64,000 bases of DNA, from positions 3,522,915 through 3,586,914 of the forward strand of contig BCKC01000004.1 of assembly GCA_001600455.1 (NCBI GenBank). The letters run 5' to 3'. Below the pieces are notes generated by a model. That model searched no databases. It had not been told where the DNA came from and saw only the letters and a list, made by a program, of their open reading frames with translations. Below are positions 1 to 64,000 of this stretch, in pieces (the stretch's first letter is position 1; each line of letters starts with the position of its first letter). The translations under genes and the position numbers were made by a program. The DNA is from Endocalyx cinctus. Its lineage: Eukaryota; Ascomycota; Sordariomycetes; Amphisphaeriales; Apiosporaceae.

Positions 1-1810
1 ATATGGATACATACCTAGGTAGGTAGTATATGTATGGATACTAACCTACCTAGTAAATTTGATTTGATTATCAGTCACTCTTGTTAAGAAGAGTTGGCCT
101 GTGATCATAATAATCCATACCTAATATTACCTGTCATAATCTACTTATATATAGGCAGGACGCTATTCTAGTAAGAGCCCTGGAGGTACGTGGTGAAATA
201 AAGAGTAAGTACTGTACATAAGACTTTAGATTGGGTCCTTTGAGAGGCAACCAAACGACCAAACGACCAAACAAACAATCATTACTTTTTACTTCGTATA
301 CAGATATATACTGTACATACGCGTTATATGGATATAACGTACTACGGTATACCACTTACATACACGTATAAGGATTGTTTATCACCTTATATACCTAGGT
401 AGATACATAGCATTTTACCTGATATTTTACCCTTACCCCATAAATATGTACAGTATTTCCGTTACACTACATATACTGTTAATCGACCACTCTGTTTATC
501 TTCTCATCAAAGTTCAACTCTTTCCAGCTGTCGTATTGTGGCTCAGCTCACACCTGATCCTGATTGTTTATTAAATCTCTACTCTTTACTCTAGCAGCCT
601 AGTACGGACTTACATAGTACTATGTATACTACGTATATCAACAGAGCCCCCTAATTATCAGTTCATAACTGAGTATGTACATACGTATATGGTATGTATC
701 GTCATACGCGTACCGAGGCTTATACCGGTATAGTGTCATCTTCATTTTAGACCCCGACCAAAGTTTTTCTACCCTTTAGCCCAGCCTGCCCAGCAGAGAT
801 AAATTGGCCGAGTGATGATGAGAATATTTACAAGGCAAAACCTTGATCGGACATCGCGTTTTATCTATAACATTCCAAAACCGACGACACATTTAAATAG
901 CATCTTCTCGAAACTCAGATCATCTTATTTATCTCCGACCTATTTCTGATTACAGAGTATACAAAAAGAGATATTATATTATGTATACCTAGCTTTATAT
1001 ATCTCAAACCCTTTTAGATTTGCCTTTCATTTTATATACTATGTATCTCTGTACACACTATAATTATATAATTACATACTTTTCTTTTCCGCCTTTAATA
1101 ACAAAATGCTACCTACCTACTACTCACTTAAGTATAGATATATCCATGGATGAATGCTAAAGGTCAAGTCACTCAAAAAGTACTTGGTGAATAAGTACTT
1201 ACCTACCTTTTCTAGGTACTTTACATCTGAAAATAGTGCACTGAATACCTCCTAGGCAGCTACGTAGGCAGGTAGGTAGTGTAGATAGAGTAGAGTTTAA
1301 GGTATGTTGAGTGTAGGCCAGGCTACCTGCTGTACTTACCGCAGTACTTACTATGTAGTCTGTACTGCGATAAGAAGAAAGTATTGATTACTACGTTAAC
1401 CTGCTTAACTACATTATTATTCAGTTCACTTAACTATCCGAATTTCTATCTATTCATTTATACTACTATCCATCCTATGTACATATAGATTAAGATAAGA
1501 ATATCAGATAATAGCCGATATTAGGTAATCTACCCATTTTCTATGGAGCTTCCCAACCAAAATTTCAGAGTCGACATGACTAAATAGCAGTATAATAAAT
1601 TTTTGACACTATTCACATAACTATGAGTTGTGTGTTTAAGGGTATAAAAATCAACATTATGATCTATTGAACAATCAGTTAAATTAAAACATTGTTTTGC
1701 CGTGTCAATTGCATAAACTACCCATTTACAATTCCCTACCTTTCGCATAATAATATACATCGAGCTCGTGAAATAGTGGATATAGGTGGAAGAGAGAATA
1801 TCTATACAAA
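1..1810. other. AT-rich intergenic region with TACCTAGGTA palindromes
   Basis: No gene recognised. The stretch is AT-rich and carries TACCTAGGTA at 12-21 and 392-401, plus many partial copies (GTAGGTAG, CTACCTAC). The last ~100 bp are presumably the promoter and 5' leader of the ribosomal protein gene that starts at 1811. Confidence 0.6.
15..53. repeat. imperfect inverted repeat built from GGTAGGT units
   Basis: The arms 15-29 and 38-53 are reverse complements except for one extra T in the right arm, around an 8-nt loop. It belongs to the window-wide TACCTAGGTA/GTAGGTAC palindrome family described in the findings. Confidence 0.6.
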
Positions 1811-3100
1811 ATGCAGAAGATCCTCCGCCGTGCAAAGACCGCCGAGCGGGTGGCGACAAAGCGTAGGAAGAAGCTGGACATGAAAGTACATAAGCGCGAA
1901 TTGAAGAAGACATTTCAGGAACACGGCCAGACGTTAACAGCCGTACGAGAAGAGCTCGCCAAGGCGAAGCAAGCTGTCAGAGACGACTGGAATCTAGGTC
2001 CTTTGTCGCCCAGGCTCGACTTCGGCGAGTGGAGTGGCGCCCGTGGTGCTATTACCGAGTCTCGGTTCGCCACTGCACTACAGAAGATTAGCCCGACTCA
2101 ACGTGACAAGCGCTGTGAATGGGTAGGCGGCAGCGAGAATCTCAACCTCGCCGTCGGCGATCGCGTCGTCCTCTTAGAAGGTCCGGAAAAGGGGCTCATC
2201 GGTAATATTCAGGAAATCGACAAGGACAGGGCGGAGGTCATTGTGAAAGATTTGAATAAGGTGAGTTAGAACTAAGCGTTCCCTGTTTCAATTATCTGCT
2301 CCAGAACGATAAAGTGAAGAATACATGAATATAGCGCTCACAAGATTTCACCACAGTCAAATCTCAGAATAATGCCCGAGATTCGTAAACCCACAGACCC
2401 TGTTGCCATACACCTGGAGCTTCCCATCTCCATTGCCAATATTCGCCTCATTCATCCTATTCGTGACCCAAAGACGGGCGTAACTCGGGATGTCATCATA
2501 AACCGACTCGTCCATGACGATATCTTGTCAGATCCACTGACGGGCACCAAGGAATGGACTCGTATTGTGCCTGGCTTGAACATTTCGATCCCGTGGCCCC
2601 CAAAGCCAGAGAAGAAAGAAACAACGCACGTCGGAGACACGAAACGTGTTGACCTAGACATTCGAACTTTCATACCGACACTGCTACACCCGCCTATGCC
2701 CTTGGGGATTATCGACGAACTTCGTGGAAAATACAGTCGCTTCCGTACCCGGCACGAGCCTTCGTACATTGCACACATGGAAGCCCGCGAGAAAAAGGCG
2801 GAGGACCGTAAGAATCTTATGGAGAGCATGGTTACGCCCTTGCAAGAATTCCACCGCGTCGAGCGCGCCAATAAGAAGAAGAAGGGCAAGCCTCGCCTCA
2901 CGCTCGAGATGCTCGAGAAAATCGGCGAGGTTATGGCTAAGAATCGCGAGCTAAGTCTCATTGCCTCCGGCATGTCTACAGTCTATCCTGCCAGCACTTC
3001 TAAAACAAATAACGCTCCTCCTGCCACACCTGCTGCTCCCGACGTACAACCCTCGACAATTTTGAACCCGTCATCAGAACCACCCCCGCCGTCGTCATAG
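1811..3100 (+). CDS. mrpl40: mitochondrial large-subunit ribosomal protein uL24m (Mrpl40-like)
   Basis: Probable component of the 54S mitochondrial ribosomal subunit. Two exons, 1811-2260 and 2357-3100, joined in phase 0 across a 96-bp GTGAGT...CACAG intron, give about 397 residues. The first exon has a very basic N-terminus (MQKILRRAKTAERVATKRRK), suited to mitochondrial import and rRNA binding. It is followed by a KOW-type stretch at about residues 113-145 (VGDRVVLLEGPEKGLIG), the RNA-binding signature of L24 proteins. The second exon holds the long fungal C-terminal extension (AREKKAEDRKNLMES) and a Pro/Ser-rich tail. Naming rests on the KOW motif, the basic N-terminus and the overall architecture. 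A different mitochondrial KOW protein is the main alternative. The gene converges on the CorA-like gene. Confidence 0.85.
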
Positions 3101-3694
3101 ATCTTGATAACAAATTGGACGTCTAGACTCCCCTTATATGAGAAGTTTCGTATTAAAAGATCTGTAATATAGCCTGTATGTACCACGTGTTCAAAGTTCT
3201 GTCGTGGTGCCATGTATTGTAGTATAAAAGTGAAAGGAACTTGAAAGAGATACAGACCCAATACATTTCGGTCGTTGTTAAATATCATCTTTCGTACAAG
3301 CTTCTGCTCTTCAATCCATTTGCTCACTAGTCGATGATATCGTTTTTCGAAGAGTCGTCACCAAGCGCACTGGCAACCAGGAATCGGATGCAAAGAACAT
3401 GAGCGATGTAATATAAATATTCTACTCACTTAATTGACAGATACCTTCTCATGATAATGCCTCTCATTTTCCCCATTATCTAATCCCCTTTCCTAGGATG
3501 AACTTCTTGCATATTGGCTCCTATTAATCCTTTACACAAACGACACTAGACACGACAATTTGTCGCGGTAAATGCTCTAGAACGCTATATAAAATAGTGA
3601 AAAAAAATATATTTTAGAGAGTATCATATTTGTCCTAAATTACCCGACATGATCAAATTTGAAAAAGAACACGTTCTTTTCTTCTTCTTCGACA
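3101..3694. other. intergenic region between convergent genes
   Basis: About 0.6 kb shared by the 3' ends of the uL24m gene (+) and the CorA-like gene (-). It is AT-rich. I see no further gene. Confidence 0.6.
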
Positions 3695-5605
3695 CTATGC
3701 CGTTCCAGCTCGTCTTTGCGGTTTTTGAGCCGGTCTCGGCGGGCCCCCTTTCTTGAGTTGGTATATCCTAAAGGCCGTCTTACACGCTCCCCACCAGCCC
3801 AACTCCTCTTTTCGCCAGTGTTTCGCCTTGGCGTCGGCAAACCGCTTTTTAACCCACATGCCGTCGTCTAGCTTCGGTACGGCCGCCGCTGCTCCCGTCT
3901 CCACGGGGACGGATTCACCCACGTTCTCGGCGGCGGCAGCGGCGGTAGCAGCGGTAGCCGGGGGAAACACGGCACTTTCGAGCTGCGGCGTCGTCGGGAC
4001 GTTTACGGTTCCCGGACGGTACGTCTTGGGCTTCTCCTGGTCGATGCGATCGACGTCGGTGGCAGGCGTATGACCGTTATTGTTGCCGCCGCCGTTGATG
4101 AAGTTGTTATTGTAGGCGCCGACCTCGATCCAGACCTCGACCTTCCGGATCGAGTCGGCGTAGATGATGAGGATGGCGAGGAGGGCCAGGGGGATGGATA
4201 GGGCCCAGAAGACGAAGAACTGGTCCCCGCCCGGCCCGTACCCCTCGTTCATGGACAGGATGCCCGACACGATGGACAGGGGCAGCAGGACGGCGCCGAG
4301 GTACGAGACGCGGTCGAGGCCGCGCTTGTTCTCGTCCGCCATCGCGGCCTCGCGCTCGGCGGCCGCGTCCGTGCCCGCGTCCGAGCCCGGCGCCGCGATA
4401 AACTTCCACCCGCCGCCGTGGCCGGGGAAATAAGGGTCGAGCACGCGACGCGGGCGGTTCGAGAGCTGCCGGGCGGCGCGCTCGGCGCGGCCGAGCAGGG
4501 CCTCCCACTCGTCCGGGAAATTCTCGCGGGGGCTGGGCGATCGGGCGCGGTCGAGCCGCCTCGACGCCGCTAGGTTGCGCTCCAGGGCGTTCTGCGCTTG
4601 CCATAGCGAGACGCGGTACGCGGCTTCGTGCCCGCTGGGACCCAAGCATAGAGAGGCGCTGACGGAGGAGGCGAGGTCGAAGAACTCGTACCACTGACGC
4701 GCGGCGCATTCCTCTATCGTCGCGGGCAGCGCGACCTTGGCGGATTGGGCGCCGCCGAGGTTCGCGTGCAGCGCTGCTTCGAAATCGGTGAACTCGTCCA
4801 TCTCCGTCGGTTCTTCCCTGCTGCCGCCGCTGTTCCAGATCGGAACCGAGTCGAGACTTGCTCTGCTAGCTGCCGAGGCGGAATTCCTCCACGTCTGCCG
4901 GTCTAATAAAAGAACTGGACAAATTACCGATTAGCAGCCATCTCCCCAGCCAGAGGAATGGGGAAACAAAGGGGCAAGGTCCCTTTTCTTTTTTGGCTTA
5001 CCATTAGCTTTTTGGCTCAACCATATCGACGCTCGGCAGAAAAAAACCCAGTCTTCGACCTCCGCTACGGCATCGTTCGAGATAAGATAATGCAGCGGGT
5101 GTCCTCCGGCAAGATTAGACGAAGAATCTCCGCCGAAACAGCAACCAAATCTATCCCGAGGTGCCCGCCGAACGAGCTCAGAGTAATCCACGTGCGAGAA
5201 AATTATATCATCGTCATGGCCCTCACCCTTATAGACCCGCGGCCAGTAACTCCGCCGGCCTACGTGCGCCGCGAGGAAGCGCTTATCTATCCCGGCGAGG
5301 TCCTCGAGCACTTCGACGTAGTCCGCCGACAAGCCCCTTATCACGAGTAATCGTCGGTCATCGTCGGTCTGATGGTGATGGAGGAGATTTCCGTGATCCC
5401 TTGGCGGTAATAGCGCAGCCCGTAGCTCCGCGAAGTCCTGGATGGCTTTCTTGGAAACTTCGCCCAACGACGACCAGGTCAATACGTAGGCATCCAATGG
5501 GTCCGTGTTATCAATCTGTTTCAAGTCACTAGAAGTCGGAGTCCCCATCGCTCTCGCCGTCTGGGCAGGCGGCGGCGGAACCATTGAATATATCTCTTGA
5601 TCCAT
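3695..5605 (-). CDS. CorA-like integral membrane protein with degenerate GMN motif
   Basis: Two exons on the minus strand, 5605-5002 and 4902-3695, are joined by a 99-bp intron (GTAAGC...TTATTAG). The phase-1 junction creates an Asp codon and removes the stop that would end exon 1; the total is 603 residues. Two hydrophobic segments lie close together near residues 401-417 and 430-449. The short loop between them reads GILSMNEGYGPGG, which resembles the place and shape of the CorA Mg2+ channel signature (Gly-Met-Asn) but has Ser-Met-Asn. Upstream is a large soluble domain, downstream a basic cytosolic tail with Trp-rich HWRKEELGWWG. This two-TM layout is common in fungal CorA-like proteins of unknown substrate. 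Transport activity is inference; the topology is seen in the sequence. Confidence 0.6.
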
Positions 5606-7937
5606 AGTCCGTCCGGGCAGGGTTTGACTTTCTGTCTTTTACCCTGTCACCGTTCAACCCCCTGATGTTCGTGAAATTCCTCTTATTTTTTATTATTTTT
5701 ATTTTTTTTTCAAATAAGGGTTTATTAAATTAATCAAATTACGAGCTATAATAACCCATTTCACCCCGTCGTCGGTTAAAACCTGCCGATCCTAATGGTA
5801 CGGGTAGCTGGCGTTGCTTAGTGCTGGTGCCAGAGAGTTCGGATGAGAGAAGCATGCTACACTAAATTTATTCGGCTGAGGTGTTATATTAATTAATAAC
5901 TAAGTCTACGAAGTAGTCTGTCTATATAGTATCTAAATTCCAATCAGTGGTAGAATAATTTTGCTAGAATGTGCAGTATATAGTCTACAGGATTTTCCTT
6001 TTTTTCCCCTTGGGAGGAAGTCAGTGAAGAAAGTGAGAATATGTATATGGAGAAACAATTCGATCACATAGTTTATGCGATGTTAGAGTATCATTGAAAA
6101 GCAGACGCGACGAGAGCGCTGGTCATGATTGGGTGGTCTGCTGATAACCGTCTTTGAAAGGGGAAGAAGGAATTAAATAATCCGGCATCAAACTGTGTTT
6201 CCAAAATCAAAATACAAATAATAAAAATTGAGCTATGAATTATGACTATCAATTCTACTGTTTGAAAGGAAAAATGTCCGAGAAAAATATTGTGCTGGTC
6301 ACGCCGCCAAAAAGAAAAAGGTTACCCCTTGTGTTAAAGATGGGGTTGTCTTGGATTATGTAGTCTTCCAAGTTCTAGAGCCCCAACCTCTTCAAGTTTC
6401 TCTGTAGATATCCAACGAGATAGAAGAAAAAAAGTATCAGATTTAGAGTTTTTTACGTCACACCTCCTTTCAGTTCGTATGTGTGTGCGCGTATACCAGT
6501 GGATATATTCATCGAAGTTTTTTTTCCTTTTTACCATAAAATATCATCCGATGAAGCGACCTAGTCTAGTCCGGTCCAAGTTTTATAATCATCGGCGATG
6601 CTGCGCATGGGAAGCGGCGAAAAAGCGTCAATTCAACAATTTATTACCGACAAGAATAGCAACGCAAACCTTGCATCCTTAGACCTTCGAGGACGAAGCA
6701 AATTGATTATCTCTCAGTAGCATCACGAACGCCGTTGGATAGAACATTGCCGGCGTCTCTTTTAGTCTGGTTACTAAGGAGTTATCGACCCAGCAACGCA
6801 CTACGTTGCAGTTTACGAACTCCTCTTACTGGTCCCCGAACCCTTCCTATATCGGTACCAACCGGTCCTATATCCCAACGGCTAAACTACAGCTGTCGGA
6901 TACATGGTTCAGCCCTGCGTGAAGATGACAACTCATCGATCTGTCACCAATCTCGAGGTTATCTCCATCGCATCTATACCTCACATCAAATCAGCCCAAT
7001 TGCCCAATCAAATCTTGAATTAAAGGTATTTGGTGATTATGACGTCGGAGAGTGGATATTTCATCTATACTCGCTGTTCGCCTCATTACCTGGGTTATTA
7101 GCTCAGGTAAGGCCTCTTACTATGAAGTCAATGAATGAAAATCGTTCATCTCAAGATATTACCTGACGCTATTGTGGCGTGCTACTCTCGAGGTGATTCC
7201 GGCTTGCCGTGTCCCAACTTTACTCTGTAAAAAACCTGGTAACATGACTCTATCATTCAAAGAGGGGTGCTAACACCATTGCGTTCCTGGATTTGAACTA
7301 GGGACTCCCGAATAAACCATGGATTCCTTGGAGAGAATCGGCTTCATTAATCTCACATCATACCGGATAGAAATATTCTGCTCTCCGGATCCACGTGGTC
7401 TCTCCTCCAACATATCGTATGTACATTACGAGTATCGAGGATCTCCATGTTTCTTAGTAACCCACTTCCCAAACTCACCTTGACGCAAGGTGGGACAAAA
7501 CTGCCGTGAACAGGAACGTAATGGATCTCTTGGGATCCGCAGGTAATATCTGCTGGAAACGTTGAATGTTGCTCTGACGATTGGTGGGGATAAACATCGT
7601 GTAAAAATGCTCTATAGTAATAGGAACCTGGTTAGAAACTTCCGTCGTAGAAGTATATATTCGTCTGAAATATCCTGAATAGCATCCATTGTTTCAGAAC
7701 TACTTCCCATCTCAAACAATATATCCTATCGGGCTACTTTGTGAAAGACTACTATAACATCCATCTACTTAAAAATAACGGCAACACTCTAAAAGTTGTC
7801 AAGAACCTCTCTACCTACCCACCTCATCCTGTGAGTATCCCCTGACAAGAACAAAGCGGCTGACAGTATACAGGCGACCGATAGATACCACATAGATACA
7901 CGTACAGTTCAAGGTTTTATTCAAGTACTCCTGTCCG
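5606..7937. other. intergenic region; orphan open frame without ATG
   Basis: 2.3 kb between the CorA-like gene and the aquaporin. 5606-6450 is AT-rich. 6550-7200 is less AT-rich and contains an open frame (6735-7166), but it lacks an ATG until its last codons and matches nothing I know. A tRNA-like fragment near 7270-7350 failed inspection (see rejected list). The last few hundred bases presumably hold the aquaporin promoter. Confidence 0.5.
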
Positions 7938-9991
7938 ATGGCTAGCTCATATCGCGAAGAACGTGCTTTCGAGCCATCCCGTCTAAGCAGAGAGGTATCA
8001 ACTCCATCACCAGCGTCTAGAGTCTTTGACAGAACTATTAACCTCGTCGATGCCGGACAGCCCCCTCTGGACCGTCCGTCCCTCGCGAGCCCCTCCATCG
8101 CCAGCCTCTCCACCAAGGTAAACACTCCCGCGCTGTCCAGCACCCCTCGTCCTCCCACCTCGGGCTCCAAGTACGCGCCTCCGCCCCCGGCGGCAGCCGA
8201 GTCTTCCGGCACCCCGGCGCCCGAGAGGGAATCGCAGTTCCCTACCCCCGAGCGTAAATCCGTGGATTCTAAGCACCCCCTGCTTAACCACAAGAAGTCG
8301 TCCGCCAGCCGACCCCCCACCTCGCATAACAACCAGCGGTACTCGGAGGACATGGGCGACGACGTGACCGTACCCGGCAACTCGTACTTCGACGGCGCCT
8401 TTCAAATGCAACCCCAGCAGCCCCAACCGCAGATCCAGCCGCAGCAGTCCTTCCCCCAGCTCGCGCGCCCCATGTCCTTCTACGACATGAAGGAGCAGAA
8501 GCGGGGGCGGGAGCGCAGCCAGAGCATCTACACGACGCGGGGAGGGCACGCGGGCTCGCAGATGGCGCCCTCGATCGCCGGGAACGGCGGCGTGGGCAAC
8601 AACAGCCCGCCGCACCACCAACAGCCGTTCTACCGCGGCGGCGAGATGCCGTACAACTACGCCGACATGATCGGCGGGAACCGGTACAACTACGCGCCGC
8701 CCAAGATGGGCATGATCAACAAGCACCTGAGCCGCGAGAACGGCGGCGGCGGCGACGCCGCCTCCTCCATGCCGCTTCGCCTGCCCTGGACCATGTGGAT
8801 GAACAGCAGCGCCAAGAACCTCTTCGTCGCCGCCATCGGCGAGTGGGTCGGCACTTCCATGTTCCTCTTCTTCGCCTTCGCCGGTACCGAGGTCGCCAAC
8901 GCCAAGAGCGCGACCCCGGCCGAGTCGACCACCACCAACGCCACCACCGGTTTCAATCCCCAGGTTATGCTGTACATCTCCCTGTCCTTCGGCTTCAGTC
9001 TCATGGTCAACGTCTGGATCTTCTTCCGTATCTCCGGTGGTCTGTTTAACCCTGCCGTAAGTCATATCCCCCCCCTCGACTAACCCCATCGAGATATACT
9101 GACGAAATACAATCACAGGTCACCCTCGCTCTCTGGGCCACCGGCGCCATCAACGCCGCCCGCGCCGTCTGCCTGTTCCTCGCCCAGATTCTCGGCAGCA
9201 TCACGGCCTCGGCCCTCGTGCTTGCCATCTTCCCGGCGCAGATGAACGTGCGCACGACCATCAGCGACGGCACCTCCCTCGCGCAGGGCGTCTTCATCGA
9301 AGCCTTCGCCACCGCCCAGCTCGTCTTCGCCATCCTCATGCTCGCCAAGGAGAAGCACCGCGCGACCTTCATCGCGCCCGTCGGCATCGGCCTCGCCCTC
9401 TTCGTCGCCGAGCTCGTCGCCGTCTACTACACGGGCGGCTCCCTCAACCCGGCCCGCAGCTTCGGCCCTTGCGTCGTGACCGGCCAGTGGGACGCCGAGC
9501 ACTGGATCTACTGGGTCGGCCCCGCTCTGGGTTGCGTCTTCGCCTTGGGGTTCTACAAGTTCATCAAGACGCTCGAGTACGAGATGGCGAACCCGGGCCA
9601 GGACGGCGACGAGGAGAACGACCCGACCAAGAACCCGAACCACGAGCTGCGCGAGAAGCAGCGCGAGGTCACCGCCCGCATCCTCGCCTCCCTCGGCTTC
9701 GAGACCGCCTACCAGCGCCAGGTCGACGTCGACGAGATGCAGCAGCACCAGCAGCAGCAGGTCCAGGCCGAGGAAGGGAACGCTCACCTCTCGTACCCGA
9801 GCTACCGCCGGGAGAGCATGGTCGCCCCCGGCGAGGATGCTCTGTCCATGTCCATGTCCAGGCCGTACGGCACCACTATCCTTAACAACAAGGAGGCCGC
9901 TCTGTCAACCGTGGCTTCTATGAGCGAGTGCACGAGCCCTAGCAAGGCTTACAATCCCGCTGCCGGAAGGACGTCGATGCAGGCTGAGTGA
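7938..9991 (+). CDS. aquaporin (MIP family) with long N-terminal cytosolic extension
   Basis: Membrane channel for water or small neutral solutes. Exons 7938-9056 and 9119-9991 join in phase 0 within the first NPA box (intron 62 bp, GTAAGT...CACAG), giving 663 residues. Residues 1 to ~288 form a Pro/Gln/Ser-rich tail; the six-helix MIP core follows. Both half-helix motifs are intact: FNPAV (N371-A373) and LNPARSFGP (N483-A485), and the selectivity-filter Arg is R486. Helix 5 reads LFVAELVAVYYTG, so the usual filter His is Glu471. The C-terminal tail (~100 residues) is charged and Gln-rich. Fungal aquaporins with extended tails are known; such tails often carry gating or phosphorylation sites. 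The substrate cannot be told from sequence. The gene converges on nrc-2. Confidence 0.92.
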
Positions 9992-11180
9992 GGAATTGAA
10001 CAAGTGAGAACGCAGAGTCTGAAATGAACCTGGCTTGTTTTTGGCCGCAACGTGGGGTTGGCGAGGGAGGAGGAGATTAGGTAATGGGGAATGAGGTATA
10101 CTAACGACACACGAACGGGCAAGACTGACGAAATCACACTGAGGAATGGGATATAGAGTGGATAGATGGTACGGGATAAGAGGAGGGGTGGAATTACGAT
10201 AAGACGAGGGATGGGGTTCTCGAATGAATTGATTTTACGCTGATCTTACGAAGATATCTGTTTCATTATAGATATATGATTGGCATTAGGCGTAACGGTT
10301 TTGGGCTTTGGGTTTTGCTTTCAGATTGGAGGGATATTAATACGAAGAAAAGTTTTCACCTTTGACCACCATATATTCTAATGATTTTGTGACTTGACCT
10401 GTGCATTCGGAAGTGAAGATAAATAATAGGACGTTTTTATACTTAGAAAGGAGGTTTTGTATCAGACAATTAATCATATATAAATCTCCAAATATATCTC
10501 GGTAATACGTCAAAACTCAGGGGACTTAAGCACTCTAATATGACTCTATTGATACCACCGGTTTTATATTTCTAGCTAACTGTACTCATGATAGTTATAG
10601 TTAAGCGAGTTATAATGCAACGCAATAGATTGATGACGCCTAACTCGTGAAAGGATTTGAGGTTCTGCGCTTCAGCAATAAAAGAATGTAACGATATTTT
10701 ATACCCTATTTATACGAGGCGCTTCTCCTCCTCCTCCTTCTTTTTCCTCTTCTTAAAAAAATACGAGTGTATGGATTCTTTTTTTCTTTCTTTCAATCTC
10801 TCAAATTAAAGAAAACAGCGCCGTGACACCAGTCAACGCCGTCAAATGAATAATTATCTGAGATGCTACCCTCCTACCCGCGAAACCCACCTTGATTCCC
10901 CCGACCCAGGCGTAATAACTGCTTAGAAAAATGAATGGCAGATAGGAGAATGCTGTTAAATACATATTTTTTGGTTTTTGATTGCTTTTCTCAATTTTTT
11001 TTTCTTCTGTTCGTCTTCTCATATTCTTATTGCGTCGTTCAAACGATAATCGCTCGTCAAAATGCTAGGTAACGAACTTGTCGTTAACGTCTTCGTAATA
11101 TATCGTGTAGAGCCAACATCTAGCGAATAGAGAATCACGGCTGATTATGCTTCAGGTTGTTCTGGGAGCACAGGAGGGTA
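9992..11180. other. intergenic region between convergent genes
   Basis: 1.2 kb of 3' flank for the aquaporin (+) and nrc-2 (-). It is AT-rich with a pyrimidine tract around 10725-10800. The only noteworthy frame is a 73-codon ORF on the minus strand, listed separately at low confidence. Confidence 0.5.
10801..11022 (-). CDS. possible small membrane protein (73 codons), unrecognised
   Basis: An ATG-initiated frame on the minus strand. It has a Lys/Glu-rich start (MRRRTEEKKIEKSNQ), then one or two hydrophobic stretches (FSYLPFIFLSSYYAWVGG and IIIHLTALTGVTALFSLI) separated by a basic turn (KVGFAGRR). It sits in the 3' flank shared by the aquaporin and nrc-2. I recognise no family, and chance hydrophobic frames are common in AT-rich DNA, so this is a weak call. 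Confidence 0.22.
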   Translation of the reverse strand: MRRRTEEKKIEKSNQKPKNMYLTAFSYLPFIFLSSYYAWVGGIKVGFAGRRVASQIIIHLTALTGVTALFSLI

Positions 11181-13437
11181 CTACCGGTCCGATGCCTGAC
11201 TATCGTAATCGTCACCATCGTGATGTAAAGTCACGCTGTTGAACTCTTCAAAGGGATCGACAATTTCATTGCCAGGTGTAGCAAGTCCGCTATCTAGCGG
11301 AACTCCCTTGGCAAAATTCAACTGCCGGGAACCGGTAATGTCGACGCTCTCACTTTCCTTGACATTTCGGAAATTTACCGTGTCAACGGCCCGACCGGCG
11401 TGAGGCACGATAGGGGGTTTCATATGCCGGATAAGAGCCCACTGCGTTGTCCGGAAGAAAGGATGACACTTGATGTCCGAAGCACCCGCCCTAGCCCCGA
11501 GTCTTCGGGTTTCGTCCTTGATAAGCAACTTGCGAATCAGAGATTTGCAGAGACTTGCATATGATGTTAGTAAAACTCCAATACAGTAAGACATTTCGGG
11601 CGTACGTACTTGGAGATCTGTGGGGACCCAGAGTGCTCCGGGAATGGGATATCCTCGCGAAGAATATTGGCAAACGTCGCATTACGATTCTTACCCTTAA
11701 ACGGCGTCGTCCCATAAAGCATTTCGTAAATTAAAATACCGAGGGTCCACCAATCCACCGCGCTTGTATGACCACTGCCTTTGATAACCTCGGGAGCAAT
11801 GTATTCTTCTGTACCGACGAAGGAATTGGTTCGGAAGTTCGCGATGCAAGATTTCGTGTCTATCGTAGGCAGGGAGGATGTGCTGGCACCATTTTTGCCC
11901 ATGATCATAGTAGGTTTGCCACCGGGATCCGACTGTTTCGACAAATCGAAGTCAGAAAGCATAATGTGGCCGGACTGGTGAAGCAGAATATCTTTGGGAA
12001 GCGTTAGTATTTGCATATTTAGTGAAGTAATGAAAACGTACTCTCTGGCTTCAAGTCTCGGTAAATGAAGCCCATCAGATGTAGGTATTCGAGGGCGGCT
12101 GTGACTTCTGCAGCGTAAAATCGGGCATCATCTTCGGGAATACATTTTCCGGGGCGTGTTTGCAGGGCTCGGAAGAACTCGCCACCGCTGCAGTATTCCA
12201 TGCACAGGTATAGATGATCCTCGGACTGGAAGGAGTGGTATAGGGTGACAATAAAGGGGTGGTTACTGGTCGCTAGAATTTCTTGTTCGGCCAATGCTCT
12301 CTTGATCTTGTTACGTTTTATCATCTCCTTTTTGCTCAAAACTGCGTCTATGGTTAGCACCGAAGATAGCAATGGAACGAGATTATAGACGGCAGAATGC
12401 TTACCCTTCATCGCGTATAGCCTAGCGCTCTTCTTTTCTCTGACGAGATATACTTTGCCAACATCACCTTTTCCGATGAGCTTAATCTTGTCGAAGCTCG
12501 CAGGTCCGACTTCTACGGTCCGAACTTTAATAGAGTTAGAGCTGTAGGTCCTGCGGAAAGCTAACGAGTTCGCCGTCGGGGGAGGTAAGGCGGCGAGACC
12601 GTCTTGTTCCGGTACGGAGAGTGTATCGGCATTGCTGGTCAGCTTATCGACGAATCCCAGAGAAGCGTCCTTTTCTCCTTGTATTAAAGGCTCTTTCCCT
12701 AACTCTGCCGTGGCTGGACGTTCGCCATCGCCTTTCCCGTGCTTACTGAAAAGACCTTGAGCGTTCGGAGCACTAGCGACTCTTCTGAGTCTTCTTGCTA
12801 GTTCTTCCTTTGTAGCGTTGGTAGCTTGCTCGTCGGAAGTGTCCTGGCCGTTCACCTTGAGGCTGGGAGGATGATGGATCGGACTAGAAGGTACCGAACC
12901 TTCGTTACGATGACGGAGTCCCGGCTGTCCTTGATGGGCAAAATAAGGATTCGCGTTAGCAGTTGGGCTCATAGTATCGTCTAAAGGATTGCCCTCGCTC
13001 GCCGTCGTGGTTGATCTAAGTCTACCAACGTTCGTAAAAAATCTTCTCGACTGGCGGAAACCAGCCTTCGCTTCAGATTTAAAAGCATTATCTAGGGATT
13101 TTTCTTTTTCGCTGTGATTGGAAGTATTACTTATTCGGAAGAAATTCTTGAGTTTTTGGTTGAAATGGCTATTTCCACCAGGAGTACCGGGGGACTTGAG
13201 GGAAGGCATCTTATCAGAGGTCGTATCGGACTCGGATTGATTATGATTATTAAGGTGGAGATTGGGGTGAGGATCAGGACTCGGGTGATGCCATGATGCG
13301 AAGCGTTGCTTTATTCGATGATGAGGAGCTCGACGATTCGTAATACTAGAATGATACGAAGTTGTTGGTGATGAAGATGAAGGGAGGTGAGGATTCTCTG
13401 GTCGAGAGTTCTCGATGGAGTCTGGATCGGAACCCAT
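11181..13437 (-). CDS. nrc-2: AGC serine/threonine kinase NRC-2 (Kin82/Fpk1 family)
   Basis: Protein kinase of the fungal NRC-2/Fpk family. Family members act on lipid flippases, polarity and, in Neurospora, repression of conidiation. Four exons (13437-12405, 12341-12042, 11991-11610, 11553-11181) joined by 63, 50 and 56-bp introns give 695 residues; every junction restores conserved kinase sequence (YAMK|VLSKKEM, DLKPE|NILLH, QIS|NLCKS). The ~320-residue N-terminus is Ser/Pro-rich and disordered. The kinase domain has the glycine loop [11 protein letters not shown], Lys344, catalytic YRDLKPEN (Asp440) and the metal-binding triad as Asp-Phe-Asp (458-460), typical of this subfamily. The activation segment has a long insert before the PDK1-type site [13 protein letters not shown]-terminal FEEF hydrophobic motif follows. 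Intron 2 carries a clean ACTAAC branch site. Confidence 0.95.
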
Positions 13438-16045
13438 GGCGGGCTGGCGACGTTGCGGCTATTATTACTTGGCAAACCTTTGATTGGTAAGTCAATAAAG
13501 TAATGTAAGCAAAACAGGACTGCCCTGTATCGTTACCACGTAGTGTACACCTACGCTATTCGAAGTAGCCAGTCCTCAGGGATAGGAATCATTTGGCACT
13601 AAACTTGAAAGGAAGTGGGCAGTGTGCCAGGGGGGGATAAAAAAAAAAAAAGGGCCAACTTCAAAAGAGTCCAAGAAGTGGTGTGGTTTTGTCGGGATGG
13701 TTAGACCAGGCAAAGGTGGTCGACTAACTCGTTTACAAAAAGGCACTGTACTGTGTAGAGTTTAGTTTACCGCTTTCTCACCCAACAACGCCGTCAATAA
13801 GAACGTTAGAAAAGATCTTATTGGCGTTAAATTCGAGTAGGTTCTATAATTCTCAAGTTAAAAAGTACGAGTCTCTACTACTTTTAGGTAAACGGAAACC
13901 GGAACTTGACAAAGTTACAGGTACTGAAGTAATTATTACAGTACACTGTATGGAATTAGCTTGCTCTTCAGCATACTTACCTACCTGGTAGGTACCTAGC
14001 GTATGTACTAAGTGTCTAGACGTTGCACTAATTAGCAGGTACCTATTCAACACATAGGTACTTACTACGTAGCGCTGTAGGCCTACTATACCTATAAATT
14101 CATAGTATTTAGCAGGCTAGGTAATATAGTGTAGTACATCACAATAAAGTATATGAGAAGAATGCATTGATACCTGTCAAGTACCTTAGTAGACGATAGC
14201 TGAAGTGTAGTACAGCACATTTACCTCACAGATATACTTATAGGTAGATTTTACCACAATGTGACTAAATGGGATCCCAACCTGAACACACGCCGCTTTT
14301 AGTCTGAGCCCTACTTTTGCATCGGTCCATTTGCTAACGGATACTGATTTTATCCTGCATCTAGAATCTTTTTCGAAGATATTCTGCAATGTTAAAAGCG
14401 ATGAGAAATTTCAAAGTATGAAGAACACCCTTGTGATAGTCCTTTAATTGCATACTGTGTATACAACACTTTCGTCAGGATTGTTACCTTGGACTTCGAT
14501 ACCCTGGAGGTAATAACCGTACGCGCGGAAACTGGTGATTTTGTTATTTAATCTGGTTACATAATCTTCCGAAATGGGAATCATTTAATAGGAATATCGT
14601 CCGGGCAGATGGAGCATCCACTGTTACATATCAGCATCTTCTACCCACTATTAATATCATGAAAAGATTACTGCAAATATATTGCATCGGGAGTAAATCG
14701 CGGCTCTTCTAAAAGAATAGAAAGTAGTTCGGGCTTACCTTATTATCGGCGCGGGAAGTTATGCTGTATCGAATTAGTGGGGAGAGTGAATGATATGCCA
14801 AGCCGGAGGTAGAACCGAGTTTCTAAGAATACTCTATACAAACTTCTATTGAAGGGCAGAGATGATTCTCGACGGTGTGTCAGTAGGGCCAGAATCGGCT
14901 ATTTACTCAACAGAGTCAGTCACCTTTAACATGGAAACACGGTCGTCAAAGTATAGCAAGGGAAGAATTCCGTACACTACACGCAGGGCACGCTGGACTC
15001 ATAGAGTCGATTTCTAGTGGCGTGGCATATAAATAGATATGTGAGGCGAGAATTCTATATGAGAATCATTCCTGATAGCTCAGTGACCAAAGTGAAGAAG
15101 AGGCAGAGCGGGCTGGCCGAGCTTAAGTAAAAGCAGCGGTCTTACGGTGGCGTTAAACCTTATTTGTCGTACTCTGGTTTAAACTTGTTATGTATCTGTA
15201 CGGTATGTATGTTTTGTACCTGTACTTGTACCTGTTTTATAAATAAAATAGACCTACACAATGAAAGTTTCAACCATTGCCCAGTGCCTCTATGTACTCG
15301 AAACCAATAGGCGTTAATGAAGGGCTTTGGTGATAATGCTCTTTTGAGCTTAGCTTTACCGCATAATCGTGAAGGGAAGAGTAAAATGCATACCTCCTTA
15401 TCACTGCAAGTACCGTAATAAATTTGAGATACGTAAGTCAAATAATGCGGGATCTCCGGAGACTGCAGATGCATTAATTGACAGTTACAGAAATAAACAC
15501 GACATCAAATATTTCCCTTGATTCTGACATCATCTTATCCTATATCAGCATTTCCCCCCTGCAATAAAAGAAATGCTCTTCTTCTGGGGATAATTCTCCC
15601 CGTCAGTGCTCCGTACTGCACATACCATTCAAAACAAGGATGTGACTTTGAAAGAAGACAGAGCATAAAAATTAAGTATGCTGCATATCTACACTGCACT
15701 ACTCTGTGAGGGCTCCTGTCAGGTACATAGTTTTAGTATACGTAGATATCATGCATTGTGGGGAGGGAGGGTTCTTATTGGTACAGTAGACTGACTTAGT
15801 AGTTCCCCTGACTAGGTATTACTCGTCTAGTCCATTCGACTTGTTTAACACGATCTCTATCCATATCCACAATTTGGGCAATGACTCGGGTTTCAGGGTC
15901 TACGGGAATCCGTAAAAAAAGAGATCCGCTTCGGAATTGCTTCCATATGCCACTCTACTACGTGTTGAATTAAAAAAAAAGATCGCTTAATTCCTGGGCT
16001 GTATGGAGATATCGCTAATGCACGTAATCGAGCGCTATATCCATC
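13438..16045. other. intergenic region
   Basis: 2.6 kb between the 5' end of nrc-2 and the 3' end of the AT-hook gene; both genes are on the minus strand. The first several hundred bases are presumably the nrc-2 promoter. A near-palindrome TACCTACCTGGTAGGTA lies at 13978-13994 within a patch of similar motifs (13970-14070). I see no gene or convincing RNA. Confidence 0.5.
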
Positions 16046-17188
16046 TTAGGCGTTCCCAAGCGTCTGATTGAGGTATTCTTCCTCCGTAGGCGCGTTCTCG
16101 TTCTGCTCCCATAAAAGCCTCCTCAGCCTCCGTCTCCTCTCCTTATACTGCTGATCATCCTCCATCTGCTGGTCCGCGACCGACGGCGTGACCTGGTTGC
16201 CGTCTTTATCGAAGAGGTAGGCCGGCAACTTCCCCGCCTTGTCGCGCTCCAGCTTCTCGATGCCCTTATTCTGATACCCGTCGCCGCGGTGCCAGAGATG
16301 CGCTATGAAATGCTCATTCTCCATATGCTCCTCGAAGGCGCGGGAATCCGCGAAGGTAGGAGGGGGATTCTTGCTCGCGCATTTTCTCCAGCGGCAAGTT
16401 GGTGCCTTCGCGTCCCCGTGGACGACGTAGACGTGTTTTCGTAACGTTTCCAGGTTCTGTAATTCAGCTGGGCAAGTGCTCTGCGCTTCCGGAGAGGACC
16501 CTGGTCGCTCGATCCTCCATTCGCATAGATACGGCACGTACTCGGGATTTGACTGTAGATACCGTTCTCGCGTCGACGGTTCCGGAGCCCGCGGCGGGCG
16601 TCCTCGCCGCTTCACCTCCGCGTCTGGCGCACCGCCCGGTTCCGTCTGCTTTTTTGGTTCTTTAGGTTTAGCATTCGGGTCAGCGCCGGTATAAGACATG
16701 CCAGGCTTCCATCCCTTCGGCCGCCCTCGCTTTTTGGGTTGGAGAGCGGTCTCCCCCGTCTTTGAGCCAAAGGAAGGCACGGCGGCGGGGGAGACCCGGG
16801 TTTCTGCCACCGGGTTCTCGACTGTGCGACGAATGCCACGTCCTCGATTGACAACAACCGATGTTTGTTGTGCGCTTTGGGGTGCGACCGGTGCCGATCT
16901 GATAAAGATTGAAAATTGAGATTCCGGTACTTTAGATGGTGGGCTTTGCTTCGTTGTAACTGGCCCTCCAGGCTGTCCTGCCGATGTAGGGGAGTGAAGA
17001 GCTCTTTTTCGGTATCTCCTTGGAGTGGCGTCTTTGGGTGGTAATATGTCTGAAACAACCACAGGTCCTAATAGTTCATCTTCTTCCGTTTCATTATCAT
17101 CATTGCTGGGGATTATGTTTGTAACATCTTTATTACTTATATTAATATTAGCCATTTCCTCATTTACTTCGTCGTTGCTATTAGCCAT
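16046..17188 (-). CDS. AT-hook and C2H2-type zinc finger nuclear protein
   Basis: A single uninterrupted 380-residue frame. Two AT-hooks bind the minor groove of AT-rich DNA: KKRGRPKGW (152-160) and KRRGRPPR (193-200). Two zinc-finger-like units follow. Finger 1 has C222, C239, H252 and H257 with an unusually wide Cys-Cys gap; finger 2 has C265, C270, H288 and H293. The N-terminus is acidic, and the C-terminus has an Arg-rich run (KERRRRLRRLLWE). Similar AT-hook/C2H2 proteins without assigned function occur across filamentous ascomycetes. A chromatin or transcription role is inference. It shares an ~0.9-kb divergent promoter region with the SDR gene. Confidence 0.75.
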   Translation of the reverse strand: MANSNDEVNEEMANINISNKDVTNIIPSNDDNETEEDELLGPVVVSDILPPKDATPRRYRKRALHSPTSAGQPGGPVTTKQSPPSKVPESQFSIFIRSAPVAPQSAQQTSVVVNRGRGIRRTVENPVAETRVSPAAVPSFGSKTGETALQPKKRGRPKGWKPGMSYTGADPNAKPKEPKKQTEPGGAPDAEVKRRGRPPRAPEPSTRERYLQSNPEYVPYLCEWRIERPGSSPEAQSTCPAELQNLETLRKHVYVVHGDAKAPTCRWRKCASKNPPPTFADSRAFEEHMENEHFIAHLWHRGDGYQNKGIEKLERDKAGKLPAYLFDKDGNQVTPSVADQQMEDDQQYKERRRRLRRLLWEQNENAPTEEEYLNQTLGNA

Positions 17189-18059
17189 AATGTTACACTT
17201 TGCGACAACGAAAATGAAAGAGAAAAAACGGCCTCGTTACGTTTAATGTTACATAGAAAATATAAATATAGCAAGAGCTATTAAATAATGTGTATATGAT
17301 ATTTTATACGCATAGGAAATATGATAATAATTATTGAAAGAGCACAAATAGGAGACAGGCCTTGGGGGTGCTTAGTCTCTGCATTTCGCTACTAATTACC
17401 TTGAAAAAAAGCCACTATGAAAAAAAGAACAGTATCTTAATTACAGAGTATAGGAGCCTGCGTTTCCGGTGGATATGCGTTTAAACCTACATATATTTAC
17501 TCTTTCGCTTTATATTATTCATATATACAATATTTACCATCTAATGGAAAAATTTATGACGGCATGACTGATGAATTAAGATACTGATCCTTCAAGTAAA
17601 ATTCCGGGCTCGGTATTTGCTTTTTATGATCATAACATCTGCTAAAGCACATATTTCATAAGCGTGATATATTACTGCAGTCTGGCAGTCTGAATCGGCC
17701 TCACTCGGAGGCCGACCAATACCAATTGATCACTAATTAGTACTCTGTTAAACACTACCTAAATTTGTCATCCGAGCTAGCTCGGCTTCAGAGCGAAGGC
17801 CGATGTAATAATCATATAGCACATCTACCTCTCAGGGAGTATATATAAATATTAGGTAGCTTTCACTTCGTAGAGATGAATTCAAGATTTATGCATAATA
17901 TCGGAATTATTAACCTTATAAAGTGTTCTGTGTAAATCTACTGGTCATCTACCAACAATTATCATCACTCTGTCATTGCGGTACACAGAAAATCTCAACA
18001 ATCGAATTGACGGACTTTGACCCAATTCATCAGTACTAAGTTAAAAGATTAAATTCGGA
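17189..18059. other. divergent promoter region
   Basis: Lies between the start codons of the AT-hook gene (-) and the SDR gene (+). AT-rich; no gene seen. It contains an imperfect repeat of CGGCCT/GAGGCCG-type words around 17695-17715. Confidence 0.5.
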
Positions 18060-19147
18060 ATGGCCTCCAAGTTATTTGCCGTAATTGCCGGAGCCGGTCC
18101 GGGTACAGGTAAGCCGCCGAACCTCTCATGACTTTGTAGACCATCACCTTATATGAACACCTAATATCTCATTGCTCATGCTCTCCCACCTCCCTCCGGC
18201 TAAATATAGTGATATAAGTATGTTAACACATAACAGGTCGAGCGGCGGCGCTCCGTTTCGCCAAATCCTACCCGGTAGTGCTTATGGCGCGTTCACCCTC
18301 ATCCTACCAGGATACCGTAAACGAGATCAACAAGTCGGGCGGTAAAGCCATCGGCGTCAACCTGGATTCGTCCGACCCCGTATCCGTGACGTCCGCCTTC
18401 GAAGCCATCGAAAAAGAGTTTCCCGACTCGAAGCTCGCCGCCGCCGTATACAACGTAGCCGGCGGATACTCGATGAAGCCGTTTTTAGAGCTGAAGCTCG
18501 AAGACCTAGACGCCAGCTTAGGAACCGCCGCGTAAGTCCGGACTTCCCCAAACCTTTTCTTCCTTCACCCCCCTCATCCATGCCAGGTCTAAAAAAAGAA
18601 AAAGAAAAAAGAAAAAAAAAAGAAAAGAAAACTAATAAAATTATATGTTTTTGCAGTCGTGGATTATTCACATTTGCTCAGCGAACCCTCCCGCTACTCG
18701 TCGACGCGATCCCGACGTCGGAGCACCCGCCCACGCTGATCGTGACGGGCGCGTCCGCCTCGCTGCGCGGCTCCAAGAACTTCACCACCATGGCGGCCGG
18801 CAAGTTCGCCCAGCGCGCCCTCACGCAGTCGCTGGCGCGCGAGTACGGGCCGCGGGGCGTCCACGTCGCCCTCACCATCATCGACGGGCTCATCGACACG
18901 CCTCGTACGAGGGCGTACGCCGTCAACGACGGGATCGAGGACGGAAAGATAAAACCGGAGGCCGTAAGTTTTTTTTTTTTCTTCTTCTTTTTCCTTTTCT
19001 TTTAAGAAAAAAAAAATAGATTTCGCTGATTCTTAACTTTGTTCATATGAAAAAAAGATTGCGGAAAATTATTGGCATTTACATACCCAGCACCGTTCTG
19101 CTTTCACCCACGAGCTTGATATCCGACCTTATATTGAAAAGTTTTAA
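18060..19147 (+). CDS. short-chain dehydrogenase/reductase family protein, atypical active site
   Basis: Rossmann-fold SDR of 246 residues. Four exons (18060-18108, 18237-18531, 18657-18963, 19058-19147) are joined at GTAAG/AG introns of 128, 125 and 94 bp, and all phases agree. The cofactor loop GAGPGTGRA (residues 11-19) is split by intron 1. An NVAGG motif stands for the usual NNAG, and the strand ending in Ser reads IVTGASAS. The active-site Lys is in MAAGKFA, but the residue four before it, normally Tyr, is Met. This places it in a known SDR subgroup with Phe or another residue at that site, whose chemistry is unclear. Intron 3 begins with a long T run. It converges on tma46. Confidence 0.85.
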
Positions 19148-19650
19148 GGGCTCAAAACTCCTGTTTTGGGTGCTCTCCGTAATGTGCGTATGAAAATATC
19201 AATGAAGGCCATGGTATTATGGAAATCGAATGATCTCAATTAGTGTGATCTCAAGGTGCAATATTGAATTCGTGGATCAGCTATATGTAGCCTCGACCTA
19301 AGTGGCGAAGTGGTTATGCTGAATGTATAGTCAAGTAATAATGAGTACAATGTATGAGTAACAAATTATCAGCAAAGTACATTCTGTAATATTTATATGA
19401 GCATCTCTGGCAATGAATAGATTGAATAATCTCTCAACAGAAGGTCTGTTATTTTGCCCAGCTCGCTATCGAGGAGCAACAGATCAGTCTGGAAAGATAT
19501 TCACTCCTTAGCAAAACTAAGATCTCCTTTACGCTTGGAGCGGCGTTTAATGTGTCCTCGACATGTGCCCTATGTTGACCATCGTTAGTCGAAGGTCAGC
19601 TTTTCGAATCGACCCCTTGAGTGTTTCCTTCTATCTACTGTGTGAGACGA
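19148..19650. other. intergenic region between convergent genes
   Basis: 0.5 kb of shared 3' flank for the SDR gene (+) and tma46 (-). No feature seen. Confidence 0.5.
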
Positions 19651-20786
19651 TCAAGACCCATCACCCGTATCTGGAGGCTGTGCTGAAGTACCGGCTGCAG
19701 AGTATCCGGCAGTAGCAGCTATACGATCTGCCTCCTTCTTTTCTCGGAGAGCCTCAGTTTCCTTCCTCAGCCTTTCCAGGTTCCAAGCATCGTTGTCGTT
19801 ATCATCGTCTTCGGACTCGGAGTCTTCGTTAAATCTCCAGTTCCCGCTTTCGAATAATGCACGACCAGTTGATTCCTTGGCTTGTCGGGCCTGTTCTTCG
19901 GCAGCCTTCTTGTCCAATCGCTCTTTCTTCCACTTGGCAAATGTTTCGGGATTTACGGGCGTGAGGGTACCGGTGAGTTTGTGTCGTTCTGATTCTAGGA
20001 AATCTTCGAGTGTGAGTGTTTTCAAAGGAGACTTGTCCAAAAGAGCTTTCTCAGCAGCGCGCTGTTCTTTTGTCTTGAGCACGAAGCTGTGTCACGTAAG
20101 TCAGTATTAATGCGTAGAGTAATAGTAAAGGGTGTTAGAATATCATACCCCGGTGGCAGTGCATGCTTATACTTGCACTTATCACCTCCATTAGGACAAA
20201 TCCAGAACCAACCGTATTTACCGTCTTCTATAGCTTCGATGAAGAACTTGCAGACTTTGTCGGTGGTTGTGACTTGGTTTCCTTTTTTAGAGAGCACGAC
20301 CTTTCGCAGCTTCTCCTCATCCCAATCATCAGAAGTTTCCTTCTTCCGCTTCTCTTCCTCTTCAGCTCTCTCGTCAGTGTAGAGGTTCCTCTTCTCCGTC
20401 TTACGCTCAACGGCTAGGTCGTGAGCAAATTTACATTTCTTTCCTTTCTCACAGTTACCCTTCTTGAAGAATATACAGACGACGGTCTTCGGGTCGACGC
20501 CGAAAGGTACTTTCTGGATCTGAGCGGGCTTGTTGAGTAAGGCTTCGGTTTCTCGTTTTGCGTCCTCGGCAGCCTTCTTTTCTCGGGCACGTTGGTCTTT
20601 TTCGGCCTGCTTCTTCTTCTCTTCGGCGCTACCGCTGTTCTTCGCTGATGCGTGTATTTGTTTGATCTGTTTCTGGGCAGCACCACCTTTCTTATTTTTC
20701 ATTCCGAAAGTCTTGTCATCGACCACTTTCGAAGCAGATATCTTCTTTCCCTTGCCGCCGCCATCGTCCTTCTTCTTGGGAGGCAT
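19651..20786 (-). CDS. tma46: CCCH zinc-finger protein Tma46 (DFRP1/ZC3H15 family)
   Basis: Partner of the Rbg1/DRG-type GTPase on ribosomes. Exons 20786-20149 and 20086-19651 are joined by a 62-bp intron (GTATGA...CACAG) in the conserved ALPPG|FVLK sequence, giving 357 residues. The N-terminus is a Lys-rich family signature (MPPKKK). Two CCCH fingers follow: the first is CIFFKKGNC...CKFAH; the second has a wide first gap and ends CPNGGDKCKYKH. The DRG-binding (DFRP) part follows in exon 2 (LTLEDFLESERHKL and TPVNPETFAKWK). The C-terminus is acidic (DSESEDDDND) and then low-complexity. Family membership is strong. It is divergent from ost4 across ~0.7 kb. Confidence 0.92.
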
Positions 20787-21456
20787 ATTTACAAACTTAA
20801 GTAATGGGGTTTAAAATTTGAGGTAATCTCTTGTTGTTGTTGGGAAAGTTGTTCAAAATCAAATATGACGAGATGTTATTCTGCAGGTTAGGTATTACGT
20901 TATTTTCCAAGTACTTATATGTAAAGTCTGCCAGGAATTGCTAGAGCAAATGTGGGAATGGATCAGACACACAGTACAATGAATGAAGCACCCCGCCAAA
21001 ATTCATTACCATTCAAAAAAATTAACTGAGAATGGCCCTGCTAACTACGTCACATGATATTAATGTGGCGTTTTTCAGCCACTATATTATCTCATCTGCC
21101 CATCTCGCTATCTAGGCAGCTATCGCGATAAATACATAATATCATAAGTATACATATAACGGGACAAGAAATAAATTGAAGTAGACCTTAGCTCAAAAGG
21201 TGGCCTCTAGGAAGCTATCATCAACCAAACTTGTTCACTTAACCTCCAACTGCATTACATCTCTGCGCAAGAAGGGAGCTAACTGGTCGAACTTATAAAT
21301 AGTAAGTTTCAAACTTTTCCAATTGAACTTTATAATATGACATATGCTGACTTGAACTTATAGAAATAACATATCCTTCGAAACCAACCTCTTAAAGCCA
21401 GAGCCAAAGCACCCAGCATCACCAGTAGTTGCGACAGCTCTGGTATAACAGCAAAC
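20787..21456. other. divergent promoter region of tma46 and ost4
   Basis: Contains the two promoters and probably the ost4 leader. A likely 5'-UTR intron at 21302-21363 is listed separately. No other gene seen. Confidence 0.5.
21302..21363 (+). other. ost4: probable 5'-UTR intron of ost4
   Basis: GTAAGT at 21302, a branch-like GCTGAC about 15 nt before the end and TATAG at 21363 form a 62-bp fungal-type intron about 95 bp upstream of the ost4 start. The sequence shows the signals; use as an intron is inference. Confidence 0.5.
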
Positions 21457-21603
21457 ATGATTTCCGACGACGATCTTTACAGCCTCGCCATCTTTCTCGG
21501 CTCTACAGCTATGGTCCTCATAGTTCTATACCACTTCTTCGAGGTGAACGCCAAAGATACCAGCACAGTCACAGAGAAGACGAAGAAATCAGTATCCTCG
21601 TAA
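21457..21603 (+). CDS. ost4: oligosaccharyltransferase subunit Ost4
   Basis: A 48-residue single-pass ER membrane protein of the oligosaccharyltransferase that transfers the N-glycan in the ER lumen. It begins MISDDDLYSLAIFLGSTAM and continues with a hydrophobic helix ending in LIVLYHFFEV. It matches the yeast Ost4 plan: Met-Ile-Ser-Asp start, short lumenal end, one TM helix with a central Met, and the YH motif. The C-terminal ~18 residues are polar (DTSTVTEKTKKS). The frame is uninterrupted from ATG to TAA. It is easily missed because of its size. Confidence 0.93.
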   Translation: MISDDDLYSLAIFLGSTAMVLIVLYHFFEVNAKDTSTVTEKTKKSVSS

Positions 21604-22707
21604 TGGATTTCCGAGATGGGAAAACAGTTCTGAATGCCCACTTTGATGAACTTTCTGCGATTTGTACATACGATACACTACAAGACAATGGATGTTGGCG
21701 TTTATGGAGTTATAATTGAGGTTATTCAAAAGATGGCGTGCTACGTTGTTCTCCTATAGCTGGAGAAGGTACTGGTCGCCGTGAGGATTAGGTCCAATTA
21801 TTTACAGCCAGTCCAGGTTAAATCAATACATCAATGGTATTAAAAATTCGCCAGACAAACAAATACACATAAGAATCTTGCAGTCTTCATGATTAGTCTT
21901 TAAATATGGTATAGAACATTTGAGTGTGTCCCGTCCCCTGTGAGATTCTATACTTCCTGAAGAGTAGCCTACGACGAGGAACAGCAACCTTCAAATCCAA
22001 TTGCATTATTACCATACTTCCACAGTAGTTTAGAGGTGATTTTAAGGAGTATAGACATGTTTACAAGGTAATCGTGCCTCTCGTGCTTGTACTATCATTA
22101 TGACAGTAAGAAAACCCTGGAGCTTCATTGTTTTACTAGAGCAATCACATTACGCAATACAGTAATAACGGGAAGTATGGGTCCACGGGTCGCGTTTTGA
22201 TTATATAATGAAGCGGAATTCGTACGGGCCACGAACCTACTACGCAGTATGGAGTAAGTATCTCATACACAGTAGTTAGGAGCAGGAGATAGTTTTGCAA
22301 AAACAAGGTCATTTATTATAAGAGTTGGCAGTATATAGACTATCACCTTTCCAATTATTCTCACTCTAGTATTAACATATGAGCGATTGTCTTATTACGT
22401 AAGTGATACTGATTGAAAGCCAAATTCTTGGGGGGGAAAGGTATGATGGTAATAGCGGTTGTACATTTAAAACTATAGATTTGGCATCTGGTATTTCTAT
22501 TGTTACATGGCTTTCATACACTACACTAGAAAACAGATGGACACAGCGAATTTACTGCATTAGGTTATGCTTCGGACGATTGGCTTATGCGCAAACTTTA
22601 CGTACTGTTTGCTCCAAGGCGGGGGTAGTAAGAGGGGCAATGCCCACTGGTGGCACCCTCCAACTTGCCCATAATATAAAATGTTTTAACCACAATCCAA
22701 GCAAGTC
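21604..22707. other. intergenic region
   Basis: 1.1 kb between ost4 and the tRNA-Cys pair. A frame at 22403-22717 has no recognisable similarity and runs into the tRNA gene. No gene supported. Confidence 0.5.
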
Positions 22708-22837
22708 GGTTCGGTAGCTCAGTGGTAGAGGTAAGAACTTCCCAAATACTTAATAATCGCAACAATCATATACTAACGGAGTCAATAGCGAGAGATTGCA
22801 GATCTCTAGGTCACGTGTTCGATCCACGTTCGGACCT
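22708..22837 (+). tRNA. tRNA-Cys(GCA), copy 1, interrupted in the D-arm
   Basis: Exon halves 22708-22730 (23 nt) and 22789-22837 (49 nt) flank a 58-nt insert. Joined, they form a complete cloverleaf: acceptor GGTTCGG/TCGGACC (two G-U pairs), D-stem GCTC/GAGC with loop AGTGGTA, anticodon stem AGAGA/TCTCT with loop TTGCAGA (anticodon GCA), variable AGGTC, T-arm ACGTG-TTCGATC-CACGT, and U73, an identity base for cysteine tRNAs. The A box (TAGCTCAGTGG) and B box (TTCGATCC) are intact, and T-runs follow as Pol III terminator. The insert lies between positions 24 and 25, not at the canonical 37/38. Without its removal the last D-stem pair cannot form. Confidence 0.82.
22731..22788 (+). other. spliceosomal-type intron within tRNA-Cys copy 1
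   Basis: 58 nt: 5' GTAAGA, TACTAAC at 22771-22777 with the putative branch A 12 nt before the end, 3' AATAG. These are the signals of this genome's mRNA introns. The exact junction is ambiguous by up to 2 nt because AG occurs at both borders; all registers give the same joined tRNA. Confidence 0.7.
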
Positions 22838-22839
22838 CA

Positions 22840-22857
22840 TTTTTTTATTTTTTTTTT
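22840..22857 (+). terminator. Pol III T-run terminator, tRNA-Cys copy 1
   Basis: T7-A-T10 starts 3 nt after the tRNA 3' end. Confidence 0.75.
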
Positions 22858-22928
22858 CTTGATTTTATTTTTCGGTTAGATAGAAATGCACATGATATAA
22901 GAAATCTTAACTTCGCCCAAAGCAACCA

Positions 22929-23056
22929 GGTTCGGTAGCTCAGTGGTAGAGGTAAGAGAAATTCATCCCTATAAAATCAACGAAGCTTAGACTAACATGA
23001 GTCACAGCGAGAGATTGCAGATCTCTAGGTCACGTGTTCGATCCACGTTCGGACCT
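22929..23056 (+). tRNA. tRNA-Cys(GCA), copy 2, interrupted in the D-arm
   Basis: Exon halves 22929-22951 and 23008-23056 are identical base for base to copy 1 (72 of 72), but the 56-nt insert between them is largely different. The same cloverleaf, GCA anticodon, A and B boxes and U73 are present. It starts 91 bp after copy 1 ends, in the same direction, and shares only a short upstream word (AAGCAA) with it. Identity of the tRNA parts with a diverged insert argues that both copies are functional or kept alike by gene conversion, and that the insert is tolerated because it is removed. That last step is inference. Confidence 0.82.
22952..23007 (+). other. spliceosomal-type intron within tRNA-Cys copy 2
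   Basis: 56 nt: 5' GTAAGA, GACTAAC at 22990-22996 with the branch A 12 nt before the end, 3' CACAG. Only the ends resemble the copy 1 intron (GTAAGA, CTAAC, GAGTCA, AG). Confidence 0.7.
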
Positions 23057-23059
23057 CTC

Positions 23060-23085
23060 TTTTTTTTTTTTTTTTTTTTTTTTTT
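23060..23085 (+). terminator. Pol III T-run terminator, tRNA-Cys copy 2
   Basis: An uninterrupted run of 26 T begins 3 nt after the tRNA 3' end. Confidence 0.75.
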
Positions 23086-24381
23086 GAGGCTTGTAAATAA
23101 TTATTCTTTTATTATCATCCAATCTGCCTATGTTAAAGTCAACATGGTCGTTGTACCCTAGATGCAAGGCGATTTTTACTTTTAGCGTCTCGCTCTACCA
23201 CTACATCTCAATGTGCTAAATTTACACCCAGCTTCCCATATCGAAGGGGTCGAAAAACCGAGGTCTCTCGGGAACCCAAGCTTACCAGCAGTAATTAGTT
23301 CTCAAAGGTGAAACAAGCGGTTACAGTGTATTTTGTGGTGCCAAATCGTATATACGACTTTTACGAGAAGAACTTAACACTGAAGAAATAGTGTAAACAT
23401 GAATAGAGGGGCAGCAACAACCTAGAAATGAGACTACCCTTCACCATTAACACGAAATTCAGTTCATATGTTAGTTAGGTTTTGACAAGGAAGATGGATT
23501 GCCCAAAATTATCAAGCCACGGGTTAAATGCTGGGACTAAACTAAGTCGTAGTAGAAGGCGAAGAGAAAGGGAGCTTGCTATCCAAGTTGGGCGGGAGTT
23601 TTCTAAAGAAGGAGGTATCCATTCCCGCTTCATAGGGGTTTCTGATATCTCTTCGCAAGGTGCAGTGTTCTTCTACACTTGCTGGAAACATTCGTACTCG
23701 TTTATATGCACGGTGAGGGGTGTCACAGGCAACGCTAACCCTTCAAAAGATGATATTTTCTAAAACTGCTATTAAGTATCTAGATAGCATCTATAGGCAA
23801 GTAAAAATACGAGCAGCGAAGTACGTTAAATTTACACCATCAAAGAGATTTTGAAAAAAAAAAAAAAAAGGCAAAGAAATTCGCATGTAACGCTTTACTT
23901 TGGTGACTAACTTGGACTCGAACGGACTACGAGTACTCGTACTCTGTACGGAGTAAATTTGACACATATAAGTTTTAGCGGGACTGTCTGATAGGTCAAA
24001 CGACGTATAACCGGAAACAGTTGGAATGTCTCGAATGAAGAGTTATAAAAATAAAATGATTAAGTAAGTTAGATAAATAATAATTGGAAAATAGATATAT
24101 TCTTATGGATATTTATTCTATCATGAAAATAAAAAATAAAAAGAAGAAAAAAAACTCTAATACCTACCTAACTAAGATCCATACCAACTTGTAAGTGTCA
24201 TCGTTGACTCTTAAAGCCTTACAAGTATAAGCATGAAACGACCTACGGAGTACTAGGTTAGTATATATAGAATATAGCTGAGATTTTTAATTAACCATCA
24301 AAGCCACCTTAACCATTCCAGTAACTGCTTCCATTGTGTATTGTATGTAATTCAAGGAGCCTAAGATTGAATGAAAAAAAA

Positions 24382-24416
24382 GGTACCTACTGGACATAGC
24401 AGTGTAGGTAGGTACC
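24382..24416. repeat. inverted repeat GGTACCTAC/GTAGGTACC
   Basis: Perfect 9-bp arms at 24382-24390 and 24408-24416 around a 17-nt spacer; a member of the dispersed palindrome family. Confidence 0.65.
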
Positions 24417-25225
24417 TACCTAAGTGCTAAGGTAATGGCCCCGATGGAATGAAGAATATTCCATAGTCACCTGACTGGCGTAGACAGAGTGGACCCATCA
24501 GGTTAGGTAATGAGAGCCTGAACTGCCCTGAGTCCCTGACTGCCTGAACAATAAACTGCCCTGAGCAAAAGCAGAAAGTACGCTAAACCAAATTTGTTTG
24601 CGACGCGGTTCCTATTGCATTGTTACTATTTAGTGTAGTAGCATTGAATGGTGCTATTATTATTACAGCCACTCGACACTAATAGAGAAAACCTGGAACC
24701 CTTTCTGCCTACAAACATAAATCTACCTTCCCAGTCTTCCACCTTTCTCTATTTACCATTCATTTCCCACTTCCTTTCACATTTCTTCACACTCTGTTTC
24801 CGACAACATCGACCGTTGAGTATTCTTTTTTTTCCTTTTTACTTGCTCTTTCCATCTTCGATATATTCAAGAAGATCAAGAAGGAACTTTATATTCTTTT
24901 TTAATAATCATTCCTTTTCTTTTTCTTCCTAATTTTTATTTATTTATTTGAGGCTTCAGCCAACTTCGTTTGCCCCAAACCCCCCAAAAAAAGTCAAAAT
25001 CTTGCACCTTTTACTACGCCATCCTTCCATTCTGCCGCAATCAAGAAAGCGCAATTGTACACTTTCTTATATTTCGCCTGAGAACGTGCGATTTTTAATC
25101 ATTTCTCTACCAACAAACCTAATCCTTCTCGTCGTCAACTTACTTCGCGACCGCGTCGTCATCTAGTTCTGCCACACTATCATCATTAATAAACATCAAC
25201 ACAGTCGTCGCATAAATCATTCACT

Positions 25226-27066
25226 ATGTCTAGCGGAAAACTCGACAAGTCTCTCGACGAGATCCTCTCCACCCAGCGTCGCACTGGTGGCAACCGCCGA
25301 AACCAGCGTCGCTCCACTGGTCGCACTGCTGCTCCCGCTCCTGTCGGCGGCGTCAAGAAGACCTCAAAGCCAGTCCGAGCTGCTACTACCAAGCAAGTTC
25401 CCTCCAAGGGCTTTGCAGGCAACGGAGAGAGCAAGGTGGTTGTCAGCAACCTAGTAAGTAATACCTTTATATATATTTATGATTCAATCGAAGCATTGGA
25501 AGTTCCGATTGCTAACAAAATAAAATAGCCCAAGGATGTGAACGAGTCCCAAATCAAGGTATGTTTTCCGGGGCACGCGCCCGTGGAATTTTATCGACAC
25601 CTTCCTTGAATCGCACGTACCGCGTATCCTGAACGATCGAGATGATTATTACTTCCGTTGCAATGTCTTCAATTCAGCTTTGGAGCTGTCTATCCGCCCA
25701 GTCTCCTTCCTTGACTGAGTATGCATACGACATGTATTGTGTATGCCGATATTACCACGTCGGAAGTTGAGCCGGTCCTTGTCATGCAGTAATATTGTCA
25801 GTTCTCTGGAAGGCCTGGCAAACCTCCCATCGCAGACTACAATGCATCGACTTTTCGGACGTAGGCAATACATGGACAAGTATTTTCGCTTCGACCCAGA
25901 AGCGATCTTTTTAGATGGCACATTTCCTTATCATTCCATGAAATGAATGCAACCCAACGAGCATGGCAGTGAGCAACAGCGAACCTGAATTGTGAGGATT
26001 ACTGTGGGCAGTCTTGGAGCGCTCCTGCGTGGGCACAGTATGATTTACTAAACTGGGCTACTCGGTAAACCGTGATGCTTGATAATTTGATGGCGGCATC
26101 ACCTCAGGCGAACGCATTTTGAACGCTACTCGTCCTGGGCACAATGGATGGTTAAATAGGTGTATGGTGCAGACACCTTCAGGCCGGCACAGTTTTCAGT
26201 GGGATTTGTCAAGAGGGTGAAGGGCCTCGCGTGCTTATCATTCATTCGAGTGTGGTTTCTGATTGCGTTTGCTTCGGGGCAGACAGTCAGGCTGTTGGAT
26301 TATTACGATGATACTAACGCTCACTGCGTGCTCGTTGCTGTTAAAATGCCTGCGGATTTGTACAAGCGGATGCCCCCTTGCTACCGGATCTCTCGACTTC
26401 GATATTGGATGACCGTCTTGCTCGCATTATTAACTGGACTTATATAACTAACACGAGTGCCCTCCTTAGGAGTATTTTGTCACATCTGTTGGACCTATCA
26501 AGCGCGTGGAGCTTTCCTACGGCCCGAATAGCGTTAGCCGTGGCATCGCCACCGTCACCTTCCAGAAGCCGGACGGTGCTACCAAGGCTCACAATGTGTT
26601 GAACGGACTTCTCGTTGACAACCGACCCATTAAGGTTAGAGATCTATCCCGTTTGTAATAGGCGTCATTTCTAACATTTTCCAGATTGAGATCATTGTCA
26701 GCGCTGAAAAGGCTGCCGAGATTACCCCACCTACGAAGACTCTTACCGAACGCATCACCCAGTCAAAGCCCCAGCCGAAATCTGCTGCTAACGACAAGAA
26801 GAAGGAGGCTGCCGCCAAGGCATCCGGCTCTGGTGCTCGTGGTCGCAAGCGCCGTGCAGTTCGCACCGGCCGCCCGACCAAGAAGACAGCCGAGGAGCTC
26901 GACTCGGAAATGGCCGATTACTTCGATTCTGGAAACCAGAACGAGAACACCAACGGCGCTGGAGCTGCTGCTGCCACCGGCGATGCCGCTATGGATGAGG
27001 ATATCCTCGTAAGTTCACCCTCGTGTCGTCACATAGCCGGTTGCATTACTAACCAGAACATAGTAA
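25226..27066 (+). CDS. yra1: mRNA export factor Yra1/ALYREF (REF family)
   Basis: RNA-binding adaptor that links the DEAD-box protein Sub2/UAP56 and the TREX complex to the mRNA export receptor. Exons 25226-25453, 25529-25558, 26470-26634, 26685-27008 and 27064-27066 give 249 residues. The RRM spans introns: RNP2 (VVVSNL) ends exon 1; RNP1 (SRGIATVTF) is in exon 3. Both Sub2-binding motifs are present, N-terminal KLDKSLDEIL and C-terminal EELDSEMADYF, with RG/Lys-rich linkers. Intron 2 is 911 bp, far longer than any other here. The last intron (GTAAGT...TACTAAC...ATAG) leaves only TAA in the final exon, ending the protein in MDEDIL. In budding yeast, YRA1 autoregulates through a single long intron. 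Confidence 0.9.
25559..26469 (+). other. yra1: 911-bp intron of yra1
   Basis: Starts GTATGT and ends CTCCTTAG, with CTAAC about 20 nt before the end. Flanking phases (0/0) join QIK to EYF within the RRM. Short frames inside it look like chance. Confidence 0.85.
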
Positions 27067-27839
27067 ACGGAAACATGACGGAGTCAGGTTTCGGGACGCG
27101 GTCAATTGAAACATGAAATGAGCGGATTTCGTCCCCAAGCCTGATCTGCTGCGCACTCACGTCGCTTAGAACCACTCCACTTTTCATTACTTGTCTTCGA
27201 GAAGATGCCGCAGGATTCGAAGGGTTGTCATGTTTCTTTCATTTTTTTCGCAGGTACAAACAGGATTAAGGTCGGAGCGGGGTTTTCTGATACACAGATT
27301 GTATTCACCGATGTCTCGGCAGTAGATTAAGCACAGCTATAGAGGCAATATAAATGAGCGCCGTCAAAACTTCGGCGGTTCCTGCGGCATGTATTACGGA
27401 ATTCATTTTCGTGATATCCTCGCATTATGTCAATCATCGTGTATGTTCTCTGGTAACGAGAGGTTTGTTTGTATAACAGTTATATCCACGTGAAACTTGA
27501 AATTGTATCCATGGATATTAAAAGAAGTATACTGACTCTGAAATTCTTGTTATCTATCGACTATCTAATATGTCTTATACCAGAGTATTCTTTTCTTTTC
27601 CCCCCTTTCTTTCCTTAATCTTTTTTTTTTTCCTTTCTAGAAAGCCTAGTCTTGTGAATGTGTATACTATCAAGTATTTCTTCCTCCTCCATTGATTAGG
27701 TCTTCGAACTAATCGTGGGTAAAAACGATTGATGAACCCCAGATGTTCCCATCATCTAAGTAAACTTCTTGAATCTTTTTAAAGAAGGGAATGGGTTAGC
27801 GGTGATGAAAATATAGAGAGTGAGGGAAGATGGGGGGGC
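27067..27839. other. intergenic region between convergent genes
   Basis: 0.8 kb of 3' flank of yra1 (+) and the aminotransferase (-), with a pyrimidine tract near 27590-27640. No gene seen. Confidence 0.5.
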
Positions 27840-30063
27840 TTACTTGTTAACTACTCTCTCGATACCGTCACAGCCCATCTTGAGGACGTCCATTCTGGGA
27901 CCGTAGGATAAACGAACGACTGTTGAAAAGAAAAAGATATAGCGATTAGTATCCATTTCAAGATTCTCATTATTATAAGGAGTAGGAGTAGACAAAAATA
28001 GCAAATTGAAAAACTTACAGTGATGGCAAGGACTGTCGAACAAGTCACGACGACGAGCCGGGTTCAGGTCGAAGAAGATACCGGGGACGACGATGACCTT
28101 CTCCTCCAGACAGGCCTGGAAGAAGTTCAGACCGTCCGAGATCGGGCCGGGAAGACCCTCGAGGTTGAGCCATAGGTAGAAGGTGCTGTCGGGGACGTAC
28201 TTGATGATGAATCCCATGTCCCGGAGACGCTTGACGACGTAGTCACGCTTGTCCTATATTTGGGGGAAAGTTGTCTTTAGTATCGTGCTTCTTTTAAAGG
28301 TGCATAATAAGGAAGAAAAACTTACTCGGAAGTGCTTCTGGAGAGCGGCCATCTCCTTCATAACGAGAGAGGGCTCCAGCATGGGAACGGCGGCCTCCTG
28401 GAAGGGCGCGTTGGCACCACCGTCGAGGTAAGAACCGCAAGAGCCGATACTAAAAAAACGGAAACATAATTCGTTAGAATCGGCTTACGCTCCTGAGATA
28501 ATTTCAATTTATCAATATTTCTGTTAACTTACGCGCTAATGAATTCCTTAGGTCCCAGAATCCAGGCGATACGCCAGCCGGGAAGGCGGAAGCGCTTGGT
28601 GAGACCGTCGATGATGAGGACGTCGTCCTCGTCGACGTCCTCGATGTTCTCGGCGGCCGAGATGGTGGTGCCGTCGCAGTCGCTTGTGTAGTTGTATCCC
28701 GAGTAGAACTCGTCGCTGATGAGGGTGGCGCGTCCACGGCAGAGGTCCTGGATCTCGGCCAGCTCCGGGTTGGCCACGACCCGACCCGTGGGGTTGCGCG
28801 GGTTGGAGGTGATGATGACCGAAGTGCCTCGGGCGATCTCATTCGCGATGATGTCGGGGTGGATGTGGTATCCGTCCTCCTCCGATAGGGGGGTAGGAAT
28901 GGCAGCAAACTTTTTCAATTTGTTAGTTTTATTATTTCAATATGGGGATTGTCTAATTGACATACGTTCTTGAACATAGACAACATCTCGTTGTAGGCGG
29001 AATATCTATTCGAGGTTAGGATCAGAAAACTACAGAGTAGCAATTGAGAGGGGGGAATAATAGGCTGAACTAACTCAGGAATGAAGAATCCGACATAAGC
29101 GTTGTTCAACACAGCAGCGATACGGATCAGACCGGCTCGACCACCGGGAACGATGGCAACGTTCTCCCAGGAGTACTGGCTGTCCTTGCCCTTGCGATGC
29201 ATCTCATTGTACATTCTTGCGACGGCGGCTCGGAGGGACTTGAGACCGGCCGTGGGGCCGTATTCTCGGCAGGCTAGGGAGACGTCGATGGTGGAAGGGC
29301 GCTCGAAACAGCCCTCGATGTCGTCCTCGACCTCGGGCGCTCCCTGGCCGAGGTTGGCCCAATTGTCGGGCTCCTCCAAGAAGCCATACTCGGCCGCTCG
29401 CTCCGTGCACCAGACGACACCGGTGGAGGCTCGGGTGGCGTCTAAACCGGCGTGGGGAAGATGTCCCGGGTTGGCGGCACGGAAGTGACGATGGACCTTG
29501 GAGCTCGTTTCTATAATGTGGTTGATGCCAAGACCGGCGGGCGTCAGTAATGAGGGGAAGAAACTCTGGCGCAGATTTTGTGTATGTGCGATGAGAAACC
29601 ACGGCAAACGCCACAACAGTGAAAAAAAGTGCCAAGAGCCAAGACTAGCACAAGCAATGTGTGTACAATATGCAGAATCTCAACGATCTACGAATACCAA
29701 AAAAAATTATAGGTGTAGAGGAAAGAAAATTGGTCTTACCGCTAGCACTCGGGTCACCGCCGACACTGAATCGACGTCTAGGAACCCCGGTGTTCCGGTT
29801 CCTGTTGAAGAAATTAGTAATGCCATAGAAGCGATTACGAGACTTATAACGTCTCTTTAATTAAAAAAAAGAAAGTCTAGTTATTTCTGTGTAAGGCTCC
29901 AGTATAAAAGGACCACACAGAACAGGAAGCATCAAAAGTAATAATAGTCATCTTTTTATACGTATTATAGTAGAGATATGTATAGAGATATCAAGATACT
30001 TCTTTCTATTAGAAGATTTATATAGAGGATAGCTTACATAGAAAACTTGCGGTTGTTGAACAT
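27840..30063 (-). CDS. PLP-dependent class I/II aminotransferase (ACC synthase-like)
   Basis: Fold-type I PLP enzyme of 459 residues. Eight exons: 30063-30038, 29801-29740, 29510-29075, 29005-28966, 28909-28533, 28449-28326, 28253-28019, 27919-27840. Introns are 56-236 bp, and the phase of every junction agrees. Active-site residues: Schiff-base Lys293 in DGLTKRFRLPGWR, Asp254 in ISDEFYSGY, the NPRNPTG loop (224-230) and a C-terminal FVRLSYG with the carboxylate-binding Arg. The sequence resembles aspartate-type aminotransferases often annotated in fungi as ACC synthases; the true substrate cannot be told. The start at 30063 is the least certain part: the frame also stays open upstream of 29510, but only this model gives an ATG and consistent phases. 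Confidence 0.87.
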
Positions 30064-31867
30064 CTTGAGTCGAAGTGTTGATGTATGAAGTGGGGTAAAA
30101 TGGTGGAAGGACGAGAAGCTGAGTGACGTCTGTCTACCTGACTATATTGGTTCAGGAAGTAAAAGCATAAACTTTAATAAGACTAACGACGAGAACTAAA
30201 TCAAAGGAGAAAGAAAGGTGGGAAATAAATAAATAAATAATAAAAAGCCAGAGAAACTGTACTCTTTATTGATTAGTTCTTGGCAAAATGAAGGGTAAAG
30301 AGAAAAAATTTCGAGTTGGTAATGTACCCCAAGATGTCGCCAGCGTAATCACTTAAATGAGTAAGTAAGTAACCAACCTATGAATCCTAAGCCACTGACC
30401 CTTATTACTCCTCCGACACTCCCAACAAGGACTACCATTTATTAAGAGAATTGCAAAGTGGGGGTGTGTAGTGAATCAAGCAAGTGAAATTATACGAGTA
30501 TACGGGGTACATTATAGGTCCATAGCATTAACTACGATAATAAAGTGGAAACGAGGAAAAAAAACTTGAGACAATCAGACACACACAAAATTGTAGGACG
30601 GAACATTATCGTCATTGGCGAGGGAGTTGCGTATGCGTAACTCGAATAAGTCAGTACTCTCCATCGAATGCGGGAGATCAGGGGTGAATAGCTCGCCTGC
30701 TTGCTTAGGGTTGGTTAGTCGCTGCATAATGCATGGATAAGGGATTAAGGATTAGGGATCAGGGCTTCTACCTCTTCCTTATTATATTACATAGTATATC
30801 TCGTCTCTTTTGAATTGGGAAACGAGTATGAATTTTACCTAATACGGTGACATGTATCCATATGGCTGAATCGGTAACGCGAAAAAGAATAGGGCCATGA
30901 ATGTGCCATGAAACATAAGCTGAACTTTCGACGACACGGTAGTATACACCTGTCACCTGTACTGTGTTTAGAGCAATATATTTCCGGCACGTAAAAGAAT
31001 CATAACTTGACCCAGAAATACCAGCAAAGAGGACCCAGAGGATTGGAGATGGGTGACGCAATTGGTTTATTCCCTTTGGTTTCACCCCACGGTACGGTGA
31101 GGTTGACAGGTGACCGATGATAATGAAATGGATGGATGGATCCATGAATGTTGTTTATCAAAGATCTTTTCCATATTACCTAATATGTTTTAGTACTACC
31201 CGACATGCATAGCTCCAGTAGAATAATTACTGGAAGCCTCCCCCTCCAAATTGAGGAATCAGGAAGTTGATGGAAAGCCACTCGGAAAATCTAGGTTGAT
31301 TAATTGGAGTTTGCAGTTATTATCATGTTATTCCGGAACTTCCAAGGTAGGAAAATCTTCTGTTATTCGTAATGGAAGAACTTATTTGAATACGCGGGAA
31401 CTCATAATTTAACGGTTGACGTTGGATAATCTGAAAAGTGGTAAGCTGATTCCTGAAACAGGTAGGTCAAGTTCGGTAGGTAAAAGGAAAATATCGGCAT
31501 GTCCGCCGTTTATCGTCGATCGTTGGTCATTGATGCCCTACTCTGCCATCTGCCCCACTCATCGCAGTAGTTGGCCCGTGCGCGCCTGAAAGGAAAGAAA
31601 GGTAAATGACCTAAAGAAGGAGGCGGTAAAGAACGGCACTAAATATTAAAAACGCGTTAGAAATTCAATTAACGCGTCTTTCATCCCCATCCACTTAGAT
31701 TGCCAAACTTTAAACACGATATCGACTTGCTATCACCTATATATCACCTATACTCCGGAGCAGATAACCCACAAGTAGAGCAAAGGAACCATAACAAGAA
31801 GAGAGGGAAATACAAAAAGATAGAGAGAAAGGGATAGCTTACTCGTCTTATATCGAACTTATTCAAC
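30064..31867. other. divergent promoter region of the aminotransferase and rfc5
   Basis: 1.8 kb without a recognised gene. A frame at 30768-31145 has no similarity that I know. An MluI-like ACGCGT word occurs twice at 31651-31677, resembling MCB/cell-cycle boxes, about 200 bp upstream of rfc5. That is fitting for a replication gene but unproven. Confidence 0.45.
31650..31677 (+). promoter_or_regulatory. two ACGCGT (MCB-like) boxes upstream of rfc5
   Basis: Two copies of ACGCGT, about 22 bp apart, roughly 200 bp before the rfc5 start codon. ACGCGT is the MBF cell-cycle element of S-phase genes in yeasts. Function here is inference from position. Confidence 0.45.
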
Positions 31868-33093
31868 ATGGCCCTTATAGTGGATAAACATAGGCCTCGG
31901 TCTCTAGATTCCTTAACCTATCATTCAGAATTATCAGAGAGACTTAGAGCATTGGTATGTACTTACTTTTAATTCTATCAATTTATGAAATTGATTCTCA
32001 GTTATTCGGCTAACCATTCTGGCACTCAGGCTCAAAGTGGTGATTTCCCCCATCTCCTCTTTTACGGTCCCTCGGGCGCCGGCAAGAAGACTCGCATAGT
32101 CGCCACATTAAAAGAGTTATACGGACCCGGTGTCGAGAAGATCAAGATTGATGCGCGAGTATTTCAGACTAGTAGTAACCGAAAACTTGAATTCAATATT
32201 GTCGCTTCGATTTACCACCTAGAGATCACCCCATCCGACGTCGGAAATTATGACCGCGTTGTCATCCAAGATCTGCTGAAGGAGGTGGCCCAGACACAAC
32301 AGGTTGATCAATCTGCGAAGCAGAAATTCAAAGTCGTCGTCATCAACGAGGCTGATCACTTAACTCGAGACGCCCAGGCTGCGCTGAGAAGAACGATGGA
32401 GAAATACAGTCCCAACCTGCGTTTGATCCTCCTCGCCAACAGCACGGCCAACATCATTGCTCCGATACGCAGTCGAACTTTACTTGTACGAGTCGCCGCG
32501 CCCTCCGTAGACGAGATATGTACCGCTCTGGCGGATTCCGCTCAGAGAGAGAATTGGCCGGTAGTGAAAGGATTGCACAAAAGAATCGCCGAAGAAAGTG
32601 GGAGGAACCTTCGAAGGGCGTTGCTGATGTATGAGGCCGTCCATGCTCAAAAGTATGTTCTGGATGAAATCCTACCAAATCCGAATTTGTGTTCTTGTTG
32701 CCATCATTGACGAGGAGTATGCTAACACGATTTCTCACGTTTAGCGAGAAAGTCACGGATAATACCCCGATTCCACCTCCAGATTGGGAAGCACTGATCG
32801 CTCAAATCGCGAAAGAGATCATGGAAGAACACACCCCAGCTCGAATCCTGCAAGTTCGATCGAAACTCTACGACCTGCTTACCCACTGCATACCTCCCAC
32901 AACCATTCTGAAGACCCTTACTTTTAAGCTCATCGCACTGATCGACGACGATCTGAAGTTTGAAGTTATCAAATGGTCCGCCTTTTACGAACACAGAATA
33001 CGAACTGGAACGAAGGTTATCTTCCACCTTGAAGCCTTCGTCGCTAAATTCATGAGAATATTTGAGATGTATCTAATGAGCATGGATATGTAA
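31868..33093 (+). CDS. rfc5: replication factor C subunit 5 (clamp loader small subunit)
   Basis: AAA+ subunit of the RFC clamp loader that places PCNA on primed DNA; yeast Rfc5, human RFC3. Three exons (31868-31954, 32030-32652, 32745-33093) give 352 residues, the usual family length. Intron 1 (75 bp) ends CTAAC...CTCAG and joins LRAL to AQSGDFPHLL; intron 2 (92 bp) has GCTAAC. The Walker A box is GPSGAGKKT (42-50). The Walker B region reads NEAD (135-138) instead of DEAD, and IRSRT replaces the SRC arginine-finger motif. These degenerate sites are typical of this subunit. The signature HLEITPSDVGNYDR is present. The N-terminal frame also stays open through part of intron 1, but without conserved sequence. 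Confidence 0.96.
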
Positions 33094-35911
33094 TAAAAAG
33101 AAAAAGATATCAAAAGAGAGAGCAAGGAAAGACATGAGATTTGGCGCCGGCGTTACAGGAGTATCAGCGACGATATCACGCGATTGGGTCTGAAAATACA
33201 GACGGATACGGTGATTAGGGGTTATAGTCGATTTGTCGAGTCCTTGGTTGGTATGATCTACCATTACTCGACTTCTAGATACGAGTGCTTAACTAGAATT
33301 TAAAGTTGAGGGTGTCTACTGAAGAATCATCTAATAATCATCAACGGCGAGTGGGGATCGATTACGGAAGCCCCAGCAACTGATCCTGCAGACCGGCCGA
33401 GGTTTCGGGTACGGGTCGGCATTCGACCTTTAAGAGCCTCAACCCTATCTGGTGGATAGTGTACCTGCTTAACCTAATATCTAAACTATGGAGCCTCTTC
33501 ACCTGAACAGTACTTGGACCCAGAAATTCGGGCATACTTTGCTTACCTACATATAGACTAAGTCGGCAATGTACCAAGAAATAAATGAAGTGATTACCGA
33601 ACGCCGTGGGCCAACCATACTAGTGTGACACTTGTTCTTATTGGATGCTTTTTGTTTGTTTCTGGAACGGGAGACCTTTTAATTTGGTTGTCTCCCAAAA
33701 ACACCCATTAGGGATGAGGGAAATAATAATCAGACTTGCTTGACCACGTGCGGTCTCAGGAAGCCGTTGTCCCGGAGCTAACGTCTTAGGAGGTTTAGCA
33801 CGAGAAGAGAGTTGGGGCTTGGAACTACCTCCCCGCATTGCTGGGCGTATGTAAATATGGCTTGGCCAGAATTGACGTTTTCCGGTCAGCCTAGTAGTGA
33901 TAGGCGGGAATAGAACAGCAACATCATCCTTTCATACTCGTCAGCAGGCAGTTCGATCGTTCTCGGGATAATAATCGTATGGTTGGTTCTTTCGGATATC
34001 TATTTTGAGAGATAGCAAGATGTTCGCATGTTACCTGCAAAATCAAGGGTCTATTTATTGGCTAAAGATATATAGGTGTGCATATCTAGTGTAAAGGGTA
34101 CAGGCATGCAGTCGTTCAGGCGCGTTTGTCCCTTGCCCGTGCTTACGTCTTTCTGGAGATAGGGGACAAGGGGGAAGATGCGGGGTTGAGAGTTTTAATT
34201 GGAGTTACCAAGAGAGATATACACTACTACCAGTATTTCGAGAGTTGATAACTCGCCCCACTATATATTACCTCCAACTTCCCTATTGTGGTGTACACTA
34301 CATACTGAGTTACATGCGTTTCTGGTAGTATACATCTATGTACATTTATATCATACCATGTATGTAACCTAAAGGCGAACGAGTATGGTTCCCTACATGC
34401 TTTGCCTACCTGTCTGCGCAGGGCACGAGGTGATATTCTGACTCTTGGGAGATACCAGGTCCCCAGATAGCTAGGCAGCCTAGGTTCCGACAGGATCCTC
34501 TCGTTACATCGGCCGCCTTTAGTTCACACTGATACTTGTCGGTGAATGGTGACTGGTAAGTAAAACGTGACGTTATACGTCTTGGGTGTATATGACGGTT
34601 GGTTCAAGACAATCATCAGCATGCGAGAATAAAAAGTTTGACAAAGTACAAGACATAAAATATATCTCGATGAATAGTTAGCTATATGAGGTGACCAGAT
34701 GAGCAACTATCGGAGCGGAGATTACCAGAAATGTCATATCCCGGTGTTTTTGCGGTTGTATTCCCTAGTTATAATATTTCACAAACATCTCTTGAAGATC
34801 TTAGTATAGAACATAATGGGTAATATTTGTATAAACTCGGTGGCTTCTGTATACTATTGAATATACCTATCCTATTCTAGCGAGACATTGTCGATGAGAT
34901 TATAGCGTTAGTCTCGTATATCCAACCAAACTTTGAAAAAATATAATACCTCTTCTCCTTCTTCCTATAGCTGCATACGTCTTCAGTCCGAACACGCTGA
35001 CACTTACTAAACTCGGTGGCTGCTATTTTGGTCACAAATGTTATGTACTATGTAGGTATCATGTATGTGGACAAGCGCCGGAACGGTCGAGCGGAAGAGA
35101 GCGGGTCCATTTTAATCCCGATGCGATGATCGATTGTCAGCACCAAGAAGAAGGACAAGGGGGGGAAAAAAGAGAGATAGAGAGTCAATTGTGTTACTTA
35201 TGATGTTATGTTCTTATTATTTGGATAACATACTGACCATACATTTATAAGGATTTATCAGGGTTTCATATTGTATATGTATTATTGCTTAAAGTTTAAG
35301 GGATACTTGATTAGCGAGTTCTTGTGCGCCGAGAGCTTGGTAGCGCAACACAGCTACACCACTAGTTCTTCAGGTAACATTTACCTAGGTTAAGTACCTA
35401 GGTTAAGTAGGTACTTGTACCAAGAACCTGCATTGCGGGGCAAATCGCGTGTGAAATAGTAGAAAGTGGGAAAAAAAGATACATCACGCAATCTTCTTAT
35501 ACTAACGTATACCTATTAGGTACTAAGTCACGATATTGTAGGTCATGTATAGTACTATAAGCATGCTTGCATACTACTATAAGTATGCCTGCTAGGTACA
35601 TTTGTGTAGCGGACATGAACAAATAAAACCCTTGGCAATCCTTTTCCCCCAATCTATTTTGCCGTAATACAAATTCATCATCAACTGCCCATTCTTCTTA
35701 CCTCTCTCCCCCCCCGCCCTCCTTCTACAACTTTTCGCAATTTCTCTCAGACTTGAGAACTGGTAGTAGTTCTTAGTTTGCCCGGGTCTTCTTATACTTC
35801 TATACTCCTATAAGAGATCTGAGTACCCAATTCCTTACGCGAAGCAAGCTATATCCTCTTATCGCCGTATATCGAAAGTACCCCACAGTAGCACCGGTAC
35901 ACCCCGCCATC
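33094..35911. other. intergenic region upstream of acetyl-CoA synthetase
   Basis: 2.8 kb without a recognised gene. A tandem duplication of TACCTAGGTTAAG lies at 35382-35407. 35640-35760 is C/T-rich (including an 8-C run), suiting the promoter and leader of the synthetase. Confidence 0.5.
35382..35407. repeat. 13-bp tandem repeat of TACCTAGGTTAAG
   Basis: Two exact adjacent copies, each containing the CCTAGG core of the dispersed palindrome family. Confidence 0.75.
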
Positions 35912-38362
35912 ATGGCAACCGAAGGCAAAGCTCCTGTGGTCGCGGAGGCCCATTTGGTCGACACGTTCCGTATGTTCTCGTGTTAAAAGTTCATGATGTT
36001 TAGAGACTTGGGATCTATGAAAACTAACCTCGAGTCAAACAGATCCTCCGCAGAAGATGCTTGACAGTACGTTCATTATGGCGCATACCTAACATGACGT
36101 ACCCCGCGCCCGAGAATTCCAATTGAAAGCTAACCATGTATACCACGCGCGATAGAGCACCCGAGTAAACCTCATATCAGCAGTACGTGCTTACTCACAT
36201 TATATCCGCACCTCGGAGATCCATTCTTCGGGGTGAAGGAAGCTTGTTTGCTCGCTAACCACATTTCCTAGGTCTCGAGGAGTACCAGCAGATGTACAAG
36301 GAATCGATCACTGAGCCCGATAAGTTTTGGGCTAGGATGGCGAGAGAGCTCCTGACTTGGCAGCGCGATTTCCAGACCGTACGCAGCGGATCACTCGAGG
36401 GCGGCGACGTGGCCTGGTTCCTCGAGGGCCAGCTTAACGCTTCTTACAACTGCGTTGACCGACACGCTTTCAAAGACCCCAACAAGGTCGCCATCATCTA
36501 CGAGGCCGATGAGCCCAACGAGGGCCGTACTCTCACCTACGGTGAGCTCTTGAAAGAGGTATCTAGAGTTGCCTACGTTTTAAAGAAGATGGGTGTCAAG
36601 AAAGGAGACACCGTCGCTCTCTACATGCCTATGATTCCCGAAGCCTTGATCGCTTTCCTCGCCGTTATTCGAATCGGTGCCATCCACTCGGTCGTGTTCG
36701 CCGGCTTCTCGGCCGATTCCCTACGCGATCGTGTAATCGATGCTCAGTCGAAAGTGGTCATCACCACCGACGAAGGAAAGCGCGGTGGCAAGCTAATCGG
36801 CACTAAGAAGATCGTCGATGACGCCCTTAAGCAGTGCCCCGACGTTACCGGTGTCTTGGTCTTCAAGCGCACCGGCGCCGACGTGCCGATTACACCCGGT
36901 CGTGACTTGTGGTGGCACGAAGAGGTCGAGAAATGGCCCACATACATTGCCCCTGAAGTGATGAACTCCGAAGATCCCTTGTTCTTGCTCTACACGTCCG
37001 GTTCTACCGGAAAACCGAAGGGTGTCATGCACACGACCGGTGGATACCTTCTCGGTGCTGCCATGACTGGAAAGTATGTGTTTGATATTCACGACGGCGA
37101 CAAGTACTTCTGCGGTGGTGATGTCGGTTGGATTACTGGACACACTTATGTAGTCTACGCGCCTCTTCTCCTCGGTGTCTCGACCGTCGTCTTCGAGGGA
37201 ACCCCCGCTTACCCCAACTTTTCGAGATATTGGGATATCATCTCAAAACACGAAGTCAGCCAGTTCTACGTAGCACCTACGGCCTTGAGGCTGTTGAAAC
37301 GTGCCGGAGACGACTTTGTCAAGGCGCATATGCCAAAACTAAGAGTTTTAGGGTCGGTTGGTGAGCCGATCGCTGCCGAAGTTTGGAAATGGTATTTTGA
37401 GGTTGTTGGAAAGGAAGAGGCGCATATCGTTGACGTGAGTTTCATCTGCCACTTCTCAGGTTATATTCAAGTTTCTAACAAGGAAGACAGACTTACTGGC
37501 AAACCGAGACCGGATCCAACGTTATCACGCCTTTAGCCGGTGTCACACCGACTAAACCGGGTAGCGCTTCTCTCCCATTCTTCGGCATCGAGCCTGCCAT
37601 CGTTGACCCTGTTTCTGGTGACGAGATACACGGTAACGATGTAGAAGGTGTACTTGCCTTCAAACAGCCGTGGCCTAGTATGGCCCGGACCGTCTGGGGT
37701 GCTCACAAGAGATATATGGATACATACCTAAACGTCTACAAGGGATTATACGTAAGTTTAGAGCCCTGTTTTCATAATGGTCTAGGGGATTGGGTTTGGC
37801 TAATTAGTTGTATAGTTCACGGGTGACGGTGCTGGTCGTGACCACGAAGGCTTCTATTGGATTCGTGGACGAGTAGACGATGTCGTCAACGTCAGCGGCC
37901 ACCGTCTCTCCACTGCCGAGATTGAAGCAGCCCTTATTGAGCACCATTCTGTAGCCGAAGCGGCTGTAGTCGGTGTCGCTGACGAGCTGACGGGTCAAGC
38001 CGTAAACGCGTTTGTTGCGATTAAGGATGGAAACGAGGCCAACGACGCTCTGAGAAAAGAGTTCATCGTGCAGGTGCGAAAGAGCATCGGACCGTTCGCC
38101 GCTCCTAAAGCGGTCTACGTCGTTCCCGACCTACCCAAGACTCGAAGCGGAAAGATTATGCGCCGCATCTTGAGAAAGATCCTCGCTGGAGAGGAAGACC
38201 AGCTTGGCGACACGTCAACGGTAAGTAACGCCAACTGTGGCTGTGAGCCCTCCTTCTTGTTAAGAAATAGACTGCTGACGCGTAATAAAATAATTACAGC
38301 TGGCGGATCCTAGCGTGGTCGAAAAGATCATTGCCGTGGTCAAGGAAAGCCGCAAGAAATAA
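35912..38362 (+). CDS. facA: acetyl-CoA synthetase
   Basis: Makes acetyl-CoA from acetate, CoA and ATP; needed for growth on acetate and for cytosolic and nuclear acetyl-CoA. The Neurospora name is acu-5. Seven exons (35912-35969, 36043-36066, 36156-36182, 36272-37434, 37491-37751, 37816-38220, 38300-38362) give 666 residues with all phases consistent. Exons 2 and 3 are only 24 and 27 bp, encoding PPQKMLD and HPSKPHIS. Motifs: AMP-binding loop [21 protein letters not shown], the TYWQTETG adenylate motif formed across intron 4, YFTGDGAG-type loop across intron 5, and [11 protein letters not shown] with the catalytic Lys that is acetylated in this family. No targeting peptide is seen. Confidence 0.97.
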
Positions 38363-40131
38363 GCCAACCGGGCTTGGTAAAAGTCAAACGTATATAGATA
38401 AGAGGTAAATGCAGGTGTTAAGACAGTGTTCCTTCTATTTCTTGTAACGAAGTTTATGATACCACCAGACCCAATGCAGACGTGCATATATTATATATTA
38501 TGTCTTCTGCTTGGAGAAAGAGAAAGAGAAGAAAGATAAAGTAGAGTATCCTGTGACGTGGGGGAGATCTTTCAGCTTTGGATAATTGGTGCTGTTTTCT
38601 CTGCTAGTTATGCCAATTTTCCACCTAACTGTAATTCTATCTCATAATCGAATAAAAAAATAAATAAAGGAAAATCAAGTCTGTAAGATCACATTCATGA
38701 AAAATCTCTGTGTCCATCCATGGATGTACATGAATCACGGGGGTGACACGTGATTTAGGAGATGTGATGGATGGATGGGATTCCGGGCAGCTTGCTAAGA
38801 ACCGTGATGGGACCAAGAAAGTGGCTGTGACGCCTTCAGCTCGTATAAGCTCGTCATTGGCAGGATTAGGCAACTTGAGAAAAAGTACAGGAAATAAAGA
38901 GCGGAGATGTTCGGGAAACAAGAAATAATGGATATAAGCTGCCAGTTTAGTTGAATGATGTTTTTTTTTTCTTTTTAGTATTACCTAGGTCAACCGTTAT
39001 TCTTAGACTAACAAACACGAGTTCCGGGAAAAGTTTACGTTGTTTCATTACAATCTATCTATTGGTAATCAGGATGTGGCGTATGAACCCCCCCAAAAAA
39101 AAGAACCCGTACCCGATCATGCCGGCTTTGCGTTGAGGTATTCTTGGGGGTGGGGGTGTTCTTAGGCATGCTTCCTCCTCCCCCAACGTCGTAGTATATA
39201 GTATATAAAAAAACATGATCTCGGAATAAGCAAGGTGGAAGAAAGAGATGGATGCCTACGTCGTATATACATAGTACACTACTATACTAGATCACATACC
39301 AGTAAAGGTAAATGATGTCTAAAGAGAAAAAGGACGCGTCACGATGTCCTACTTCAGCGTTTCTGGGTTCTGGGCAGAGGAAGCCGGCGACTTGGCAAAA
39401 AAAAAAACCCTGGTCCTAAAGTAGTTTCTTCTTCTTTTCTTTTCTTTTGGTGGAGGGAAAGTAAAGTACCGTATTACGGAGTTAGTGTATATGATAAATA
39501 TACTTAGGTGGTGAGTGTAGTGTATATGTAATATGATGCGAATAAGACCATATATGAGGTCTTTAGTTTAAAAAAAAAACAGTTATAACCAACATCTACT
39601 AGGGATATCATAGGTCCTGCACTGTTCCAGCAGCAATGCACGAAACAGTACAGGATCGGGGAAACGTGCGGACTCGAGCTGGGGCACTCGACCAATGTGA
39701 GGAACGGGACCATTATCGTACCGGATAATACACGATAGTGTTATTCTGGCGAGTCCAAGTTAGACGGAAAAGCCGGGTACGAGTATGTAACCTCCCGAGC
39801 CGGCGCGCGTATGGTATCGGAGGCGGGAACAGTCGGCTTCGGCGCGGTTAGGCGTATTTCCTAATTAATATGACTAGATTTCGAAACCCCTGGTAATTAG
39901 GAAAGGTAACTTTGGAATATTTGTCCTCGATCATTCTCTTCACCCTCGGGCTATGAGTGATATCGTAGTATTCAAGGTTAGTTATATAAAGTAAAATAGA
40001 CCGTGAAATCTTACCTTAAAGATATTATATGCGGAGTTCCATTGTTCCAAATAATAATACCTGGAAGGCATGTATCTACGACAATATCTTTTATTGGAAG
40101 GTCAGGACGAATAGTTAGAAGCGTGCTAGAT

Positions 40132-40368
40132 TCATCCAACTTGCGACTTAAGCACGAGGGGACCGAGTCTGAGACCGATAACCTTAGTGACGGTAAAAGG
40201 TATCTCGGTTGAAATACGCGTAAGGGTTTCTTGAATTTGTTCGAAATTCCGGCTTGTCTTCCATTGTTGCTTCATAGCCTGGTATTTATGAAAATCTTCT
40301 TCGGGTTGCGTAGGTGAGTTTAATTCGACCCCTTTATTCAGTCTCCTAATAGGGGTGTAAATCCACAT
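40132..40368 (-). pseudogene. possible remnant of an SRR1-like domain gene
   Basis: A 78-codon ATG-initiated frame. Its C-terminal part (IPFTVTKVIGLRLGPL) resembles the first conserved strand and glycine turn of fungal SRR1-like domains. The stop comes immediately after, where the rest of the domain should follow, and I find no continuation in any frame downstream. The frame stays open for ~25 codons upstream of the ATG. If the assignment is right, this is a truncated relic. The similarity is from memory and short, so the call is weak. Confidence 0.25.
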
Positions 40369-40491
40369 CGGGAGATATGCTTTTTCGAGATCGAAAAATT
40401 CTATCTCCTGAGAATCAGTTTGAGATTCGATTGAATTATAACTGATTTGCCTATTACTATATAATCAGTTAGTTAGGTAGATATATATTTG

Positions 40492-40517
40492 AGAGGAGAT
40501 CACTCGAGATCTCCTCT
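40492..40517. repeat. 10-bp perfect inverted repeat
   Basis: AGAGGAGATC at 40492-40501 and its complement at 40508-40517 around a 6-nt loop. Confidence 0.7.
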
Positions 40518-42885
40518 AGGTATCAATCAATCACTAATTTTATCACACAACTCTCAAGAGCACATTTCATCGTACGCGAGACTACATATGACACTTATTA
40601 AAAAAAGATTATTCAAAAGAGGTATTAAAAATAACGATGTATTATATAACCTTACCATGCAGCGCCTCCAATAACCTCATTTTCTCCTCTTTCAGAAATG
40701 GGAGGGTCGACGAATACTTCGTAATCAGCTCAATTAATGCACTTTAACGTGATTTTTGTACCATTACCATACTCGCCGTTTTGAGAACGTTCAAGTTCTA
40801 AGCCCGCCTTTCGTATATTATCCTTTGTAAAAACCGGAGTTCCAGCATCGTAAATGGCCTGGATCTCCTGGCAAACCGAGTTATCCGAGAACTTGTATCG
40901 TCGTCTAGTTTAGTTGGAGCTTCCATGACGCAGCTTGCTGGGCAGGTAAGAGTAGACAGGGCTGTGGCGGCACATACGATATTGTCGAGGCAATGCTCGA
41001 TGTAATTGGCATTTTTATCGAAAAGTTGAACCAAGAGGAAGTATTATTAAGTACATGTGGGGGTTTGAAAAAAATACATACTGGAGATAAGCTTGCCGCC
41101 TACGGAAGGGCCTGAGTCTACTCATATACTGTGTAGTATACAAATAGCCATACATTTCCTTTACTTATTTTCTTTATTTTCCGATACGCTTCTCATCGAG
41201 GAGAAGTTTCTTGCGTTTGTAAAAGTGACTATAGACGGACGGGTAATAGATTGGGGAAACTTGTTCCTTTTCGTCCCATCATTTGATCCAATCATCCTTA
41301 CCCTACCTCATTCCTTTTTACTATGTACATAGATATTACATATATATCCACCCCTTCGTCTTCTTATCCCGTCAGCCCGTCTGATGCGCGGCAACAGGAC
41401 TTTTTAGCGTGTTCCCGGAAGTGAGTTGCCGAATAAAGCATCCCTACAGGGATGATTACTGTTACCACATATACTTTGCTACGAATCAGAAAAAAGAAAA
41501 GCTCGGCGTTGTTGCTTTTTGGCGGCGGCAACGGGTTGCGGCACAAGGAAAAAATGTTCATTCACATGAGGAGTGAAGAACCATAAGATCGAAACGAAAC
41601 AAAACAAGCCAAATCGTACCTTACATGACCTCACAAAAATCAATATATGAACAGATGAGATTAAATATATATAGTAAAGTACCATCTTCTGTTACAACTG
41701 TTACTTAACGAACAATCCAAAGTTGATAAAATCTCGTGACGCTTTACATATATAATCACAGTACCTGTGAAGTGGATATTTATAGGGCAAGTTGCGACCG
41801 TATGTAACGGACAAGCCAAACGAACCCCTGTTGAAGAGGCAAAGAGGGACATGGCTCGGTACCCACGGACATAGGATATACGGAATATACGTAGGAAAAG
41901 TATAGTAAAAGTATACATCGTCTACACGTAAGAACTAAGTATACTATTATGTATAATTCTTCACCCACTGCCACGGAAACATGATAAACTTTGCGCAGCC
42001 ACGCTCATTGCTGCACTGATATAGCAAAATCTACCGTCGATCTTCACATCCGCAGCCTTTCGTCTTTTCTTAACTGTTTCTTCCTCTTCTATTTATGAAA
42101 TACTACCGAGTATATCATACTTTTTTTTTTGCTTGGGGTTTGTCTTATATGTTCTTGTATCCTCTTTTTTTTTTCCCTCGCAGGTTTCCCACCCTTTTTT
42201 TTTTTCAACTCTTTCTCATAATATTTTTCATTTTGTTATATACTCCTATTTGTTTAACAAAGTGATCAACCGATTTTTAATAGGAAGATAATTATCTCGA
42301 TAATCCCCATAATCTCCATCTTCGTAACTTTAGTGTAATACTTTATTTGGTAGCCTTCTACGCTAAACAGGGCGGAACAGGGTATTTACTGGTATATACT
42401 GCTAATATCCCACTATAACTACTACAAGTAGGGAACCAGGACCGCTAAACAGAACGTTTAGGGCCAGAGAAAAAACCCTCCCCCAAGGGATCCAACACCC
42501 CCTACGTCGTTTCACTTCTACTTAATATAGGTCAAAGCCGACAAGCCCACGAATTCTTACTGGGGACTGGGCACGACCAACCCGAAAGAGGATCATCGTT
42601 TCCCGCCCATTCTTCTTCAATCCTACCATCCATTCCTTTTCCCATACTCTTTGATAGACGGCGCTTTCTCTAATTGAATATACCCCCTTCGCCGGCGATA
42701 AACTGTCGATTTATTTTGTTTTTATTTTTGTGGTATATAACTTGCTTCCGTTTTTTAAAACTTGTTTTCTTGTAAGGAAAGCGAAGCGAAAAGAAGAAAC
42801 CCCTCGAGCGGAAAATATAGAAGTCGTTAGTGGATGGAGTCTTCAGAATCAAGTAACTGTCCCACCACTATAGGGACTTCATAAG

Positions 42886-42907
42886 AAAAAAAAAAAAAAA
42901 AAAAAAA
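42886..42907 (+). promoter_or_regulatory. A22 run immediately before the ADAM start codon
   Basis: 22 consecutive A, then GAAG and the ATG at 42912. If transcribed, it would give an unstructured poly(A) leader. Confidence 0.5.
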
Positions 42908-42911
42908 GAAG

Positions 42912-45326
42912 ATGCGCTTCATTCTTCAGGCTGCGGCCACAATCTTATTATGTCTTTCACCTTTTTCAGATGCGCACTCGGTTCAGCGGAATCCTTTAAG
43001 CTATATTAGTCGAGTCGACGAACCTATATTAAAGACGCCTTCGAATAGAGTACACGCCTACTCCCAGTTCGACCTCACATTTCTCCTCCACGATGAAAAG
43101 GATAAGATAAGGATAGCGTTAGAACCGAACCATGATGTGTTACCGGATTCTGCGACCATACGGCGTCTTGCCCCCGATGGAACCCTCATGGCCGAGGAAA
43201 AGGTCGATAGGATGGAACACCGAGTATTCAAAGGTCACGCATTCGTATTACACCCCGATCATTCCGAATGGATCAACTCGGGCTGGGCTAGGATAACAGT
43301 TTATCGCGACGGCCCTAAACCTCTTTTCGAGGGAACATTTCGAGTAAATGGAAATCAGCATCACGTTCAAACCGCCTCCCGTTACAGGAAGACTCGCGTG
43401 GACGGGGACCCTGACGCGACCGTTGGCGACGAAGAATACATGATTGTTTGGAGAGATTCGGATGTCATCTCCGACACCTTCAACGGCAACCAAGAGCTTA
43501 AGCGAGACCTCGACGATTCCGCCACTCATTGTTCGTCCGATGATTTAGACTTCAATAATCTAGCAGACCACCCCGTGCGACGTGGTCTAGATAATCGTGC
43601 AACTTCGGCCGTTGATATGCACGGCCTATTCGGCCGCCAGATTGACGGTACCACCGGCGGTAACGGTGCTGCTTCGAACTTGGAGGCCAGTATCGGCTCT
43701 ACCCAAGGCTGTCCGACTACCCGAAAGGTTGCTCTTGTCGGTATAGCCACAGACTGTACCTACACGGCCGAGTTCGACAACGAGTCGGATGCCCGCCAAA
43801 ACATCATCCAGCTCGTCAGCTCCGCTTCGGCCGTCTACGAAGACACGTTCAACATATCTCTCGGAATCCAGAACTTGACCATCAGCGCTTCTAACTGTCC
43901 CGGCACACCGTCTGCGGGGTCCCCGTGGAATCAAGACTGCAGCCCTAGCGTCACTATTACCGATCGCCTCAACCTCTTTTCCGCTTGGAGGGGACAATGG
44001 AGCGATACCAACGCTTATTGGACACTTCTGAGCACTTGCAATACCGACTCGGCCGTCGGATTGGCCTGGTTGGGGCAGCTCTGTACCGAGGGATCTCACG
44101 GTCGAGACAACGGGACCGTAGCCGGTGCTAATGTCGTCGTCCGGACCAGTTCCGAATGGCAAGTTTTCGCTCACGAGAGCGGGCACACGTTCGGTGCCGT
44201 CCACGATTGCGTTGCCTCTACGTGCGCCGATAACTCTGTGCAGATGCAGCAGTGCTGCCCTCTGAGCACCTCTACCTGCGACGCCACTGGCCAATTCATC
44301 ATGAACCCTTCCACCGGCACCGATATCCAGAAGTTTTCCCCCTGCAGTATCGGCAACATCTGTTCTGCGATAGGACTAAACAGCGTTAACTCGGCTTGCT
44401 TGACAAACAACAAAGACATCGTCACCATTACGCCCAGCCAGTGCGGTAACGGTATCGTGGAATCCGGAGAAGACTGCGACTGTGGTGGAGAAGAAGGCTG
44501 CGGCGATAACAGCTGTTGCGACGCGACCACCTGCAAATTCAAGAGCGGGGCCGTGTGCGATCCTTCGAACGAAGATTGTTGCAGCGACCAATGCCAGTTT
44601 GCATCGTCCGGGACCGTGTGTCGTGCTAGTACCGGCACGTGCGACCCCCAGGAAACATGCAGCGGTTCGAACTCGACCTGCCCGGTGGACGTCAAGACTC
44701 CGGATGGCCAGTCTTGCGGTTCCAGCGGCGCCGGTCTCACCTGTGCCTCGGGTCAGTGCACGTCGCGTAACCTTCAATGCAAGTCGGTCGTGGGCACTTT
44801 GACGAACGACAACAATACGTACGCGTGCGATTCGCAGAGCTGTCTATTACGATGCGCTTCGGACCAACTCTCGTCGAATGCCTGCTACGATATGCAACAA
44901 TTCTTCCTCGACGGCACACCGTGTCAGGGAGGTGGGCACTGCAACAACGGGCGTTGCGAGGGCTCCAGCTTTATCGACCAGGTCACGAGCGCCTTTAGAG
45001 ATAACAAGGAGATCGCGATTCCGATCGCATCCGTCGTCGGTGGTCTAGTGCTCATCGCCATCCTGAGCTGCTGCTTCTCGTGCATAAGGCGAAGACGCAA
45101 CCGGAGAAAGGTATCGGCGGTTCCCAGCCGGCCTCCGCCCGGTTGGGTGGGTAGGAATCGAGGCGGCAACGGCGGCGGGTGGGCGGCCGGGGCTATCCCT
45201 CCTCCGCAACAAGCCGCTCGGTCGTCGAGGCGGATAAGTCGGATGAGGGGACAAGGACAAGCAAGAGTGGCACCGACGCCGGAGATGCAGTGGACTCCAA
45301 GGATGCCTACCGCTCGTTACGCGTGA
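42912..45326 (+). CDS. ADAM-type (reprolysin, M12B) membrane metalloprotease
   Basis: Probable zinc protease anchored in the secretory pathway or plasma membrane. A single 804-codon exon. Residues 1-21 form a signal peptide (MRFILQAAATILLCLSPFSDA). A propeptide follows, then the catalytic domain with the zinc site HESGHTFGAVHD (His421, Glu422, His425, His431), then a Met-turn-like IMNPS. Next come a Cys-rich disintegrin-like domain (CGNGIVESGEDCDCG) and a Cys-rich region, a transmembrane helix near residues 699-722 (IASVVGGLVLIAILSCCFSC), and a basic, Gly/Arg/Pro-rich cytosolic tail. This is the full ADAM order, as in the fungal ADM proteases. Substrates are unknown. The start follows an unusual A22 run. 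It converges on the Ser/Asp-rich gene. Confidence 0.93.
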   Translation: MRFILQAAATILLCLSPFSDAHSVQRNPLSYISRVDEPILKTPSNRVHAYSQFDLTFLLHDEKDKIRIALEPNHDVLPDSATIRRLAPDGTLMAEEKVDRMEHRVFKGHAFVLHPDHSEWINSGWARITVYRDGPKPLFEGTFRVNGNQHHVQTASRYRKTRVDGDPDATVGDEEYMIVWRDSDVISDTFNGNQELKRDLDDSATHCSSDDLDFNNLADHPVRRGLDNRATSAVDMHGLFGRQIDGTTGGNGAASNLEASIGSTQGCPTTRKVALVGIATDCTYTAEFDNESDARQNIIQLVSSASAVYEDTFNISLGIQNLTISASNCPGTPSAGSPWNQDCSPSVTITDRLNLFSAWRGQWSDTNAYWTLLSTCNTDSAVGLAWLGQLCTEGSHGRDNGTVAGANVVVRTSSEWQVFAHESGHTFGAVHDCVASTCADNSVQMQQCCPLSTSTCDATGQFIMNPSTGTDIQKFSPCSIGNICSAIGLNSVNSACLTNNKDIVTITPSQCGNGIVESGEDCDCGGEEGCGDNSCCDATTCKFKSGAVCDPSNEDCCSDQCQFASSGTVCRASTGTCDPQETCSGSNSTCPVDVKTPDGQSCGSSGAGLTCASGQCTSRNLQCKSVVGTLTNDNNTYACDSQSCLLRCASDQLSSNACYDMQQFFLDGTPCQGGGHCNNGRCEGSSFIDQVTSAFRDNKEIAIPIASVVGGLVLIAILSCCFSCIRRRRNRRKVSAVPSRPPPGWVGRNRGGNGGGWAAGAIPPPQQAARSSRRISRMRGQGQARVAPTPEMQWTPRMPTARYA

Positions 45327-46416
45327 AAAAGGTGTCTTTTGTTAATTTTTAATTCTTTTTTTTTTCGAAGACGACTTGTCTTGGAAGAAGAGACCTGGGC
45401 TGGTATCAGGAGGAAAGAAGGGGCCGAAAAAGGCAACCCTCCTTATCAGAAGAAAATCGGACAGGATATCCGCAATGCATAATGGGTTTTTTTTCGGGAT
45501 TCGAGCGAACGCATCATATTTGGGAGAAAAGGAGGGGATTGGCTTGAATTAATGTTTTTAGGGCATTGTTGAGGATTATTATTCTTCTTCTTCTCAACAA
45601 CAACAACATCATCATGGGAACGGGAAGTAAATACGTATATGGCGGGGCGTTTTAAGGGAGCGAAGCTTACTTGCATAGGGCATGGAATACTATATGAGAT
45701 TCAGATATATACACTACTTTTGTATGAATTTTGATGTTTTGATATATAAACCTCTTTTTTCTTCTTTCTTTCTCATTTTCCGTCTCCGGAAGAATAGGTG
45801 GGATAAAGGAAGAAAGATTGTTTAAATGATGAATAAATATTGAGATGAAAGAAAAAGTCTTAAGTCGATAGTAGATAGATACGATAATGACAATATATTT
45901 ATAAAAATAAAAATTTGGTTTGAAACCCCCCCTGCTTGAGATGACGCGTATAGTTAAGGAATTACGTTGTTTGGTGTACTTTGTGCGTGTGTAATAGCAG
46001 AGACGCCAGCCAGTTAGAGAGTTATATGTACTGAGCCCGCGTACTAATGCGAAGATGAGTTAGTTTTCTTTTTTTATAATGAAAATAGAATTGATATACG
46101 TGAATAAGAAGAATCTGGCCTATTAATAAATCAACAAGTACGGAGTATACAAACGAAAGAAAAAGCTTCATGAAGCTAGTTTCTCCCCACCCACCTAGTG
46201 AAAAAAGAGTATTGATGAAAAAAAATCACTCTAAGGCCGTCTCGCATTTCTACTAAATTAGAAATGAAGACGAAGAAGAAGGAAAAGCCTTTGAATCGCC
46301 CTTTTTTTAATGCTACCGTCTATCTACCCTAAGTTATTCTAGCCCTTTCTTTTTATCCTTTTTTTTTCATGCTAATCCAATGCAAGTCAAAATGTGATCA
46401 AATAATAAAAAACCGT
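45327..46416. other. intergenic region between convergent genes
   Basis: 1.1 kb of 3' flank. A/T homopolymers; no gene seen. Confidence 0.5.
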
Positions 46417-47521
46417 CTACCGATTCCGCTCCGAAGTAGCGCCGGCGGGAGATGATGAAGAGGGATTTATCGTCGTCGTAGTATTCATATTCTTATTTAC
46501 GTTGCTATCATGTCGATGAGGATGATAATTATTCGTTTTGTTGCCGCTACTTCCGCCCCGATCGATCGTTCGCACGCGCGAAGTGGATCCGGAAGAAGAT
46601 GCCGTAGTGGTGACGGATGGTGATCTTGACGGTGACGGTGGCAGTGATGGCGATACCGAAGGCGGAGGAGGAGGATCTTCGTATCCGTATAACATCCGTC
46701 TCAACCGGAGTCGGGCGGCGGGTAGACTCTATTTTGGCCGTATTAGTTACAGGGATTATATACATACATACATACATATATATATACGTATATATAAATA
46801 TAAACGCACAAGCTTGAGATAAAGAGATTCAAAGAGGGGTGGGGAGAAATAAAAATAATAATAATAATGATAACTCAAAAATAAAAAATAAAAAATATAT
46901 AATACTCGCCTCCCCATCCCGCAACGCGGCCATCATCAACATCTCGGGATTATCGAGAATCTGAGCCGCTATACGTCTCCTTCGAGACGAGTATCCGAAG
47001 TCGTCCATTTTAGCGTTCGTTTGCGTAGCGACAGCGGCGGCAACAGCGGCGGCGGCGATCACGGTAGCGGTACTACTACTACCGGTACTACTACTACTAT
47101 CGTCGGCGTCGGTATCCCTCTCGGGAAAATACGAGTGAATCTTCCCTTTTCCTTTATCCACCTTACCGAGAAGACCACGACCGCGACCGCGAAATTCTTC
47201 GTCTTGTTCCGTAGAACTTAACGAAGAGTCGGATTCGAACGATTCGGAAGAGTCTGAGTCCGAGTCCGAGTCCAAAGATGAAGATGAAGAGGAAGAATCC
47301 GCAGAGTAAGGATCGTAAGCGCGCGCTTGCCTCTGGCGCATCCTCGGGGTGAAGATGGGTCGGGGTGAAGGGGGTCTCCTCTCCAGCAGGTGCGGCGGGA
47401 CGACGGGCGGCGGCGACGGGGACGGCGGCAGCGGGATCGAGGCCGGGTCCGGGTTTCCTTCCGCGTGAAAGAAGACGGATCCGTGCATATGGGGATAGTG
47501 GAATTGGTAGCTGAAAGACAT
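46417..47521 (-). CDS. Ser/Asp-rich protein of unknown function, probable GC-AG intron
   Basis: I do not recognise a named family. Exons 47521-46910 and 46728-46417 give 307 residues. The N-terminus is MSFSYQFHYPHMHGS, followed by a Pro-rich part, then a Ser/Asp block (SLDSDSDSDSSESFESD), a low-complexity Ala/Thr part, and the most conserved-looking core: RRRRIAAQILDNPEMLMMAALRDGE joined to SLPAARLRLRRMLYGYED. Joining these needs a donor GCGAGT (GC, not GT) at 46909; the acceptor is AATAG with an ACTAAT branch site. The nearest GT donor (46905) gives the wrong phase. The frame also extends upstream to 47662, but the first Met of the plausible protein is at 47521. The C-terminus is disordered. 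Confidence 0.6.
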
Positions 47522-49066
47522 GATGATGATATATTTATATATATATATATATAAATATCCTTCTGTTGTTATCCGTTGGTTCCCTTTTTTTTCTCTTCTT
47601 CTTCTTCCCCTCCCCTCACTTCTTTCGGTCCAGGTAGAGAGAGGCACCGTCCCGAAGAACAAACAAACAATATTTCGTGTTTGCCTCTTTTTTTTAAAAA
47701 AAAAATTTAAATATGTTATATATGTTTGCTCATTGTTATTGTTTGTTTTTTTGTTTGCTTGTTAATTATTTCTTCGGTAGGATATTTGATATAAAAATAT
47801 TGTAGGTTTTCTTTTTTTCTTATTTTTTCTTTTATATATTATATATATATGGATATATATAATGGATGAGATATGAAAAAGTGAAGCACGTGAATGGAAA
47901 GGAATGAGGTTCTGAATAGGAATATACGAACTTAGATAATACGTATACACATATAAAACATACTTACCCGTCTTTTACTTACTTACTAGGCAGCTAGGCT
48001 ATATTTGGAGGGGGTTGTGTATCATCCATTAAAAAAAAAAAAAAAAAAGAACAAATCCTTTCTTTGTCGTCTATTTTCTTTTTTCTTTTCTTTTTTTTTT
48101 TTTTTCTGAAACAAAAATTCTTGCATTTTTCTTCCCCGATCCAATCACCATGTTTGCTTTTGTTTAAAAGAAGAAAAGAAAATCCCGATACTCCCCTACG
48201 TAAATTTTTTTTTCTTTAATTGGTGATGCATCATATTGCATATGCAACTTCCCACTTGTTTGGCAGCTGTGAAGTGACCTTGACAAGGGGGAGGGGGGTT
48301 TGGAGGAACTGAATCTTTCATATACACTCCCCTCCCCTACGCTCTCCGTCCAGCTGATCAGCCCAAGTCAGCCAGCCACAGCTATTATGGATATGGGCAT
48401 GTTTACCCGTCCACGGTGATACGTAAAGGATATATAAGAATATATGAGGATGGCAGTGATCATAATCATCATCACTACCTCCCCTAGTATCTGCACGTAT
48501 ACCCGACAATAGTCTTGGTATTTCATATATTCTCTTAGGTACGAAGAGAAAAAAAAAAAGAGGATGCTCGAAGGATTTAAAGTAGGTAAAATAAAATAAA
48601 AAATATAAAAAATAAGAGGATGGACAAACTTCTAATAGCTGTGGAGAACGGCGTGCGGCCAAGACGAAAAAAAAGAGAGAGAAAAGAAAGAGGACCGGAA
48701 ATATTCGCCTTATAACCGCACCAATCTCGGCATGCAACGGAAAAGATTCTCCCGAGACAAAAAATAAAAATAAAAGGGGTTACGCAAATCATCCGACTCC
48801 GCGCGCAAAAAGTGCGGGCGGTCGAGTTGGCGAATGGGACGGGAGTCCGATCCGGTCGCGGTCTATATAGTAGAGTTGTATTCTGTTTTATCATATCATT
48901 CTGGTTTATTGAAACAATAGGTAGTTATTCACGGTTCTTTTTTTCTTCTTTTTTTTGTAAGACAGCGACGGTTCAGTGAACGCAACGTCGCCTCCTTTTT
49001 TCCTACAAATATTATTCTTTTTTTTGGCGAGAAATCTAGACATATTGAAGAAACCACATATACACA
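47522..49066. other. divergent promoter region
   Basis: 1.5 kb, very AT-rich with many A/T runs. A TATATAG word at 48864-48870 lies about 200 bp before the arabinofuranosidase start and may be its TATA element. No gene seen. Confidence 0.45.
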
Positions 49067-50722
49067 ATGACGACCTTCACCAAGATCATCGGGGATGAAA
49101 AGCCTCTCATCGAAGTTGATCCGGCGAAGCGAATTTCCAAGATAGATCCCATGATCTACGGAGGATTTACCGAGTGAGTTCTACGAGGCAAACAAACGGA
49201 AAAACGCAATTCTCCCCCTCCCTTTTTCTCCTTTGCTTCCCTCCTTTTTTTTTTTCACCAAAAAAAAAAAAAAACAATGGCTGATCCAAATCCGAGCCCG
49301 TAAAAAAGACACATGGGCCGCTGCATCTACGGCGGGATCTACGACCCGGGGAACCCCCTATCGGATTCGCGCGGGTTCCGTCAGGACGTCATCTCGGCCC
49401 TGCGCGAGCTCGACATCCCCGTGATACGGTACCCGGGCGGCAACTTCGTCGCGACGTACCACTGGCAAGACGGTATCGGCCCCGCGTCGTCGCGCCCGTC
49501 CCGCCCCGAGTTAGCCTGGCTCGGGACCGAGACGAACCGCTTCGGGACCGACGAGTTCATGTCCTGGTTATCCGTTCTTTCGGAAGGAAAAGAAAACCGC
49601 GTCGAGCCCTACATCTGCCTCAACATGGGGACCGGCACGCTCGACGAGGCTCTCGCTTGGGTCGAGTACTGCAACGGCACGCGCGACACCCGCTGGGCCA
49701 ACGAGAGGCGCGCCAACGGCCACCCGGAACCGTACCGCGTCAAGTACTGGGCCCTCGGAAACGAGGTCTGGGGCCCCTGGCAGGTCGAGCAGATGACGAA
49801 AGAGGACTACGCCAAGAAGGCGGCGCAGTGGGCCAAAGCGCTGCGCCTGCTCGACCCGGACATCCACCTGATCCTGTGCGGCCAGGACGGCACCGCCTCG
49901 TGGGACCACTGGGTCCTGAACCAGTGCGTCGCCGCCGTCGACATGCACAGCATCCACGTCTACACGGCCGCCGACTCGGCCACGTCGCACTTGAAAAACG
50001 TCACGGCGCCCTTGGCGGCCGAGCGCGCCATCCAGATCACGGCCTCGCTCATCGACCTCGCCCGCGTCGAGAACCGCGTCCCCCCCACGAAACCGCAGAC
50101 AAAAATCTGCTTCGACGAGTGGAACGTCTGGGATCCCGAACGCGCCCCCGGCGATAAAGGCGCCGAGGAGAAGTACACCCTATCCGACGCCCTCGCCGTC
50201 GCCGTCTGGTTGAACGTCTTCGTCAGGCAGTCGAGGTACGTCGGCATGGCGAATATCGCCCAGACCGTCAACGTCATCTCCCCGCTCATGACGACGGCCC
50301 GAGGCATCACCAAACAGACGACGTGGTGGCCCCTGTGGCTCTTTAGTCGGTACATGCGCGGCTGGACCGTCGCCGGCCACGTCCGCTCCGCCGCGTACGA
50401 GGGGGATACCCAGCCCGAGTGGCTAAAGGGTACGCTCGGCGAGCAGGGAGGCGCGTCCCTTCTCGACGTGAGCGCCGTCTTGGACGACGAGAGCGGGTAC
50501 GTCAGCTTGGCCGTCGTCAACATGAGCGACGTCGACGACTACGCCGTCGATCTGAAGGGGGTCGGTAACGATGTCGTCGTCTACACCGTATCCGGGCCTA
50601 GCGTAACTTCCTCTAATGCCGAAGGTAAAAACGAAGTTAGTATGACCGAAGGAAAATGGGACGGCCAGGGAGATTATACGTTTCCGAAGCATACTTTCAC
50701 CATGTTGAGGTGGAAAGCTTAA
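49067..50722 (+). CDS. alpha-L-arabinofuranosidase, GH51 (intracellular type)
   Basis: Releases terminal L-arabinose from arabinan or arabinoxylan oligosaccharides. Exons 49067-49173 and 49309-50722 are joined by a 135-bp intron whose 3' half is nearly homopolymeric; the junction restores GGFTE|HMGRCIYGG. Total 506 residues, the usual length for the short intracellular GH51 form. The catalytic acid/base is Glu188 in WALGNEVWGPW, and the nucleophile Glu306 in CFDEWNVWD. Also present: RYPGGNFVATYHW and HSIHVYTA motifs. No signal peptide, so it probably acts in the cytosol on imported oligosaccharides. The C-terminal part is the beta-sandwich domain ending FTMLRWKA. It is GC-richer than its flanks. 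Confidence 0.96.
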
Positions 50723-51299
50723 AGTGTATATAGAATTAGTGCCAGGAAGGCTTCACGTGTTCCAAACATTTGAAATTTAACATGTGGTATTTCTGCTTTG
50801 CCTTCGTCGGGTTGATTCAAACCGATCGAGTGCTGATACAAATGAACTATGTATGATCGAATTAGACTCTACACGAGCCTTTAGTTGTACACAAAAGAAT
50901 TTGGTGGTATCCCTTCACGGATAACCAAATAACTGTATCTTATCACAGCACTGTCGTCTCGTCGTTCTTTCTCATGACGATTATTATCTAACATGCATCA
51001 TATTAGATATTCCTGGTTATGTTTAACACCCTCCAGCCGTTTCCCCTCCTTCCATTTCTTTATATTGAGCATCGTGTAATGTGCCGTATTGTAAATAGTT
51101 AATCTGCGAGCAGACTTAGGTGGACGTAGGTTTAATCTTATGACTTTGGGTATACAGACAACAGGTATGTGTATTAATTAGACTTTGGTGCACCAAGTAT
51201 GCTCGAAACTGGTTATGTAGCTTAAGATGATTGAGAATGACTGGTGAAATATAATGCATGCCCTATGACAGTGGTTGGCATTTAGGATAACATTCGTTG
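50723..51299. other. intergenic region between convergent genes
   Basis: 0.6 kb of shared 3' flank. No feature seen. Confidence 0.5.
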
Positions 51300-53954
51300 T
51301 TATCGGAAATTTATCACGGCAAGCTGTTTTGTATCAGTAACACGGTCAGGACCGAACTGGTTAAGGAGAAAAAAAAAACTTACTCTGCTGTTCACACCGT
51401 AAGCTAGTTTGTGTCCCGTCGAGTCCCACACTAAACAATGTTCATCTTCTTCATCAGAATCTGGGTTCATCCGTGGACTGAGCCAGCCTCGATGCGGCTC
51501 CCTACTCCAACTTGCGCGTGGAATACTGTGGTCGCCAACTTTCCAGATTAATATCCTTTCATTGGTCGCACCTGCGATAAAAGCGCCATCGGGAGTAAAA
51601 GCAAGAGCAACGATCGGAAGGCCCATCGTCATAGAACATTTCGCTTTACCCTCCGGTAAGAGAGCATCCCATATAACTATGGCGCCATCTTCACCTCCCG
51701 AAGCCAAGAGTCGTTCGTCGCCTGACCAAGGGGCTTTCAAAGGTTGCCAAGCTATCGCCGTCACGGTATCGCAGTGTGCTTCTATTTCACGTCGCTTGCC
51801 CTGGTGATCCCATATCTAGTCACCCAGTCAGCAAATCGGAGTTAGGAGTGGCTAAGGTTCATAATGAATACTCACATCGACAAAGCCTTTCTCTCCACAC
51901 GTCGCGGATAAATGCGAAAGCCAATCGTACTGAACTTGTAGGAAAGTATCACCTTCCCTGCCCTTAAATTTTTGAACTTCAGAAACCTCGCCTTCCCAGC
52001 ACTTCAGCATCAAAAAGAGCTCGCCGCCGCATAAGAGGAACTCGGTTTCGCTCATCCACATGGCATCCAGAGGTTCGGTATCCAGATCGTGTCCAGGAAG
52101 GAAATACGTCATAGTGTTAGTATGATGCACGTCGTAAATCGATATGACGGAACCTCCGTTGTCTGGAGCAATAGCCAAGATAGTGGTGTTATTCGGATTC
52201 CACCGTAACTTGATGATGGGCGGTTCTGCGACTTCGAACGAATGAATATGAGATCCGTCGTCACCCCAGAGCGCCAGCCGGGCTTTTGATTCCGAATCAG
52301 TCGCGATAGCGATAGTAGTGCCGCTCCCGTTCCATGACATAGCCGTAACGGTAGCGCGCGGAGGTACATCATCATCAATTAGAGAAAGCGATTTAGGCGA
52401 TATACCGTTCACGTGACCGTTAGGTATGGATCCATCGTTTGTGGCACTACGAGAGACGGTCCAAATTTGGGCTAGCGCGTCAGTACCAGCAGCCGCCAAG
52501 ACGGTGGGATCGATAGGGTGCCATTGGCAATGCAGTATCACCGGTGCGCTTTCGTTATTAATTCTCGATAAAGCGGTGGTAGGTGACGAAATGGGTGCAT
52601 CGTCGACATTAGTTCCTAAGGGAATAAATGTGGTTTCGGTAGTGAGTTCTTGTACCTTATCGATTTGAGTGCCTTGTTCGGGGCCATCTGTCCGAGGAGT
52701 TGGCGTTGGGGCTGCTTCAACTGGGCCTTCCAGGGGTGACGGATAAGCGTGATTGTCCTGCCCGTCCAGTTCCATGGGGGTTGTGGCTGCATCCACCCCA
52801 TTTTCGTACCCATTACTCAATCTCGGTCGCTTAGCTGGAGAACCATTGGCAAGTGGTAATGGCTGTCTATCGATTTGACGTTTTCGGTTATTTTCTAGAT
52901 CACCTACAGAATTTGCTGTCATGGTAGTCGTCGCAACCGTAGTCGTAGTCATTTCCACCGGGTCCCCATCTGCGTCTGCGTCGGCATCGGCATCTGCATC
53001 CTCATCTTGCTCAATCTCATCTGATCGTTGGTGGTAAGGCGGCGGATGTGTAAGCAGTGGACCGAACACCCCTAGCTGCATCGCCTCGGCCAATGCCGCC
53101 GCCGCTGTTGCATCACGAGGTATCTGTAGAAGAGAAATTGTCAGTGCCAGACGCTCATCATTGAGCGGTATTTCATCTTTGGGAATTAGAGATATAGAAG
53201 AAATGAAAAGATATTTTATCAATTTTAATTTCCCCCCAGACTTTTTCTTATCGTTTCATGCTTCGTTTGAGATACGAAACTTATTTTTCGTGATAAATTT
53301 CTTTATTCTCTCATTTCATCCACGTACCTGATTTGCTTGTGCATGTTCGCGTTCTAATGAATGAAATAGAAGGCCTTTGTTTAAAACGCTGACTAGCGCA
53401 TGGCTTTTTACATGTCGCGCGAAGTCAAGTTCTCGGTGAGGATTCTGAACATGCCACTCTTTTTGAAATTTGACAGCTGTTTCTCGATAATCTGTACGAA
53501 GCGAAAAGATTCAGGTTAGTGGCTCGTTTTACTCTTTTTTTTTTTTTCTTCCTTTCCTTAAGTGTGGCGATCCACACAAAGTCACATAGCACTATAACCA
53601 ACATCACCACATATTTGTAGCTCATAGATACAAACTCCAAATAAGTAAAATATTTTCCGGGTTGCAAAAAAAAAATCAACAAAAAAAAAACTTACTCCCT
53701 TCTATTAGATACCTGTAAATTTATAAAGTCAATAAAGTCATCTTATTTTGAGATTGAAAAGGTGATAAGATTTGATGAATATTTTTCTTTTTAAATATTT
53801 ATTTATTTTTCATTTTCAAGATTTTGAATCGGGTAAGACGTTTTTGAGGGAGGGTTGACAGGTAACGAGTGACTGGAAAAAAATAAAGGTTCAAAAAGTA
53901 AACGTACCTCCAAATCAAGAAATTGACTCTGTTGGAGTCAAGATACTCCTTCAT
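51300..53954 (-). CDS. LisH-WD40 protein, TBL1/Sif2-like
   Basis: Probable subunit of a histone-deacetylase co-repressor complex (Set3C Sif2 in yeast, NCoR/SMRT TBL1 in animals). Six exons: 53954-53908, 53712-53696 (only 17 bp), 53491-53328, 53123-51876, 51815-51384, 51323-51300; total 643 residues. The LisH motif is assembled across three exons (YLDSNRVNFLIWRYLIEGNY), followed by RELDFARHVKSHALVSVLNKGLLFH. A long acidic, disordered linker has an Asp-Ala repeat. From about residue 240 come WD40 repeats with clear WD ends (IWDHQGK, IVIWDALL, ILIWKVG). The protein ends SRLAVINFR with the last seven residues on their own exon. Splice phases agree throughout. The start is the first ATG before LisH. 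Confidence 0.92.
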
Positions 53955-56900
53955 GTTTGAAAAAGCAAGACCGGGTAAGGTATTCGGGATGCGACAGCTT
54001 TCTATAAAAAGGAAGAAATTAAGGATACGGAAGATTTGTTTAGAAAGGATAGAAATCAAAATCGAAAACAGAAATTTTCGATAGGTTTTTTGAAGATGTT
54101 GAAGAATAAGTCAAGAAAAGAACGAAACGGAGAGTTTGGGCCATGGGCTTAAAGGTCCAATCCATGTCTTGGTCGGGCTAGTAACGTGCAGGGCCCGCGG
54201 ATGGGGCAATTGGAGCCAATTCGATGGTACCTCACTTGGTCTTAAGTTTATGTACTTAACTTACATAAGTACATAAATGATGAGACCCTACGATCTGCAC
54301 TCAATCTATGGTTTTATCATTTTTGTGGTTTCCGGTACTTAACATGGAATTTTAATAGAGTAGAAAAGACTTGATAACCCTCTTGTCAGATTAAGTAGCA
54401 GGTACCGATACACATGCATCTTGAATACCCTACCAGCCTACCAAGTTCAATATTTACTGTAGATAGGTACTTTACCTGCTAAGTTAATACCTACTAAGTA
54501 GTATTTACTATTTACCACTGAAAGGTACCTTAGTTTATCTAAGTTTATTTACCTACGCGTAAGTACTGTACTAAGTATTTTATTTTTATTTTTATTATTC
54601 TTTCTCGTTCTTATTTTTTTTTTTTTTTTTTTTTTTTTTGAACGAGCTAAAAATATGAAACATCGATATTCTATTTTTCTATTAAATATAAATCATGACA
54701 CCTTTTTTTTAAATACTTAGTAATTATTTACCTGTTGATTATGACGAAATATTTTCAAAAAGAAGGGGGTATTAAAGAAAAGGAAGAAAAGAAGAAGATA
54801 AAAGAGAGAGAGGAGAGACAATTTGAAGAAAGAAATTGGAAAGAAAACTGAAATAAGCTGCTTAGTACAGTATACGATACAAGGTAGTAGTAGTATACGT
54901 ATAAGTACAGTAGGTAAGTAGTGTACATACTTAGATGCGTCTACGTAGTGATCGGTACGATACACAGGCTTTATTTATTCGAGGACTTGGGGGAACAGGG
55001 TCAGCCTGCCACCTTTTACTATGTACAAACACCATTCACCCATTTTAATAACATGTGTGTTCCAATGCGCTAACATTTAAATACCCTTGTCGGTCCCATT
55101 CAGACTGCCAGACCTTTTTTTTTTTTTTTTCCCATACGCTACACTGCTACACTACACGTACATTATATCTCGGTGCTAAACTAATGCTAGGACAGAAGCA
55201 AAGTATAAGCAGCAACAATCGGTAAATGGATTGATTATGTACGTCTGTTCATGGATGGATGATAACGTATTATGTATGTCTACTATTATGTATATCTACG
55301 TGTACGTATTTACCTGTTTCCTTGATTCATGAAAAATAAAACAGTGACCCCCTCCAACAAAAGAAGGTTTTTTATATGATTGATTTTTAATATTATCATA
55401 CAACACTTCATTTATAAATTCTCATTCTATATCTTAGAAATAATTATATGTATTTGTAAATACCTAGGTATAGACCTACGTATATATGTACCTAAGCATG
55501 TACCTAAGTCAGTGTTATGATATATATCTAGATTAAATCTGGTACAATTTTTTCTAATCTAGAGAAGTCTGTGACTTGATGGTTAGGCAGTTTGCCTGAC
55601 CCCGGGACAAATCGATGAACTGATCGACAGTTTCCATTCAAGGCCATGCATCCATGACACACTCGCACACACACATATATGCGTACACATGTACTGTTTC
55701 TCTTATTCTGGGTCTATCATTGGGAAATGCAAGTAGCCATCATGCAGAAGGAGACAGTGACAGTGACATTGATTTAGTTATATTTTTCATTACTTTTTCC
55801 GAAGCCTTATAGATAGAGTGTTGATTGCTTACCCGTGCAGGCGTTCTTAGTTGTGGCTTTTTTCTTTTTTTTTATCTTTCTTTATCTTCTTTCTTTCTTT
55901 CTTTTTTCCCCCCTTCCCTCTTTCTCTCATTTGCGTGGTAATAGAGAAACATTGAATATGACATATAAAAAAAAATGGTACTACACTACGAATAATCCTC
56001 GATATTAATACTGCCGTAGCACCAATCTCAATTCTTTTTTCGTCTGTCAGGGGGATTTCTGTCTAGTGTAGCGTCTAAAGCAGTAGCGTATTGGTTCATG
56101 GTTCAGCCTATCAGGGTCTCATCCTAGAAGAATTGTAAACGGAGTCAAAACCCTAGCAGACTTAGCGGTTGACTCCACATTTCCACATTTCGCCAACCTT
56201 GACACGCATACATCTAGCAAGTATAGCAAGTATAGCAGGTATACATACTACATATAGGCAGGCAGGGCAGGATAAAATCAGAATGCCATTTCCAACTGTT
56301 CATTTCCAATGGATCTTGTGGAGTGAATCATCCTATCAATAAAAGGGATTGACCGTACTTGGCACACATTTGCAACTCTCAATTACTGCTTGTTATTTCT
56401 CGGGATTCCAACTCGCCTACACACACGTACGTATAATCATTCATATTATGGTTATACTTATGCATACCAAATCAAAGCCAAGCCAAGCCCACGAAGTAAT
56501 TATTACCCTTGATTCTTAAAGACGGAAAGATAACATCTTAAAGAAACAAGAGAAGAAGAAGAGAAATAGACAGAAATAAAATAAAATAAAATAAAATAAT
56601 AAAATAAATAAAATCTGGTCAACCGGCTGATTTCAACATCCTTTTAGGGATTAGCGTAGGGCTTGGCATTTATCTAATAATACATGTCACTCATGCAGGC
56701 TTTCCTTCGTGTATTTTTCTGTAGTGTATGCCGAAGTACATTACATATAGTGGTAAAAGCTTGGAATGCTTAACGAGACTAATAACCGCTTACTATCTAC
56801 ATATTATCTATCTATCTATGCGTTTATCTGTTTAAAATCACCATGTATACTACCGTTTATCAATCAAAAAAAAATTATTCATCGATACGGAGAACTCCTT

Positions 56901-57787
56901 TTTTTTGTTATTGTTCTTATTATTACGAGGCTATGCTACTTGATGTTTTACGAGTACGTATTTGGATTTTTCTATTTTCTTTATACATACAGTGGCACTA
57001 ACAGCCCTAGTGGTAATCTAGAAAGGGTGGATGTGGAGATAATGAGCGGTGGCCTACCTTGCCTATGTACCTTTAAACCTAGCCTATTATTATGTACTGG
57101 TATCAATATAGTGTGAATAAATAATTCAGCTTCAGGGTAATCTGAAGAAAGCAAAAAAAAAAAAAAAAAAGACCACGTATGAGAAGGTTTGTAAGACATT
57201 TTAGATACGGGGCATCGGCTGACTAGCACGTGGGGAATTAACGATTTCTAGATTATATAATTCATTCTATCCCCACTTTATCCCGACTCTCCCTACGTTA
57301 TGTTCTAATACATACTATGATGTACTATGTACGCTTATAACGCTGCTTATAACGCTAACCTAAAGTAACACATCTCCAGAGTTCCCGAGGTGAGATCAGT
57401 TTCGTCCAGTGTTAGTTGGTTTACTGTGTCATTCGGAATACGGAATAACTAATTAATCCTGATATCCCTGACATCTTACCATTTCACCCGCTTTTGGGTC
57501 AACATAAGCAAGGGCCAACTATTTTTTTTTTCTAATTACCTAATGTAGGTACCATCTTACGCTGCTAGAGCCTAGTAGGAGATGGATATCGATAATATCC
57601 CGACCCCGACAACACCTATCTGACTTATATACTCAGTTAATTTTTATGACGATCTTGAACATAAACACGCGCGACCCAGAATTTCTAGAGTTCAAAGTGT
57701 AACTTTTCAAATTCCAAGCATCTCTACCTCGTATCCTCAAACTTGCTGCCTTGGGTATTTTCATGTCCACTATTTTATTAGCCCATC
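53955..57787. other. long intergenic region
   Basis: 3.8 kb between divergent genes, very AT-rich. It has TACCTAGGTA at 55461-55470, homopolymer T-runs (54610-54640, 55117-55130) and an AAATA microsatellite at 56574-56613. A 116-codon frame at 56766-57116 is unrecognised and of AT-rich composition. No gene supported. Confidence 0.5.
56574..56613. repeat. AAATA/AAAAT microsatellite
   Basis: Five-base unit repeated about seven times with two interruptions. Confidence 0.8.
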
Positions 57788-58968
57788 ATGCCTCCGCGGT
57801 TGAATATCCCACCCGTTACACGTATCCTCCTGGTCGTGCTCCTTTTGCAGTCCCTTCTTAGTATGGCTGTGAGGTATCGAAGCTGGGTTACTCATACGGA
57901 AATCGTTGTCGAATGGCTGACCCTCGTCCCGCAATTGTCGCTCTTCTATCCTTGGACATTCGTCACATCTGCCTTGGTCGAGAACAACATATTCACGTTG
58001 GGCATCGCTGGGTTAACTATTTATAATGGAGGGAGATATTTAGAAAGAGCTTGGTCTTCAAGAGAGCTTGCCAAGTTTCTCTTGGTCGTGTCTCTAATTC
58101 CCAACGCTCTCTGCTTTCTGGTCTTAGTTATGCTATTTACTGTTACAAGGGATGAGGGGTGGACGTATGTTCTTTCCGAACGATCCCGGGTTTTCACCCC
58201 TTTACCGTTGTGCGTATTTGTTACTAACTTCTTGTCTCATCTAGGCTTACCGTTATTGCCGGCTCGACTCCCGTACAAATCTCCTTCCTCGTTGCGTTTA
58301 GTCAACTTGTTCCAGCTCATACCGTAACTCTCTTCCGAGGCCTCGTATCTCTCCGCGTTCCTCGCTTCCCGCTACTTTACATTGGTCTTATAACGATACT
58401 CTCCTTAACGCCTCTGCTCTCGAGCGCTTCGCCTTTCTTGGCCATTTTTGGCTTCCTTACGAGCTGGACATACCTACGTTTCTACAAGACGGTCTTCCCC
58501 GACCTCGATTCTTCGCAGCCAGCGTCCATGAGGGGCGACGCCAGCGAGACATTTGCCTTTTCCGAGTTCTTCCCCGGTCCGGCCAAGCCTTTTGTCGCGG
58601 CCTTCGGCGATCAGATCTTCAACGTACTTGTTGCGATGCGAGTATGCACGCCATTCTCCCAAGCCGATATTTCCGCCGCTTCGGGAAATGTGTATCTACA
58701 ACGGTCTGCGCCTGGCGGAGTTAGAGCTGAGGCGGAGAGACGGAGGGCTCTAGCGCTGAAGGTTCTAGATCAACGATTACACGCCGCGACTACCAGCACA
58801 CCTTCGAGGAGCCACCCGCAGCCTCCTCCGCCCCAGCCGACCGGGCCAACGATACACTCCCAGCCACAGGCGAACACTCAAGCTGCGATGACGACACAGC
58901 CGGCTACGATGCTCGGAGAAACTAGCTATAATCCCGATCATGACGCGGGCGACAAGTCGGATTCGTAA
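57788..58968 (+). CDS. TMEM115/DUF1751 integral membrane protein
   Basis: Multi-pass, rhomboid-like but non-catalytic membrane protein; the human relative TMEM115 is a Golgi protein involved in retrograde traffic. Exons 57788-58164 and 58245-58968 are joined by an 80-bp intron (GTATGT...TTACTAAC...CTAG), giving 366 residues. Hydrophobic segments: ILLVVLLLQSLLSMAV, a segment ending FVTSALVEN, FTLGIAGLTIY, KFLLVVSLIPNALCFLVLVM, and several in exon 2 (QISFLVAFSQLVP, YIGLITILSLTPLL, FGFLTSWTYLRFY). The family signature YNGGRYLERAW is present, as are the FSFFEFFP-like FAFSEFFPGP and the cytosolic tail with YLQRSAPGG. The tail is Pro/Gln/Thr-rich. No rhomboid GxSG catalytic Ser is seen. Confidence 0.88.
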
Positions 58969-60536
58969 AGGAGTCCGTGTCAAAATTTAGAAAAGAAAGT
59001 GACTCATCGATATCTTGGAAGTTGCAAGGTGCCTGGGTCTGTTATCAATATTAAAATACTCGTCTGTTTAAGTTTTCACTGTACTCTTATAAGCGATGCC
59101 GTTGAATTTGAAGTAGGTTTAAGAGAGCCGGTCGACTGGTGCATATAAGCGTGGGCGATGGATAGTGAGCAAGGACGGGGGCGATAACTGGATGGATTAC
59201 ACGGCGGCCTATTTGGCTGTCGTAGGCATGGCGTTGTACCCCCTTATATGTATTTTACTAACTTTGGTTTTGGATGCTAGTATTCTAGCTCCTTTATGAA
59301 TCTATAATGAATATAATACCGATACCTCTTCAAATTGGCTATAACTATCCTTCTTTCACCTTTGAGTGGGTCGACAGTGGTCGAGGACGTGGTACAAGTG
59401 ATTTGATTTTCATCACAACTCTGATCAACCCCTACATCAGAGGCTATACTCCCAGTACGCCCTGATCGAGCGTTAGACATCTAACTCTTGTCTATTGTGA
59501 CAGAGAGATTGGCCAGGCCCGGCTTAACGGTAAGGTACAGAGGTTTAATATGACCTGCTTTGAGCGTATGTATGATCGTGGCTTGCATACGTCGGCCATC
59601 ACAAGTCACGACGGGAGTGGCAAGCGGTCCCAGATAATCAAAAAATGGTGAACAAACTCAAACGAGTATGAGATTTTTGTCTCATATACTCACCCTGTTC
59701 CACGGCATCTAGAGTGCAGTATAACCGGATCGGCTGGACACACGGAGACACAGGTGTCTTTCGAGGCGAGTTACACGACTTTTTTTTTTATGACTGCGCT
59801 GAAAGTTTGAAACTTGGCCTTTTCCTACCTGTCTCTTCTTTTCTCTGATAGACAAGCTTCCTGGCTATTCTTCGTGTGCTTGATTCCACTTGTTTTGTCA
59901 CGTAGGCGTATATTCCCTTAAAGACGCATGTGGAACTGAAGAACATGTGTATGTGTAGGCCGATAAATAGGGTCTCACGCAATCTCGCGAGGAGGATGTG
60001 TTTTGAAGTCAATCATGTTGTGCACTCGAAACAGCGAGATATGAAGCCTGATAGCATCTGGTTGTCTCGGCCATCGCAACTTAATACACATACGTTATAC
60101 ACACATATATATTAATTGGGGTATGAAAAGTCTTGATTGCCACGATATAGAAATTCAGGAGGAGTAGCATGTATATTGCTGCATTTTCATGCTTCTTGTT
60201 TCCTCCATCCAGCATAATTCGTATAGAATTAGCGTAACCATTTGTTTCAACCTTTCAAAACTATCCGTTTTCTTTCGTCAGTAGAGACAAAAAAAAAAAA
60301 AAAGGGCTGATTAACCGGGGGCTCCCATCCTACGCTCGGCAAGGATGACCGATCAGGTCTAAATTGTACACCTGCACTTACTTACTCCCTAGGCTGTGCC
60401 ATGGATGGACCTGAGGCTCGAAGGAATCATCGTGAAGGATTTCTGAATACGACCCAATGACCGGGATGAACCAACCAACCAACCAAATGACCAACCGAGC
60501 CTTGTGAACACCGAGATGCGACTAGGGAACACCTGC

Positions 60537-60557
60537 TTTTTTTTTTTTTTTTTTTTG

Positions 60558-60590
<33 letters not shown>
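60537..60590. repeat. T20-G-A33 homopolymer inverted repeat
   Basis: 20 T, one G, then 33 A: a self-complementary block able to form a 20-bp A/T hairpin. Run lengths may be affected by assembly. Confidence 0.8.
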
Positions 60591-60592
<2 letters not shown>

Positions 60593-60602
60593 ACCAACAC
60601 GC

Positions 60603-60636
60603 TGACCTCATTGGCAGAATGAGCGTAATGAGGTCA
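60603..60636. repeat. 10-bp perfect inverted repeat TGACCTCATT
   Basis: Arms at 60603-60612 and 60627-60636 around a 14-nt loop that itself repeats part of the arm (AATGAG). It sits 12 bp after the T20/A33 block. Confidence 0.75.
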
Positions 60637-61621
60637 ACCGACCGCGACCAATGTCAGATACTCCCGAGGAGGGTCACCTTACCTTAGTGTAGTTGCTAAG
60701 ACAGCGAAAAGAAAAATTAAACTCGACCTTGTCGTAATCGTAAAGTCGATGGCTTATTTTTAATTTTTTTGTGGCTTGTTCTTACGGCTTGGGCCGGTAG
60801 CGAGAAACGTTATGATCGTTCGTGCCAGGGCTTCATCTCACGCATAATTTTTCTTTTAAGATTTGAAAAAAAAAAAAGACAGAAAAGAAAAATATCAAAA
60901 TAATGAAAGAGAGGGAGAGAGAGAGAAGGCAGAGAGACGGCTTGAGACATGCTTATACACTGCATCTGCACATGGACAGGAGGATCATAAACAAGATAGA
61001 GCCTGAGAGGATAATGATACCAGGGGAAAAGACAAGTCCCCACAACAGATCAGGGAGTAAGTAGCGTAGCGTATGGATACGTACATATGTATATGTATAT
61101 ATATATTTTGATACTTTCCCCATCAAAATTTACAAATATATCAGAATCTCGTTATTTTTGGGTATCACCAAGTGGTACTAGTTTTTTTTTGTTCTTTGTG
61201 TGTTGTCCTACAACCCAACTCGGATCTTTCTTGACGAAAGTAAATGACAGGAGTATGGTAAGCGGCAATATTGCGTCAATAGGTGTTCGGACTGAACCAT
61301 GCCACTGCGTACGGCTGCACATTATTAGTATAAATAAGTACAACTAACAAGTATGTATACTGAGTAATAATATATATATATATGTCTGTCTATACGACCA
61401 AGGTAGGGTCGGCAGATCCCAACCATATCACACCGCACCTAGGATGGGCTTCCCCGGTGGCAGGGTGTGTGTGTGTATGTGTATGTGCGGGCGAGGATCT
61501 AAAAGCAAGGCCTAAAATTGAGGGTACCGAAGTACCGTATCACCGCACCGTAACAGGCAGGCATATAATAATAAACGTAACCCATTAAAAACCTATATCT
61601 GTAGTGTATCTGCGAGAGAGA

Positions 61622-61645
61622 GGGAAGGGTAGGGTAAGGGTAGGG
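61622..61645 (+). repeat. five GGG runs, G-quadruplex candidate with telomere-like words
   Basis: GGG repeated five times with spacers AA, TA, TAA and TA. The spacing fits a compact quadruplex; the words resemble degenerate TTAGGG. Confidence 0.6.
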
Positions 61646-63850
61646 TCGCTGTGCAGGGTGTGTATATGTGTGTGTGTCACGTCAACCGTACGGATGGCTG
61701 TTTTAGCTTTCGGCGAATGGGAGCGACGCGACGACCTGCATATGCGCGAGAGATGCAGCACATCAGTGGTACGTACTTCATGCATGTACTATGCTATGTA
61801 TGCCATGTATATGCTAATGTACGTGTACGTATACGTTCCGTCTCTCCTTTTTATATTACTTTCCCTCTCTTACATATATATGTACATACTTTATATAACC
61901 TGGCTCGATCTAGGCTTTTTTTTTTATCTGCCTCTTTCTTATCCCCCCCCCTCCCCTTGTTACTATCGCTGTTAATCCCCTATGGTAGCCTTCTTTGCGA
62001 GTAATCAAAAGGGCCGCCTAATGCGAAAATCCCAACCACCCCTCCTCCCTAACGGGGAGTAACTAAGCACAAAGTATGACGCAGGATTGGGGTTCAGTCA
62101 CACACCAACATACGTTCGCACACATATACATATTACCCTCCCCCCTATACTATATCTCGTCGGGTTTACCACGGTCGACGGAGACATGCATACAGAAAGA
62201 GGAAGATAAATCTGAGCCAAGATAAAAGACAACACTTCCCAGTCCAGATTCCATTTCCCGCAGGTTGAATTGTTACCTAATGTCCGTATCTACCACAGTA
62301 CATAATGAGATTGATTATTATTATTATTGCCTCTGAAAAAAATAAAATAATTGGCATATGCTATTCTTTTTTTCTTCTTCATCAAACGGTAAAAGACCTA
62401 TAGTATATGTATGGTATTTATACTTAGTATATATAAATTAACGTTTCCCAAGTTCTGGTTTAACGATGAACGATTCCCGCTATCTTCCAAATGGGAAACA
62501 CTTTATTTTAGATTACGATGACGACCCTCCCCCAACAATATATATTTTTTTTTTCAATGACCCGTCTTTTGCTTAGATGGAATTTCTCTTTTTGCTTTAT
62601 TAAGTAAGCATCATTAAAGAACCCTCCCCCGCGTGCCCTACTGCTACCAGCCAAGACACCATACACATTATGTACACTCCATCATACATACATATACAGT
62701 ACATATAGTATGTGGACGGGAAACATGCAAGTGGGATCGGAGAAAAGGGTGTGCACGAATAAATTATCCGTCTTTCTATCCCGATTTCGTACCGAGTTGT
62801 CATTGTCGTCAATGCTACTCTTTTCTGTCCTGAATAATAAATATTATGCCAAGTTAAGTCAAATATATTATACGTAGTATAAATACGTACACTTTTTTTT
62901 TTGTTTTGTTTTAATCGGCAACTGAAGCCGACCGAAGAAGAAAAAAAGAAAAAGATTATGAAACACGCAAATCCTTTTCTAAAAAATATGACATCGTGTT
63001 TCTGTTTCTGACAAAAAGGGTCTATCCATTATCTCCATCAAAAAAAGGGTGGACTTTGAATCATTACAAATTTCTCCGATGTCCAAATGATGAAACTCTA
63101 ATCCCTATCCTAGCACCTCATCAGCTCGTTTCTACACGTACACTACACCTACATACTACGCAGTATCCTATGTACACTACTTACACTACAACTATACACT
63201 TTTCGTAAAGATTCATGCATACAACACTTACGTATTTTATGTAGTATATATGCTTATATGGCACATCCTAGGCTTAAGTAGGTACGTCAGTACGAAGGAA
63301 TCAGATTTGTTTTTTAAGCCCCAAAGGTGACAAGTGTGTCAACCACCAACTTCCACTCCTGTCTACCCCCCTGACACGTGGGTATTCTAGAATAACTGCT
63401 GAAAAGAATATAATTACATACTACCTTAACAGGTATAGCCACCCAACATTTTCTTTTCTTTTCTTTTTTTTTTTCACTCTTATTCTCTTATTATTTATCT
63501 ATTATTTTTCATGCGTATATAAATATATATCCTTTTTTTTTTTTAACTCTCTTTTGAAGGATTTCATTCCTATGAGGAGTGCATGTGTTACCTTTCCGGT
63601 TATTCTCTTTGCGCCCCCCGATTATTATCGCTAGGCTCTCGGGAGAAGAGAAGATCGATTCTCTTGGCTTTTATTCCGCCCATTAAAAATAAATTCACTC
63701 ATTCCCGCACTTTATTCTTACTCACTTACCCCCACATCTTATTCATGATTTTTGAGTAAACGTAGGATACAACTATGTATACGTACAGAGACTATATATA
63801 CATATATAAAATTTCACCATTACCCTCCTATATGATCTGAAGGGAAATTT

Positions 63851-63893
63851 CTTACCTACTCTTTCTGATGTTTCATCCGAAAGAGTAGGTAAG
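63851..63893. repeat. 43-nt near-perfect hairpin
   Basis: Perfect 15-bp arms, 63851-63865 and 63879-63893 (CTTACCTACTCTTTC and its complement). Inside, after one T/C mismatch, GATG pairs with CATC around a TTT loop. In all 19 of 20 positions pair. Confidence 0.85.
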
Positions 63894-64000
63894 TATGTAT
63901 GTATATACCTATGTGTGGTAAGATATACCTGACCTACCTAGCTAACTGAGGCCTTTTGACACGTTGGATCACATCCGCAAATTCCTTCAGCGCTTATGAG

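Follow-up and report, generated by a model that had tools for sequence, protein, structure and literature searches.

Probable spliceosomal introns in the D-stem of the tandem tRNA-Cys(GCA) genes of Endocalyx cinctus

The two tRNA-Cys(GCA) genes that we found in the genome of Endocalyx cinctus are both interrupted in the D-stem, between tRNA positions 24 and 25, and we consider it very probable that the inserts are spliceosomal introns of working nuclear genes. Since the only tRNA-Cys genes found carry introns like those of protein-coding genes, the sequences suggest that this fungus must rely on the mRNA-splicing machine to make its cysteine-decoding tRNA, in place of the enzyme that usually cuts tRNA precursors. 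The genes lie in a stretch of 64,000 nucleotides, referred to here as the window (G000:C4:3522915-3586914), and the genome searched comprises 44.76 Mb on 15 contigs.

Both genes are encoded in tandem on the forward strand of the window, at 22708-22837 (copy A) and 22929-23056 (copy B). Exon 1 of copy A (22708..22730) covers tRNA positions 1-24 and contains the A box, and exon 2 (22789..22837) covers positions 25-73 with the anticodon GCA and U73. The spliceosomal-type intron between them (22731..22788, 58 nt) reads GTAAGA...CTAAC...TAG, with the branch-site motif CTAAC at 22773..22777 and the branch A at 22776, 12 nt from the intron end. In copy B, exon 1 (22929..22951) is followed by a 56-nt insert of the same type (22952..23007, GTAAGA...CTAAC...CAG; motif CTAAC at 22992..22996, branch A at 22995, again 12 nt from the end) and by exon 2 (23008..23056), also with anticodon GCA and U73. 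The exon halves of the two copies are identical (23/23 and 49/49, or 72/72 in all), and the inserts are unlike. The coordinates thus confirm to the base what a sequence-only reading of this DNA had described, namely a tandem pair with identical exons, inserts of 58 and 56 nt at 24/25, and in each insert GTAAGA, a CTAAC with its branch A 12 nt from the end, and a final AG. The same reading had held that removal of the insert restores a complete cloverleaf with U73. The joined exons do fold into such a cloverleaf with a GCA anticodon, and ARAGORN names it tRNA-Cys(gca).

The B box, to use the established name of this tRNA-gene promoter motif, was read from the sequence as GTTCGATCC at 22817..22825 in copy A and at 23036..23044 in copy B. 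A T-run resembling a Pol III terminator (22840..22846 and 23060..23085, also read from the sequence) starts 2 or 3 bases past exon 2 in the two genes, and a TATA-like ATATAA (22674..22679 and 22895..22900) sits 34 to 29 nt before exon 1, at the same spacing in both. In a survey of 58 tRNA genes, TTTT followed within 60 nt downstream in every case, and 24 of the genes had a TATA-like element 60-20 nt upstream. Outside the exons the copies diverge, with 41/62 identical positions in the inserts, 34/61 in the 60 nt upstream and 39/65 in the 60 nt downstream. Identical exons beside differing inserts and flanks are what one would expect if the exons were under selection or conversion.

Standard tools can overlook genes of this build. 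tRNA gene prediction over the whole window called none, and an Rfam scan of the window returned nothing at gathering score; a lenient Rfam scan of 22600-23200 recovered mostly the 3' halves of the two Cys genes, at 24.0 and 22.2 bits. When ARAGORN was allowed long introns on the four unspliced genes (the Cys pair and two tRNA-Lys genes described below), it named three of them Gly, Pro or Gly, and copy B alone was identified correctly. For tRNAscan-SE 2.0, the relevant part of PMC8450103 presents the detection of non-canonical introns under the archaeal mode. Since genes of this kind can go unseen or receive a wrong name in tRNA predictions, there may be more of them than the cases reported here.

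To judge the inserts, we compared them with spliceosomal introns from protein-coding genes of the window. When homologous proteins were aligned to three of its genes with splicing allowed, ten introns with lengths of 50-92 nt were obtained; the aligner itself demands GT-AG ends, and the last intron of the acetyl-CoA synthetase gene, near the C-terminus, is the least certain of the ten. A CTAAC or CTAAT occurs in nine of these introns and CTGAC in the tenth, and the nearest branch A lies 22, 13, 12, 12, 21, 16, 19, 12, 12 and 13 nt from the intron end. All four tRNA inserts (58, 56, 58 and 56 nt, two in Cys and two in Lys genes) begin with GT, contain CTAAC or CTAAT with the branch A 12, 12, 14 and 12 nt from the end, and close with AG. 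They therefore have the terminal dinucleotides, the branch motif at its proper distance and the length within the host range that mark U2-type introns. In shuffled inserts, the pattern GT...CTAAY...AG with the motif 8-24 nt from the end arose in 47 and 57 (Cys) and in 55 and 34 (Lys) of 400,000 trials each. Since AG ends both exon 1 and the insert, the junction can be slid by 2 bases and the register used here is one of three, which weakens this chance argument by at most 3-fold per insert. The protein genes of the window are closest to those of Xylariales: the acetyl-CoA synthetase is 91% identical to that of Xylariaceae sp. FL1272, the NRC-2 kinase is closest to Daldinia, Xylariaceae, Anthostomella and Biscogniauxia, and RFC5 to Annulohypoxylon.

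We also asked whether the genome contains other tRNA-Cys(GCA) genes. A search for the Cys 5' half with up to 3 mismatches gave two matches in the genome, both in the window (control: 0), and the joined 72-mer matched nothing beyond these two genes at E values up to 10. The pattern TGCARN{14,15}GTTCRANYC, which describes a Cys(GCA) 3' half free of any 37/38 intron, was run on both strands and had 16 genome matches against 27 for the reversed control pattern; among these 16, only the two window copies form the anticodon stem and the T stem completely (5/5 each), the next best match reaching 5/5 and 3/5. Cys was also absent from the 58 tRNA matches of an Rfam family search in which 63 of 1473 candidates were scored; the anticodons of several intron-bearing genes among these matches were corrected by eye. 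The window pair are thus the only tRNA-Cys(GCA) genes found, and the uninterrupted copy elsewhere that the sequence-only reading had proposed to look for did not turn up in the 5'-half, 72-mer and 3'-half searches of the genome; these searches could overlook a Cys gene that has diverged and has a 37/38 intron, or that lies in a gap or in masked sequence.

A wider survey by B box and T-run gave 101 matches (reversed control: 30). When 19 loci outside the 58, together with locus L076 and the U6 stretch described below, were submitted to ARAGORN, 13 of the 21 sequences were called as tRNAs, 12 of them with an intron within or next to the anticodon loop (Glu, Pro, Ser, Arg, Ala, Phe, His); the call for L076, a Trp with a 70-nt intron, is doubtful. 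By eye, we inspected seven loci of this survey, L076 included. Several anticodons, for example Gly-GCC, Tyr and Val-CAC, were not located in the tRNA survey, so the gene list is incomplete.

The survey also produced some loci of separate interest. At L037 (G000:C6:1523641-1523790), a tRNA-like gene, ARAGORN called a tRNA-SeC(tca) with a 77-nt intron, and a UGA-reading tRNA would be unexpected in an ascomycete. Two further loci, L121 (G000:C5:55372-55599) and L122 (G000:C6:814350-814577), combine an A-box-like element, a B box and a T-run, gave no tRNA by ARAGORN and share, by eye, a nearly identical stretch upstream; from their sequences they could perhaps encode a Pol III non-coding RNA. The same three elements, again with no tRNA called by ARAGORN, are found at L124 (G000:C7:1014900-1015127) and L125 (G000:C7:1856083-1856310). 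In the tRNA-like loci L076 (around G000:C1:3203039) and L132 (G000:C11:139888-140115), the acceptor halves seem by eye to pair, and the middle does not form a standard cloverleaf.

Interruption at 24/25 is shared by a second tRNA family. Five tRNA-Lys(CUU) genes were found, of which two are uninterrupted (L003, L004), one has, by eye, a short 37/38 intron (L022) and two are split at 24/25 (L063, L064). The insert of L063, on G000:C6, is 58 nt long (GTTAGT...CTAAC...CAG, 14 nt after the branch A), and that of L064, on G000:C10, is 56 nt long (GTCAGT...CTAAT...CAG, 12 nt after the branch A). The exons and the 3' trailer of these interrupted genes are as in the three other Lys(CUU) genes. Because three of the five genes found are free of a D-stem insert, the Lys inserts could be tolerated damage. 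All five Lys(CUU) genes have a like trailer, CAATTCCCGRTGCCTC...GRGATRTCA, about 45 nt downstream and before a late T-run. The trailers of L063 and L064 each fold as a hairpin, with arm differences that compensate each other, and the other three look alike by eye. This trailer may be a conserved 3' RNA made together with the tRNA.

The D-arm pattern GCTCA...AGAG followed by GT matches the genome four times, at the two Cys and the two Lys genes (reversed control: 2), and the same motif occurs without interruption in 13 of the 58 tRNA genes. For further tRNAs with D-stem introns we used patterns of an A box followed by GTNNG, which covered D-arms of the TAGC and TGGC forms. The TAGC form gave 18 matches, including the four known genes (reversed control: 30), and the TGGC form 25 (reversed control: 21). 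ARAGORN called no tRNA in the 14 of the 39 other matches that were examined (9/14 TAGC, 5/25 TGGC); among the other 25, some are by eye 5' portions of ordinary tRNAs known from the survey. The same arrangement had no match in viral and prokaryotic contigs, which was expected and is uninformative on fungi. As to the history of the inserts, we compared their similarity with that of shuffled versions in which the splice signals were held. The observed value was reached by 22/500 shuffles for the Cys pair, by 254/500 for the Lys pair and by 36, 38, 375 and 231 of 500 for the Cys-Lys pairs, values that establish neither a common origin nor separate gains. The shared site in Cys and Lys genes could have arisen by repeated insertion at a proto-splice site, GGTAGAG/CG, or by recombination that spread the insert between like D-arms.

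The U6 snRNA of this genome offers a precedent. In an Rfam family search with 48 of 2990 candidates scored, one U6 match among the 15 listed exceeded the family cut-off (locus L135, G000:C1:2248800-2249100). Read by eye, this gene contains a 63-nt intron, GTAAGT...TTCTAAC...CAG (G000:C1:2248916-2248978), directly before ACAGAGA, with the branch A of CTAAC 14 nt from the intron end; the family match begins within the intron. The intron also includes a B-box-like GTTCGATTC, and the U6 intron of fission yeast likewise contains a B box. Fungal U6 introns have reportedly been treated by Canzler et al. 2016. The sequence-only reading had invoked mRNA-type introns in fungal U6 as a parallel, and the U6 gene of the same genome proves to have one. 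In S. pombe, according to the portion of PMC8917221 consulted, U6 is a Pol III product whose intron is excised by the spliceosome. With an mRNA-type intron in the sole U6 gene above the cut-off, the spliceosome of E. cinctus probably already handles a Pol III transcript. The two situations differ in the host molecule, which is a spliceosomal RNA in the case of U6 and a tRNA in the case described here, where the D-stem of a decoding molecule is split.

By the textbook account, it is the tRNA endonuclease that cuts nuclear tRNA introns. The inserts could be non-canonical tRNA introns for which the Sen complex does the cutting and tRNA ligase the sealing, a route that has been proposed for the D-arm introns of Cyanidioschyzon merolae. 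That eukaryotic introns outside 37/38 exist and that eukaryotic endonucleases can cut a bulge-helix-bulge (BHB) is stated in the available text of PMC4090602, and the present genome has 37/38 introns in many tRNA genes. Our four genes are all split at 24/25 instead, in the D-arm, away from the anticodon loop to which measuring is held to guide the enzyme; the same text considers the eukaryotic enzyme to measure from the tRNA body, yet able to cut BHB motifs. Taking as BHB two 3-nt bulges around a 4-bp helix at the junctions, with flanking helices, we found that, over the allowed registers, the four inserts form at best 6, 5, 6 and 6 of the 10 pairs. This is not above chance for any of them, since 6460, 14336, 13006 and 13091 of 20,000 shuffled inserts pair as well or better. 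Copy A is the sole insert for which the 4-bp central helix is possible, but it has only one of three pairs on each side. The BHB at the junctions that the sequence-only reading had named as the mark of the endonuclease is thus indistinguishable from shuffled sequence. That reading had also argued that the insert opens the D-stem. This is true of the fourth pair, G10-C25, which is broken; the remaining three, with both strands in exon 1, could still pair. Their predicted ensemble probability is 0.06, 0.05, 0.00 and 0.01 in the four genes, and the minimum-energy folds of three genes lack them. One of these three folds, that of an interrupted Lys gene (LysB), retains the stems of the acceptor, anticodon and T arms. 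In copy B, the minimum-energy fold combines all three D-stem pairs with these stems. Since the pairs can form in a precursor, the argument from a lost tRNA body is weaker than it had first been put, and these folds speak for the endonuclease. Cutting by this enzyme would nevertheless predict no branch-site motif at a near-constant distance, and such a motif is seen in 4/4 inserts. Taken together, we regard this route as very unlikely. Self-splicing introns were also considered and rejected: group I and II introns have a catalytic core and are over 200 nt long, and the inserts measure 56-58 nt, with no group I/II match in the two Rfam scans described above.

If the interrupted genes were pseudogenes, another tRNA-Cys, absent from the assembly or too diverged for our searches, would have to supply the cell. 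The available text of PMC4090602 lends this some plausibility, as it places D- and T-arm insertions of eukaryotes mostly in one of many synonymous genes, which are supposed to be pseudogenes, and three of the five Lys(CUU) genes found here indeed have no D-stem insert. For cysteine the situation is different from that of these supposed pseudogenes, because no gene other than the two interrupted ones was found. The genome searches gave no further tRNA-Cys(GCA), the exons agree at 72/72 positions beside differing introns and flanks, both copies retain the equally spaced TATA-like element and the T-run, and chance insertions would not produce GT...CTAAY...AG in 4/4 cases. Pseudogene status of the Cys pair is therefore unlikely, and its combination with a hidden supplier gene seems to us highly improbable. 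The genes might also be spliced and yet serve mainly a regulatory role, for instance as an intron-retention switch on tRNA-Cys supply. The mixture of interrupted and uninterrupted genes in the Lys(CUU) set would fit such a role, but nothing in the data points to regulation, and because no other tRNA-Cys(GCA) was seen, the two copies must also decode; we give this idea almost no weight.

Spliceosomal removal of the inserts, which the sequence-only reading had suggested and which our results support, remains the explanation that we favor, and it could proceed as follows. Both Cys genes, each with an ordinary U2-type intron in the D-stem at 24/25, would be transcribed by Pol III. U1 and U6 would recognize GTAAGA, branching would occur at the A of CTAAC, and the 3' cut would follow the AG. 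This would join G24 to C25 and complete the D-arm, after which end processing, charging and otherwise normal maturation could take place. The 5' exon, which is only 23-24 nt long and, as a Pol III product, presumably uncapped, counts against this scheme. If pre-tRNA-Cys is spliced in this way, cytosolic cysteine decoding would depend on the spliceosome.

Parts of this arrangement are known from other systems. Fungal U3 snoRNA is likewise a small structured RNA with GT-AG introns, which the consulted text of PMC5832005 terms normal spliceosomal introns, and there the branch point of U3 seems to lie 15 nt from the acceptor. As small structured RNAs often interrupted by introns, that text (2017) gives only U3 and U6, and tRNA is not named in it. 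Introns in the D- and T-arms of tRNA genes occur in C. merolae and in cryptophyte and chlorarachniophyte nucleomorphs, and the tRNA-Cys(GCA) of Guillardia theta has three (PMC4090602, in the portion consulted). According to the same portion of PMC4090602, the introns of C. merolae are tied to BHB motifs and tRNA endonuclease, unlike the present inserts, for which no BHB above chance was found, and the insertions of G. theta measure 3-24 nt, in contrast to 56-58 nt with splice signals here. Within the genome itself, the D-stem inserts with spliceosomal signals at 24/25 stand apart from the canonical 37/38 introns of many tRNAs and, by eye, of L022. In the open-licence literature without preprints, no title or abstract start among the matches listed described a spliceosomal intron in a tRNA gene, and the phrases "spliceosomal intron(s) in tRNA" and "tRNA splicing by spliceosome" had 0 occurrences among the matches listed. 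Each ingredient is known; the novelty would lie in the host, a further and essential class of RNA that carries an ordinary spliceosomal intron.

Judging from the genes found, it is likely that in this lineage all cytosolic tRNA-Cys, part of tRNA-Lys(CUU) and U6 depend on the spliceosome, the introns having settled in two tRNA families at one D-stem site, GGTAGAG/CG, and having tied the translation of every cysteine codon to pre-mRNA splicing. On this reading, spliceosomal introns would be able to establish themselves in tRNA genes. If this is true, a spliceosome-dependent tRNA would join two systems that have been thought separate, and cysteine decoding would become a read-out of spliceosome activity. 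With these genes, one could then also test by what route a Pol III transcript comes to the spliceosome.
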